DNA of 64,000 nt from Phlegmacium glaucopus (lineage: Eukaryota > Basidiomycota > Agaricomycetes > Agaricales > Cortinariaceae): positions 57,498-121,497 of the forward strand of contig MU130264.1 in assembly GCA_015039465.1 (NCBI GenBank), given 5' to 3'. This document shows positions 1 to 64,000 of this stretch, piece by piece; position 1 is the stretch's first letter, and each line of letters starts with the position of its first letter. The position numbers and the translations under genes were made by a program. The notes under the pieces are model-generated. The model saw only the letters and a list, made by a program, of their open reading frames with translations, was not told the DNA's origin and ran no database searches.

Positions 1-244
1 GTCCGTAACCGCAACGGATCGGTTGGCAGCCCTACTAAGCTGGAGCCTGAGCTGGGATATGACGTTAGCATACAGAAATCAAGTAAGCAATGTAGGCGTG
101 CTATTGGCAGGCTTGGACTTCCTACGATACCACAAGCCTGAGGGGTACGAGTGGCGAGCATTTGGCTAACTTCGTCGTCCAATGGGAGCGCACGGCCGTG
201 GATCGATACACTCTGATTGACTGGGCCAGGTACGGCGAACACGG

Positions 245-936
245 TCAGTGACTATGCGGTGCTTAGAATGATAGTCCAAAAGAGATGCATTTGCGGCATG
301 GTTATATGGGTGTAAGTGTATCTGTCATGAAATCAACTCGCTATTGAGTTCATATCGCAATGGGTGTAGTGAAAAGGGATACCTGATTAACAGCTGGCTT
401 AATATGAGCACTTTTTGCAGGTCTTCAATAGTGAAATTACTAACGTCGATGCTCCTGAGATAGTAGTTTAACAAAAGCAACCAACAGGATACACGAGAGA
501 AGGCGTCAAACGCACTTAGTCAACCCCCTGCTTTTACCGTTCAAATCCCCGACAGGTTCTCTCAAAGTCACCATTCTCAATGTATGAAGGCCAGTGGATT
601 AAATACAAGTCGAGGTACCCTATTTCCAGCTAAATAGAGCACAAAAAATGTTCAATGAAAATTATTTATTTAGGAAAGATGAAGTCCCACCTTGTTCAGA
701 CTTGCCCGTATCCCGTTAGCCCCTCAATACTATGGTACTAATAGTGGTTCGTCAGGTCGAAAACTCCACGCAGAATGGATCTCTTGGTCGCTATAATTTC
801 GAGTCTCAGTAGGGTCATAGTCCGGTGAGCTGCTTCGATTCTGAACGGAGGAAAGGGTTGAAAAGGTTCCAGAACGAGATATAGGGTGATGAACATCATG
901 CTTATTATCCCGTTGTATCTTTGCTTGCACAGGTCA
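245..936 (-). repeat. Inverted internal segment relative to paralogous block at 7918-8635
   Basis: The 692 bp here match the reverse complement of 7918-8635, while the flanks on both sides match in direct orientation. The left junction reads CACGG then TCAGTG here, against CACGG then TGACCTGTG in the other copy. The right junction reads AGGTCA then GGCTTATGG here, against CACTGA then GGCTTATGG there. The copy at 28.6 kb has the same orientation as 7.9 kb, so this one is probably the derived, flipped state. No long inverted repeats are visible at the ends. Confidence 0.85.
495..563 (+). other. tRNA-like relic (Leu/Ser-type acceptor ends)
   Basis: A 69 nt stretch starts with GAGAGAA and ends with TTCTCTC, a perfect 7 bp acceptor-like pairing, and carries a B-box-like GTTCAAATCC. 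The D arm is truncated and the T stem does not pair, so it is not a functional tRNA as written. The paralogous copy is on the opposite strand at 8305-8375. Confidence 0.4.
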
Positions 937-1346
937 GGCTTATGGAAGCCTCGCGTTCGTACTTTGCCAGTATAATCAACAATATCGACGATTCGAACTC
1001 AGAGTATGGTTTAGGTCAATCACTTCTTACCCTGGAGATGGACGTACCGGTAGAGAAAGCTCACAACGCCTTGGCATATCTCCTATACAGGTTATTTTCC
1101 TATGGGTGAAAGCCATCATCGTCACGACCGTTCAAAGTGTTTTATGCTAGTTTCCGTCCTGGCGCTTTGGATTTTATTAGCACAAGCCTCTAGCAAACCT
1201 AGAAGAATATTTTGCCACTGGAGATCTTCGTAAGTTGATTTTGATTCAAATAGTTTATACAATCTGGTTAATAGAATTTGTCAAATTTTTAGCACCGTTG
1301 ACCGAGAGGAGGTGATGCAGCCGGTGCGAAGGGTCCCCCTGGAGTG

Positions 1347-1676
1347 TTATGGCGTTCTTAAGACACCGAGTTTGGCGGTGCTCCAAATCTTTAGGTTTTC
1401 AGGGACAGTCGCTTCTTCACGTCTACTTATTATATAGAGATTAGGATCATCAAATGACAGGGAGTTGATAGCATACCGGCCAGCTGTTGGTTTAGGGACT
1501 TCTAGACCAAGAACACTGCGGTCTGCAGCAAGAGATTTATCGTTCTCTTTATCGGCAACAACGTAGGATGGGGTAGGTCCATTGGCAATGATATTTGTAA
1601 CCGACGATGAGTAAAACAAATCGATGTTCTTGAGTGCTATCAGTAACCTAGACTGAGGAGGTATGATTATTAGCAT
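1347..1676 (-). CDS. Unrecognised gene fragment
   Basis: An open frame of 109 codons begins with ATG at 1676. Its composition looks coding, without low complexity, and it includes the run GLEVPKPTAGRYAINSLSF. I do not recognise the family. It lies just outside the duplicated block and has no obvious partner exons. It could be one exon of a decayed gene or a chance frame. Confidence 0.25.
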   Translation of the reverse strand: MLIIIPPQSRLLIALKNIDLFYSSSVTNIIANGPTPSYVVADKENDKSLAADRSVLGLEVPKPTAGRYAINSLSFDDPNLYIISRREEATVPENLKIWSTAKLGVLRTP

Positions 1677-1679
1677 ACC

Positions 1680-3076
1680 ATGCCGAGGTGGTTAAGTCTT
1701 GATTTGAAAGACTGGACAAGACTGGGATCTATGTTGTCTATGTCGAAGAGGAACACCTTCGATTGACCTATAGAAAGAAAGGTTTTCATCAAGACCGTCA
1801 TGTAAAACGCAAACACATACGTTCCGAACCAAATTCAATCAACACCCCTTCCACGTCCGGGGTCATGTGCTTGACATCCTAGCTCGCCTTGACTTCCATC
1901 TTCTAAAGTGACTCGAGTGACTTCTGCCGCCAGCGCTCGTAACATGACAAACCAATCAGTCCACGTCCAGAGAAAATATGAGTACAGCGAACATAACTAC
2001 CATTCCATTGACAGTATTCTTGAGATCTAGAATTTCACCGCAAGCATCCACTTCAGTTTTTTTATTGAGATCTCCCAGTGTGACTGCCTTGGTCGCTTTC
2101 GCTATAGATCGTACCTAGTGAGCAATAAAACTGTTAGTGGAGAGTATAGATGTATATAACAAGTAAGTTGCGAACTTCAGATGTTAAATTTGTTGCTAAT
2201 TTGTTGACTACCGTTGTCAATTTTCGTCATGTGCCTTCGACGTCGAGAACAAGAGCTTGTCTGCCAAGTTTTCTGTTCAGCGCGGTAAGCAAGATGGCCC
2301 TTGATCGATTGATACGTACCCTTCAGTTCCGACTTCTTGAGATACACGAGTGACTTCCTTTGCAAATTGTCCTAATATGTCCATCTAGAAATGGTTTAGG
2401 ACATGGATAAATTAAAACAATAATGAATGTACCATGGTATCGATGATGTCCTTGAGTTGAACTATGACCACACCCTGCAAGGACCTGGCACTAGTGCCTG
2501 TCGTTATGGATCTAGAACATCAGTGGAGTAGGTATAATGCAACGGCTTGAGTGATGCAGCGCAGAAGTTCAAATGAAAATTTGGGCACGCCAGGTAAGTA
2601 CTTGTGGGTGAGGGCCATCGCTCCACGTGGCATATACCAGTCCCTTCAAATGAAATTATACTGCTATTTTTATAGGGTCTTCGTGAGCGTTGAGTTTCCT
2701 AATGACGCCAAGGGTTGACAGTGAGTAAATTGTTTTTGCGTGGCAAACAAGGCCATCACCATCAACACGTGCAATCACGGAAGTTACCAGCAAGTCTTGC
2801 GTTACCTTTGAATTTTGAAAGCCGCATCCGCTTATAAGAACGAGCCCTTACAATGCGTCATAACAGAAGACAAAATCAAAGTTGTGACGTCGTTATGATG
2901 GTATTTGGCATATTACAAAAGAGGTATGCCGTTCCAATGGCATTGCAACGGAGTTACATTGGAGTTACAAGGCACCAATTTTGATCATTGATGTGACCTG
3001 TCTGTTTGATGTGACCATCTGTCAATCTCTGTCAATCAAATAGGACCCGACGCTCTGTCAGTGTGAAAAGTAAAAG
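1680..3076. other. Intergenic, no gene seen
   Basis: Only short frames are present on both strands, none with family features. Several direct repeats of GGAGTTACA (near 2950) and of TGTCAATC (near 3030) occur. I see no RNA gene here. Confidence 0.5.
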
Positions 3077-3077
3077 G

Positions 3078-3470
3078 CCCTAAATAGGGGATAATTCTAT
3101 TATTCCTAAATAGGAAGGTATATTTTTAACACGCCTCGAGAACTTAGCTTCATTACTCTTTGTTTCTTACTCTGATATGTAATATATTTCTTGTAATTAT
3201 ATACCATAGATCATTTTGATCATTTTCCAGCTCTCAATGAGATCCTGGATTCTTTGTCAACCCTTACAAGAAGCTTCAATCCATCTGAAACTACTCTGCA
3301 GAGTCATTGGTGGGTGGAAAGGTACAATTTATTGTTGTTTAGAAAGATTAACTCGGAAAGATGGGTTTTGAGGCATTGTGTATGTCAAACGGTGAGAGGA
3401 AGAGTGAAAGAGTGACCGTCATCGACTATCTGTCGCCGCTCTCTGCTAAAATATACCTTCCTATTTAGGG
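3078..3470. mobile_element. MITE-like element with about 24 bp terminal inverted repeats
   Basis: The sequence CCTAAATAGGAAGGTATATT at 3105-3124 reappears as its reverse complement at about 3450-3469, with the match extending to about 24 bp. A second partial copy of the outer end (CCCTAAATAGG) lies at 3078-3088. The interior has no open reading frame of note. The size (about 0.37-0.39 kb) and terminal inverted repeats fit a non-autonomous DNA transposon. No clear target-site duplication is visible. Confidence 0.65.
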
Positions 3471-3485
3471 TCATTTTCGATCATA

Positions 3486-3896
3486 GCGCGCGAGGACCCC
3501 CGAAAGCCCTCTGGGAGGTAGTCTTAAGTCCGCATACAAATGGCCCGCCGCAGGCGGAGCTAGGTACCAGGACCGCATACAAACGGTCACTTTTTGGGCC
3601 AGATGTAGGTTCAAAAGTCCACATACAGACCCACCCATCACCGAAGGTAGGTTTGATAGTCCGATAGGTCCCGGAACATCGCCGACTGAGGTTGTTAAAA
3701 AAAATTGGGTTTTGTTGCGGATTTTAGAACATTTTTAGGGCTATGTGGGTACAGAAGTCCACATACGGATGGCACCTGACGGAGGTCGGAACAAAAGTCC
3801 GCCTATGAACCGGCCTCGCAGAGCCGAAAAACCATCCACCTACCGACTTTTTGGCGAAAACCTACCTCACAAGGGGCTTTCGGGTCCTAGCGCGCG
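3486..3896. mobile_element. Second MITE-like element, GC-rich, with about 36 bp imperfect TIRs
   Basis: The left end (GCGCGCGAGGACCC then GAAAGCCC and GGAGGTAG) matches the reverse complement of the right end at 3861-3896 over about 36 bp with a few mismatches. The interior carries at least five degenerate copies of a motif like AGTCCRCATACRRAYGG (near 3530, 3570, 3617, 3757 and 3795). It lies 15 bp from the previous element and just upstream of the membrane-protein gene at 4018, replacing sequence that its paralogues keep upstream of their start. Confidence 0.65.
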
Positions 3897-4017
3897 ACAC
3901 GACTCACACGAGCCGGCAAAGTCCCGGTCCTCCAGTTCTTACTATATCGAGTGATTTCGATCCTCACTCATATGAGGGCTGTTCCGTTTCTGATTCCTAC
4001 ACGGTGATGCTCGTAAT

Positions 4018-5644
4018 ATGACTTTGCCCTTGGTAATTGTCGATGACACCAATCCCAATATTCAATATTTCGGCCCTTGGTTTACAGCTCAAAACACACA
4101 GAATGATACAGGGAATTTTGGAATGCCTTTTCAAAATACTCTACATGGCGTCAGTGTCGATGCAAACCTTTCTTTTGCTTTCAGTGGTATGTCTCGACTC
4201 TCGATGGCTGGTTTGCTTTCGAGCCCTTTCTTGACTTTATTGTCATTTCAGGATCGGCAGTCAATGTTCTCGGGACAAGCATAACAACAAATGCTTCTGG
4301 CTCCCAAGTTCCAACCTGGGAGTGTTTTGTCGACAATAACAGCATCGGTTGGAACATTGCGTGTGGTTCTGGAGAGAACAACTGCGTCTTTTGCCAAAAT
4401 GGCCAATTACAGGATGGACCCCATGTGCTCAGTGTGCGAGCAAAGGTTTCGAACCAGCAAACCTTTTGGTTCGATCAGATTCTATATACTCCATCCTCCA
4501 ATATCTCACTGGACCAATCGCTTCTGCGCATCGACTCAAGCGACCCAGCAATGCAGTATAGTTCTGGATGGCAACCGTTCCGTGACTTCGTGAATCTAAC
4601 TCAGACCACGGGGTCAACGCTTACATACGACTTTTCTGGTTCGTAATTGGTGTATTGATGAGCCTGAATGTCTGAATGTCAAGGTTTTTAGGTGTTTCCC
4701 TCTCTTGGCTCGGTTTTACTCCTGCCGGTTTCCCCCCCAATTCATCATCGGCGACATACTCCATTGACGGTCAAACGCCGACCCCATTTCTGGTTCCAGC
4801 CTTGTCCTCTAGTACTGCACTGGAACTTTATAATCGAATATTATTTGTAACCGCGAAACTGTCTCCTGGACACCATACACTCGTAGTTACACATCAAGGC
4901 AACTCTAGCACAGCGCCTCTTGCATTCGACTACTTTGTTGTACAGGATGGACCGTCTACTTCGACGTCTTCTTCAAGTAACGCTCCTAGTCATACTACCA
5001 TCTCTTCCAGTACTCCAGCGAGTAGTTCGACTACCACGAATCATACAGGGGCTATCGTCGGTGGCGTTATAGGCGGGCTCGTCGTGCTCTTACTTCTGCT
5101 ATTCCTGTTCCTCTTCATTCGCAGACGTAACAATCGGCGTGCACTGAACAACTCTGACGTTCCTTCTTATATCGTAGACCCTTTCATTGTCGCCCCCTCA
5201 GATCTCCACCCAACCTCTACTTTGCTATCCCAGCCCTATACTTCAAATGCCCAGTCCCCCACCCCGCCGACGACCTCTGGCAAATTCACCCATAGGAGTT
5301 CACCCTCCGACGCCCCGAGCACATCCAGCAACAAGATATCCACATCCCCTCCAACTAATGCAAGCTCTGCGTCGGGAGACGCAATCCCACCTTTGACTAC
5401 ATTACAGGTTCGCTCTTCATCACCGCTAATCACCTCTTCTTCACCACCTCGTCTGCCTTACGCTGGGCCGCAAACCGAAAGTTCGATGACTCAAGTTCGA
5501 GAGGCCGAAACCGAACCGGTCCACTTGAGGCAACGATCAGCGTCCTCACGAGACGGTGATCCTATATTCTTGCGGCATGAGGACAGTGGAGTTCGTATGC
5601 CAGCCGCTGTAGTCGAATTACCGCCATTGTACACACTTGGTTGA
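4018..5644 (+). CDS. Single-pass Ser/Thr-rich transmembrane protein, copy 1
   Basis: Three exons are visible: 4018 to about 4184, 4250 to about 4641, and 4692 to 5644. The introns have GTATGT and GTTCGT donors. The first two exons encode an extracellular beta-rich region (VDDTNPNIQYFGPWF; later a WECFVDNNSIGW-type segment). The third adds a TYSIDGQTP repeat, a Ser/Thr-rich linker, one transmembrane helix (GAIVGGVIGGLVVLLLLLF) with a following RRRNNRR stop-transfer, and a disordered proline/serine-rich cytoplasmic tail ending in ELPPLYTLG. No classical signal peptide precedes the first ATG. This topology resembles AXL2/SKG6-type fungal wall-sensor-like proteins, but the function is unknown. 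Two paralogues lie at 23828 and 29829. Confidence 0.85.
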
Positions 5645-5852
5645 GGCTCCTTCGTTTTAAATAACGCATTGTCTTTTTTGCATCTTTCGCGTCATCCTTT
5701 TTCTCTTTTCATTACGACACGAAATAAATAGGAATGTTTGAAGTACTTAACGTACGAAATGGAAAGAGATGTCAATTTCTATCCGTATCATTTATAGTGT
5801 CGTTTACTAACCAGATTTGCCTCACAAACAACTCGAATACAATCAAGTAACA

Positions 5853-7240
5853 CAATAGACCAGGCTAATACAGATGGATCTGGAGGTTTGCCAAGGCGCA
5901 GAATAACTCGAGGAAGTCCTTTTGTTGTCAATTTCTTGTCCTCTGTTGAACTCAAGCTGGATGACCGATGACCATCTTCAACTGAACTTTGCTTGCCCGC
6001 CGAAGACGCGCTTTCCTCATATTTCTGATCATCACCTACTGTATTACCTGTCATCAGCTTGGTATCGTTTGCGGATAGCGAACTTGAAATTGTAATTAGG
6101 TTCTTCCCCTTAGTCCGATTTCGTAGCGTCATGGAGCTGGAAGGAATGGGAAGAGCAGAACGTGAGAAGGACGATGTGACCAAAGAGGCCGAACCCATCC
6201 AAAGGTGTAAAAATCGCCATAGCACGCTCAAGCCATGGATCAGTAGAACTAGGTGTAGGTAACGAGGGCCTGCCCCCATGGCGTTTCGTGGTGGCGGCCT
6301 CGAGCTAAACTCGAGAACTTGAACGGGTGTGGATATCTCATATATACCACCCGTTTCACTTACCTTGATGAGATTCTCCACATTCCACCATCCCTCACCG
6401 ACTCTACATTGAAGAGGAGCATCAACGAGGCCCGAGAGATGTAAATCAATATCGAAGATGACAATTTACTTGATACCATGTTGAAGATGAGCTATGTGAC
6501 GATCATTGATATTCCCTTCCAAGAAAAGCTTGTACAGAGAAAATCACCATGTGCGGTTCCTATCGCAACATTGTTGAAAAAGCGGATCCAGAAAGCATGT
6601 CTTCTCCACATTGATGTCCTGGTGGTCGAATGGCCACGAAGGCGCGATGGATCATGGTATCCACAGGGGACCCTCGATGACAAAATGACTTTATCCACTG
6701 CTTCGCAAACTGTGCCAATTGCGCCCTGCATAGCCGTAATAGACCCAGGACAGACTATAAATTATCTTACTTGGAATGTTTAAGGGAGAAGACAAGTGGT
6801 GGACCTACCCACGATATAAATCGCCTTGAGAAAGGCCCTCAGGAATCTCAGACTCTCCCTCCGATATCTTGTCGAGGCTCTCCTTTGCCCAAGCCGTCAG
6901 ATTTTCTAAATAAACATCTCTTTCAATGAACGAATTTCACAGCAGGGTGATTCAAAATGTCTACCATTGCCTGACTTTCGATAATTGCTACAGGCGATTG
7001 ATATGTCGAAAGTTCCGAGTCAATCTTGAGTTTATTCATGACATCAGTTAGTTCTTTGGGATCTGGCTCTCTTTTCGGGCTTGCTGATTGTGGTTTATGT
7101 CCAGGTGTTGTTGTTGAGGAGACCATACGAGCAATCGCAGCAAATAGTCCAATGGTAACTGCCCGCAAGCGCTCAGGTCGTTCAACAATGTTCAAGGTAT
7201 TCTTTGATCGTATGTATCGATGTTGAAGGCATGCATTGTG
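5853..7240 (-). pseudogene. HOS3-like histone deacetylase relic 1
   Basis: This is homologous throughout to the intact deacetylase at 25714-27921 but broken in several ways. The stop codon at the C-terminus is changed (TAG to TTA). A small deletion near 6937 shifts the frame after HPAVKFVH. Another frameshift near 6668 destroys the PPGHH active-site exon. About 0.7 kb of the catalytic domain is deleted at 6439-6444, where GAGATGT is joined to TAAATC; the intact copy has GATGT at both deletion ends, pointing to microhomology-mediated loss. The upstream region including the start codon is altered by the inversion at 7301-7493. It cannot encode a working enzyme. Confidence 0.85.
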
Positions 7241-7300
7241 GATAAATATCGCAGACTTTTTGAGAATGCAACTGGTGGTAGAGATCTCAAGACGGAGGCC

Positions 7301-7493
7301 TATGCGTCAGAACCTGCCCTAGGGTTATCACATGATGCTCTTACCGCAATTGCCAAAGGTTGAACTTCTACTTTTTTCCATCGCTCGGCAACACAAGTTA
7401 AGCCAGCCTCAACATTTAAACGCTTTCAAGTTCGAAATATCAAACTTGCGACAACCTTGTAGTTAACTTGTGGCTCGGTAATTGTTTCATAAC
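7301..7493 (-). repeat. Second inverted segment (relative to 27931-28153)
   Basis: These 193 bp match the reverse complement of about 27931-28153, while flanking sequence (GATCTCAAGA.GGAGGCC to the left, GAAACCTCTGCCGGC to the right) is collinear between copies. In the intact copy this segment lies directly upstream of the deacetylase start codon, so the flip has removed the promoter-proximal region of relic 1. Confidence 0.8.
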
Positions 7494-7499
7494 TATCGG

Positions 7500-9060
7500 A
7501 AACCTCTGCCGGCAATTCAGCATTTGACCCATGATGATTACTGGTAGCTCTCGAGTTTTGCTTATTCCTCTATTTTCGCATAATTGTAATGTTCTAACCT
7601 GTACCACCGTCACGCTCTCTCACATGTTTTACCCTAGTACACGGTCAAAGCCCATCTGTCACTGACCTGCATGGTCCGCAACCGCAACGGGATCGGTTGG
7701 CAGCCCTACTAAGCTGGAGCCTGAGCTGGGATATGACGTTAGCATACAGAAATCAAGTAAGCAATTTTGACGTACTATTGGTAGGCTTGGACGTCCTACG
7801 ATACCACAGCCTGAGGGGTACGAGTGGCGAGCATTTGGCTAGCCTCGTCGTCCAATGAGGACGCATGGCCGTGGATCGATACACTCCGATTGACTGGGAC
7901 AGGTACGGCGAGCACGGTGACCTGTGCAAGGACAGATACAACGAGCACGAGAGACGGGATAATAGGCATCATGCTTATTATCCCATATCTCGTTCTGGAA
8001 CCTTTTCAACCCTTTCCTCCGTTCAGAATCAAAGCAGCTCACCAGACTATGACCCTACTGAGACTCGAAATTATAGCGACCAAGAGATCCATTCTGCGTG
8101 GAGTTTTTGACCTGACGAACCACTATTAGTATCATAATATTGAGAGGCTAACGGGATACGGGCAAGTCTGAACAAAGGTGGGACTTCATCTTTCCTAAAT
8201 AAATAAATTTCATTGAACATTTTTTGTGCTCTATTTAGCTGGAAATAAAGTACCTTGACTAATATTCAATCTACTGGCCTTCATACATTGAGAATGGCGA
8301 CTTTGAGAGAACCTGGCGGGGATTCGAACGGTGCAAGCCGGAGGGATTGACTAAGTGCGTTTAACGGCTTCTCTCGTATATCCTGTTGCTGCTTTTGTTA
8401 AACTAGTATCCCAGGAGCATCGGCGTTAGTAATTTCACTATTGAAGACCTGCAAAAATGCTCAAAAATGCTCATATTAAGCCAGCTGTTAATCAGGTATC
8501 CCTTTTCACTGCCCACCCATTGCGATATGAACTCAATAGCGAGTTGATTTCATGACAGATACATTTACACCCATATAACCATGCCGCAGATCCATCTCTT
8601 TTGGACCATCAATCTAAACACGACATAGCCACTGAGGCTTATGGAAGCCTCGCGTTCGTACTTTGCCGCTTTAATCAACAATATCGACGATTCGAACTCA
8701 AAGTATGGTTTAGGTCAATCACTTCTTACCCTGGAGGTGGACGTACCGGTAGAGAAAGCTGCTCAACGCCTTGGTATATCTCCTATACAGGTTATTTTCC
8801 TTTAGGTAAAAGCCAAAGGAGCGGTCATCGTCACGTCCGTTAAAACTTGAAGTGTTTTGTGCTGGTTTCCGTCCTGGCGCTTTGGATTTTATCAGCACGA
8901 GCTCTAGCAAGCAACATCTAGAAGAATATTTTTCCACTGGAGATCTTCGTAAGTTGATTTGAATTCAGATAGTTTATACAATCTAGTTAATCGAATTTGT
9001 CAATCTTTTAGCACCGTTGAACCGAGAGGAGGTAATACAGCCGGTGCGAAGGGTCCCCCT
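7500..9060. repeat. Copy 2 of the duplicated non-coding block
   Basis: From 7500 to 7640 it matches 28160-28290; from 7674 to 9050 it matches 1-1330 apart from the inverted centre. A perfect hairpin (GGGATAATA, 11 nt loop, TATTATCCC) lies near 7956-7985. The right third (8640-9050) holds degenerate coding-looking runs interrupted by stops and unassigned. No intact gene is visible. Confidence 0.75.
8305..8375 (-). other. tRNA-like relic, paralogue of 495-563
   Basis: On the minus strand the 71 nt segment has GAGAGAA and TTCTCTC ends and the consensus B box GTTCGAATCCC. The D arm is truncated and the T stem lacks pairing, so it is probably a tRNA pseudogene or the head of a SINE-like element. 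Confidence 0.45.
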
Positions 9061-10125
9061 GGAGTGTTGTTGCGTTCCATGAAGGAACATTTATTAGTCC
9101 AGAGGTTATGGTTGCTTACTTGTTTCCTTGCTTCCCTGGCCCTGCCTTGGTTGCTACTGGGTTTCGGGTATGCAAAGGTTTTCTGCATATAGTAGACGGG
9201 TTTGATGGAAACCATCATGATGCATGTTGGCCCCGATATTTATAATTAGAGGAGATTACGGTAAATGAACTATACCGTTTGACACTAGTGTACGATCTGG
9301 ACTTTCATCTGACAGCAATGTACACTGCACCCTACGGCCTGATGGTTTTACCGACATTCTAAAGTAACAGCACTGTCAGATGCAGGCGAGAGCACAAAGA
9401 TAATAGCGATGAATGCCTGAGTATTGAGTCCGAGTCCCCGATGATCGCCCAATTAATGTGATCGATGATTTGCAAGGCTTGAATCGCATGTTTCTAATTG
9501 AACAAGGGAGGCTTGTGGGAAATATCTAGGCGCCCAGCTCGAACCCAATATTTTCATCTCAGCCCATTTGAAATGTAACTTACATTAAGTATTTCTCTAT
9601 CTTTGTCAAGCTTAATTTGTGGCTTTCAGTTCAGGTAAAAGATACACCAAAAGGGGAAGTCCCTCGCAGGCTGAGTTTAAAACAACAAATACCCATACAG
9701 TTATTAGTTATTCAGGAGCGCGCTCCACCGAAAAGGGATACATGTTCTTATCTAACACTAACTAAAGCTAACTAACCTGTCCTAACCAAGTTCCAACCCA
9801 ACCTGGACCTAACCAGCACGTACCAGTAGATGCATCGGAGTGTCAAAACCATTTGAACGCCGAGCTCCGGCATATGATTTGATGCAACATTGTCACTCTG
9901 CTTCGTGTTGTGTGTCGATCTCCAGATAACCGTGATAATGAAACTTGTTGCGAATGCTGTGGCTTTAATCCTGCCAGCATCCACGTGTTTTCTGGTCCAG
10001 CTTCTCTCAGGCACTCTGCAAAGAGTTATAAGCCTATCACTCCCCTGAGGCTGCAACCACTCTCTAACGATCATCCGCTCCCATCTTCAATTCTAAACCA
10101 CCATCCTGTATAAATCTGTTTTGCT
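9061..10125. other. Intergenic, no gene seen
   Basis: After the block shared with 1-1330 ends, the sequence is unique in the window. There are only short overlapping frames on both strands. A cluster of CTAAC-type words occurs near 9760-9830 without any surrounding gene. Confidence 0.45.
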
Positions 10126-11150
10126 ATGCCAGTTTCAACGGTAACAGAAGATATTACAAAGACTGCAAAGCCGATAGCATCATTTTGTATGGACTCTTCG
10201 TGTCGACCAAAGGCATATTGCTGACGACAGTTTTACAGGTTCTTGGGTCACCCCGGATCTGGAAAGAGCAATGTGCGCGATATGTTTATATACTAATCTT
10301 CGTGTTTTTCACCTGTTTTAAGGTTTGTGGACACCCTTACGGACCAACCTGGTCGTCGTGCCGGCGTTAGCTTGGAGTCATGCACGGCTGAGGTTTGCGC
10401 CGTCAAAGTGTCCAATCATCCAATATATGGAGATCGACTCGTCTTCGTGGATACTCCTGGGTTCGTGACTACTAGGATCCGACAAATCCGAGGTGGAGAT
10501 ACTTGAAATGGTTACGAGTTGGCTTCGGACATCGTAAGTTGTACCTTCTTTTTTGTGGCTAGCTGGTCTTTGAGGATGACTTTGTTAAGATATGAACAAC
10601 CAATGAAACTGGCTGGGGTCGTATACATGCACCAAATCACGGGCACTACCATAGCTGTAAGTCTTCATATGTTTTCCGAGTTGTGTGGTCAACAAGCTAT
10701 GAAAAAAGTATTGCTCGTAACTACTATGTGGGACAAGGTGTACTCTCCGGCTCTGAGAGACAGGTGGGAGGAGTGTTCCAGCACGAGAGAGAGCTCCTCG
10801 AGCGCTACTGGAAGACGATGGTGGATGATGGCGCTATGACTGCTCAATCCAAAAACTCCCCGAAATCGGCCTGGTAAATTATCGATACTTTTCTCAAACG
10901 GCAAGAAGCCGATGGGGCGTTCAATAAAACACAACCAGGTTTACACTCGGACCTGCAAAAGCACCTAGCGCGACGGCGAGATACCATTCACTCTCAAGCT
11001 CAACAAGCTCGAAACGAAGGAAAGCTGCGGCTCACTCGTGAATTAGAAACGGAGCTCGAAGGTATTGAAAAGAAGTTCAACAAGGCGCTGAAAGGCGAAA
11101 AAAGGTTCATACATATACGGTGATATACCGTTCTTCAGCAAGAAATCACG
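10126..11150 (+). pseudogene. Broken AIG1/GIMAP-like GTPase, subfamily with GKSN P-loop
   Basis: It is clearly homologous to the gene at 41646-42780. It starts at ATG 10126, has a 34 nt P-loop exon at 10239-10272 (LGHPGSGKSN), then VDTLTDQPGRR, LESCTAEV and FVDTPGF. A frameshift follows the DTPGF motif near 10465, the HRITDNR motif is degraded (HQITGTT), the frame shifts again after TTMWDKVYS near 10760, and a stop interrupts SPKSAW near 10875. The coiled-coil region continues recognisably to about 11100. It lies 31 kb from its nearest relative, indicating dispersal of the family before decay. Confidence 0.85.
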
Positions 11151-11409
11151 GCGGTGAGATTTATCCTTAATTCTGGTTAATATTTTCCTTTCTCACTAAT
11201 TGTTTTGATGAACAGCGGTCTTTATGATTTTTATTTATGCCTGCGTACCTCAGAGCCTCTAAGGCCTATTTCCATCGTCAAAAACAGCGGTCTTTCAATA
11301 AGCAAGGAAGACGCTGCCTGAGGTGTAAACAGAGCGATGAGCGACGAGAGAAAGGGGTCGTGGGTGAGAAAGCTCATGAGAGGGAATCGTTATGACATTG
11401 ATAACTAAA

Positions 11410-11961
11410 TCACGGTCGTAAGGGGAAGAGACGCTCGAGTGGCCCGTCAATGATGATCTCGACTTCCACCTCTTCCTCGACTCCATCGACAATTTGCTTC
11501 TTCATCCGCTTCTCCTTCTTTGAAGGAAGACGCATGATAGGGTATGTACTTGTGTCACCCATACAATTCAGATCAGGAGTTTGCTCTGAGGATATGTCAA
11601 TAAAGAGCTGATGAATACGATAATAGAAAAACTCACTGTCCTTCAAGTTCGTGATTCTCTTGATCCGTGGCTGGAACGAGGCATCGCGCTCGCACCTCTG
11701 TGTGCTGGTCATGGTGTCAACAGAGCTCATAAGCGGCCTGCGCTTGCTCCTTCGCCTCGGGGGCTGGTCCCGTGCACTTTTACCTTGCCGTCTGGTACAG
11801 GGAGTTTTCCTTCTGCACCTGGCATGATGAGAGAACGTTCGCGCTAATACGCAACAATAGGAAAGAAGCACATGGGCGGTGAGAGAGTTTACTTGCATTT
11901 TACAAGAAATGAGTTTCCAACACTGAGAAATACAGCTGCTGTTGCTACAAGTAGCGAGCAC
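11410..11961 (-). CDS. Small unrecognised basic/acidic protein
   Basis: An open frame of 183 codons begins one base downstream of the NLR stop codon, on the same strand. A good intron (GTGAGT, TTGAC branch, CTCAG) at about 11583-11633 keeps the frame if removed. The product has a basic patch (RRRSKRR, possible nuclear signal) and ends with KKEKRMKKQ then an acidic EEEVEVE run. No domain is recognised. It might instead be read-through sequence downstream of the NLR; the first 60 codons are the least convincing. Confidence 0.35.
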   Translation of the reverse strand: MLATCSNSSCISQCWKLISCKMQVNSLTAHVLLSYCCVLARTFSHHARCRRKTPCTRRQGKSARDQPPRRRSKRRPLMSSVDTMTSTQRCERDASFQPRIKRITNLKDSEFFYYRIHQLFIDISSEQTPDLNCMGDTSTYPIMRLPSKKEKRMKKQIVDGVEEEVEVEIIIDGPLERLFPLRP

Positions 11962-14900
11962 CTAACGAATAAAACATTCATGCCATGAGGGTCCTAATTT
12001 GCTATTCCTAAAAGAAATTGTTGCAGAGCCATGCCGAGATATAATGAGGATGTTCTGTGGACGACGCAGGACATTGCGAACAGTTGACGGAATCCAAATG
12101 AGCCGTTTGGCATCAGACAGGATCCAGCCATCTTCATCCATGACCCATGAAGCATCAAGACCTAAGTTAGCCAACTCGTGTGCTGACTGGTCCTCAGACC
12201 GGGACACAATTTGGTTGCTATGAGGTGAGACCACAGCCGAGTTGATGTAGCTGGTGTGACCTTGGAGCTGCTCGCCCATCTTCGCATCCCACACCCGCAC
12301 CGACTGGTCAGCAGACCCAGAGACGATTTGGTTGCCGTCCGGTGAGAACGCGACCGAGTAGACATCATTGGTGTGACCTTGCAGCTCCCTCAGCAGCTCG
12401 CCCGTCTTTGCATCCCACACCCGCACCGAGTGGTCATCGGACCCAGAGATGATTAATTTGTTGTCAGGCGAGAATGTAACCGAGTTGACCCGTCCGGTGT
12501 GACCTTGCAACTCCCTCAATTGCTCGCCCGTCTTCGCATCCCATACCCGTATCAACTGGTAAGACCCAGAGACGAATTGGTTGTTGTCAGGTGAGAATGC
12601 GACCGAGTTGACCCGGTCAGTGTAAACTTCAAGTTGAAACTCCCTCAACTGCTCGCCCGTCTTCGCATCCCACACCCGCACCAACTGGTCATTATGCCCA
12701 GAGATAATTTGATTGCTGTCAGGTGAGAATGCGACCGAGGCGACACCCCTGTTGGGACCTTGCAACTCCCTCAGCTGCTCACCCATCTTCGCATCCCACA
12801 CCCGCACCGACTGGTCATAAGACCCAGAGACGATTTGGTTGCCATCAGGCGAGAATGCGACCGAGGTGACCTCATCGGTGTGACCTTGCAATTTCCTCAG
12901 CTGCTTGCCTGTCTTCATATCCCATACCCGCACTGATCGGTCAACAGACCCCGAGACAATTTTGTTGCCATCAGGCGAGAATGCAACCGAACTGACCGGC
13001 CCAGTGTGACCTTGCAACTCCCTCAGCTGCCCGCCTGTCTTTGCATCCCACACCCGCACCAACCGGTCATCAGACCCAGAGATGATTTGGTTGCTGTCAG
13101 GCGAGAATGCAACTGAGTTGACCTCACTGGTGTGACCTTGTAACTCCCCAGGCCTCAGCTGCTCATCCGTCTTCGCATCCCACACCTGCACTAACAAGTC
13201 TTCTGAACCAGAGATGATTTGGTTGCCATCAGGCGAGAACGCGACCGAGTTGACCCAATTGGTGTGACCTTTCAGCTCCATGAGCTGCTCGCCCATTTTC
13301 ACGTCCCACACTCGCACTGAGTAGTCATTGGACCCAGAGACGATTTTGTTGCCATCAGGCGAGAACGCAACCGAGTTGACCCATCTGGTATGACCTTCCA
13401 ACTCCCTCAACTGCTCACCCGTCTTTGCATCCCACACCCATATCGACCGGTATGACCCAGAGATGATTTGGTTGCTGTCGGGCGAGAATGCAACCGAGGT
13501 GACCCCGTTGTCACCTCGCAGCTCTCTCAGCTGTTTGCCTGTCTTTGCATCCCACACCCGCACCGACCGGTCATAAGACCCAGAGACGATTTGGTTGCCA
13601 TCAGGCGAGAACGCGACCGAGTTGACATCATCGGTGTGACCTTTCAGCTCCATAAGCTGCTCGCCCATTTTCACGTCCCATACCCGCATTGATTTGTCGT
13701 AAGACCCAGAGACAATATTATTGCCATTGGGGGAGAACGCAACCGAGCTGACCAACTCAGTGTGACCTTGCAACTCGCTCAACTGCTCGCCCATCTTTGC
13801 ATCCCACACCCGCACCAACTGGTCACCAGACCCAGAGACGATTTGGTTGCCGTCAGGCGAGAATGCAACCGAGCCGACCCCACCAGTATGACCTTGCAAC
13901 TCCCTTAGCAGCCTGCCTGTCTTTGCATCCCACACCCGCACCAACAGGTCACCAGAGACAATTTGGTTGCCGTCAGGTGAGAACGCGACGCAGGAGATTT
14001 CAGCCATAGCAGTCATAGTCAGTAATGATACTGTGATAGTACCCCTGGGCAGTGAAATTGATGGCATAAATGCAAACCGGGGCCTCCAATGTGTACAGAC
14101 TGGTGAATCTTGAGACCATGTTAACAGCGCTGAAATGTACAAATGCGGAGTTGATTTCGATGCAGGACTACCTGCAAAAAAGGTCGAGAAATTTGCAGCG
14201 TCTGTTAAGTACCTCAGCAGGTCTGGATATTGCTTTCCCTGGGATATGACTTTTGAGATAGGTTCTGTTTCACAATAGGCAACATATTTCTTACCCTCTT
14301 GACCCAGTCTTCAGCATCCCTCAACAACGGCGAACACTCAGATTTGGTGTCAATAAGATTCATGGCTTCAATCCAGAATAGTAGTTTGTCATACATGAAC
14401 TTGTTGAGGCAGAGGAACAGGTCATTGGTGTCGTTCTCTGCAGGTGCTGCTCGCGATAGGTGCCTAGCCCAGTGCCGTGAAGCATATCGTAGAGTAGGCG
14501 TGAGTTGTTTGTGCTTCCGATCATTGAGCTCAGGCACATCGAAATCAAAGATGTATGACGAGTCAAGGTCACACATGTTGAAATGTAACAATTTCTGCAT
14601 AATGGAGAAGCACTGACAAGCCAGGACGGCATGATGAGCAGACACATCGCAGCATACATCAATATCACGGTTTGGATAGTTTGATTGGGGGGAAATCCTG
14701 AACTTCGCTCGTTCTTGATCGAAGATAAAGTCAGGAAATGAAGTATGGTACCAGTAAACACAGTTATCTTTGGAAGAAACAAACAGGACAGCGTGTAGAG
14801 AGTCCACGACTGTCTTGACCGTATCCTGATCTGTATCACTGAGGTCGGCTAGAACGGACATGTTGATACTGCTTTCTGCGCAGAGGACTGTATGGAGGAT

Positions 14901-16871
14901 CTGCAAGCGTTTGCGACTGACGCGGTCATCCCCAAAAGTAACTCCCAGGATCTGCTCGTATAATTCGTCCACCGCCATTCGTCCACCCCATCCAGCCGAT
15001 GTTGGCCACGAGCTCAGCATGTTTTGCAGCTGGGAGCGCTTCTCGCTGGCTGAGAAAGGAAGATTAAGAGGGGATATGAATCTCACGGCGGTGGCGGCAT
15101 AGATGAACAATCCACCTGCACGGTGTGCCAGTTCTACTAGCTCGTGCTCATCCTTTAAATCCGGGAGTGCCTCAGACAGATATCTTTCAATGTCCTTTTG
15201 GACGTTGGCAGTATCAACCTCTTGGAGCCTGCAAACCGCATTCGCAGGGAACGACTTGCACATATCAACGAGCCTGGGATCTGGTCGACTCGTCACAAGA
15301 AACTTGATTCTAGTGAGTTTACCAGACTCAACAACGCGAAGCAGCTCTTGCAGAAACTCGGTTCCACGATCACTCTCGTCCAGAGCATCCACAACAACTA
15401 CAGGCACTTGAAGGCAATCTCGCCGAGCAAGGGATGATTGCCATGGTTTTGCAAGGAGCTCGTCCATATGTCGACGCAGGCCTTCATCTACGATCTTCGA
15501 GTTGCTCTCCAGGACAGGTAAAACTTCAGATGCGTATGAGGAAAACAGTTCGGCGAGGTCGCGGCACAGTGTCGTGATGAGGAGCTTCGAGTTCTTGCTG
15601 TCGAGCTGGCGTGAACAGAAGAAGGAGGTAGATGGTACCTTGGCTTCCTCTAGCAGCTTGCAGATAGTATAGGCGATTGTGGTCTTGCCCAAGCCGGCCA
15701 GTCCGTTGAGCCAATATACTGTCGGAGCTTTCGCAGGGTCGTTCTCCTTTGCCCACCCCATAATCTGCTCAATGATGTCGACGCGCGTACCCTCCGTGCA
15801 CGGACCCCGCGAAACATTGATGATGTTGATGGCAGCACTGAAAGCTGCATTACGAGAGCGAGGGAGGGACTGGAAAATTACGTGCTACGAGAGTCATTAG
15901 AACAATATCATCCTCGATCGATAGTGATATGCCACACACCTTCAGGATATCATGCGTGTTCCTTTCCAGCAACAGAGTGAGTTCAACCTAGAGAGCAGTC
16001 AATAAAGTATAGTTCTAAACGTCATGAGCAACTTACGTGGAATATATCAAGTGAATCTTTAATTGCTTGACACGAGGAAACGAGCTCTCCTGCATCATCG
16101 CTGTTATTAGCCAATCTGACAATAAATCCTCGTTCGAGCATGGCCTTGATCTTTTTGTCTTCTTCTTCCAGTGACCTGTGGACGCCAGTATTAGTGATTG
16201 CGCTTCGAAATGTATCGAGGTGTAGAAGCATACTGGCACAAATTCTTCATCATCTGATCCAACTGCTTGTGGTCCTTGGATTCACTCAGCTTTGTCGCGA
16301 GGACTGATGCCAACCGATCAATGCATGTTAAGACCCGTTCCATTTCATCATAGTTGCCAGATGTTTTCTATGCATGAAATAAGGCCAAGATTGACATTAA
16401 CGGTACCACATAACTCACCTTGTACATATCGACGCAAGCGACAACACCAGCAACAAGCGACTTCAGGGGAGTGAAGAGGTCTGAGGATTCATTAACGACC
16501 TTGAGCAATTCGTAGGCCCCGTTCAAAGTGGTTTTGGCATAGTCCTTGGCTAAGTGAGAGTTAACGTTAAAGAGTTGAACGCGGTGCCTTCGAGACGGAG
16601 ATCTACCTGAATAAGACGAGGGATGGTCGGAGTCATGCTTGGAGGAGCCTAACTGAGTTGATGAGACAGGACAGTCCACGGATTGGATGCAGATGGGGGA
16701 AGATGGACAGAATGCCTGGGAGGAGACTCTAGATGATGATGATACACTTGCTCTAAGCCCGGTTTGGGCTGCATTACTTGGCGATGGCGAGAGGCTTAAA
16801 TTTATTAAAGATCTCCAACCATCAGATAGCCGAAGAAAACGCCTTTTCTGCTTCTGTGGCTGGTTGGACAT
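11962..16871 (-). CDS. NLR-type receptor: helical N-terminus, NACHT, WD40 repeats
   Basis: This is a complete fungal STAND/NLR gene. The first exon starts at ATG 16871; small exons down to about 15880 encode a Ser-rich leader and an alpha-helical region (ELLKVVNESSDLFTPLKS onward) resembling the HeLo-like/MLKL-type four-helix domains that head such receptors. The NACHT domain follows, with Walker A GLAGLGKTT, Walker B VVVVDALDES and the sensor-like FLVTSRPD. A 55 nt intron near 14240-14297 (GTAAGA to CCCAG) joins the NACHT exon in frame to the WD40 exon through a DAANFSTFF segment. Fourteen full and one degenerate WD40 repeats follow, and a tail with ISRHGSATISF and WHECFI ends the protein. 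Known relatives (HET-E/HET-D, NWD families) act in non-self recognition and regulated cell death; the ligand here is unknown. Confidence 0.9.
12250..14020 (-). repeat. Array of about 14 near-identical WD40 repeats (126 bp unit)
   Basis: Each unit encodes about 42 residues of the form VxSVAFSPDGNQIVSGS, DxSVRVWDAKTGEQL, RELQGHT. The units are much more alike than WD40 repeats usually are, with variation concentrated at a few positions (after SGS and after GHT). This is the pattern reported for HET-E-like genes that evolve by unequal exchange with diversifying selection at ligand-contacting positions. Confidence 0.9.
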
Positions 16872-19030
16872 GTCGGGGTCAGGTCGATCATTCGTCCGTC
16901 AACGTCAATCTGGTTGTGCTTGTTTGGTTTATTATGTAATTATATGCTTGACAAGTTCGCATATATCTTCAGAGTTCAACGTCATTTATGCACGCACTCA
17001 GAGTTGGGCATGCGCATCATTGCCAGCGAATGCGCAGTTGTCATTGAAAAAAGTATCAAGACAAAATAAGCTATTATGGAGGCCGTCGGTAACTAGAAAA
17101 TCGTTGATCTGAGGATAACTTCAGGAATGGCAAGAGGAAGCTGTCGAGTTTCGAGAAAAAGACTCCCATAAAACTCTAGCGCTCCCAGCATTCACATTCG
17201 CACCATGGATACTTGACAACCTGCGAAAGTTACCCCTTCCTCCTCCCCCTTCATCGTCGTCATCATCACCCGAAAACTCGGAATAGGACCCACTGGTGAT
17301 GGACGAAAGACTCTTAGTGGGAGACGCCAGGTCCATTTCAATGGGCGCGTGCAGGTCAAACTTGGATCCAATATGTCTGGGACTTGAAGGATGTCATCCT
17401 TGTCTACAAAGGGTGCGGCCACCGGGATAGGATTTGGAATAGGGAATCATCGTTATCGAAATACCCCTAGTTGGAGTCGCCGCTACTACAAACTGGTTTT
17501 CTTCTTGCAGCACGATCTCCTCCTCTCGGTTACTTCGTTTATCCACCGAGCTGTCAGGCTCCCTCCTCTTCCTGTTTCCCTTCTTCGAATTGGCCAAAAG
17601 CTTCGCCAGAGTCGGAATCGCTTGTATCTTGGGAGTTACTATTTACTATTGGGCTTTCGAAATCTCTAAGGCAGCCATGGAGGTGAGTGCCATGGGCGTT
17701 GGTGTCTTTTCTGAGTACTCGACCCAACACCTCCTCCGAGACCTCTTCTCCTTTCCCTGACTGTCCAGGAAGAAACAGAGGTTATAACCTGCTGGTATGA
17801 ACTTCGACCTCGCGCTGGTGTGGCATCGACCCACATTTCTGGAATGTGGAGCCAATCAGAGGTTTTTGGACAGCGGCGTGGTCTTTCCGCTTCTCTGTCA
17901 AAATCTGTGCTACTCGGCCATTAACATTATTATCAGTATTGAAAGACCACTACTGTTGGAAAGCCGCTAAACTGGTTTGCGCCAAAATAAAAAAGTAAGT
18001 TCTTCTATTCAACAACAGAACAGAACCTTCGTGCGGCCTCTGGGCTAGCGGTGGCCCTTCCAGCTTTCAGGTTTATGGGAACAAGTACTAAAGCATACCC
18101 TTTCTGTGACAAAAAGGTGTGCTTTAAATTCTGTCGCATACGTTAATATTCTCACCTCGCCCTCAAGTCCTTGCTTAAGCAATATGACGATGGAAGTCCA
18201 TCCTCCGAATATTTCTCCGAGTTCAGCGTCGGGTTCGAGACCAGTTGTTCGAGGTGTGTTGTATGTCGAATTATATATCCCTAAATGCACCATCCAGCTT
18301 GCTATGAGCGAAAACCAAGGTCAGCATGCAGGTAAATAACTGTAATAATACTATGGTGCTGCCAAACTACAACAGGTTTTTGTGTAAAGTTGATTTATAG
18401 GTCTCCATCCACTGAGTACCGAAAGCACGAGGCACTACAACTTTAGTAAGATTTGACTGTTGGCTCAAATTATTAACCAGTTTTCTTGGCAGTTAGCGAA
18501 ATTCGGTTAGTGTTCGGTTAGGGTCCGATTAGGGTCCGGTTAACAGGTTGGGGAATGTTAGTCATTTCATTTGCATCAACTGTAGTCGTTAATCAACTCT
18601 AGTCATTTCATCAACTCTAGTTACTTTTCCACGGCATACTCGAGTTACTTCCAGGCATATTTTACAGTGAGGATTCCTGCATCAGTTACTTATTTCAAAT
18701 GCTATAACTAAATAACTTATCTTGCTAGAGTTGTATGTACTCTGAAAGCGCTGAAGCTTCCCGGTTTTTAGTTTCGTTTTTGGGGTCAAATCGCCGTCCA
18801 GTCTTCTTGCTGGGGCCTTGCTTCTCTTCCATAATTCACGTTATTATTTGAAAACCCCACGACTGTCATTGCTATTGGCTGTATGTAAGTACATTTAGTA
18901 CTTAAGGCTCCAGTATCGACCTAATCTCCCTCTCTTCATAAACTAAGGATATAGTACGTGCGTACCTCTTTCCAACTTACAACCAGACCGGAGACTGACA
19001 GCAATTTCAGTGCTTTTGCCTCGCTTTGAA
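16872..19030. other. Intergenic with one possible small gene
   Basis: Frames at 17121-17597 on the minus strand share a phase, are interrupted by a single TGA near 17394, and encode a Ser-rich, Asp/Gly-rich peptide; an intron could remove the stop but I cannot place it. A minus-strand frame at 18045-18293 is also open. Neither has a recognisable domain. A short telomere-like stretch (TTAGGGTCCG repeated) lies at 18500-18545. The last 80 bp upstream of 19031 look like a 5' UTR intron ending in TTTCAG at 19009. Confidence 0.4.
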
Positions 19031-20541
19031 ATGAAGGAATCGTCATCTCCATTTTCCCCCCGCAAGGCCCTCTTGCTTCTGCCACCGCTTCTGATCGCGG
19101 CATTTGCCTTGCAATGGCCTCCCAAGTTCGGAATCCAGTTTCAGTCACCTTTTATTCTGGAGCACATAAATCACAACGAAATTTCTCTTTCCACCAATCC
19201 TGTCGACGGTCAAGTCCATCTCCCAAATGGAAAGCATTACATGCTAGATTTTCAAGGCGTCGACAATGCGGACCTGACCTTCCTTGAGACTCCCGAAGGA
19301 GAAGCGGCCGTAACTCAGGAGATCATTAATTCTGGTATGACATTCCTAGGTAGTCGATCACACCTCTTCCCCGGTGGTGGTCTTACAGCAGTCTTCCTCC
19401 TGTCCGAATCTCATATGAGTATCCACACATGGCCGGAGCACTCCTTCGTAGCACTCGATATCTATACATGCGGAAATTCCATGGCGGCCGACCGTTTGGT
19501 GGAGAGTATGTCGAGGTTGCTGAAGCCACATGCTGCAAAGGTTTCCTACATTGAACGAGGGTCCGATCTTTCGCATTCGGTCCAAGTGAATAGGGTTGCG
19601 GGTACAGAAAAAGTAGAGAAGAAAGGGACCGTATCCAGACCTGGAACCACCGCAAATCCCATCTTCTTGAACACTCAACGACCTGATCCATTGGTCCTCC
19701 CAGCAACAGTAGATATCTGCGTAAACGCGGCCTTTGACGGCGAAGAGTGCATTCTTTGGCGGAATGCTTCACTTCTGTATTCACAGAAATCGGAAGTCCA
19801 ATTAGTGGAAGTCGTCGACCGACAATTTGGTGAACGGTGTCTCCTCTTGGATGGCATTACACAGTTCTGCGATTCGCCAGACAACGAGTGGTATACACAA
19901 TCTTTGACCGAACGCGTTATGCAACCCCTAATTTCCCCAACACACTCCCGGACTGGGGAAGTCGATATCTACATTGTTGGTGGAGGCGATGGCTGGATCA
20001 GTACCCACCTCCTCAGCGCTTATTCATCCCTCATACGATCGATTCGCGTCATCGACATTGATCCTATGGTCTCCGACGTTACACGAGAGTTCTTTCCTAT
20101 TGACAGTGGCGCAGACAGTTTCAAAGATTCTCGGGTGCAGTATATAGCTGGAGACGCGGCAATATGGCTCCGTAATGCTCAGGATATGAGCGCAGATGCC
20201 ATGATCATAGATTGCACAGACCATACGGTAAGCTCCCTACCCCACCTCGCGTTCTCTACTGGGACTTTATCCTGACATAACGCCGATATCGCAAACAGGT
20301 GGAATCGGCCAGTCTCCTTTACACTGATTCGTTCTATTCCGACGTCCTAAGAGTTTTACGCCCTGGCGGCCGGTTCTCGCAGCAGATGAACACGAAAGAC
20401 AAAAGATTTGAGACTTTCCAAAAACAAGCAAAGGAATCCTGGCTGAAGCTCGGCTTCACTGACGTGATGGAGTGGCAAGAATACATAGTGAACTATGGAG
20501 GTATTATTGTCATGATGGGGGGAATAAAAGGCAAGGATTAG
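19031..20541 (+). CDS. S-adenosylmethionine decarboxylase / spermidine-synthase-like fusion
   Basis: Two exons (19031-20228 and 20299-20541; GTAAGC donor, ACAG acceptor) encode about 480 residues. After a hydrophobic N-terminal segment (residues 12-28, possible membrane anchor) comes a bacterial-type (SpeH-like) AdoMet decarboxylase with the self-cleavage site SES (Glu126-Ser127), the conserved SIHTWPE and the DIYTCG cysteine motif. From about residue 250 a spermidine-synthase fold follows: VGGGDGW in the SAM-binding loop, IDIDPMV, YIAGDA, IIDCTDHT and LRPGGRFSQQ. Several consensus residues differ from classical aminopropyltransferases (GGGDGG is GGGDGW, the NEWYTQ segment is altered), so substrate choice may differ. 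The fusion would make decarboxylated SAM and use it in polyamine synthesis. Confidence 0.85.
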
Positions 20542-20639
20542 TGGGCGGTGGCTCGACCTTGTTGGGAGACCGAGGTGATGACCTCGGCTTGTTAGGAATT
20601 ATATGGTGTTAATTTCTATCTGTATCATTTAAAATATCG

Positions 20640-22112
20640 TTTACTGACCAGGTTTGCCTCACCAACAACTTCGGATACGATTAAGTAACACAATAGACCA
20701 GGCTTATACAGGTGGGTCTGGAGGTTTGCCAAGGCGCAGAATAACTGGAGGAAGCCTTTTCATTGTCAATGTCTCGTCAAACTCAAGCCGGATGACCGAC
20801 CCACCATCCTCAACTGAACTTTGCCCGCCCACCGAAGACGCGCTTGCCCCATCTTTCTGATCATCACCTACTGTATTACCTGTTATCAGCTTGGTGCCGT
20901 TTGCAGATAGCGAACTCGAAATTGGGACTGGGCTCTTCAATTTAGTCCGATTTCGTAGTGTCATGGATCTGGAAGGAAATGGGAAGAGTAGAACGTGAGG
21001 AGGACGATGTGACCAAAGAGGCCGACCCATACAAAGGTCTAAAAGTTGTCATAGCACGCTCAAGCCATGGATCAGGAGAGCTGGATGAGGGTAACGAGGG
21101 CCTGCCCCCACAGCGTTTCTTGGTGCCGGTCTCGAGCTACATTTGAGCACTCGAATGAGTATGGGTATCTCATATGTACCACTCGTTTCACTTACCTTGA
21201 TGAGATTCTCCACATTCCACCATCCCTCGTTGACACTACATTAGAGAGGAACATCAACGAGGCCCGAGAGATGTGCCATGGCACCACTGATCAAGGCACG
21301 ATCACTATACCCTCTAACACGCTCACAACCCTTCCACGGGCAAACACATCGCTGATCGCAGTAGTCTGGCAAGCGAAACGATAATAAAATGACGCCGGAA
21401 CCCTGCGGTTATGTCTTGACATTGATTCACATTCATGCTCGCAAGCGTCCATCCCGCAACTAGATTGGGTACTTGGTGAGGGATCAAGAGCGCTAAATGA
21501 ATGCTAAGCTGACCTGATAAATATCATAACGTCATCGCCTGCTCCACCAACTGCGTCGAGAAATTCAATTGCTTTTGTAAACAGTTTGCTATACTGTTCT
21601 TGATAGAGTACATCCCAGAAATGCTCCTCGGATGTATACGTCTGGAGGTGGACGTTTTCGATATGTTGACCATGAGATTGATGGATCGACGCAGAAGCAG
21701 CTTGCAACCTTGCTTTCCCACCTTTGATAATACATACAGTTAAATTAGAATCCCAAAATCCTAGGAGGAAATAAAAAACGCACCTCGCATGGATATAAAA
21801 GAATATCATGGATAGAGCCGTAGAATATCTGAGGTCCTTCTCCCGAAAGAGACCCTCCATTTTCCCCTCAAGAATTTGATGGTACGTCTCCTCATTGATT
21901 TTCCAAACAATCGATTGAGTTCCGTTGCCTAGTGTGATTAAGAAGGTAGTAAACACGAGGTTTAACGAACGACCGTGATGTAAATCAATATCGAAGATGA
22001 CAATTCGCTTGATACCATGTTGGGGATGGGCTATGTGACGATCATTAGTCTTCCCTTCCAAAAATGCTTGTACAGAAAAAAACACCATGTGCGGCTGCTA
22101 TCGCAACATGTT
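20640..22112 (-). pseudogene. HOS3-like histone deacetylase relic 2, 5'-truncated
   Basis: It matches the 3' two thirds of the intact deacetylase: the DIDLHHG active-site segment (about 21990), NGTQSIVWKINEETYHQ, the HFWDVLYQEQYSKLF helix region and the Ser-rich C-terminus. Homology ends abruptly at about 22112 in the middle of the NNVAIG exon, so the N-terminal exons and the PPGHH motif are missing. A frameshift follows EGKMEG. It starts about 100 bp after the convergent polyamine gene. Confidence 0.8.
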
Positions 22113-23827
22113 TTGTGGGCCATTGCCTGCATGGCATATACGAGCCCAGTCAACCTTCAATCGTGACGCCTACACACTAATTCTCTATCCCACTCACCTG
22201 ATCCTTCACCAGAAGCAATAACAAACAAGGAAGTAGAAGCATATTGTCTTTGATGGATTCCAGTTTATCGTAATGAATGCCAAAAAAAGATTTCTTGAAG
22301 TCGAGTTCATGAAGGGAACCCTGCATGGAAAAACAGTGAAAGTTAGGTTCACTTCACTCGTTCAAGTCACTCATTCTTACCTCATTAAGATATGACTCCG
22401 AAACTGTGGTTAACCGATCGAGAATGGGAGTAGATTGTTTGATTTATTTGTTGGATTATAGGATCTGTGTTTGAACCTTCAGGTCATAATGTTATTGGAG
22501 CGCATTAAGTCTTTAAGCACCTTTTTTATCCACGACATAAGGGGCGACAAAACTTCACGAGTCGGACTTTACGTGCCAATGCCTGCCTTCAAAATGCAAA
22601 GCGACAAAGTCAGCACAAAAAAAGTTTGAAACTACGGTCGAACGATGAGAACAAACCTAATAATAACTCATTCGTTTCGTACTACCCGGACGTTGATTGA
22701 CAGTTGGGTTTGTAGTAGTGGTATTGGTAGGGCTCACATCCGAAATTCCGAATCCTGTATGTGCTCGCTATCTAAGCAGAACGTGGTGGCTTCTGGCCTG
22801 CAGCTGAGAGGGATATATCTTCTGCGGCGAGATTGGCACCGGGTAAAGGGATCGACAATGGGAGCACCGTATATTGAGCCTTCAAAGATCGGTCTGGGCA
22901 CCGGATGAACCAGCGTTTGGGTACATTTTGTCATCGAGGGTATCACTGAGCTATCAAAAACGAAGGTGACGAATTTGTTTTGTTTCAAAGCCGTTCTAGG
23001 AGAATATTTACGTGTTCTGGAAGGATTACTGAAAGGACTGGATTATATGCATAATGACTAGCGATGCGAGAAACCTTAGAAATGGTCTCAGGTCGAGGAT
23101 AGAAAGATACGTACCCAAAGTGTAATTGTGGAGCTGAATCAACTACACGAGTACCATCAGGCGAACGAACGAAGGGAGGATTGGTTATTCAAGATCAGAC
23201 AACGAGTTTTCTTCTGAAAGCCCCTTGGGCCAGCTTCTTGAGATCACTACCTGAAAAGATTAGGAAAGTATCAAGTACGAACCTGAGAAGCGCGGAATGG
23301 AACCCCAGTCATTTTCTCCAAGGGCGTACGTATAGTTGTGAAATTGACCGCAGCGTCGGCATTTCGAAAAGAGAAAAAGAAAAAAAGGCGAAGGCTACGC
23401 GGAAATAGAAGGTGACGGACCGGGAGTTGCCGGAAATTTGACCATATTTTGATCATATATGCCGACAGATCGGCCTGTTTTATTAATGCATACCCTCAGG
23501 TCCTGAGGCTGCATGGGCAAATCGGAAGTATGTATCACGGTCACAGGTGCCTTCCAGCCGACATTCTTGCAGACTTGAAGAGGGATTTGAATGAGAAATA
23601 TGGCAGTGCTGTAAATATCGCCTACGATTTTTTCCCCCTCAAACCCGGGGCCCAAGATTTGGCGCTTAATCAGCCCACGTAAAGTGCTGATCTTCTGTAA
23701 TGTGATTTGTTTTAAAATTGTCAAATTATCAAATGGCTCTAATGACTTCCGACTTCTGTTTCCTGGGGTACTTGTCACCCCATTCGCAGGTCATCCCACT
23801 GTTTCTGATTCTTACAAGGCTCGTGAT
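22113..23827. other. Intergenic, no gene seen
   Basis: Short frames lie on both strands without consistent coding signal. The sequence between the truncated deacetylase and the next membrane-protein gene is not shared with the other units, except the last tens of bases before 23828. Confidence 0.45.
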
Positions 23828-25471
23828 ATGTCTTTTCCCTTGGTACTTGTCGATGACACCGATCCCAATATTTCATATTCTGGCCCCTGGTTTGCAGTTC
23901 AAAACACACAGACTAATATAGGGAATCTTGGAATCCCTTTTCTAAATAATCTACATGGCGTCAATGTCGATGCAAACCTTTCCTTTCCTTTCAGTGGTAT
24001 GTCTCGATGGCTGGTTTGCTTTCGAGCCTTTCCTTTTACTTTATTGTCATTTTCAGGATCGTCAGTCGTTGTTCTCGGGACAAGCATAACAACGAAGGCT
24101 TCTGGGACCCAAGTTCCAACCTGGGAGTGTTTTGTCGACAATAACAGCATCGGTTGGAGCACTGCATCTTATTTTGCAGAGAACAACTGGATCTTTTGCC
24201 AAAATAACCAATTACAAGATGGACCCCATGTGCTCAGTGTGCGAGCAAAAGTTTCGAACCAGCAAACCTTTTGGTTTGATCAGATTCAGTATATCCCATC
24301 CTCCAACCTGCGCATCGATTCAAGCGACCCAGCAATTCAGTATAGTTCTGGATGGCAACCGTTGAACGGCATTGTCAATTTTACTCAAATCGCGGGGTCA
24401 ACGCTTACATACCAGTTTTCTGGTTCGTAATTGGTGAATTGATGTGGCAGCCTGAATGTCTGAATGTCAAGGTTTTCAGGTATTTCCCTCTCTTGGATTA
24501 GTATTATTTATACGACTATCTCTTCACCCCCCAATTCGTCATCAGCGACATACTCCATTGACGGTCAAACCCCGACCACATTTCTCGTTCCGGCCCCACC
24601 CTCCGGTATAGCACGGTTATATAATCAAATATTATTTCAAACCGCGGTACTGTCTCCTGGGCATCACGAGCTCGTAGTTACGTATCGAGGCAATGATAGC
24701 CAAGGCGTCGATAGCCAACCGCCCCTTTCACTCGACTACTTTGTTGTTCAGGATGCACCGTCTTCTTCGACGTCTTCCTCAAGCAACGCTCCTACTCATG
24801 CCATCTCTTCCAGTGCTCCATCAAGTAGTTCGACCAGTTCTTCGACTACTACGAATCATATAGGGGCCGTTGTCGGTGGTGTTATAGGCGGCGGGTTTAT
24901 CATGCTCTTACTTTTGCTAATCGTGTTCGCCTTCATTCGCAGACGCGACAATCGGCGTGCACAGGCACTGAACGAGACGTCTGACGCTTCTCTTGATATC
25001 GTGGACCCTTTCATTGTCCCCCCCTCGGATCTCCACCCAACCTCTACTTTGCTATCCCAGCCCTATACTTCAAATGGTCAGTCCCTCACCCTTCCGACCA
25101 CCTCTGGCAAATTCAACCATAGGAGTTCACCCTCTGACACCCCGGGCATGTCCAGCAACAAGATATCCACATTCCCTCCAACCAATGCAAGCCCTGCATC
25201 GGGAGGCTCAATCCCACCTTTGACTACATTACAGTTTCGCTCTTCACCATCACTGATCACCTCTTCTTCACTACCTCGTCTGCCTTACGCTGGGCTGCAA
25301 ACTGAAAGTTCGATGACTCAGGTTCGAGAGGCCGAAACCGAACCGGTCCACTTGAGGCAACAATCAGCGTCCTCACGAGATGGTGATCCTATATTCTTGC
25401 GGCATGAGGACAGTGGTCTTCGTATGCCAGCCGAGGTTGTCGAATTACCGCCATTGTACACGCCTGGTTGA
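23828..25471 (+). CDS. Single-pass Ser/Thr-rich transmembrane protein, copy 2
   Basis: This is a paralogue of the gene at 4018 with the same three-exon layout and intron positions (after FPFS and after YQFS). The start ATG is at 23828 (MSFPLVLVDDTDPNISYSG). The ectodomain lacks the short NVSLDQSLL stretch present in copies 1 and 3. The transmembrane segment has drifted (GGGFIMLLLLLIVFAFI) but keeps the flanking NHIGAVVGG and the RRRDNRR anchor. The tail ends in ELPPLYTPG. No lesions are visible. A convergent deacetylase gene begins 243 bp past its stop. Confidence 0.85.
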
Positions 25472-25713
25472 GGCTTTGTTGAGGCTCCTTCGTTTTCAAT
25501 AACGCAATATCTTTCTTGCATCTTTCGGGTCATCCTTTTTCTCTTTTCATTACGACACGGAATAAATGAAGTAACGTAGAAATGTTTGGAGTACTTAACA
25601 GACGAAATGGAAAGAGATGTCAATTTCTATTTATATCATTTACAGTCTCATTTACTAACCAGATTTGCCTCGCAAACGACTCGAATACGATTGAGTAGCA
25701 CAATAGACCAGGC

Positions 25714-27921
25714 CTATACAGATGGATCTGGAGGTTTGCCAAGGCGCAGAATAACTCGAGGGAGTTTTTTTGTTGTCAATGTCTGGTCTTCTGTTGAATT
25801 CAAGCTGGATGACCGACCACCATCCTCAACTGAACTTTGCTCGCCCGCCGAGCACGCGCTTGCCTCGTCTTTCTGATCATCACCTACTGTATTACCTGTC
25901 ATCAGCTTGGTGCCGTTTGCGGATAGCGAACTTGAAATTGGGATTGGGCTCTTCCCCTTAGTCCGATTTCGTAGTGTCATGGAGCTGGAAGGAATGGGAA
26001 GAGCAGAACGTGAGGAGGACGATGTGACCAAAGACGCCGACCCATCCAAAGGTGCAAAAATCGCCATAGCACGCTCAAGCCATGGATCAGTAGAGCTAGA
26101 TGTAGGTAACGAGGGCCTGCCCCCACGGCGTTTCTTGGTAGCGGCCTCGAGCTAAACTCGAAAACTTGAATGAGAATGGATATCTCATATATACCACCCG
26201 TTTCACTTACCTTGATGAGGTTCTCCACATTCCACCATCCCTCGTCGACGCTACATTGGGGAGGAACATCAACGAGGCCCGAGAGATGTGCCATGGCACC
26301 ACTGATCAACGCCCGATCACTGTACCCGCCCTCTAACACGCTCACAACCCTTCCACGGGCATACACATCGCTAATGGCAGTAGTCTGGCGAGCGAAACGA
26401 TAATAAAATGATGTTGGAACCTTGCGGTTGTGTCTCGACATTGATTCGTATTCATGCTCACAAGCATCCATCCCGCAACTAGATTGGATACTTGGTGAGG
26501 GATCAAGAGCGCTAAATGATGCTAAGCTGACCTGATAAATATCATAACGTCATCGCCTGCTCCACCCGTCGCGTCGAGAAATTCAGTTGCTTTTGTAAAC
26601 AGTTTGCTATACTGTTCTTTATAAAGTACATCCCAGAAATGCTCTTCGGATGTATACGTCTGGAGGTGAATGTTTTCAATATGTTGACCATGAGATCGAT
26701 GGATCGACACAGAAGCAGCTTGTATTAAGCTTGCTTTCCCGTCCTTGATGCACATACAGTTAAACTAGAATCTTAAAATCCCAGGAGGAAATAAAAAACG
26801 CACCTCGCATGGATATGAAAGAATATCATGGATAGAGCCGTAGAATATCTGAGGTCCTTCTCCGGAAACAGACCCTTCGTTTTTCCCTTCAAGAGTTTGA
26901 CGGTATGTCTCCTCATTTATTTGCCAAATAATCGACTGAGTTCCATTGCCTAGAGTATGGTTAAGAGGCTAGGAAACACGAAGTTTAGCGACCGACCGTG
27001 ATGTAAATCAATATCGAAGATGACAATTCGCTTGATACCATGTTGAAGATGAGCTATGTGACGGTCATTAGTCTTCCCTCCAAAATGCTTGTACAGAGAA
27101 AATCACCATGTGCGGCTCCTATCGCAACATTATTGAGAAAGCAGAACCCCGAAGGTGTGTCTTCTCCACAGTGATGTCCTGGTGGTCGAATGGCCACGAA
27201 GGCACGATGGATCACAGTATCCACACTGGCAGGGGATCTTGATGACAGAATAACTTTATCCACTGCTTCACAAACAGTGCCAATTGCGCCTTGCATAGCC
27301 GTAATAGACCCAGGACAGACTATAATTTACTTTACTTGGAATGTTTAAGGGATAAGAAAAGTGGTGGACCTACTCACGATATAAATCGCCTTGAGAAAGG
27401 CCCTCAGGAATTTCTGACTCCCCCTTCGATATCTTGTGGTAGCTCTCCTTTGCCCATGCCGTCAGATTTTCTAAATAAACATCTCTTTCAATGTCTCCAT
27501 GGACGAATTTCACAGCAGGGTGATTCAAAATGTCAACCGTTGCCTGACTTTCGATAATTGCTACAGGTGATTGATATGTTGAAAGATCCGAGTCAATTTT
27601 GAGTTTATTCATAACGTCAGCTAGTTCATTAGGATCCGTCTCTTTCTTCGGGCTTTCTGATTGCGGTTTATGTCCAGGTGTTGTTGAGTTGAATAGTTCC
27701 TCCATACGAGCGATGGCAGCAGATAGTCCAATGGTGACTGCCCGCAAGCGCTCAGGTCGTTCAACAATGCTTGAGGTGTCCTTGGATCGTATGTATCGGT
27801 GTTGAAGGCATGCATTCTGGATAAATATTGCGGACTTTTTTAGAATGGTTTGGGATGAAACTGGTGATAGAGATCTCAAGATGGAGGCCTTTTCAGGTGA
27901 GGTGGTGTGGATGGTGACCAT
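25714..27921 (-). CDS. HOS3-like class II histone deacetylase, intact copy
   Basis: It starts at ATG 27921 (MVTIHTTSPEKAS). Exon 1 (27921 to about 27378) encodes the N-terminus with the VERPERLRAV motif. The next exon carries RPPGHHCGEDTPSGFCFLNN, the catalytic His-His and zinc-site loop, followed by DIDLHHGNGTQ with the Asp-x-His zinc ligands. Later exons give HFWDVLYKEQYSKLF, the MDACEHE segment (zinc Asp, as in SAGFDAS) and the LEGGYSD motif near the end of the catalytic domain. The C-terminal 110 residues are Ser-rich and disordered. Expected role: removal of acetyl groups from histones or other proteins. About six introns are visible. Two relics of the same gene lie in this window. Confidence 0.85.
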
Positions 27922-27930
27922 GTAGAGTGT

Positions 27931-28153
27931 GTTATGAAACAATTACGGAGCCACAAGTTAACTACAAGCGGGGGTTGTCGTAAGTTTGATATTTCGAACT
28001 TTAGAGAGTTTAAATGTTGAAGCTAGCTTAACCTGTGTTGCCAAACGATGGAAAAGAAGTATAAGTTCAACCTTCGATAACCTCCTAGTCTCAATTCCAC
28101 TAGCGGTCATGGTTACGAGTATCATGTGATAAGCTTAGGGTAGGTTTTGACGC
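27931..28153. promoter_or_regulatory. Promoter-proximal region of the deacetylase, inverted in relic 1
   Basis: This segment sits immediately upstream of the deacetylase ATG and is found in reverse orientation at 7301-7493. It ends next to the palindrome GACGCGTC. It contains no recognisable TATA-type element. Confidence 0.4.
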
Positions 28154-28159
28154 GTCGCA

Positions 28160-28945
28160 CAATCCGAAACCTCTGCCGGCAATTCAGCATTTGACCCATG
28201 ATGATTACTAGTAGCTCTCGAGTTTTATTCCTCTATTTTCGCATAATTGTAATGTCCTAAGCGCCACCGTCAAATTGTCCTACAACCGTTTTCCCCTACA
28301 GGTCGGTAATGCGCTCAAAGTCGATCTATTGCTGACCTGCCTATGGTCCATAACCGTAACGAGTCGATTGGTAGTGCTACTGAGCTGGAGCCTGGAGCGG
28401 GATAGGACGTCGACATACCAGACACATACTGAAATCGAGTAAACAATGTTGGACGTACTATTGGTAGGCTTGGACTTCCTACTACTACTACGATGCCACA
28501 CTACTACGATGCCACACTACTACGATGCCACACTACTACGATACCAGTGACGAGCATTGGGCTAACTTCGTCGTTCAATGAGGACGCACAGGCGTGGATC
28601 GATATACCCTGATTTACTGGGACAGGTATGGCGAACACGGTGACCTGTGCAAGGAAAGATACAACGAGCACGAGAGACAGGGTAATAAGAATTATGCTTA
28701 TTATCCCATCTCTCGTTCTGGAACCTTTTTGGGAGTGAATCTGTTGACATAAATTAATAACAATGATAATGAAGTTACCTGAACAGAGCTAAAGGGTTGA
28801 AGCTTTTTGAACCCTTTCCTCCGTTCAGAATCGAGGCAGCTCACCGGGCTATGACCCTGGTGAGAGTCGAAATTATAGCGACCAAGACATCCATTCTGCA
28901 TGGAGTTTTCGACCTGACGAACCCACTATTAGTATCATACCATTG
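28160..28945. repeat. Copy 3 of the duplicated non-coding block (truncated)
   Basis: It is collinear with 7500-8140 and in the same orientation, including the AGATACAACGAGCACGAGAG stretch and the hairpin near 28680-28708. A 70-80 bp insertion lies near 28730-28805. Homology ends at about 28945, after ACCATTGAGAGGCTA. No gene is visible. Confidence 0.75.
28486..28546. repeat. 16 bp minisatellite, about four copies
   Basis: The unit ACTACTACGATGCCAC is repeated about four times. The paralogous positions near 130 and 7800 carry a single related CCTACGATACCAC, so the array expanded only in this copy. Confidence 0.9.
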
Positions 28946-28949
28946 AGAG

Positions 28950-29828
28950 GCTATTTTATCGGATAATTAAGAAAGAAAGAGAGAGAAGTGACCACAAGAA
29001 GTGACTTCGAGATAAAAGGCAGTGGCAAATTGACGCCTGTTATGACAGAAATGTCTCGCAAAGTTTGGTTATAAAATCAGCCGTACTGAATGGACTCGGG
29101 GTAGAAATATCTTTTGTTCTAATGCTATGACCGCCTTCATATGAAACTAACTGTATATCTTCTAACTCCGATTTCTCAACAAACCATAGGTTTCTGCTTG
29201 GTTTTTGCACGGCTTTCAGGATCTTCTGGTTGACATGGAAGAGGTTGCATGGAAACCACTGACATTATGGGAGGGCAGCAAGCGTTATCTTGTCCTCGAT
29301 ACTCACAAGGATATGTGATGACTCAATTAACATCTCTTCATTTGGAGGATGGAGAGAAAGAACTGTATATACAGTTGGTTCCTCTGGCTGTCCAAGAAAT
29401 AATATTGCCCTGCAAATCCAATTTGATTGTTGTCAATGAACTAAATTGTTGCTTAGAGACGTGCGTGGATGCCTTAACATCATTCCGTGTACACTGCTCT
29501 GACAGCCTTCCTCCTATTTTTAGAATATAGACTCCTTGCGATGATTTAGCCCGACCTCATTTCTGGCGCTTTTCCTTGTCACATACTTCTTCAATTGCAT
29601 TAGCCATCTGGGCCATTCTCTCCCTTGGGTTGAAGCAAGACTTATCCATTGCCGAGAACCGAGGAAGGCTTTGTGTCAAGTACCCGTTTGCCACACGTGT
29701 GATTAATGTGTCTTGTTTTGAAAGTTTGGTAAACTGTCAAATTGCGATCAGTTTCCCGCCTGGAGTACTGCCACCCCAATCGCAGGTCTTCCCACTGTTT
29801 CTAATTCCTACACCGTGACGCTCGTGAT
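28950..29828. other. Intergenic, no gene seen
   Basis: A plus-strand frame at 29249-29530 is open but shows no family features. The last 60 bp before 29829 match those before the other membrane-protein copies. Confidence 0.45.
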
Positions 29829-31476
29829 ATGGTTTTGCCCTTGGTACTTGTCGATGACACCAATCCCAATATTTCATATTCTGGCCCTTGGTTTACAGCT
29901 ACAAACACACAAGCTGATACAGGCAATTTCGGAATCCCTTTTCAAAATACTCTACATGGTGTCAATGTTGATGCAAACCTTTCCTTTCCTTTCAGTGGTA
30001 TGTCCCGATTGCTGGTTTGCTTTCGAGCCCTTTCTTTACTTCATCGTCGTTTTCAGGAACGTCAGTCACTGTTCTCGGGACAAGCATAACAACAAACGCT
30101 TCCGGGAGCCAAATTCCAACCTGGGAGTGTTTTGTCGACGATAACAGCATCGGTTGGAACACCGTGTTGCAATTTGCAGAGAACAACTGGGTCTTTTGCG
30201 ACAATGGCCAATTACAGGATGGACCCCATGTGCTCAGCGTGCGAGCAAAAGTTTCGAACCAGCAAACCTTTTGGTTTGATCAGATTCAGTATATTCCATC
30301 CTCGAATGTCTCACTAGATCAATCGCTTCTGCGCGTCGATTCAAGCGACCCAGTAATGCGGTATAGTTCTGGATGGCAACCGTTGAGCGACATTGTGAAT
30401 CTAACTCAAACCGCGGGGTCAACGCTTACATACCAGTTTTCTGGTGCGTAATTAGTGAATTGATAAGCCTGAATGTCTGAATGTCAAGGTTTTTAGGTGT
30501 TTCCCTCTCTTGGATGGGTTTTACTCCTGGCCATTTCCCCCTCATTCCGTCATCAGCGACATACTCCATTGACGGTCAAACCCCGACCACATTTCTCGTT
30601 CCAGCCTTGAGTTCTGATGGTGCAATGGAGGTCTATAATCAAATATTATTTCAAAGCGCGAAACTGTCTCCTGGACTTCACACACTCATAGTTACGCATA
30701 AAGGCAACTCTAGCACAGCGCCTCTTGTACTCGACTACTTTGTTGTTCAGGATGGACCGTCTACTTCGACGTCTTCTTCAAGCAGCGCTCCTACCATCTC
30801 TTCCAGTGCTCCAGCGAGTAGTTCGACCAGTTCTTCGACTACCACGAATCATACAGGGGCTATCGTCGGTGGCGTTATAGGCGGTCTCGTCGTGCTCTTA
30901 CTTCTGCTAATCCTGTTCCTCTTGATTCGAAGACGTAACAATCGGCGTACAAAGGCACTGGACGAGAAGTCTAACGCTTCTCCTGATCTTGTGGAGCCTT
31001 TTATTGTGGACCCTTTCACTATCCCCCCCTCGGATCTCTACTCATCCTCTACTTTGCTATCCCAGCCCTATACTTCAAAGGGCCAGCTCTCAACCCCTCC
31101 GACCACCTCTGGCAAATTCACCCATAGAAATTCACCCTCTGACGCCCCGAGCACGTCCAGCAACATGATATCCACCTTCCCACCAACCAATGCAAGCTCT
31201 GCATCGGGTGGCGCAATCCCAGCATTACAGGTTCGCTCTCCATCACCAATGAACACCTCTTCTTCATCATCTCGTCTGCCTTATGTTGGGTCGCAAACAG
31301 ATGGTTCGATGGCTAAAGTTCGAGAGGCCGAAAGCGAAGCGGTGCACTCGAGGCAACAATCAGAGTCCTCACGAGGTGGTGATCCTAGATTCTTGCGTCA
31401 TGAGGACAGCGGTCTTCGCATACCGCCCGCTGAAGATGAGGTCGTCGAATTACCGCCATTGTACACACCTGGTTGA
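29829..31476 (+). CDS. Single-pass Ser/Thr-rich transmembrane protein, copy 3
   Basis: Three exons match copies 1 and 2: ATG at 29829 (MVLPLVLVDDTNPNISYSG), introns after FPFS (GTATGT donor) and after YQFS. The beta-rich ectodomain, Ser/Thr linker, transmembrane helix (GGVIGGLVVLLLLLILFLL) and RRRNNRR anchor are preserved. The cytoplasmic tail has a duplicated VEPFIVDPF motif and ends in ELPPLYTPG. No lesions are visible. Unlike copies 1 and 2, no deacetylase copy follows it. Confidence 0.85.
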
Positions 31477-31479
31477 CAT

Positions 31480-32200
31480 TCCTTTTGTTTTGAACTAACG
31501 TAATATCTTTTTTGCATAGCTTTCACGTCGTCATCGCTTTTCTCTTTTCATTACGATACGAAATAGATGAAGTAGTAACGTAGGAATATTTGGAGTACAT
31601 ACTTGTACGAAATGGATAGCCTGAGCGCTCCATATCATTATGTAGTAACCATGATTTATGTTAACACTAAATCACCATTGGGTTCAGGACAAATAGATTT
31701 CAGCTCATCACTCTGTGTGGCATGTAAGAGTTGCCTTGGAAACAAATTATGCTATGTAGATTGCTGCTGGTCCTCCTCTGCTCGTTGTGAGTGACAAGGG
31801 CTTGATGCCCAGTGAAAATCGGACCCAGGTCTTGGTCTTGTCAAAAAACCGGACCGAACCAAAGATGATATGTATAAGAATTAGTCAAACTGTCAAAGCC
31901 GTGGCTTTCGGGCTCAGCGCTCAGCGCTCAGGCCTCAGGCTTTCAAGGGCTTCTAGAACTTCCACGTTGCCACATCGGCCAGCAACCTTTATTTTCAACC
32001 ATTTTTTGACCGCTATTCCATGTATTTTTTCAAGTACTGCTCGCAAATGGAGAAAGTAAACAGTTGCATCATTTTGATCCGTAAAGTCACCACGTGTAAA
32101 AGGCGAATGTCATGTGAATGTGCACTTCAATAGGTTTACTTATAAGGGTAGCAAAGCTCCAGACCCTAGATTCCTCAGTGTCTCGTTTTCCCCATATAAG
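31480..32200. other. Intergenic, no gene seen
   Basis: No convincing frame. A short GCTCAGCGCTCAGCGCTCAG repetition lies near 31915-31935. Confidence 0.45.
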
Positions 32201-33690
32201 CTAGCGGAACATTTTATCTACCAAAATTGCCCATTCTATGACTGTCATACCCAACCTCAATGCGTCTTCCTTGACTTCCCTGTCTCTCGTCTCTGGGCTT
32301 AACCTGGCTACTGCTTTCAAATGCTCCAGTTTGTATATCCCAAGGCTTTTAAGAATACTAGAAACGTGAACGAGAGATGGTTCACAGTCATCAAGGAATC
32401 TTTCGAATTCGGTCGTCGATGGGGATCGAATACTGCTAATAGTGGATCCAGAGCGAGTAGGGTGGAATGGACAAGGTGGTAAATCTTTCTCGATGGGAGT
32501 AGATTCCTGATAATGGCGTTGTGGTTGTATAAATGGTCCATCCTGAACTTGGAGCTTTGTCAAAGTACCCCATGGATGGGAGTTACTGCGAGCTCCGCCG
32601 CCCTCTTTCGCCCGAGACTTGGTATGTTTCTCTTTATTACTTGGGGTATTTTTTTGTCGCAAATGATCCGCGGTTGCACTGCCAGTATCGTTATGTTGGG
32701 CATGTCGATATCCTTTGTGGTTTTCTCGACCCTGGATATACGTCAGCCGTAACGCCGAGGACAATTGGGATTGAACCAACCTTGGTTGGTGTCGATGAAG
32801 GGCCGCTAACTGGTTCACAGGACGTGCCATAATTTTCTCTTCTAGATCCATGCCTTGATCCTAGCAATCGTCTCTCCGATTTCGCATTTATTTCGGCCAC
32901 AAGCGTACTTTCATGAGCGTATCCATCCGGACTGATGTAGTAAATGCTCATGCTGTCCGTATCCGATCCATGCCCCTCGTCAGCTCGCTCCCTCCACGTC
33001 GATATCGTAACGGTCTTATCGATACTGTCTTCAATAATATGCCGGTTTACTATCTCATACATTTGACCAGGCTTTGGTCCTTTGTGTTTGGGGTACTTGA
33101 TATTCCGACTTTTCCGTAGATCTTGCACAGGTCCAGCGGCTTTCTTGGTTATTTTAGAGCTCCCATTGTCGCCATCGTCGTCTTGGCTTTCAAGATGAAC
33201 GCTTGTTCCATGTTTCATCGTTCTCCATTCCAAAATATCCCTTATTTTCGACGAAAAGGTATGTTCCTTCCTCTTTCTCTTCGTCTCCTTCGTTCCATGT
33301 TGGAATAAATAATCGGTTTTCGCCTTCCCTTTCCATCTGTGGCTATTACCAGGGGATGTATCATTTCCTAGCTGCACGTCGCGGAGGTTGGTGCAAATTT
33401 TCTGGACGGGATCCAAATTATGTCGTATCGACATAGGCGGTGTAGGTGACATGTTATCCTTCGCTTGCTGAACGAGAGGCGATACAGTCCTGATTGCCAA
33501 GATTGGGCGCTTACGTTTGCCGGAAGTTATAACACTGTTCTTTGAATTCGTGCGCCGCTTGACATCGTCGAGGTTTTGGTTGCCAATGAATGGCGTATGT
33601 GTTGGAGTTAAAAGAGGTAAAGGCTTTTGTGTGGTTCTATAACCTGGACCGAGTTCTAGTTGATTGGCGTCACGGGTACAACGTACAACG
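32201..33690 (-). CDS. Unrecognised, largely disordered protein with helical C-terminus
   Basis: Two long frames overlap at 32691-32851 and together read as one protein of about 450 residues. The upstream frame (about 33640 to 32691) is basic and Lys/Arg/Ser-rich (KRKRKEH, KAAGPVQDL, MYEIVNRHIIEDS). The downstream frame (to the stop at 32201) ends in a predicted all-helical segment, FERFLDDCEPSLVHVSSILK then LGIYKLEHLKAV, reminiscent of a SAM-like bundle. The link between frames needs an intron or a frameshift near 32700-32750; a GTATAT to GGCAG candidate does not keep the frame, so the gene may be broken. Another exon probably lies at about 33710-33890 (VLNILAAIPFNSDMQ). Confidence 0.5.
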
Positions 33691-33899
33691 TTAGTTGTGT
33701 GTCAGACGATCAATGGAAGCAAGGTGTCATTACTGTTTTCGCCATTCACTACCATTGACAGGGTACTTCCCACCTGCATGTCCGAATTGAAAGGAATAGC
33801 TGCCAAAATGTTGAGAACGCAACGCTGTTGACGGTGCTTCTGAGAGCGAATACCGGGCGGATATAGATAAAGGGATCCAAGGGACACACATGCAACATC

Positions 33900-34842
33900 C
33901 TCTTGAACACCTTTAAGAAATCAGACGACACGAGGCCTCATCGTGTTCTGGACGTCATATTTAGGTTGAACACGTGCCGGAGTTTCACCAATCGGATTTT
34001 CTGTCAAATTCGAGGCGCCCAAAAATGTCTAAATGTGATGCATATGGCCTGTCACTTCGTTGACAGGGACTTTGGAACCCAACTTGAATGCTATATTCAG
34101 AATTTGGCTTGGCGACTTCCATTTATTTTAAATAGCTTGCAATTGTCCTTTTCCAAGTCCTCACAATTTGGAGGAACGACAGGTATTGTTTGGTCTTGTG
34201 AACGGTTGTAGGCGCGGATTGGCTTCATTGGTATGCGGGTTTATAGGGATAATGTGTAGGGACGTAGCATTGGGCGGAATTTGAACGCATTTAGTGCCAA
34301 CAGCAAACTCCGCCCCCGTCATAAACAGTTCGCCCATCTCTCAGGATGGCTCATTCAAATGCACGATGCCAGGGCCTGTATTAAAACGGAAAGAATCAGT
34401 CCAACCCTCTGCATTAGGCCTTCCTGAGCCAATGGCTATCCAGGCTCTCCAGCTGAGTCCCAACTATCCGGCCGCAGATAAAACGATAAAAGAATCGACC
34501 TGTACGTACCTAATATGTCTTCTAACTAACTGGCGTAAACGTTATGGTGAAATTTTCCGTTTTCGGATATATTATCGTCTTGCCCTTTTCTTTCTCCGCT
34601 AAATTTTCTTCCATTGAACTCTTATTTAAATATTTCCAAAGTCCTGTAAAATCTTATTTAGTTCACACCATTCAAAGAGGACCAACAGAAGAATAAGGAT
34701 GAAAACCTTGTTAAAATATGTAAGTAGCAGTTACAGTAATAGCCCAGAGGTATATATAATCAGTACAGCAGACGCAAATAAATTAAGCAAACAGAAAAAG
34801 GCCCATACCCTAAATCAGTGTGAAGCTTAGATCCTTCCCCAT
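33900..34842. other. Intergenic, no gene seen
   Basis: Only short frames are present. The AT-rich stretch 34600-34820 probably holds the 3' flank of the RhoGAP gene. Confidence 0.4.
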
Positions 34843-37446
34843 TCACGACTTCTTCCAACCTCCTTTCCCATCTGGCACGAGGGGTGCATCAATCGGCGCA
34901 CTGAAAAATCCTTCTGCAGTCACGCCAATAGCCTCAACGCCTGCACCAGAGCTCTTCCTCGTCGTCCCTCTGCCAATAGTTATTGAACCCCTCCTTGTCC
35001 CAGACCCATTAGCCGAAGTCCCACCATTCTCGATACTGATCATAGATTTGGCCTTGTTATTATACGTTGGATACGGCACATAGCCATTAGTCCCATTCAT
35101 TTCGCCAACGAGTGTGTGCATAGATCGTGCAGCCGCGTTAACCCCACTGTTGGATTCTGATGATAGCGTGCTCTTGTGTCGCTTGGGTGGAGGAGCCGTG
35201 GAAGAAGACGTAGGACCACGAGCCGCAGGGGATGCACCAGCCCACGCGCTAGGAGGTAAGACACCCTTCTGCGGCTGTTGCTGCCAACGATTTGTAGGCC
35301 GAATGGGCGCCACCAGCCTATCATCATCCAAATCTTCTTCATCCTCTCCTTCATTCGACAGTACATACATCGGTTGTTCTGGACTCCCTGATACCGAACT
35401 CGATGTCGATGGAGCATTACCATTGCGTAGTGCGCGCCAGGAAGGAATTGCCTCACTACGATCCACGACTTCATCGAATACTTCGTAGTATCTCCGTATG
35501 CAAAGGGCGATGATCATACCCAGTGTAGCCTTTCTTTCCGCCTGGGGATTATTTCCATTCTCGTTGCCACCATTAGAACTTGGGCGATCGAAAAAGGCTG
35601 GCGTCCCTGGCACATTGACCATTGCCACATCACGCGCTGGATTGGACCCTTTGACAAGGTTAGGGCAGATGACGATAGCTAAATTGAGGGCGTCCATCCT
35701 GTTTGATGCGCTTCTCAATGAAACGTCGTGTAAAAGCTCTATAAATATACATGACAATCAAACTTTGACCGTGGATAGGGATAAGAAACGCACGCAAAAC
35801 GTGAGACAGCAGTATACAAGCACAAGGAACAAGCTCTGGAAGCAGAGTCTCACGTATGTAATTGATACTTAACATGTCTGAAGGGTCGTTGGTGGATACT
35901 GGACATCCTTGAATGATGGGATATAAACTTTCAGGAAAGATGGGTTGGGGAAGATCCCGAAGGTACTTTTTCAGGAGTACTGCGGCGATATGGGGGTCGC
36001 CAAAGCTTTTCAGCGAAACTACGTTGCCTCAGGGGAAGTGAGTATAAAGCTGCAGAGTCAGAAGAGAACGAGATTTACCGCGATCATAAGCGTCTTGAGC
36101 GGCTCGGAGCATAACTGAAGAAGGTGATCGCCTGAATAGACCTTCTTCTGTCAAGCCTATAGAGCGATAGTTATAGTGCTGTTTTTATATATTAGGGAAG
36201 AAACATACCAGAGTCCCTTAAGAACTGAATCGTATCCTTCACAACTCTAGGGATTCCGCCTTTCTCTCCGTTGTATCCCATTAAATCTTCTAATGGTACG
36301 CCAAATACACTGGATCGCATAGGGATGGGAAGTGTTATCGTCTGTTCATGTTTCAGGTTTTCTCTATCAACATTTCTTGGTTGGGGAGCATCATGGAAAG
36401 TCGCTGGTTGTCCTCACCGATAGACAGCAGGTGGGATATCAATCTGCGTTAGAGGCACATATTGAGCCAGTTCAGACAGCGTGGTAATGTATATCAGTTT
36501 TCGAAAGAATTTTGGGCTAATGATGTGTTAGAGATCGGGATAGATTGAGGCAATATGGTGACAGACCTGATAATGGCGCCGGCCAGGGAAAACAACACTT
36601 GGGGAGAATTTGCATGTTACTTAATGACAATCAATCATGCGGATGCCGGAACTTACTTTTGGAGAAGAATGAAGAGTGTATGATGTACTATAAGGACGCC
36701 TCTTAGGTATTTTCTCCATATACGATGTCATATTGCTCACCAGTTGTTTCAGATTTTTGCGATACTTCCGATTCAAACTTCGATATGCCTTCCACACCCA
36801 ATTCCAGCTTGGAGCATGATTCCCGCCTGCTGCAAAGAAGACAACGGTATAATCCGCCTCAACTGCGTGAAGATCATATCAGATCGGCAGCATTTGAAGT
36901 GTATAGGCTAGGCTGTACCATATAGGTCTAAGTACGAAAGGATGCGTCTATAGGATGGAGTTCAGCAAGACATGGCAGAATGCGGAAACGATACACACGT
37001 GAGTAACAAATCGTATGAGACAACCTGGGGATCAGGTAGTGCAGAAGCATTCAAGACAACCCTGTTTTTCAGGTAAACGCAGGGATTAAGCATGGCATGC
37101 ACGATGTTCCCCTACATTGGTCGTGTCCTGAACGGGTTCAGTATATCTCACAAATAAAAACACAACCTTCTCACTCGAAATCCACTCCAGCCTGGAATAT
37201 CATCCTTGACAACACTTCCTGCACCACCGCTGCATCACTGAATTCAGGTGCATGATTTATGGCGCCCGCAGGGCTGGTTGGACGCTTCACCCACGGTGGA
37301 TTAAAGAACTTGCGCTTCGCAGTTGTTGGCGACCATGTCCCTGATGTTGGTGTTTGTGAGTCATACGCGTTAGGCGCCGACGGCGACGACTGAGCAAGCG
37401 ATAGGGCAGCCAGCCTCTGCTTTAACTTGAAGGTTGTCGGAGGCAT
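34843..37446 (-). CDS. CRAL-TRIO (Sec14-like) plus RhoGAP domain protein
   Basis: About nine exons. Exon 1 (37446-37171) gives a Pro/Ser-rich N-terminus. Small exons follow (VVLNASALPDPQVVSYDLLL; ILSYLDLYVEADYTVVFFAA; NWVWKAYRSLNRKYRKNL; HTLFI), then FSLAGAIISPKFFRKLIYIT and LSELAQYVPLTQIDIPPAVY. These form a CRAL-TRIO/BCH module like that of p50RhoGAP or yeast Ecm25. The RhoGAP domain comes next: FGVPLEDL, IQFLRDSG, EEGLFRRSPSS with the arginine finger, FGDPHIAAVLLKKYLRDLPQ, and SASNRMDALNLAIVICPNLV. A disordered, acidic then basic tail follows. It would stimulate GTP hydrolysis on a Rho-family GTPase at membranes, affecting polarity or cytoskeleton. Confidence 0.85.
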
Positions 37447-37816
37447 CGTTTCGGACAAAGGAAAACGTGGCTTCTGAGATCAGAACGCTGATGGCATGTT
37501 ACGCTAACGTAATATTTGATGGGATGATTGTGACCCTAATCTAGATACAGCCAAACTATTGGCACATTTTCACAAACATGAATGAACGTTTTTTTTGCAC
37601 AGGATTATATAAATTTACAAATAAAAAGCGTTTTGTGAAAACCATTTTTGTAAAAGTTGTGTCTCGCAATCTGCAATAGATTTTTGCCAAATGTCACACA
37701 CTGAGGTCACGTGATCAAGCTCGTTCTGAACAAAAATTTTCAACTGTCAAAAACTATCTGATTCTAAGTCTTACCTAGAACCGAGCCTTATTCAAGACTT
37801 ATTCTTTCTTCACGAC

Positions 37817-38999
37817 ATGTCTATCCAAATATTTCCTCCTGAGATATTGGACCTCTTCCTCGATGAACTCGGATCCGCCACTGAGAATCCGCAATCACGA
37901 GCAGCGTTGTTGGCTTGTACCCTAGTAAACAGACAATTCCATAACCAAGCGAGCTCATATATCTTTTCATCCCTCACGATCTCCACTCAAAAACGTCCCG
38001 ACGATTTGCTTGATATTTTAAATGCCAATCCCGATATAGCTCGACATATACGCTCCTTTACAATAAAGGAGGAAATCGATCAAGCCCCCTCCAAATGTCT
38101 ATCCGCTCTCTTTAGACAGCTATATCACCTACAGGAATTCGGATGGGTTGGTCTGCCTATCCCCTTCCGTTCTCTAGCCATGGTCACGGCGATTACTTCG
38201 TCCGTCAGTAGTTTTTTTAGCGATCGTCCTTATCTTACTGTGCTCCATCTCGAGAGTATGACGGACTTCCCGCTATCCCTCTTCTCTTCATGCTGCCATC
38301 TAGAATCACTCACTCTCATCAGTATTTTATTCGCGAAAATACGACCTCCTGAGACACTGTCAGGTTCACTCTTTCCATCCTTGAGGAGGCTGAACATTTC
38401 GGACCTATGGTATAGTGACAGCAAGACATTCGAAATAATCATGACCCATGCGGCTCCGACATTGACTACCCTCATTGTGCATGATCCACCTTACTTGTAC
38501 CGTAAGTTTTGTAATTCGCCCAGTTCCTATACTTGATTTATCTCTCTACATAGCTGGGTTCCTGAATTTTAAATCAGCCATCGTTGTCCCAGCCCTAGAA
38601 TCCATCCAGGTGTCATGCATGTATGACTATCTTGATAATTCTCTCCGAGACTTCTTATCCCGGTTCCTCGAAAATTCCACACCTATGCTCGCTCAGATCC
38701 AAATTCAAATTTTCTCCGACTGCAAATATAACTTTTCCGGGCTATACCAACCCTTGTCCGAATGGTTTTTTTTACCCATCGACGAAATCTTATCAAGTCA
38801 AAGATATCGAGCTCTCAAGAACCTTGATCTTATTCTTGTAGACACATACTCTCCTCAGCTCCACTCGGACTCAGACTCATTGGAAGTTCGGACGTTGCTT
38901 AATCAGATTCTTCCAGCTGCGTCATCTCGTAGTCAGATCGAAATAAAGATTACGGCTGGTTCTCCTCAACCACTCCTAGAAGTTCATTTTGTCTTTTAG
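37817..38999 (+). CDS. F-box-like protein, tandem copy 1
   Basis: Exon 1 starts at ATG 37817 (MSIQIFPPEILDLFLDELGS, an F-box-like N-terminus of the type common in agarics). An intron of about 60 nt (GTAAGT to CATAG, near 38503-38554) leads to exon 2 ending at TAG 38999. The rest has leucine-rich, LRR-like spacing (FPLSLFSSCCHLESLTL, LSGSLFPSLRRLNIS). Such proteins usually recruit substrates to SCF ubiquitin ligases. A paralogue with the same intron lies 0.9 kb downstream. Confidence 0.85.
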
Positions 39000-39857
39000 A
39001 TTTGTGGTTTTTTTTTGTATTCAATTTATATTGTTCAGTTTAAGCAAACCTTTCTACTGCGAGTATTATATAAATACCAACATACTAACATAGTAAGTGC
39101 CGGAGGAATTACTACAAACATATTGAATGACAATATAACCTGGGTGGTTGCCATGATAAACGCTTGTATCGGGTTCGATTCCGTCTCAATGCATAAAGTC
39201 TGCAAGGAAACCAATGTTCCTTTTGCTTCAAGCATACTTGCCCTGTACGTTTTTGCTTAGTATGTATGATCTACTATGTCAGTTCCAGACCCAACAAATA
39301 TAACAAATCGATGAGGCTGATACTTTGGCTCGACACTAGTTCCAAAAACTTTTACATAACTTGTTCAGACAAAACTTGATCACATACCCTTGGAAAATTC
39401 AAGCTCACCCTCAGGGCCTTTATCCATCGTTATGTTATCAGTTTGATAGTGTAGATGGAAATCTTATACACACCTGCCCAAAACATTGGGTAACCCCCAA
39501 ATTTACCCTTTCTCCCAGTTGAGTAATAATTCCGCGACATCAACAGCTGATCAAGCGAGCCCTAATTTCTACCCTCCATATCCCCTGGCCATTGCATTCA
39601 AGTTATATTTTCACCCCACTCCTCAAGCGTTCTTGTGCAAACTGAAAATATTCAGGATTACATGGAAATGGACAAAACGGGTGGAGGGAAGTAACTGAGT
39701 AAGACGAGAAGTTAGGATGATTGTTGATAAAGATTAACGCGACGCGACGGACACGTGCGGCGATCAGTCGGAGCGTTAAAAATAGCAGACTCACGCTGTA
39801 AGCTACTTACATAGAACTGGTCGAAACTTATTCGAAACTTATCTTCATCGACTCGAC

Positions 39858-41025
39858 ATGTCTGTCCAACTATTTCCTCCTGAAATATTGGATCTCATCC
39901 TCGATGAACTCGGGTCCGCCACCGAGGATACGCAATCACGAGCAGCGTTGTTGGCTTGTACCCTAGTAAACAGACAATTCTCTTATCAAGCGAGCCCATA
40001 TATCTTTTCATCCCTCATGATCTCCTCTCAAAAACGTCTCGACTCTTTGCTTCATATTTTAAACGCCAATCCCGATATAGCTCGACATATACGCTCGTTT
40101 ACAGTAAAGCATCAAATCAATCAAACCTCCTCCGAATGTCTATCCGTTGTTCTCAGACAGCTATGTCGCCTACAGGAATTCGGATGGATTGGTCTACGTA
40201 ACTTTGTCAGTTCCAAAGTTATGCTCACAGCGACTACTTTGTCCATCAGTAGTCTTTTCAGTGGTCATTATCTTACTGCGCTCCATTTCGAGAGTATGAC
40301 GGACTTCCCGCTATCCCTCTTCTCTTCGTGCTGTCATCTAGAATCCCTCGCTCTCATCAAAGTTTTATTCGCGAAAATACGACTAGAGACACTGTCAGGC
40401 TCACTCTTTCCATCCTTGAGGAGGTTGAGCATTTCAGGCCCATTTTCAGATGACGAGGCGCCCGGAATAATCTTGACTCATGCGGCTCCAACATTGACTA
40501 CCCTCATTCTGCGTGATCTACCTCACAATAACGGTGAGTTCTGTAATTTGCCCAGTTCCCATACTTGATTTATATCTCCGCATAGCTTGGTTCTTCCCGA
40601 ATTTCAAATCAACCGTCGTCATCCCAGTCCTAGAATCCATCCAGATAGATTGCTTGTTGTGTCTGTATGAATATTCTGCCGCAACCTTCTTATCCCGGTT
40701 CCTTGAACATTCCACACCGATGCTCGCCCAGATTCAAATTCGAATTGTATCTAATTACAGATATACTCTCCCCCGACCCCTATCCAAAGGGTTTTTACCC
40801 ATCGACGAAATCTTATCAAGTTCAAGATATGGAGCTCTCAAGACCCTTGATCTTGTTTTTGTGGACAGATACAATCCTCAGCCCTGCTCGGACTCATTGG
40901 AAGTTCGGAAGTTGCTTGATAAAATTCTTCCAGTTGCGTTGTCTCGCAGTCAGACTGAAATAAATTTTACAACTCATTCTTCCCATCCGTCATATGATTG
41001 CGTAGAAGTTCAGTTCATTTTTTAG
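39858..41025 (+). CDS. F-box-like protein, tandem copy 2
   Basis: ATG at 39858 (MSVQLFPPEILDLILDELGS). It aligns with copy 1 along its whole length, including the intron (GTGAGT to CATAG, near 40534-40586), and ends at TAG 41025. Differences are mostly substitutions and short indels, with no lesions, so both copies look functional. The upstream flank (ACTTATTC and CGAC ATGTCT) is also shared, indicating duplication of gene plus promoter. Confidence 0.85.
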
Positions 41026-41029
41026 ATCT

Positions 41030-41645
41030 ATGATTTTTTTCCTGTATTCAATTTATATTGTGAGAGGCGAGACTGCGGGCTTCAGTTAGACCTAAATCAG
41101 CAAACGTTCCTGCTATAGAGTCTTTACATTCAACTGGATGCTTAACAAGGTTATGGCCGTTGTTGGAACCCACCAACCGGCCATTTGGATGGGAGAAAGT
41201 GTTCCTAATGGATGTGCTACGCAGAGATAATGGTCAAAAGATCGAGGTTGTGAGCGTGGGTTACTACGACGACCTAATGAATGATGGGCATAATGGCTCG
41301 ATAATGATTGAGCAAACTGCTAGTAAGTAAAGGTTTTTGTTTACAGTAATTGCAAAGACGATTCTTAACTTTTCTTCTTCCCATAAAACTGTTTGTATAT
41401 CATCTTCAAATGATGACATATAATACTAAGCGATTCAAGTCTCTCAAGGGTATATCAAAAAGGGTGCGGAGCATGCAAGGCCAATATTTTATTCATGGTT
41501 ATACATTCCTGATAGAGCTGAGGAAAGGATGAAAATGAAAGTGAAACGAAACAAGTGCAAACTATATATGGTCGATCCACCTGACATTATTCAGAAATGC
41601 AAGGACCGCTGTTCATACAAAGCAATGAGTGGGGAAAGGAAAATA
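41030..41645. other. Intergenic, no gene seen
   Basis: No supported gene between the convergent F-box copy 2 and GTPase A. Confidence 0.45.
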
Positions 41646-42780
41646 TTAACGATAATTAAGGATAAGCCTCACCGCCCGTGATTTCTTGCCGAAGAGCATC
41701 AGCATGATCCTTTTGCCAATGGGAATCTTGAGATTCTTCATCTCATTGAACGTCTTGTCGAAATCCTTTTGAATACGTTTGAGTTCCGTTTCCAATTGAC
41801 GGGCGAGCTGCGGGTTGCTCTCGACTCGAGCTTGTTGAGCAAGAGAGCGAACGGTGTCTCGTTGTTCGGCTAGGAGCTTTTGCAAGTCCGAGTATAAGGT
41901 CTTTCCTGCTTGTGTCTCATTGAGGGCTCTCTTGAGGTCCACAATTTCCTCTTGCAGGAGAAGTACCTCGGCTTCTTGCTGTCTGAGAAGAATGTCGATA
42001 ATCCCCCAAGCCGACTGTGGAGAATTTGTGAAACGAGCAGTCGAAGCGCCGTGATCTATCATCGTCTTCCAGTAGTGCTCGAAGAGGTCTTTCTCCCGAT
42101 GTATCAGTTTCTCCGTCTCTCGATCTTGATCCTTCTGTTTTCCTGGAGCGGAAGAGTACGCTTTGTCCCACATAGTTGTTACGAGTACCACCTTTTTCAC
42201 GGCTTGATCCCCACATAACTCGCCAAACATTCGAAGATTGCGGTGAGGACTTCCAGCCATGCGGTTGTCCGTGATTCGGTGCAGGTAAACGATCCCAGCC
42301 AGTTTGATTTGTTTTTCGTATCTTAACAACAAGTTATTCTCAAAGACGAACCAGATACAGAAAGATGGCACGGCTTACACTTTCTGGAGCCACTTGCTAA
42401 TCATTTCGAGTATCTCTAAGTCGGATTTATTGGTATCGTCGAACCCAGGAGTATCCACGAAGACGAGACGGTCGCCGTAGATTTTATGATTAAACAATCT
42501 GACAGCGTGAACCTCAGTCGTGCATGATTCCAAGTAAGAACCTGCACGCCGGCCAGGTTGGCCAGTAAGAGTGTCTATAAGCTTTAAACCAGGTGAAAAC
42601 ACGGAAAATAATCTACAACATATCACACACATTGCTCTTTCCGGATCCAGTGGGACCCATGAACCTGCAACTGTCGTCAGCAACATACCTTTGGTCGACA
42701 TGAGAGAGGACATACGCAATGACGAGATCGGAACCCATAAGATTTGCAGCTTTTTTGATATCTTCTGCGTATACTGCCAT
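41646..42780 (-). CDS. AIG1/GIMAP-like P-loop GTPase A (GKSN subfamily)
   Basis: Exons: ATG 42780 (MAVYAEDIKKAANL to DLVIA); a 34 nt P-loop exon at 42631-42664 (FMGPTGSGKSN); a switch exon (LIDTLTGQPGRR, LESCTTEVHAVR, FVDTPGFDDTNKSD); and a long last exon from about 42318 with YLHRITDNRMAGSP, the G4-like TTMWD and a coiled coil ending in LKIPIGKRIMLML. P-loop, DTPG and TTMWD are the nucleotide-binding signature. The canonical NKxD is replaced by TTMWD throughout this family. The C-terminal basic-amphipathic segment may bind membranes. It is the closest relative of the pseudogene at 10126. Confidence 0.85.
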
Positions 42781-43169
42781 AGCCGCGAAACAAATTTACT
42801 CGGTACAAGGGTTTAGAAAGGTTGGAAGCGTATACTAGTAGTAGTTAGACAGATGTGGCCGCTGAAGCCTGAAGGGAGTTATAACTCTGGAAACGTGATT
42901 GCAGAACGTCAAAGAGAAGCTGTATGAACTTGACAATTGTGGATTTGAAAAACATGTGTAGGCCAGGAGGACTCCGACGTGAATGTTGTGAACATGAGGG
43001 TTTCGTGATTCATTACGATTATCGTAGATGATCGATTCAATCTCTGACAGGGAACTCGGCCTTCCTACTGGTTATATGTCAGCTGTTACGCCACAAGTAA
43101 GCTTTTGACACCCAAGATAGAGGAATACCTGCTGTAAAGCAACGTTTGCTGGGAGCAACCGGTGAGCTG

Positions 43170-45664
43170 ATGTGGCAGTGCTTTGGTTCATTCAGTTCGA
43201 TTTGCGGGCGTCTCTTTGCAAGCCTGCGTATTGCATGCGCTCACTTTGAATCCAGATTCCAGAAACATGCCGCTACATGCGATAGACACGATGCCTTGCA
43301 ACTTATCACTGAATGGATAAATCAAGCAGCAATCATGCAAGGAGCCTTGTCCCCAGACCAATCCCCAACTTCCCCACCGTTAACCTTCCCCTGCAATGTC
43401 CCAGCAGTCGGTATGTTTACTCATAACTTCAGCTGACAGTATTCTTATATGCTTTAGAATGTCGGTAAAAGTTTGAGGGACACTGTTCTCCCCTCAAAGT
43501 CCTCGTCAGCCTCCGATCCTAACTTGCCTCATCACCTATCCCGTTCTCCGAGCTCTACTTCTCTGGCTCGTTCGGAGGGGGATGTACCGCTATACGCTTC
43601 CACTCTTGTACAAGAACCCAATCCCATCGACCTCCCTGCCCAATCAGACATCATTATCGCGTATGTTGATCTGCCAGTGACACTTCAAATCTTGTATCCA
43701 GAACTCAAAACATTGCAGTGTCATGGGCCCGACTGGAGCAGGCAAAAGCACAGTCAGTTTCTTGTGTGCTAATCTCTATTAATACTACTGATCTACCTCC
43801 GTAGTTTATTAATAAAGTTGCTGGAATTGAAGGGACTGAAGTCGGCCATGGTTTGAAATCTTGTACTCATACAGTCCAAATTGTCCGTTGCCTCGATACG
43901 CAGCAAAATCGTCGGGTAGTTTTGGTCGATACCCCTGGCTTCAACGACACTAATGTTTCGGATCTCGACACACTTCGGATGGTTGCGAGCTGGTTAAAGA
44001 TCACGTATGTGTGGATTTTTCTATAATAAAGTAAAATAGGTGTTTATCTCTCAAGGCAGGTACCAGAAAGATATTCGTCTTGCGGGCCTTCTTTTCTTTC
44101 ATCGTATCTCAGACAATCGAATGGGCGGGTCACCGATGAAATACCTCAAGATGTTCCAGAATTTATGTGGCAACGAGGCCCTCAAGAATGTCGTACTGGT
44201 TACGACAATGTGGGACGAGGTTGAAGACGAGGAAGGACGCAATCGTGAGACTGAGCTTACTGCCAAATATTGGAACTCGATGCTCGAATTGGGCTGTCGT
44301 ACCTCACGTTTCTACAATAATACTCAATCTGCTTGGGATATCGTCTCACAGTTCCAAGATGCTCGATGCACAGTTCTCTTGCAAAAGGAGCTGGTGGATC
44401 TTCGTCTCGAGTTGTCGGAGACGTCTGCTGGCAGGACACTGTTTTCTATGTTGATCGAGTTTATCAAGAGGATAAAAGAACTTCTAACTCAGATCGAGGC
44501 TAAGTTGAAGCAGAATCAGTCCTCACCTCACCGACCCGTTGTCGAACAGGAAAGAACAGTAACGGAGGCAATTTTGCGGGACGCCGATGCGCAACGGAGG
44601 CGATATTCTGTCTCTTCAAGTGTTCTTAGGCGCTTCAGTAATTCCCGTTAGTCATCTACCTCCATTTCTGTGGGCGAAGATCCTAACCTTCCTTGGAAAT
44701 TTTCAATAGGTCGACGTACATCTACACAAGCTAATGATACACATTCACCAGTTTCGCCCGTTTCGCCCGTTTCACCTACATTCACCTATCCTCCTACTCC
44801 AGATAATCCTGCTTCACGTTCTAGGACAGCACCTACGTCGACAACTTCGCCACGTGCGAATGGTCCAATTCCCCTAATGCCCTCACCCTCGACTGGATGC
44901 TTCTCGCCGCCTCCATCTCCAGCCGATAGTACTGTCGAGACTTGTAATGGAACCATGGTAGTACTCCAAGGAACGATTACCGCTCTCAAACTTGTTCAAC
45001 AAATAGTTGGTCTCGCTCCCGTACCCGGCCTTAAAAGTCTAGTTGGATTGGTACTGAATATATCGGAAATTGTAAATGTACGGTTTAACGCTGCGCGTCT
45101 CGAGCACATGATTGATTACTAACATTTATCGATCCGAAGAATATGTACACCGCCGAAGAGGCACTCATTGAGCTGGCTCAGAAGGCGGGTTCCTTCATGG
45201 TGACTCTTGTAGAGCAAGGGTCGATTAGCAGCCTCTCTAACTCTGACGCAATGAAATCAGTTATTGAAGGATTGACGAAGTGCGTACTTACCTTCTCGAT
45301 TATGTACTACTTTCTCCCCAGGTCTGACAAAGAACGTCACAGAGAAATGAAACGGGTTCTCAGAGTCGTCAAGAAGATTTCGGCCCAGGGGACAGCGAAG
45401 CGCTTTCTCCTTGGCGCCTTCGACAAAACAGCTGTCGATGATTGTAACCGCCAGATGGCGTTGGCTTGTGGAATATTTGGGGTAAGAAAACTATCCACCT
45501 CCTTTTGGTCCCCTCCTTATTGATCGAATTAGATCCAAATTGCGTTCATCTCACAACAAGCCATCGCCCGCATTGAGGCTAAACTGAACCTGGCTCTTAT
45601 GATCCAGACGCCACCTTCAGGCCAACGTGCTACCACTACTGCGCCACGAGCTACGACTTGTTGA
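43170..45664 (+). CDS. GTPase fused to MLKL/HELL-like four-helix domain
   Basis: A Ser/Pro-rich N-terminus (start uncertain; ATG 43170 or a later exon) ends in DIIIA. The P-loop exon is 43719-43752 (VMGPTGAGKST). Then come FINKVAGIEG, LKSCTHTVQIVR, LVDTPGFNDTNVSD, FFHRISDNRMGGSP, TTMWDEV and a coiled coil to about 44650. After an intron, a Pro/Ser-rich linker (three tandem SPV triplets) leads to a C-terminal helical domain: ITALKLVQQIVGLAPVPGLK, EEALIELAQKAGSFMVTLVE, QMALACGIFG. This matches the N-terminal executioner-type domain of MLKL and the fungal HELL domain as I know them. Introns at about 45076-45137 and 45279-45320 keep the frame; the stop is at 45664. Suggested role: GTP-gated membrane or cell-death effector. 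Confidence 0.8.
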
Positions 45665-46314
45665 ATGGGTATTGGTTCATTTGTGCGTGCATCTTGACTC
45701 ATACGCCATAGCTAGTTCTAAGGCGAGATTGCTCCGATGGGAGTAGTAGTACGTGAATAGTATCCGAGTCACCATACAGTTGCTTATAATACCTTGTCTA
45801 TGTCTATCTAACTTAATGACTTAATCTTTTCAACTTAAATGTTTCCAATTGGATGCCGCTCTTTCATTTTGCGATATGGCTACTTATTGCCATTATCTAT
45901 AGCAACGACATCAATCCAGATTTGACACTGTGCTAAGCGATGAGGCTACATTTTACCAGTTCCAATATTGATTTGAAAATATATGGACTGTGATAGAATC
46001 ATGGACTTAAATAGGTGCAAAATATTGTTTTACATAAGAAAGTTTACTGCAACAAGTATCGTCATATTACTGGTATTTTGCAAGTACTGCGGGATGTATG
46101 TATGGTGGTCTATTGGTAATGTTCGGTAACACCAAGGGCGAGAGACAAGCTGACCCGGTGGTTTTATCAATGGAATCAATAGACTCGTCCTGCGGCATGC
46201 ACTGAGCATTCAACACCACGTCGTCAGCTTGCTGCTCGGTCATACTTAACACCAACAAATCCACCTTGTCGACTTGGAAGGAACTGGCTTTCCTCGCATT
46301 CGATAGGTTCAAAT
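45665..46314. other. Intergenic between convergent GTPase genes
   Basis: A minus-strand frame at 46067-46312 is open directly after the GTPase B stop and may be its 3' UTR or a lost exon. Nothing recognisable is seen. Confidence 0.4.
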
Positions 46315-47530
46315 TTATGCTTTCAAGTCGAGGGTTACTGGATACATAGGGAGCTGATCCTTGCTCGGCTTGGGTACCTTGGACTTGAAAAATGTGAATG
46401 TCGACTTGATACTGAAGAATTTCTCTGTCATTTTCGCAAGACGCTGTCCAAGCGGCAACTTCAGCCTCCGCATCTCATTGACCGTCGACTCCAAATTGAG
46501 CTTCAGCTTCTCATGTTCCTCCTGCAAGGGTTCCAGGACTACCTTGTCACCGTCTGCACGCTTCATTTCATTTCGAATCCGGTTGAGTAGCTCTTCACGT
46601 TGCCTCACGAGAAGCTCCATCTTCGAGAAAAGTTCCTGTCCAGCGGAGGTCGCAGGGAGCTTCTTGCGCATATCCACCATTTCTTGTTGGAGTAGAACTG
46701 AACTTCTTTTGTTTGCTGCGTCGATTAAAGGATCAATGAGGGTAAAAGCGGATTCGCGCGTCCGTAGGAATCGGCTGGTCCTAGAGTTACGGTCCAACAT
46801 AGCTTTCCAGTACTTTGATTTGAGCTCTCGCTCTCGTGCCACCCCCGTTGTCTCGTCAATTTCGTCCCACATCGTCGTCGCCAATATGACATTTTCAAAA
46901 GCGTTTTTACCGCAGAGTTCCTCAAACATGCGTAGATTCTTTAAAGGCGTGCCAGCCATCCGGTTGTCAGATATCCGGTGGAAATAGAGTAAGCCGCTCA
47001 GTAAGATATCCTTCGCATATCTGCAGAAATAACGCCTTAGCTGTGTTACAGGTCATCCACGGCGACAAACACATACGTTGATTTGAGCCAATCGGCAACC
47101 ATTTTGAGGATATCTACATCAGACTTCTGTGTATCGTCAAATCCTGGGGTATCCACGAACACTAGATCGCCATAAGCCAACTCTGGCATAGAAAGCCTGA
47201 CATTGCTGACTTCGCTCGTGCATGATTCTAAATTATGGCCCACACCGGTCTCAAAGCCAGTGATGACATTTATAAACTATTGTTACAGATGTTAAATAAT
47301 CCTTAGGAACATACGAAGGACGTACAGTGCTTTTCCCTGAACCAGTTGGGCCCATGACGCTATATAGATATTTTCAACATGAATAAGAGGGATAACAATC
47401 TGGGCGAGGAATGACGCACGCAATGATTATATCGTCTGGGGATAGGTCATCCGTCTTCACTTGTCTCGCTGAAGCCCCTTTCCAAAATGCAAGTCTGAGA
47501 GCACCTCCACTCGTTTTCCTCTCAGGGTTC
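46315..47530 (-). CDS. AIG1/GIMAP-like P-loop GTPase B (GKST subfamily)
   Basis: The 5' part has small exons: one around 47580-47630 (TIEASTKAK) is likely, then about 47530-47422 (KTSGGALRLAFWKGASA to DDIIIA). The P-loop exon is exactly 34 nt, 47326-47359 (VMGPTGSGKST). The switch exon gives FINVITGFETGVGHNLESCT and FVDTPGFDDTQKSD. The last exon has FHRISDNRMAGTPLKNLRMF, TTMWDEI, a long coiled coil, and LKLPLGQRLAKM near the end. The stop is at 46315. The start codon is not certain. It is most similar to the gene at 51043. Confidence 0.8.
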
Positions 47531-47639
47531 CTGTCCTTTTGATGGCATTATGAGGAATGCTACCAGTTCAGCCTCGAAACTAACCTTCGCTTTTGTAGAA
47601 GCCTCTATAGTTTTCCTGTATATAATTAGACTTCAATGG

Positions 47640-48743
47640 TGTTGCATTTAATTGCGACCTGACAACCTACATCCTTAGGCTGGGCAATGGTCATTGACTA
47701 AGTGGTCACCAAATCCGTGATGAAATAGGCCTACCTATTGTGACGTTTGGTTGGTTCAAAATCAGAGGAAGGGTTATAGTTGGAGATTGGAGGTAAAGAA
47801 TTGCGCTTCTTGTCAGACTGGCCCTCGTCACCACTAATGTGCCTAGGAGTTCCCCGGAGCATTGGATGTTGAAACGATTCACTTTTCATGAACACGAGGC
47901 TAATGTCGTAGCGTCTTGCAGCCGCAAGGTGCAGGCAAACTAAGGCGTATAGACCAAATATGGGTACTGATCGTCAGAGATGGCAGTGCATCCAGACCGC
48001 GAGGAATCAATGAGGTATGAGATCCAGGGTTTAACATAAATTCGCACCAACACCGCGAGGCGGCAGACTGAATCATTAACTGGGCCGGAGATTTCGTATC
48101 ACCTCCAGGCCTTTTTTTGTTTCAAGTTCATGTCCCTGTTCTATTTTCAATAACTATCGATGAACCAGCATGAAAGAGGGGGCATGGCATGAGGTCGGAG
48201 GTTGACAGCGTGACAGACAGACAGTAAGGTTTATTCTGGTTTATTGCTGAGAGTCGGACCTTCAACTTGAAGTTTGGATAGCCAAAAAAAGCCAAAACGT
48301 ACACAGGTGTCTCTCAATCACTACTAAGTCCATAAATTATCACCACACGATGTCCGGACTATCATTGAGGGTAGGTAGCGGAGACAGCTCGACAAGAGGA
48401 CTGGTCCAGTGCTGAAGCTCCTAAGCAGTTGTGACTCGTTGTGACGTTGTGACATCTTCATGTGAGAAAGTCAACACAAACAAACAATAACAATGCCTCG
48501 TCTTGACGCTTAGGACTTCAGTCTTCTGCGCTTAAGCGTTCAGAACTATTGGTCAAGGTTGCGTGTATCTTAACTGGCTACGTGGGAGATAATTTGATGT
48601 CAGACTCGGATCATTTAATGATATTCCAGTGAAGTTTACCAAGGTGGACGCCTCGTTTCAAACATGCATATTTAGAGCTTCATTTTCAAATTTCTACGGG
48701 TCCAACGCCTTTCTTTCTTGTTGCCTGCCTTGCCTTTGTGGTT
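47640..48743. other. Intergenic, no gene seen
   Basis: No frame longer than about 60 codons and no RNA gene seen. This is the shared upstream region of the divergent GTPase B and the tandem GTPase gene. Confidence 0.5.
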
Positions 48744-50674
48744 ATGTCCTCTTTTGAAGATTTGCAAGGCGCTGCAAATATTTCGGCTGACGATCTTGTG
48801 ATTGCGTAGTTTGTTCCCTCTTCATGGTTATCATATACCTATTCACAAGTTCTCCAGGTTATTAGGATGTACTGGATCCGGAAAGAGCAATGTACGCAAT
48901 TCGGCCCACTGGTTCCCTTTTTATTCCTTACTCCTCTCAAGTTCATAGATACTCTTACTGACCAACCAGGTCGGCGTACATGGTCTAAGTTAGAGTCATG
49001 TACAGCGCAGATCCAAGCTGTCAGAATTTTAAACCATGAAATATACCGAGACCGTATCGTCTTCGTTGACACACCTGGGTGGGGTGGTGCGTGTCGCTCG
49101 GATACGGAGGTTTTGCAAAAGATCAGTGAATGGTTAAAGGGACCTTCGTAAGCACTTTTATTATTTCCTTACCTTAACTTCTTGACAAAAATAAGTAGGA
49201 GGACACAGACCAGAATCAAGCTAGCAGGGATTCTTTATTTGCACAGAATTACCGACAACCGCATATTGGAATCCTGGACTCCTCACCGCAATCTCCAAAT
49301 GTTTTACGAGTTAATGGGCCTGGAGGGAGTGAAAAGGATTGTTTTCCTTACCACCATGTGGGACTACGTTGATCACTCGATAGGAAAGCAACGAGAAAAT
49401 GACCTCCAAAGCAACTATTGGAAAGTGTTACTTACCAATGGCGCTATTTTCGATCGTTTCTTAAACACTCCAGAATCCGCTTGGCCAGCCATCAACTGTA
49501 TTCTTAAGAAATACACATTAGAAGAGGATCTACCACGAGGACCGACAGAGATACTTCTGGAGAATAATGATGTCATTATAGCGTAAGTCGCATTCAAAAC
49601 TGTTATTGATTTATCTTAAAAATATGTGCAGAGTCGTAGGCCCGGCTGGTTCGGGGAAGAGCACGGTCCGTTTTTCTACTTATCAACAAGCTAGAATCGT
49701 TCTCACTGCTTCCATAGTTCATTAACATAGCCACAGAATCTCAGGTCGCAAATGTTGGACATAGTTTAGCGCCATGCACAAGCAAGATGAACATAGTCAG
49801 ACTTCCCATGCCCAAATTAACCGACGGCAGCGTAGTTTTCATTGATACTCCAGGATTTGATACTACCTTCAAGTCTGAGGCTGATGGTCTCAAACTAGTT
49901 GTTGATTGGCTTAAAACAACGTATGTCCTAGTGGTTCGATGGACCGTTGAGCTAATATATAACCCTAGATACGGCAAAGAAATGCATGTGAATGGTTTGC
50001 TATACTTTCACCGGATATCCGACAATCGCACTGGAGATTCACCTCTGAACAATATCTCCATCTTCGAACAACTTTGCGGTAGATCCGATATCCGGAATGT
50101 CACGTTGGTGACGACGATGTGGGACGATATTCTCCTGGAAATAGGCAATGAACGAGAGGCCGAGCTGAAGACAAATTACTGGAAGCCAATGCTTGATCGC
50201 AAGTCTACGACATGTCGATTCCTGCGAACTCGTGATTCCGCTATTTGTCTCCTCCAACCCTTGATAGATGGTGCCAACGAGCGGTGTTCGGCCTTACGCC
50301 AACAGGAGGTCGAAGACCTGCGCAAAAAACTTCCCCCGACCCCTGTTGCGCAGGAACTCTTTTCGCGGGTGGAGGTTTTCTTGAAGAAGCGAGAGGAGCT
50401 GCTGCAACAAATCCGAGCTGAGGTGGATCGTGTAGAGGAAGAAAACTCATCCTTAAGACGTGTGCAGGAGGAGCTTCAGGGATTGAAGAGAGAGCTGAAG
50501 CCAGTTGTTATTGAGTTACGGAGATTGATTGCGAAGCAGCAACGTTACCCATGGCTCAACTCAGTGAAGCAGAAAATAGGGTCAGTGAAAAATGCAAATG
50601 TTCTTTTTATATACCCTGACTCTCAGATCCTCTTCCAGGCTCTAACTGTACCGCGTATTGGTCTGCACCACTAG
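48744..50674 (+). CDS. Tandem double GTPase (GKSN domain joined to GKST domain)
   Basis: ATG 48744 (MSSFEDLQGAANISADDLVI). Domain 1: P-loop exon 48858-48891 (LLGCTGSGKSN), FIDTLTDQPGRR, FVDTPGWGGACRSD, YLHRITDNR, TTMWDYV; it has no coiled coil. Its last exon ends in NNDVIIA at about 49581, followed by a GTAAGT intron straight into a second P-loop exon (49632-49665, VVGPAGSGKST). Domain 2: NIATESQVANVGHSLAPCTS, FIDTPGFDTTFKSE, YFHRISDNRTGDSP, TTMWDDI, then a full coiled coil. An in-frame 48 nt intron lies at about 49921-49968. The joint is in phase, so one product with two different G domains is expected. Domain 1 belongs with GTPase A, domain 2 with the GKST group. Confidence 0.8.
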
Positions 50675-51042
50675 TCAGCGGAGGCGTTCATACAATCAAT
50701 GGACCACTGTCTTTCTTAAGCATTTACATAATGGTTTTTGGTACTGGTTTACCGGCTCCCTAACTATCTGGAAGACATATGTGCAATTTTTCGACCCTTT
50801 ATGCTTAAATTTGGAATACAGTGGATTCGAACAAATATCGAGAAGGTTTTCTACAAATTTGTGCGACAGCGTTGTTCGCATTGTTGTCATTACTTACTAT
50901 ACAATATAAATGCAAATTTCAAACAAAAGTAGTACTGAGATATGTTGAATGCCTCCGTCGGAAACACGCCATCCACAAATAGGATGCGATGGTTAGAAAC
51001 TAAAGAGGGGATAGGTAAGGCGTCACAAACCATTACGACCAA
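50675..51042. other. Short convergent intergenic region
   Basis: AT-rich 3' flanks of two convergent GTPase genes; no gene seen. Confidence 0.5.
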
Positions 51043-52190
51043 TTACACTGACCTAAACAAGGAAAACCATTTGCGAGTCATTCGTGACAACCGTTTCCCA
51101 AGAGGAAGCTTCAACTTCTGCATCTCGCCTACCGTTGTGTCTAGCTGCGTCTTTAACCTCTGATACTCTTCCTTCAACAGCGGTAAAGATGTCTGATCCT
51201 GCTTCATAGCACTCCGTATTCGATCAAGCACCACTTGGCGCTGTTTGACAAGATTCTCCATCTCCGTAAAGAGTCTCATTCCAGCAGACGTTTCAGGAAG
51301 CTTGGTGCGCATATCCACCAACTCTTGCTGCAGGAGAAGTGAACTTTTGGCATTTGCTGCGTCGATCAAAGGTTCGATGAGGCCAAGAGCGGATTCACGA
51401 GTCTGCAAAAATCGGCTGGTCGTGGAGCCGCGGTCGAGCATCGATCGCCAGTACTTCGACTTCAATTCATTTTCTCTTAAGAAACCTGTTTCTTCTTCAA
51501 CCTCGTCCCACATCGTTGTCGTCAAGATGACATTGTGGAATGCATTCTTTCCACAAAGTTCCTCGAACATGCGTAAGTTCTTTAGAGGCGTACCAGCCAT
51601 CCGGTTATCAGATATCCGGTGAAAGTAGAGAAGACCGCTCAGTAATATATCTTTCTCATATCTGCGAGGGAAATATGAAACCAGTTCATCCGATTGAGGT
51701 TTTAAGAGACATACGTGGCTTTCAGCCAATCAGCCACCATTTTAAGGATATCAGCATCGGATTTGTGTGTATCATCGAATCCTGGAGTATCAACGAAAAC
51801 GACGTCGCCGTCGGCCAATTCTGGGACGGACAGCTTGACAATGTTGATCTCGCTTGTGCAAGACTCCAAGTCGTGACCCACGCCAGTGTCAAAGCCAGTG
51901 GCAAATTTAATGAACTATAAGTGGTATAGGCCAGTGGAACCTGTGATGAATATGCCGAAATACGCACTGTGCTCTTGCCAGAACCGGTTGGGCCCATGAC
52001 CCTAAATTTTTGGAAATCAATAAATACAAAACAATGGCATCAAGAAGCGACTGACGCAATGATCACATCGTCTTGCAACAGCTCCTCTGTCTTGACCTGC
52101 TTCGCTAAGGCCCCCTTCAAAAAAGCGAAAGGACTACTACTGGGTTTCTTCTCAACCACTGAAGTTATTAAAGTATAAATAAGTCATAGA
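51043..52190 (-). CDS. AIG1/GIMAP-like P-loop GTPase C (GKST subfamily)
   Basis: From 5' to 3': an exon KPSSSPFAFLKGALAKQVKT to DDVIIA (about 52157-52057); the 34 nt P-loop exon 51968-52001 (VMGPTGSGKST); FIKFATGFDTGVGHDLESCT and FVDTPGFDDTHKSD; then from about 51663 YEKDILLSGLLYFHRISDNR, TTMWDEV, a coiled coil with LPETSAGMRLFTEM, and the end LKLPLGKRLSRMTRKWFSLF. This is a complete G domain plus coiled coil and basic amphipathic tail. Upstream exons (52270-53831) may belong to the same gene. A LYRNYGKSPQAVTIKPK segment just upstream (about 52205-52255) parallels the 5' end of GTPase B. Confidence 0.8.
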
Positions 52191-52269
52191 TACTAAGCTT
52201 ACCTTTGGTTTTATCGTGACAGCCTGAGGCGACTTTCCGTAATTCCTGTACAGTAAAAGGCTTTAAATT

Positions 52270-53831
52270 TCAGGCGATGGACAATTGCTTTGAGCACACG
52301 CACATTTTTTGGCTAGACAGAGTATTGATAAGCCGCATGGTCTTCGACTCGGAAGGCACGTACTTGTCCGTCCTGTCCTCTGCAGGCTTGAAGGACTGCT
52401 GAGAAAGAGATAGCTCAGAACCGAAGCCGCCCGACTTTATAGACACAACATCTTGAGGCTTAACTTCCCGAGGCTCGATCTCTTCCTTTTCTCGATGCTT
52501 TAAATGCATGTGTATGGTTTCAACCTTTTGGTATAAGCTACGACCTCAAACTCACCTTTGTTGGTGCGGAGAGATTTACTTTTGTGCTGCATAATCTATG
52601 TCAATCGAAATGAACTCAATGCGACCTATGAAACACGTACGGGTGTTGGCCATGCATATTGTTATGGACCCGCTGCGCTGCATACTCGTCTTGGTCGTTG
52701 GTGTATCTATCAGGACTGATGTCTTGAGACTTAGTAATAAGTTGAGCCGTGAAGGAGTTAGGTCTGGTGCTGGGGTTGTAGCCTTGTTGAGGGTCAACTT
52801 TCTCCAATTTATGACGCTCGATTTTCTTGAGTTCGACTGCCTGGTGTGCGGTTTCTCGATTAGATCTGATTTCTTGAGACGGATTTTCTTGGTTTTTCTA
52901 AAAATACGTATTATAAGTGTCGAGGTTTGATATAATTTAAAGCTAACCTTGGGATTTACAGGCTCCATGGTCGACCTATAACATCAATTCTCAATCGATG
53001 TGAGTTTTATTTCGACTGATCGATCACATACAACTTTGCACTAGATATATCGTTATAGACCCACAGAAAAAATGTAAGTGGGATGAAGCCGTGCGTACCT
53101 GATGTCTTGATACTTGAAGGGTTGAATCGGTGGGGGGTCGGGCGCAGAGGTAGATTGAGTGGAAGAATACTTAAGCTGAGAAACAGGTTGTGGGACAGTG
53201 GGCTTCATTTCTGGACGCTCGTTTTCTTGACTTGAACGCTTGCTTTCTTGGCGCTTAAGTTTTCGATGGAGGAGTGCTTGTCCTTGTGGTTTGCTGCCGA
53301 AGTATGAGTTATCATCGACAGTACCAGCTAGCTGGGCATTCTGCCTCGCTGACATCGATGGTTGGTTTGTGTATCCTCGCATTTGGGGTATTCCAGAGTC
53401 TCAAGAATAACAGCGGGTAGCAAGGGAGTCTACAGATATTAACCGAACGAGATGTACTTTCGGAATCAAAAACACGCGGCCGTATCGCATTTCGTCTTGC
53501 AGCAGCAAGGCGTCACTAATCTATCTCATCCGGATATGGCAGTGATCCTCACAAAGATTGGATTGCCTATATTCCGTGCGAAATGACAGGTACCTTAAGG
53601 TTTAACTTGGAGCACCTCCGACCTTTCACTTACCATGAGGTGTGTTTCAAGTTGATTAAGTCGAAAAGTCTCCTGTTGGCTTACGTAAGTAACGTATGCC
53701 AATGAATTGTTCGCCTGTCGTCGACCCAAGATAGCCGTTAAGATCGGATCTACCATCGATGAACCGGTGCGCAAGGGCTCAATCCATATTTTTTCGATCC
53801 TCGAGGAGCTAATGAGGCGCACATGCGGCAT
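52270..53831 (-). CDS. Disordered upstream exons, probably 5' part of GTPase C
   Basis: A first exon runs from ATG 53831 (MPHVRLISSSRIEKIWIEPL) to a GTAAGT donor at about 53633. Further open stretches at 53382-53098, about 52900-52616 and 52509-52300 are rich in Lys, Gln, Ser and Pro and share a recurring theme (runs such as LHRKLKRQESKRS and VELKKIERHKLEKVD), as if one exon had been duplicated. No domain is recognised. I could not confirm every splice junction, so this could be a separate gene. The start lies only 76 bp from the start of the divergent gene at 53908. Confidence 0.45.
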
Positions 53832-53907
53832 AGACGCTAGGCTGTGAAAAAGAACGTCTCTGCATAGGACTGTTCAGCCATCGTGAAAATCGAAACCTAC
53901 TGCAACC

Positions 53908-54745
53908 ATGAAGTGGCCTTTTAGTTCCAAACGTGAACCATTCGAGAATCTAGCGTCAGACGACATCGTTATTGTGTAAGTATTCGTTACACATTATCGA
54001 GTTTCTGTACTAACGTCCGCCCTACGCCAGCGTTATTGGGCCAACTGGAGTAGGGAAGAGTACGGTGAGTATAAATTAAGATGATATTCAAGGTGTCATT
54101 CTCACATAGGAAACAAGTTTATAAACACAGCAGCGGGGGAGAGGTTGCTGGAGGACGAGAAAAAAGCGTCCGATGGGAAGACGTCGCTATTGTCGCCATG
54201 CACGACAGAGTTTACGCACGTGCGATGTACGTTTGAGGATTCCCGCCGAGTGGTCTTTGTCGATACTCCCGCATTCCCTGACCCTTATGGCAGCTCCAGT
54301 TTGTCAGCAGAGAAGGAAATAGGAAACAAAATAAGCGACTGGCTAAAGAGGGCGTAAGTGCTTTCTTCCTAATTATCTTGGTCGGAATGTCTCAAAGACT
54401 GGCCACACCATTACCTTGCACCAACAATTTTCGAACTGTAGCTTCGGAAAACGCATCAAAGTAACTGGCATCCTCTATCTCCATAATATTACCGACAATC
54501 GCTTGACCGAACCGCCATTGCCCCACTATGAGATGTTCCGAAAACTCTGCGGGAAGGAATACCCCGGGAGCGTGATTCTCGTATTGACTATGTGGGAGAA
54601 AGTAGATCCCGAGATAGGACAGCGAAGGAAGGAGTATTTGACAAATCATTGGAAGAAAATGATTAGCGGAAAGGCTGCAGTGTATTGCCACGATGGGACA
54701 AAGCAAAGTGCATGGGAGGCAGTGAAGGCTTTGGGCGTCCTCTAG
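53908..54745 (+). CDS. Compact GTPase D without coiled coil
   Basis: ATG 53908 (MKWPFSSKREPFENLASDDI). The P-loop exon is 54031-54064 (VIGPTGVGKST). The switch exon has LLSPCTTEFTHVR and FVDTPAFPDPYG in place of DTPGFDDT. After an intron (to about 54438) come YLHNITDNRLTEPP and TMWEKVD, where the family TTMWD is altered, and the protein ends at TAG 54745 soon after SAWEAVKALGVL. About 230 residues: only the G domain is present, without coiled coil or membrane-like tail. It may be a regulator or a degenerate member; no frame lesion is visible. Confidence 0.75.
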
Positions 54746-55483
54746 CGAGCCTGTACAATCCACTAGCCTTGGATACGCACTTTTTACTTGTCACTAGGGG
54801 AGACAATAGAAGGGAGATGACCTTGAACTGCAGGGTCCCAACACCTTTACCTTATTATCCACGCACTGTTATAACATTCTTCACTGGAAATCTGTTTTAA
54901 AGTCTTGTAATTCACTGCCGCTGGAATTAGATCCGTCAACACATAAACACCTTTACTACGCTGCTCGTGTAATCTCACCAGTGGTGCTAGCGGAACAAAA
55001 TTCACGAAGCAGCCAGAAAGGACGAGGGTAACGTCAACCGAGGAGGATAAGTATTTCCAATAATAAAGATGGACGATCCATGACAAGTAGAGTCAGTTTG
55101 AACAATAGCCACGGCCCTAACCAACGGGGTCGCGAACGTTTGAATAGTCAACGCCATTGTATCTCGTCTATGTGCGGCTCCAGATGCTGTTGTGGTGGCG
55201 GGAATTCGAGTCAGAAGTGGCGTTAAGTATACAATTTATCAGGCTTCTGCCCTAATGAGAGGCAAATGTGCGAATATGGAGCCTTCTAAACTAGCCAATT
55301 GTTTGTGCGGTTAAATCCAACGATTGTATGGGCCCGAAGAGGTGAGGTTTTCATGGAGAGAATATCAACTTGAAACAGCATGTAGTGCTAATTACGCAAG
55401 CCAATACGTAAATAAGTACAAATAGCACTTCACTCATTGACAGCGTTGACACGTTGACAGCGGATTCGATTACATAGGACTAA
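54746..55483. other. Intergenic, no gene seen
   Basis: No coding signal. A repeated CGTTGACAC-type pair lies near 55441-55456. Confidence 0.45.
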
Positions 55484-56509
55484 GTGCTTCAAGAAATCAA
55501 TGTTTTCTTCAAGATCAGGCATGTTCCTTTACAACGGTATCATTTCAAAATCTTAGTGCTGTTATTCGAGAGCTTACATGTCTTGTATCTAGAGGCTCGA
55601 AAATGGTTTACGCTCATGTCTGTCATCCTCACACCCACTCTTCTGCTCATAAACGCCCCATTCGGTCGTTTCACTCCAAAGAATCAAAAAAGCTGGCTTA
55701 TTGTGGACGGAATCAAATCATGGATCGTTATGGAACTTGTATCTCCTATGGCATTCATTTATACGTTCTATACTTCCCCTCTTACTGAGGGGACGCCACC
55801 TATACAGTGGAATAGTCCCCACGCCATCCTTGCGTTGTGTTTCCTGATGCACTACACCAACAGGGCAATCATAAACCCGCTTCGTACCCCTTCCCGTTCA
55901 AAGTCACACATCATCGTTCCTCTCGCCGCCGTTGCTTTCAACCTCATCAATGGCTCTCTTATGGGATCTTATTTGTCCTCGCCCGACGCCCGCACCTTCC
56001 TTAGTGGGCGTTCCCCGACTCCATTTTACGTGGGTCTTACACTGTGGGCTTTCGGCTTCATAGGCAACATCGTGCACGACGAGATCTTGCTGAACATAAG
56101 ACGCAAAGCCAACAGTAAAGGTAAAGGTAAAGCGGAGGCAGGAGAACACTACGCCATTCCTCAAGGTGGGTTGTACACCTTGGTGTCGTATCCCAACTAT
56201 CTATGCGAATGGATCGAATGGCTTGGGTTCGCCATTGCCTCTTCTCCCTTTCCTTTTGCATTAGACAGCTTTTCTGCTGCATCCATTTCCTCCGTCCTTT
56301 CCCCCCTCCTTGACCCCAACTTTTACACCACCATTATCAAAGAACCGGGGTATCTTTTCGCGCCCAACCTTTCTCCGCCATGGATATTCCTCATCTCCGA
56401 AATCCTCCTCATGCTCCCTCGAGCATATCGTGGACACCAATGGTATAAATCCAAGTTCGGGAACTCTTATCCCGGACAAAGAAGAGCAGTCATTCCGTTT
56501 GTATTATAA
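55484..56509 (+). CDS. Steroid 5-alpha-reductase-like membrane enzyme
   Basis: A continuous frame encodes a multi-pass membrane protein. The first ATG in frame is 55616, but the conserved ARKWFTLM region precedes it, so the true start probably lies on an upstream exon not resolved here. Family features: APFGRF, a FLMHYTNRAIINPLRTPS motif, FGFIGNIVHDEILLNIRR, GEHYAIPQGGLYTLVSYPNY, CEWIEWLGFA, and a C-terminal HQWYKSKFGNSYP. The YP.HRWY.xxF.xYP ending and NY..E motif are typical of 3-oxo-5-alpha-steroid 4-dehydrogenases, which reduce a C=C bond with NADPH in the ER membrane. The substrate in fungi is unknown (sterol or polyprenol-type). Confidence 0.85.
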   Translation: MLQEINVFFKIRHVPLQRYHFKILVLLFESLHVLYLEARKWFTLMSVILTPTLLLINAPFGRFTPKNQKSWLIVDGIKSWIVMELVSPMAFIYTFYTSPLTEGTPPIQWNSPHAILALCFLMHYTNRAIINPLRTPSRSKSHIIVPLAAVAFNLINGSLMGSYLSSPDARTFLSGRSPTPFYVGLTLWAFGFIGNIVHDEILLNIRRKANSKGKGKAEAGEHYAIPQGGLYTLVSYPNYLCEWIEWLGFAIASSPFPFALDSFSAASISSVLSPLLDPNFYTTIIKEPGYLFAPNLSPPWIFLISEILLMLPRAYRGHQWYKSKFGNSYPGQRRAVIPFVL

Positions 56510-57399
56510 GCCAGGCGACACATACCTATATATTTACTTATGAACATCCATCTGCACGACGGCCAGGATGGAGCGCTGATCTAGTGTACAATTCCCCTGC
56601 ACTTTTACTTCATGGCTCCGTAATATCTGCCCTCCTGTGGTATATATTTGATGGAGACGTTTGGCCTTACGTGTCTCTCACCCTAGGTACATACCCTAGC
56701 TGATAAGAACACCTCTCCATTCATTTCTTTATCTTTAATGATCATTGTATGGTGGCACACAGATTGCAGTGTAATATAATATGCTTGGTGAGAGGCTGAT
56801 AGAGAGATTCTTAGAATTGCCAACTAAAAAATTGCACCTTCAACCATATTGGTAATACAGGATAGCAGAACTTTGCACCAGGAAATGCTGATGGATGAGT
56901 GATGTACATTATAATAATCAGGAAGGTGTTTTAGTTTCCAAAGGTTTCTCAACCTGAAAAATCTCCATAAATGCCCAAAATGTGGGAACCTGGACAATTT
57001 TATGTCAATTTTCCTGGAAACCTTCTCATATAAAAAACAGTGCATTATTTCAACTTTTCATGTAACTGATAGTAACAATTGTGAGGTGGTAGTAAGTTGT
57101 AACAACTTTAGTAGGACAACACTAAAAGGGAATCAATGATCATATAAAGCCTTCCATGTAAAATTGACCTATAAATCATCACAGATGGAATTTTACAAAA
57201 AAAAAAAAATTAATAAGGCTAGTACTACCATGCAAAGCATCAGCCCATAATAGAACTCATAATCACAGTGATACTGTATAGTAGAAATTTCAGATAATGC
57301 AGAATTCTGAATCCAATGATCTACTCTCTGAACTCCCAACATTGAAACATCCCTTGCTGGATGGAGCAGGAATCCACATGCATTTCATCTGGAAAACAG

Positions 57400-58235
57400 T
57401 ATTATAAGGAAGATATCATAATAGACACACTCAGTGACTCACCATCACTGAGTTCTTGCATTCCAGATGTTGAGTTGTCTGAAGCCTGATTAATAGCATT
57501 AAGCATAACATATATTGTGGTATAATGATAGAGAAAGGAACTCACAAACTGCAATGTGGAAAGGGAGCAATGTTGTCAGCTAAGGATGACAGTCAGGTCA
57601 GAGAACACTTACATTCTGTGATGCAGACAGAAGCCATTGCTGTGAGCTAGACAACATCCAGGAGGACAGTGGACTCACAAGCTGTGAATCACATGATACA
57701 GAGAGAAATTGTCAGCTATGGGTGAGATCTAGGAGGAAGCACTCACATAATCTACTTGCATTGTATCTGAATGTTCATGTTATAATCACAAAAATGGAGG
57801 TATTGTGAATAGACATTCACCATCACTAAGTTCTTCAATCCTAGATGTTGAGTTGTTTGAAAACTAATTAGTAATATTAAGCATAGAAATATAACAAAAT
57901 GATAGGGAAAAACACTGACAAACTGTAATATGGAAAGAGGATATTGTTGTCAGCTAACAAAGACAGCCATGTCAGAGAAAACCTACACCCTGTGAGGTTG
58001 TTGTAGTCAGATAGGGATGACAGCCAGGAGGAATCACTTACAGAATCCACATGCATTGCATCTGAATGACCATATCATAATCAAGATAAGTAGAGTCTAC
58101 ACAGACAAACTGACCATCACCCAGTTCAATTCCAGATGTGTTGGGAGCCTGATTAGTGGAATTTAGCATAGAATGGTAGGGATGGCAGCATGTGAGAGAG
58201 CACTCACATCCTGCAATGCAGAAAGAGGGCATTGT
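57400..58235 (-). repeat. Three larger modules with 36 nt and 20 nt exon-like segments
   Basis: A module of roughly 350 bp recurs about three times. On the minus strand each has a segment between an AG acceptor and a GTGAGT-like donor containing ATCTGGAATGCAAGAACT or its variant, and a 20 nt segment with ATGCAATGCATGTGGATTC between CAG and GTAAGT/GTGAGT. The same modules also include 3 nt spacers of the neighbouring array. Copies diverge by substitutions and indels. Confidence 0.6.
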
Positions 58236-59830
58236 TGTCAGCTAGGGGTGACAGCCTGGAGAGCACACTCACATCCTGCAATTGTCATCAGCTAGGGATG
58301 ACAGCCAGGAGAGGAAGCACTCACCCACTGCAATGCAGAGAGGTCATTGTTGTCAGCTAGGATGACAGCCAGGAGAGAGAGCACTCACACTCTGCAGTGC
58401 AGAGACACATTGTTGTCAGCTAGGGATGACAGCTAGGAGTGAGAGCACTCACATACTGCAATGTAGAGAGACATTGTTGTTCTCAGTTAGTATGACAGCC
58501 AAGAGAGAGAGAGAGCACTCACACTCTGTAATGCAGAGAGATAACATCATCATCAGCTGGGAATGACAGTCAGGAGAGAGAGCACTCACCCACTGTGATG
58601 CAGAGAGAGTCCATTGTTGTCAGCTAGGGTCCTAGAGATGACAGTCAGGAGAGGAAGCACTCACCCACTGCAATGCAGAGAGACATCATTCTTGTCAGTG
58701 AAATGACAGTCAGGAGAGGGAGCACTCACCCACTTCAATGCAGAGAGAAGCCTTTGTCATCAGCTAGGGATGACAGTCAGGAGAGAAAGCACTCACCCAC
58801 TGCAATACAGAGAGAGATCATTGTTGTTAGTTAAGGATGACAGCCAGGAGAGAGCACTCACATTCTGCAATGCAGAGAGAAGTCATTGTTGTCAGCAGTG
58901 ACAGCCAAGAGAGAGAGTGCTCACAAACTGTAATGTAGAGAGATTTATTGTTATCAGGTAGATGACAGACAGGTGAGAGAGCACCCACAAACTGCAATGC
59001 AGAGAGACATCATTGTTGTCAGCTAGCCTAGAGATGATGGCCAGAGAGAAAGCACCCACAAACTGCAATGCAGAGAGACATCATTATTGTCAGCTAGGGA
59101 TGATGGCCAGAGAGAGCACTCACATCCTGCAATGTAGAGAGACATCATCCTTGTCAGCTAGGGATGACAGGCAGATGAGAGAGCACTCACATCCTGCATT
59201 TCAGAGAGACATTATTGTTATCAGCTAGGGATCACAGCCAAGAGAGAGCACTCACAGCCTGCAATGCAGAGAGAGGCAGTTATTGTCAGCTAGGGATCAC
59301 AGCCAGGAGAGAGAACACTTACATGCTGCAACACAGAAAGAGGACATTGTTGTCAGCTAGCCCAGGAGATAGCCAGGAGAGAGAGCACTTACATCCTGCA
59401 ATGCAGAAAGAGGTCACTGTTGTCAGCTTGGGGTGACAGCCAGGAGAGAGCACTCACATGCTGCAATGCAGACAGAGCCCATTGTTGTCAGCTGGAGATG
59501 ACAGCCAGGTGAGAGAGCACTTACAATCTGCAATGCAGAGAGACATTATTGTTGTCAACTAGGGATCACAGCCAGAAGAGAACACTCACAAACTGCAATG
59601 TAGGGAGACATCATTGTTGTCAGCTGGAGATGACAGCCAGGTGAGAGAGCACTCACATCCTGCAATGCAGAGGGACATTATTGTTGACAACTAGCAATGA
59701 CAGCTGGGAGAGCACTCACAAACTGCAATGCAAAGAGACATCATTTTTGTCAGCTGGGGATAATAGCCAGGAGAGCACTCACATACTGCAATTCAGAGAT
59801 ATCATTGTTGTCAGCTAGGGGTGACAACCA
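57541..59830 (-). repeat. Tandem array of intron-like units separated by invariant 3 nt spacers
   Basis: On the minus strand each unit runs from a GTGAGT-type donor through a CTGAC/CTAAC-type branch point and a pyrimidine tract to a TGCAG acceptor, 50-75 nt in all. Between one acceptor and the next donor there are exactly 3 nt in about 25 successive units (59783 down to about 58210) plus a few at 57546-57700. The 3 nt vary (TTT, GAT, TGG, TAT, AGT, AAT, ATT, CAT, GCT). Donors vary only among GTGAGT, GTAAGT, GTGGGT and GTGAGC. It looks like single-codon exons between repeated introns; a plain minisatellite is the alternative. Confidence 0.7.
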
Positions 59831-59995
59831 GGATTGATTTTAATTACTGACTATTATTCTTGCCACCTCAAGGCTTTTTCTAACAGTCTCTCTTAAGATG
59901 ACCATGTCTGGCCTGAAATGCAATATTTGTTCTATATTGCCAGGTGCTGCATCATGAACCACAGTGAGTCTTTTTCTACTGCTTTTATGAAGGCC

Positions 59996-61093
59996 ACTCA
60001 CATATCTGATCTTGTAGCCTTGCATGGAAATTTATAATATTGAGACCCTATGATGAACAAGTTAGTACACATTTCATGGTTTTATTTTGCCCAGTGATTA
60101 TATATTACCCTCTTGTTACCTTCTTTGGAACTTGCTAGCAGGCCATATGATTCAAGGAGAATAACATCCACAAGAAGTCCATAGTTTGGAGAAAATATAG
60201 GTAGGTCCCAAAGTCTTGACCAACTCCACTGTAACACATTGAAGGGGCTTGTGCTGAATATGTCCTACAATTTCACAGTTTTTTCTTCTTTCAGATATAT
60301 ATCAATATAAGTACTCACCATTAATTGAAAAAACTGAGCAATGGTCAGTTAACATCCTGAAAGGATGGCAGAAATTCAATCAATCAGAACATACAGAGGC
60401 TACCTTTATTATTTCCAAGTCTGCACCACTTCCAATGAAAAGGTTTGACAAGGACAAACAACCTGCAGAAATGCAATCAATGTGAGGGACACAGAAAATT
60501 TGTAGGCTACACTAATACCACCAGAAAGGACAATAAATCGGTCACCATCCTCATTGTCAATAGAAGTTCCGAGGAACTGGGATATATATGGCTGACGGGC
60601 CAGTCTTTATAAGTAGTATGTGTCAGAAATTTTGAAATGGTAAGGGAAGGCAATAAAACTCACGGTGATTTGGCAAACTTCAGATGATCGTAAAAAATAT
60701 CTTCCCTATCCCGGTACCAATGGATGCGATACATTTTAACACGCGAGGTCAATGCCATTGGTTCCATCTCCATGGTCACAGTGCCGGTGGAACTGGTATG
60801 TAGAAGTTGCAGTGTTTGCTGATCGAAGTCGACCCATCGGTACTTATTCCACTTGAACGTAGTCAGTTTTTGGACAGTAGTCACTCGATCTTACGTACGT
60901 GAGATGACTTTTCCCTAGAATTAACGATCATATTTCCATGAACGATAGTGAATGTGCCTTGGTTGATGTTGACCCCATTTGCGTTGGTAAAGAAGGCGCC
61001 ATACGATGGTGACTGAGAGCCTTCGGGTAAACCATGCGTTGGATTGGCAAGTTGTTGGTCGTTCACGAGTTCGCTGGATAACAAGCGATTCAT
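59996..61093 (-). CDS. 5' exons of an unrecognised intron-rich gene leading into the array
   Basis: Exon 1 from ATG 61093 (MNRLLSSELVNDQQLANPTH) carries a GAFFTNANGVNINQGTFTIV motif, common at the N-terminus of agaric NLR-like and related proteins. After a GTACGT intron comes WNKYRWVDFDQQTLQLLHTS to HLKFAKSP, ending at a GTGAGT donor at about 60661. Further down, clear short exons follow: one with CLSLSNLFIGSGADLEI (about 60410-60470), one ending in INGEYLY-type sequence near 60320, a 157 nt exon with DIFSTSPFNVLQWSWSRLWD (about 60113-60270), and a 50 nt exon at 60002-60052. The next donor leads into the micro-exon array. No catalytic domain is recognised. The 3' end is unknown, possibly near 56.8 kb. 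Confidence 0.5.
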
Positions 61094-61662
61094 GCTGGAA
61101 GTGTTTATATAGTGCCGAGGGATCTGGATGTTGGACAATGTTGAGCTGCAGGCATCACGTTCTGTGACATGACCCCGGGCCTTCTTAGCGAAATTTTATT
61201 TTAGTGTATCCCTTTAGCGGCGCTGCGCACCATCCCCGATCTCTTTTTAATTTGCTGTTCAGCAAATGGTTTCACAAAGATAAGTAAGAATACGATGTTT
61301 TCTATGATATGTAGCGAAATTTCTCAGGAATGACTCATAGCGAAGACAAACGACCTTCCGCAGCCCGCAAGATTATCATTTTTAAAAAACATCAACAAAA
61401 TCGTCATCGAACTCAATACTCCATATCATCCCATAGCATATGTGTTACAAGGACTCGTTCTGTAGGATTTGGGCGGGAACAAGTGCCCAAGTACCTTGCA
61501 TATAAACTGTTCAGTAACCACAAAGTTATGCACTATAATTCATGGTTCGTCAAGTACGTATTTCGCCCTCATGTTCGTCTAAATCTGGCATATACATTCA
61601 AAATCTCGAAGGACAATAACCGTCTGGTCTTCCACGAAGAATCAGATCACTGACTAGAACAA
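61094..61662. other. Intergenic, one open frame without family
   Basis: A plus-strand frame at 61330-61653 (107 codons, ATG start) is basic and shows no recognisable domain. It may be chance. Confidence 0.3.
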
Positions 61663-63494
61663 TTATACAATAGCTCCCGCCTCTACAAGGATCTTGGCCT
61701 CAGTTTGGTCCTCTGAAATCCTAGATTGACTTGTGCTGGACTGACCACGACTCCCCTCTCTGGAGATGATGACAGTTTCGCGTGGACCTACCTCGGCCCC
61801 AGTCTCGCCTGGAACCTCATTAAACGACTCCTTCGAATCGTTAGCCAGACTAGCCTCACCCTCCGTGCGATCGACACCTTCACCTTGAACCTTGACCCAC
61901 TTCTTCAACATCGATTTCAAAGTCAATAACTTCTGACCAAACTTCTCGCTCATCTCCAAGAAACGCCGCCCAACAGGCGGGTTGAATGCCCGCATTTCTT
62001 CAGTGGTTGAGTCCCAAAGTTGGCTTAACTGCTGATGTTCATCTTGTAGGGGTTGCAGAGACCTGTCAGAAATTGGGCGCTTCATCTCGGTTCGTATTCG
62101 CTGGATCACCTCTTGACGTTTACGGACCATACGTTCGGCCCTAGCAAATAGTTGTCGTCCAGCAGAAGTCTCAGTGAGCTTCTTTTTCATATCAACCATC
62201 TCTTGCTGGAGGAGCAGCGAAGTTCGCTTGTTGGCTGCATCAATGAAGGGTAGGAGGAGGTGAAGAGCAGATTCGCGGGTACCCAGAAATCGGCCAGTTG
62301 TGGAGTTACGTTCGAGCATTTTATTCCAGTATTTGGTCTTCATCATTTCTTCTGCCAACTTTCCTGAGTCTTCGTCGACTTCATCCCACATGGTCGTCAC
62401 CAAAATGACATTTTGCAACGCGTTTTTACCGCAAAGTTCTTCAAATATGCGTAGATGCTTCACGGAGGTCGCAGCCATTTGAGTGTTCGATATCCGGTGA
62501 CAGTAGAGTAGACCGCTCAGCAAGATATCTTTCTGATATCTACGGAATTGAAGCCGTCAGTCACCATAAATTCAACCAACCTCCAAGATGACATACGTCG
62601 ATTTCAACCAATCAGCAACCATTTTGAGAATTTCGATGTCAGTCTTGTTTGTATGGTCAAATCCTGGGGTATCGACGAAAACGATATCACTGTCGACCAG
62701 GTCGGGGGAAGAAATTCTAATGGTACTAATTTCACTCGTGCATGATTCCAATTTATGTCCCACAGCTACGTTGGAATTTGCGATTGTATTGATGAACTTG
62801 ATAGACGTCAGCAAGAGATAAGAGGTCTGACATATAGTGTGAAGTACACACCGTGCTCTTCCCGGAACCGCTTGGACCCATTACTCTACAGAGAGATCCG
62901 GTGTAAGTTTCGGCAAACTCAAACCTGGAAACAGCTCACGCGATGATCACGTCGTTTTGATATAATTCCCCCATCTTGTCTTCTTTGGGGAAAGCCGGAG
63001 GACTGCCTGTGGCTGAGTGTTGGTGTTTCTGTTTGTTATAACGATGTTAAATCCTTTATCTAGATAGTGCGAGGTCGCTAACCTGTGCATTTTTTGTGTG
63101 TTTCGTCCTGTACATTTGAATTTGAACTCATTATAACACAATTTCGAGCTATTAATTACATACGACTTGTGGCTGTATGTACTCTCATTCAGCTCGCTGT
63201 TCGTTATATTGAAAAATATAAGGGAGCATACCTTGGGCTGCGTTTTGGTGGTTTTGGAACAAAGGATGAGACGGTGGAGGAGCTGGATATACTCTTTCAT
63301 TTGACTCGCTAAGTATATTAAGAAGTATAGGGAGCGTACATTTTTTCAAATTTGTGTCTTTCTAAGTCGGGGGAGATCTTGGCAGTGACGGTAGCTGAGG
63401 TATCCCTGAATTCAGGATGGTCGTTGTTCAAGTGGTTGTGGTCTAATTCATGGCTTGACTGGCTAGTGTGTAGCGATAAGGTTGGATTGCTCAT
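61663..63494 (-). CDS. AIG1/GIMAP-like P-loop GTPase E with long C-terminal tail
   Basis: A probable first exon starts at ATG 63494 (MSNPTLSLHTSQSSHELDHN). A small exon around 63090-63230 and then SPPAFPKEDKMGELYQNDVI follow. The 34 nt P-loop exon is 62852-62885 (VMGPSGSGKST). The switch exon has FINTIANSNVAVGHKLESCT and FVDTPGFDHTNKTD. The main exon from about 62536 has YCHRISNTQMAATS (the usual HRISDNR is changed), TTMWDEVDE, a coiled coil, NPPVGRRFLEMSEKFGQKLL and an acidic, Ser-rich tail of about 70 residues not found in the other members. The stop is at 61663. Confidence 0.8.
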
Positions 63495-64000
63495 GGTTGA
63501 CGTTAGAAACGAAGATTTGTGGTCATGTAGTAGACAACTTGCACCTTTTAACATGAGGCTAATGCCCCAGTGTCATACCATCTTGGCATCTTGCAGAAGC
63601 ATGTCATGACCTCAGATCACATCTTATCGTAAAAGTCGATGTTTGTATACACTGGCCAGTAACATTGTCACGATAGGATCTGATTTTGCAGTGTATACGA
63701 ACATCGACACACTCAGGTACATGACGATGTGTCGCTGTCAAATTGGATGCCGTAGCTCGCCATCGACTTCTTTTGATACTCCGGCGAGCCTGCCGGTCAG
63801 GTGCCGCTGGGTTTGGGTTGGGCAAGTAATTGATTAGGATCCTGTTTAGCGCTAGGGGTTCGCTTTAGTGGTTCGCGTTCAGGTTAGCGGTGGGGCTAGT
63901 AGGCAGGTATATCTCCTTTTCTCGCGGTCTTGGGTAGGCCAGGTGGTTAGAACTCCGGCTGCCGTGGGCGGTGTGTCGCGTCTCATTCCCCATCTTTTTT
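63495..64000. other. Window edge, no gene seen
   Basis: Only short overlapping frames are visible. A minus-strand frame at 63604-63825 is basic and unassigned. Confidence 0.4.

Follow-up and report, generated by a model that had tools for sequence, protein, structure and literature searches.

We found that a gene on the minus strand of Phlegmacium (Cortinarius) glaucopus DNA carries 25 consecutive putative exons of exactly 3 nt each, and that such an array occupies the same gene position in all seven copies found in the genome. These single-codon exons are likely to be real, to be joined by the splicing of short introns, and to have multiplied by tandem duplication of a frame-neutral unit made up of one intron and one codon.

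An array of predicted 3-nt exons in one gene

A first-pass annotation of the window (the whole stretch of 64,000 nt that was analyzed) had proposed about 25 single-codon microexons at positions 57541 to 59830, and our analysis bears this out. In a chain search, in which an AG lying 40 to 94 nt from a donor is followed by a short exon and a usable next donor and the best-scoring choice is taken, we delimited a main array of 25 introns and 25 single-codon exons (positions 58208 to 59851, minus strand). It lies inside an unbroken run of 26 donors from 59851 to 58207; groups of two and three more 3-nt exons bring the number to 30. The constant gap of 3 nt between acceptor and next donor, which had been noticed in the first pass, recurs in 25 of 25 window exons even when any exon length from 0 to 12 nt is permitted. 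Intron lengths had been said to vary by more than 20 nt; they range from 49 to 72 nt in the window array and from 49 to 73 nt across all copies. Tandem Repeats Finder reports the window array as a 67-bp repeat of 23.4 copies with 77% matches. Elsewhere in the window, positions 12266 to 13983 hold a 126-bp repeat (42 codons, 13.7 copies) that resembles WD40 repeats by eye, and positions 28484 to 28546 hold a 16-bp tandem repeat (3.9 copies, 97% matches).

The main array sits after exon 8 and is read in phase 0, a frame that is fixed by the upstream gene model and that carries on from exons 1 to 8 across the array and into the motif exons described below. Codons 1 to 13 of the window copy are TAT TTT GAT TTT ATT CAT GAT CAT GCT GAT GAT TTT TTT, and codons 14 to 25 are TTT AAT TGG TGG TGG TGG AGT TAT AGT TGG GAT GAT; together they translate to YFDFIHDHADDFFFNWWWWSYSWDD. 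The predicted mRNA reads ...GCAAGAATAATA (the end of exon 8), TATTTTGATTTTATTCATGATCATGCTGATGATTTTTTTTTTAATTGGTGGTGGTGGAGTTATAGTTGGGATGAT, and GCTCCCAACACATCTGG, in this order. Phase 0 and one other phase are open, as originally described, while the third phase of the window copy has 7 stops. The first array donor after exon 8 is GTCAGT in all seven loci. Another candidate for this donor, GTAAYT (GTACTT in the copy named L015 below), was rejected for GTCAGT because it places the codons in a phase with stops.

Structure of the window gene

The window gene extends on the minus strand from 61093 to 57321, with 44 predicted exons and a predicted product of 388 aa. Its eight 5' exons were obtained from the alignment of the seven gene copies. 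Exon 1 (195 nt; 60899 to 61093), which includes the start ATG, is open and aligned in the paralogs. It is followed by exons 2 (188 nt; 60664 to 60851), 3 (86 nt; 60519 to 60604), and 4 (68 nt; 60395 to 60462), by a microexon of 15 nt encoding FFQLM in frame (exon 5; 60319 to 60333), and by exons 6 (156 nt; 60109 to 60264), 7 (46 nt; 60002 to 60047), and 8 (95 nt; 59852 to 59946), the last of which ends ...ATA in phase 0. The seven 5' introns measure 47 to 61 nt, and the 55-nt intron after exon 7 differs in length among the paralogs. Joined, exons 1 to 8 are an exact match to the first 283 residues of a deposited model, P0001. Exon 5 has 15 nt in 7 of 7 loci, and its counterpart is kept in three spliced-looking proteins of other species (P0006, P0007, and P0013; see below). 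The deposited models P0004 and P0005 omit this exon.

The exons 3' of the main array were assigned by reading rather than by a program. Two motif exons, A1 (34 nt; 58115 to 58148) and B1 (20 nt; 58042 to 58061), precede the single-codon exons GGT (57987 to 57989) and TTT (57920 to 57922). The counterpart of the former is GAT in L010, L011, L012, and L014 and AAT in L013, and that of the latter is TTT in L010 to L013 and CTT in L014. After motif exons A2 (43 nt; 57821 to 57863) and B2 (20 nt; 57747 to 57766) come the single-codon exons CTT (57679 to 57681), AAT (57613 to 57615; GAT in L010, L011, and L012), and TTT (57546 to 57548), then motif exon A3 (43 nt; 57443 to 57485) and the last exon (68 nt; 57321 to 57388) with the stop TAG, at which P0001 ends identically. 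The five extra 3-nt exons, read on the minus strand, therefore start at 57989, 57922, 57681, 57615, and 57548, and ordinary exons (34, 20, 43, and 20 nt) lie between them and the main array. The 3' parts of the copies contain three or four motif exons A (31 to 43 nt); after each of these comes either an exon B of 20 nt or the last exon. Interspersed among these motif exons are further 3-nt exons, 27 in the 3' parts of six copies, and several of them stand, by reading, at matching positions between motif exons across copies.

Pfam returned no family for the spliced window-gene protein and, for 15 aligned relatives, two families only, with one member each (E values of 0.065 and 0.13). One PDB sequence search gave no match, and another gave four chance-level matches. 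The AlphaFold model of P0001 is poor (mean pLDDT of 43.4), so that the 5' domain of about 283 aa has neither a Pfam family nor a confident structural model.

Seven copies of the gene

A similarity search of the P. glaucopus genome (60.5 Mb, 259 contigs) returned 161 matches, and the counts of loci given here are among the matches listed. In addition to the window copy (L009), we found six further loci with the same array: L010 on contig C67, L011 as a second locus on C93, L012 on C41, L013 on C17, L014 on C209, and L015 on C241. L011 lies on the window's contig, about 50 kb away and on the opposite strand, and has 31 single-codon exons. Homology among the copies extends to both sides of the array for at least about 3 to 4 kb, with about 80% identity, and because it continues past both array ends, it indicates a duplicated gene. 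Among the matches listed, the array unit was matched at no place in the genome other than the seven gene copies. Protein searches of the genome gave matches at these seven loci alone; the exception is a 110-bp DNA match on contig C151 to part of the 5' region (one of eight matches).

From L009 to L015, the consecutive array exons number 25, 24, 31, 28, 32, 19, and 22. The total of 181 over the seven arrays is made up of 180 3-nt exons plus a single 6-nt exon, every length being a multiple of three, and the longest unbroken run of 3-nt exons per copy ranges from 16 (L013) to 31 (L011). Since a broken site leaves a gap of double length that the chain search cannot cross, no unit was skipped. With 0 to 12 nt allowed, other exon lengths appear solely past the arrays of L010, L011, L012, and L015, plus the 6-nt exon of L013. 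The latter (GATGTT before GTGAGT) could be read as GAT and a weak donor, GTTGTG, but this donor was not accepted by the scoring. The L013 array also includes two consecutive GC-AG introns with GCAAGT donors (oriented positions of about 5480 to 5690).

The frames of the eight 5' exons are open from the start position in six of the seven copies; five have ATG there, and L014 has GTG. The start chosen in the deposited model P0005 differs from this position of the aligned copies. L015 is without a start, and its matching frame is open. The joined sequences of L009, L010, and L012 reach the terminal stop. That of L011 does so as well, but the acceptor AG of one of its B exons has been lost. In L013, a B exon close to the end contains an in-frame TAG, and L014 has a frameshift in the last exon in addition to the GTG that replaces its ATG. 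L015 looks like a truncated copy: its array breaks off into other sequence near oriented position 5532, and no 3' gene end was found on its contig. Between all seven copies, dN/dS over the eight exons is 0.31 to 0.86 (dS, 0.19 to 0.35), which indicates that the gene copies are constrained, some of them weakly.

Splice sites are conserved and codons are free

Donors and acceptors were counted in the 174 body introns of the seven loci, from which the first introns are excluded. The donors comprise 133 GTGAGT, 17 GTAAGT, 6 GTGAAT, 5 GTGAGC, 4 GTGGGT, 3 GTTAGT, 2 GTCAGT, 2 GCAAGT, 1 GTAGGT, and 1 GTGTGT. They are usable types throughout, in agreement with the early observation that all donor changes lead to other valid donors. 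The acceptors (159 CAG, 7 TAG, 5 AAG, and 3 GAG) end in AG, as had been expected. The claim that every unit has a CTRAY branch point stands for 154 of the 174 introns and fails for the other 20: one has CTCAC, and in 19 no CTNAY was found, most of which carry weaker forms, such as TTGAC.

A test set beforehand asked whether splice sites are more conserved than the rest of the unit. We aligned 173 units (the total of 181 minus seven first introns and the unit with the 6-nt exon) over 67 columns and compared each with its nearest neighbor, which gave 153 pairs. At G1, T2, A-2, and G-1 there are 0, 2, 0, and 0 substitutions, a total of 2 against a base-matched expectation of 69.5 (P of about 1e-27, an approximate value; as the units share ancestry, this and the other figures in this section overstate independence). 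In 53 disjoint pairs, GT/AG substitutions number 0 versus 22.9 expected. Both of the observed changes are T to C and give GCAAGT donors, that is, GC-AG introns; GC donors are a known functional type. The 56 ordinary intron columns have a mean of 16.5 substitutions; the first codon base has 42 and the second 52, more than any other of the 67 columns. None of 101 indel events falls inside AG-NNN-GT, where 6.4 (outside CT tracts) to 10.6 (uniform) would be expected. The frozen GT and AG next to the most variable codon bases imply that exon length and splice sites are held and that the residue is free.

Stops in phase 0 occur in 0 of 180 exons, with 8.2 expected from the position composition; per phase, the seven loci have 0, 3, and 42 stops. 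No exon starts with GT (17.8 expected), 6 end in GT (17.0 expected), and 2 end in AG (13.6 expected, about half of which would be stops), whereas exons starting with AG show no avoidance (3 versus 2.8 expected). The deficits of GTN, NGT, and NAG exons look as if competing splice sites had been purged. The residues of the array segment are mainly F, D, L, W, and N.

Array turnover and CpG depletion

The units are not collinear between paralogs (Spearman coefficient, -0.02), and within a locus, a unit has its best match most often three units away (25 of 173) or in the adjacent unit (21 of 173). The lack of collinearity and the nearby best matches indicate that the arrays are reshaped as single units, or short blocks of them, are duplicated in tandem.

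No CG occurs in the window between positions 56672 and 60538 (about 3.9 kb), and the flanks are normal; this stretch begins inside the gene and finishes beyond it. Over the seven arrays, 7 CG remain in 12,005 bp, an observed/expected ratio of 0.011 compared with 0.85 for the window. In each copy, the CG count drops 600 to 800 bp before the array, and isolated CG remain in some. The depletion suggests loss of methylated CpG and thus heavy past methylation of the gene body. Such loss, if it occurred, would account for the lack of array codons with a final C, since a C before GT forms a CpG.

Deposited models and sequences of relatives

Our searches turned up deposited P. glaucopus models for L009 to L014, a single one per copy, but none for L015. 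Automated annotation overlooks the main array, which is absent from all six: P0001 and P0002 jump over it, P0003 and P0004 break off within its first intron, and P0005 and P0010 end upstream of it. According to the cited passages of one paper, very small exons are easily missed by annotation and read mapping (PMC8831610), and on this account the absence of the array from the models is weak evidence, although these models are the sole annotation evidence from P. glaucopus.

Three proteins of other species are encoded by short contigs (P0007, 352 aa in 1110 bp; P0013, 281 aa in 1324 bp; and P0006, 336 aa in 1273 bp) and are uninterrupted across the positions of several ordinary introns, from which we infer that the contigs are probably spliced RNA. 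In P0007, the last 20 or so residues of exon 6 are missing; beyond its exon-8 equivalent comes a 36-residue tail, YKKDFEFDDELFDLDFFLDDFFFKEDELFDLDFFFG, in which F and D are abundant. When the composition of this tail is compared with that of the single-codon exons, the log-likelihood is +0.44 per residue, and the best of all 36-residue windows in three domain sequences scores below it (-0.04). The tails of P0006 and P0013 score -0.43 and -0.42, like ordinary domain windows. In P0013, about 47 residues after the exon-8 equivalent are followed in frame by STSKIEELSDDEMDIGS, the counterpart of motif exons A and B, and DF adjoins STSKIEELSDDEMDIGS, as the GAT and TTT exons give in L010, L011, and L012; at two residues, this correspondence is suggestive only. 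Taken as spliced sequences, these contigs indicate that the mRNA of relatives carries a segment of such a kind in the predicted frame; it may be split into single codons there. The constraint within the arrays and the spliced-looking contigs together argue that the codons are included in P. glaucopus mRNA.

The tails of P0007 and P0013 show no likeness to translated arrays (347 and 151 of 2000 shuffles were as good), as expected if the introns had been removed. For the P0006 tail, WMVDMISWGVSLLLAFIYGLY, we rejected a reading in which nine codons precede an array intron that was retained: 654 of 2000 shuffles were as good when the tail and two preceding residues were compared with array frame translations, and 1221 of 2000 for the putative intron part. 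Another sequence, P0017 (a 1231-bp contig of another species), ends KSI-YFLCIAG. Of the seven residues of YFLCIAG, six agree with the translated 3' ends of array introns, a likeness equaled by 5 of 2000 shuffles; for the longer stretch KAIKSIYFLCIAG, 19 of 2000 shuffles were as good. This end, which was noticed post hoc, is a hint, as if a relative's transcript had kept a homologous intron piece. Family members are annotated in Flammula alnicola and Hebeloma cylindrosporum. A scan of viral contigs with P0007 gave no match.

Alternative explanations

The array might be one long intron, about 1.7 kb in the window, that is removed whole or silently, so that the 3-nt pieces never enter mRNA. The models P0001 and P0002 do join sequence across the array, and skipping it keeps the frame because all donors and acceptors share phase 0. 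However, such an intron would leave the conserved AG and GT, the exact 3-nt length, the absence of stops, and the avoidance of GTN and NAG without a reason; the seven 5' introns of the window gene are 47 to 61 nt long; and where such an intron would leave no residues, P0007 has 36 and P0013 about 47. We regard this explanation as improbable, though it deserves more weight than the two that take the array for a product of repeat or transposition processes. One of these, a minisatellite that merely resembles introns and whose units are unspliced, was raised in the first-pass annotation and would fit a tandem repeat with about 77% matches and the turnover that has left the units non-collinear. 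It would not account for constraint so uneven, with the splice dinucleotides frozen while the bases between them vary most and with indels missing from AG-NNN-GT, nor for the frame-open, motif-linked gene structure of the paralogs, and its probability is very small. Equally improbable is the other, an introner-type mobile intron inserted many times in one place, also proposed at the outset. The introns are many and near-identical, but among the matches listed the unit is undispersed and confined to seven copies of one gene, the tandem order accounts for the copies, and the codons flanking an intron are identical in just 32 of 174 neighbors over the seven loci (7 of 24 in the window), so that a 3-bp target duplication is not the rule. 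Ratchet-type recursive splicing, a further early suggestion, relies on sites in which an acceptor AG directly abuts a donor GT, leaving a zero-length exon; although length 0 was allowed in the search, no zero-length array exon was found.

A different possibility, compatible with single-codon exons rather than exclusive of them, is variable inclusion, in which any donor is joined to any later acceptor in frame and many protein versions arise. The units are in phase 0 and frame-neutral, no columns vary more than the first two exon bases, and schistosome microexon genes use tiny symmetrical exons in this way, as far as the cited passages describe them (PMC4350168). Near-perfect splice sites would fit constitutive splicing equally well, though, and the column variability may just reflect absent constraint; we would give variable inclusion perhaps one chance in a few.

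Comparison with known systems

Schistosome microexon genes and aphid bicycle genes appear, from the portions of the literature cited here, to be nearest in kind to the array, with lone 1-nt exons marking the lower size limit. The former have very small frame-neutral exons and belong to multicopy, fast-evolving families (PMC4350168). The likeness lies in tiny symmetrical exons in series, 180 of 181 being 3 nt here and one 6 nt; as described in those portions, the differences are that their coding region is mostly small symmetrical exons, whereas the main array is 75 of 1167 coding nt, and that the host here is a fungus and the introns form a tandem repeat of about 67 bp. Aphid bicycle and megacycle genes have many tiny internal exons, more than 100 microexons in megacycle genes (PMC9168663). 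By that partial account, bicycle internal exons are almost all in phase 2, while here the exons of the array and of the motifs begin in phase 0 or phase 1, and the array, unlike bicycle genes, combines phase 0 with 3-nt exons and near-identical introns.

Microexons of 1 to 15 nt in plants and fungi (APC11, VPS55, and CYP621A) demonstrate, in the cited passages, that 1-nt exons are spliceable (PMC8831610, PMC12940212), and a figure panel there is given over to a pair of neighboring microexons, 5 and 12 nt long (PMC8831610). The plant and fungal examples in these passages are lone, whereas 19 to 32 tiny exons are consecutive here. Near-identical intron families also occur in fungi as introner-like elements and stwintrons, in the portion of the source cited (PMC9860276). 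In comparison with that description, the array introns are undispersed (among the matches listed) and tandem within one gene, unlike introner-like elements, and each has its own uninterrupted donor and AG, unlike stwintrons. Among the matches listed in searches of titles and abstract beginnings of the open-licence literature, we found no report of an array of consecutive single-codon exons.

A model for splicing and growth of the array

According to the explanation that we prefer, in which the single-codon exons are real, the array would be the coding part of a multicopy gene, and each 3-nt exon would supply one phase-0 codon. Each piece of about 64 nt would be an ordinary short GT-AG intron that is removed through intron definition, which is usual in fungi; array introns of 49 to 73 nt with good donors, branch points, and acceptors fit this mode. 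Because an AG and the next GT are just 3 nt apart, neighboring introns could hardly be bound by splicing factors simultaneously, and intron removal is probably serial or alternating, one codon being joined per step. The array would change in length when units of about 67 bp or blocks of them are duplicated in tandem, whole codons being gained or lost with the frame kept. Selection would act against stops and against changes to the splice sites or to the 3-nt length, and would leave the amino acid nearly free. The predicted outcome is a variable segment of 19 to 33 residues between the domain of about 283 aa and the NSTSGIEELSDDAMHVDS-like motif repeats. Any combination of array codons stays in frame. 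That the segment is a hypervariable peptide built codon by codon, with serial or variable splicing and possibly many versions per cell, is a speculative extension of this model, and we think it rather unlikely.

Significance

Exons of 1 to 3 nt are difficult to detect, and few are known, according to the cited passages (PMC8831610). The arrays of the seven P. glaucopus genes each string together 19 to 32 tiny exons, and apart from a single 6-nt exon every one of them measures 3 nt. Splice-site factors usually have a footprint longer than such an exon. If the arrays are spliced as read, the spliceosome would join exons below this footprint tens of times running. The arrays would then be an extreme test of exon size and crowding, and models of exon definition and intron definition would become directly testable. 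A tandem intron repeat of this kind would also provide a route to altering the length of a protein by single residues.
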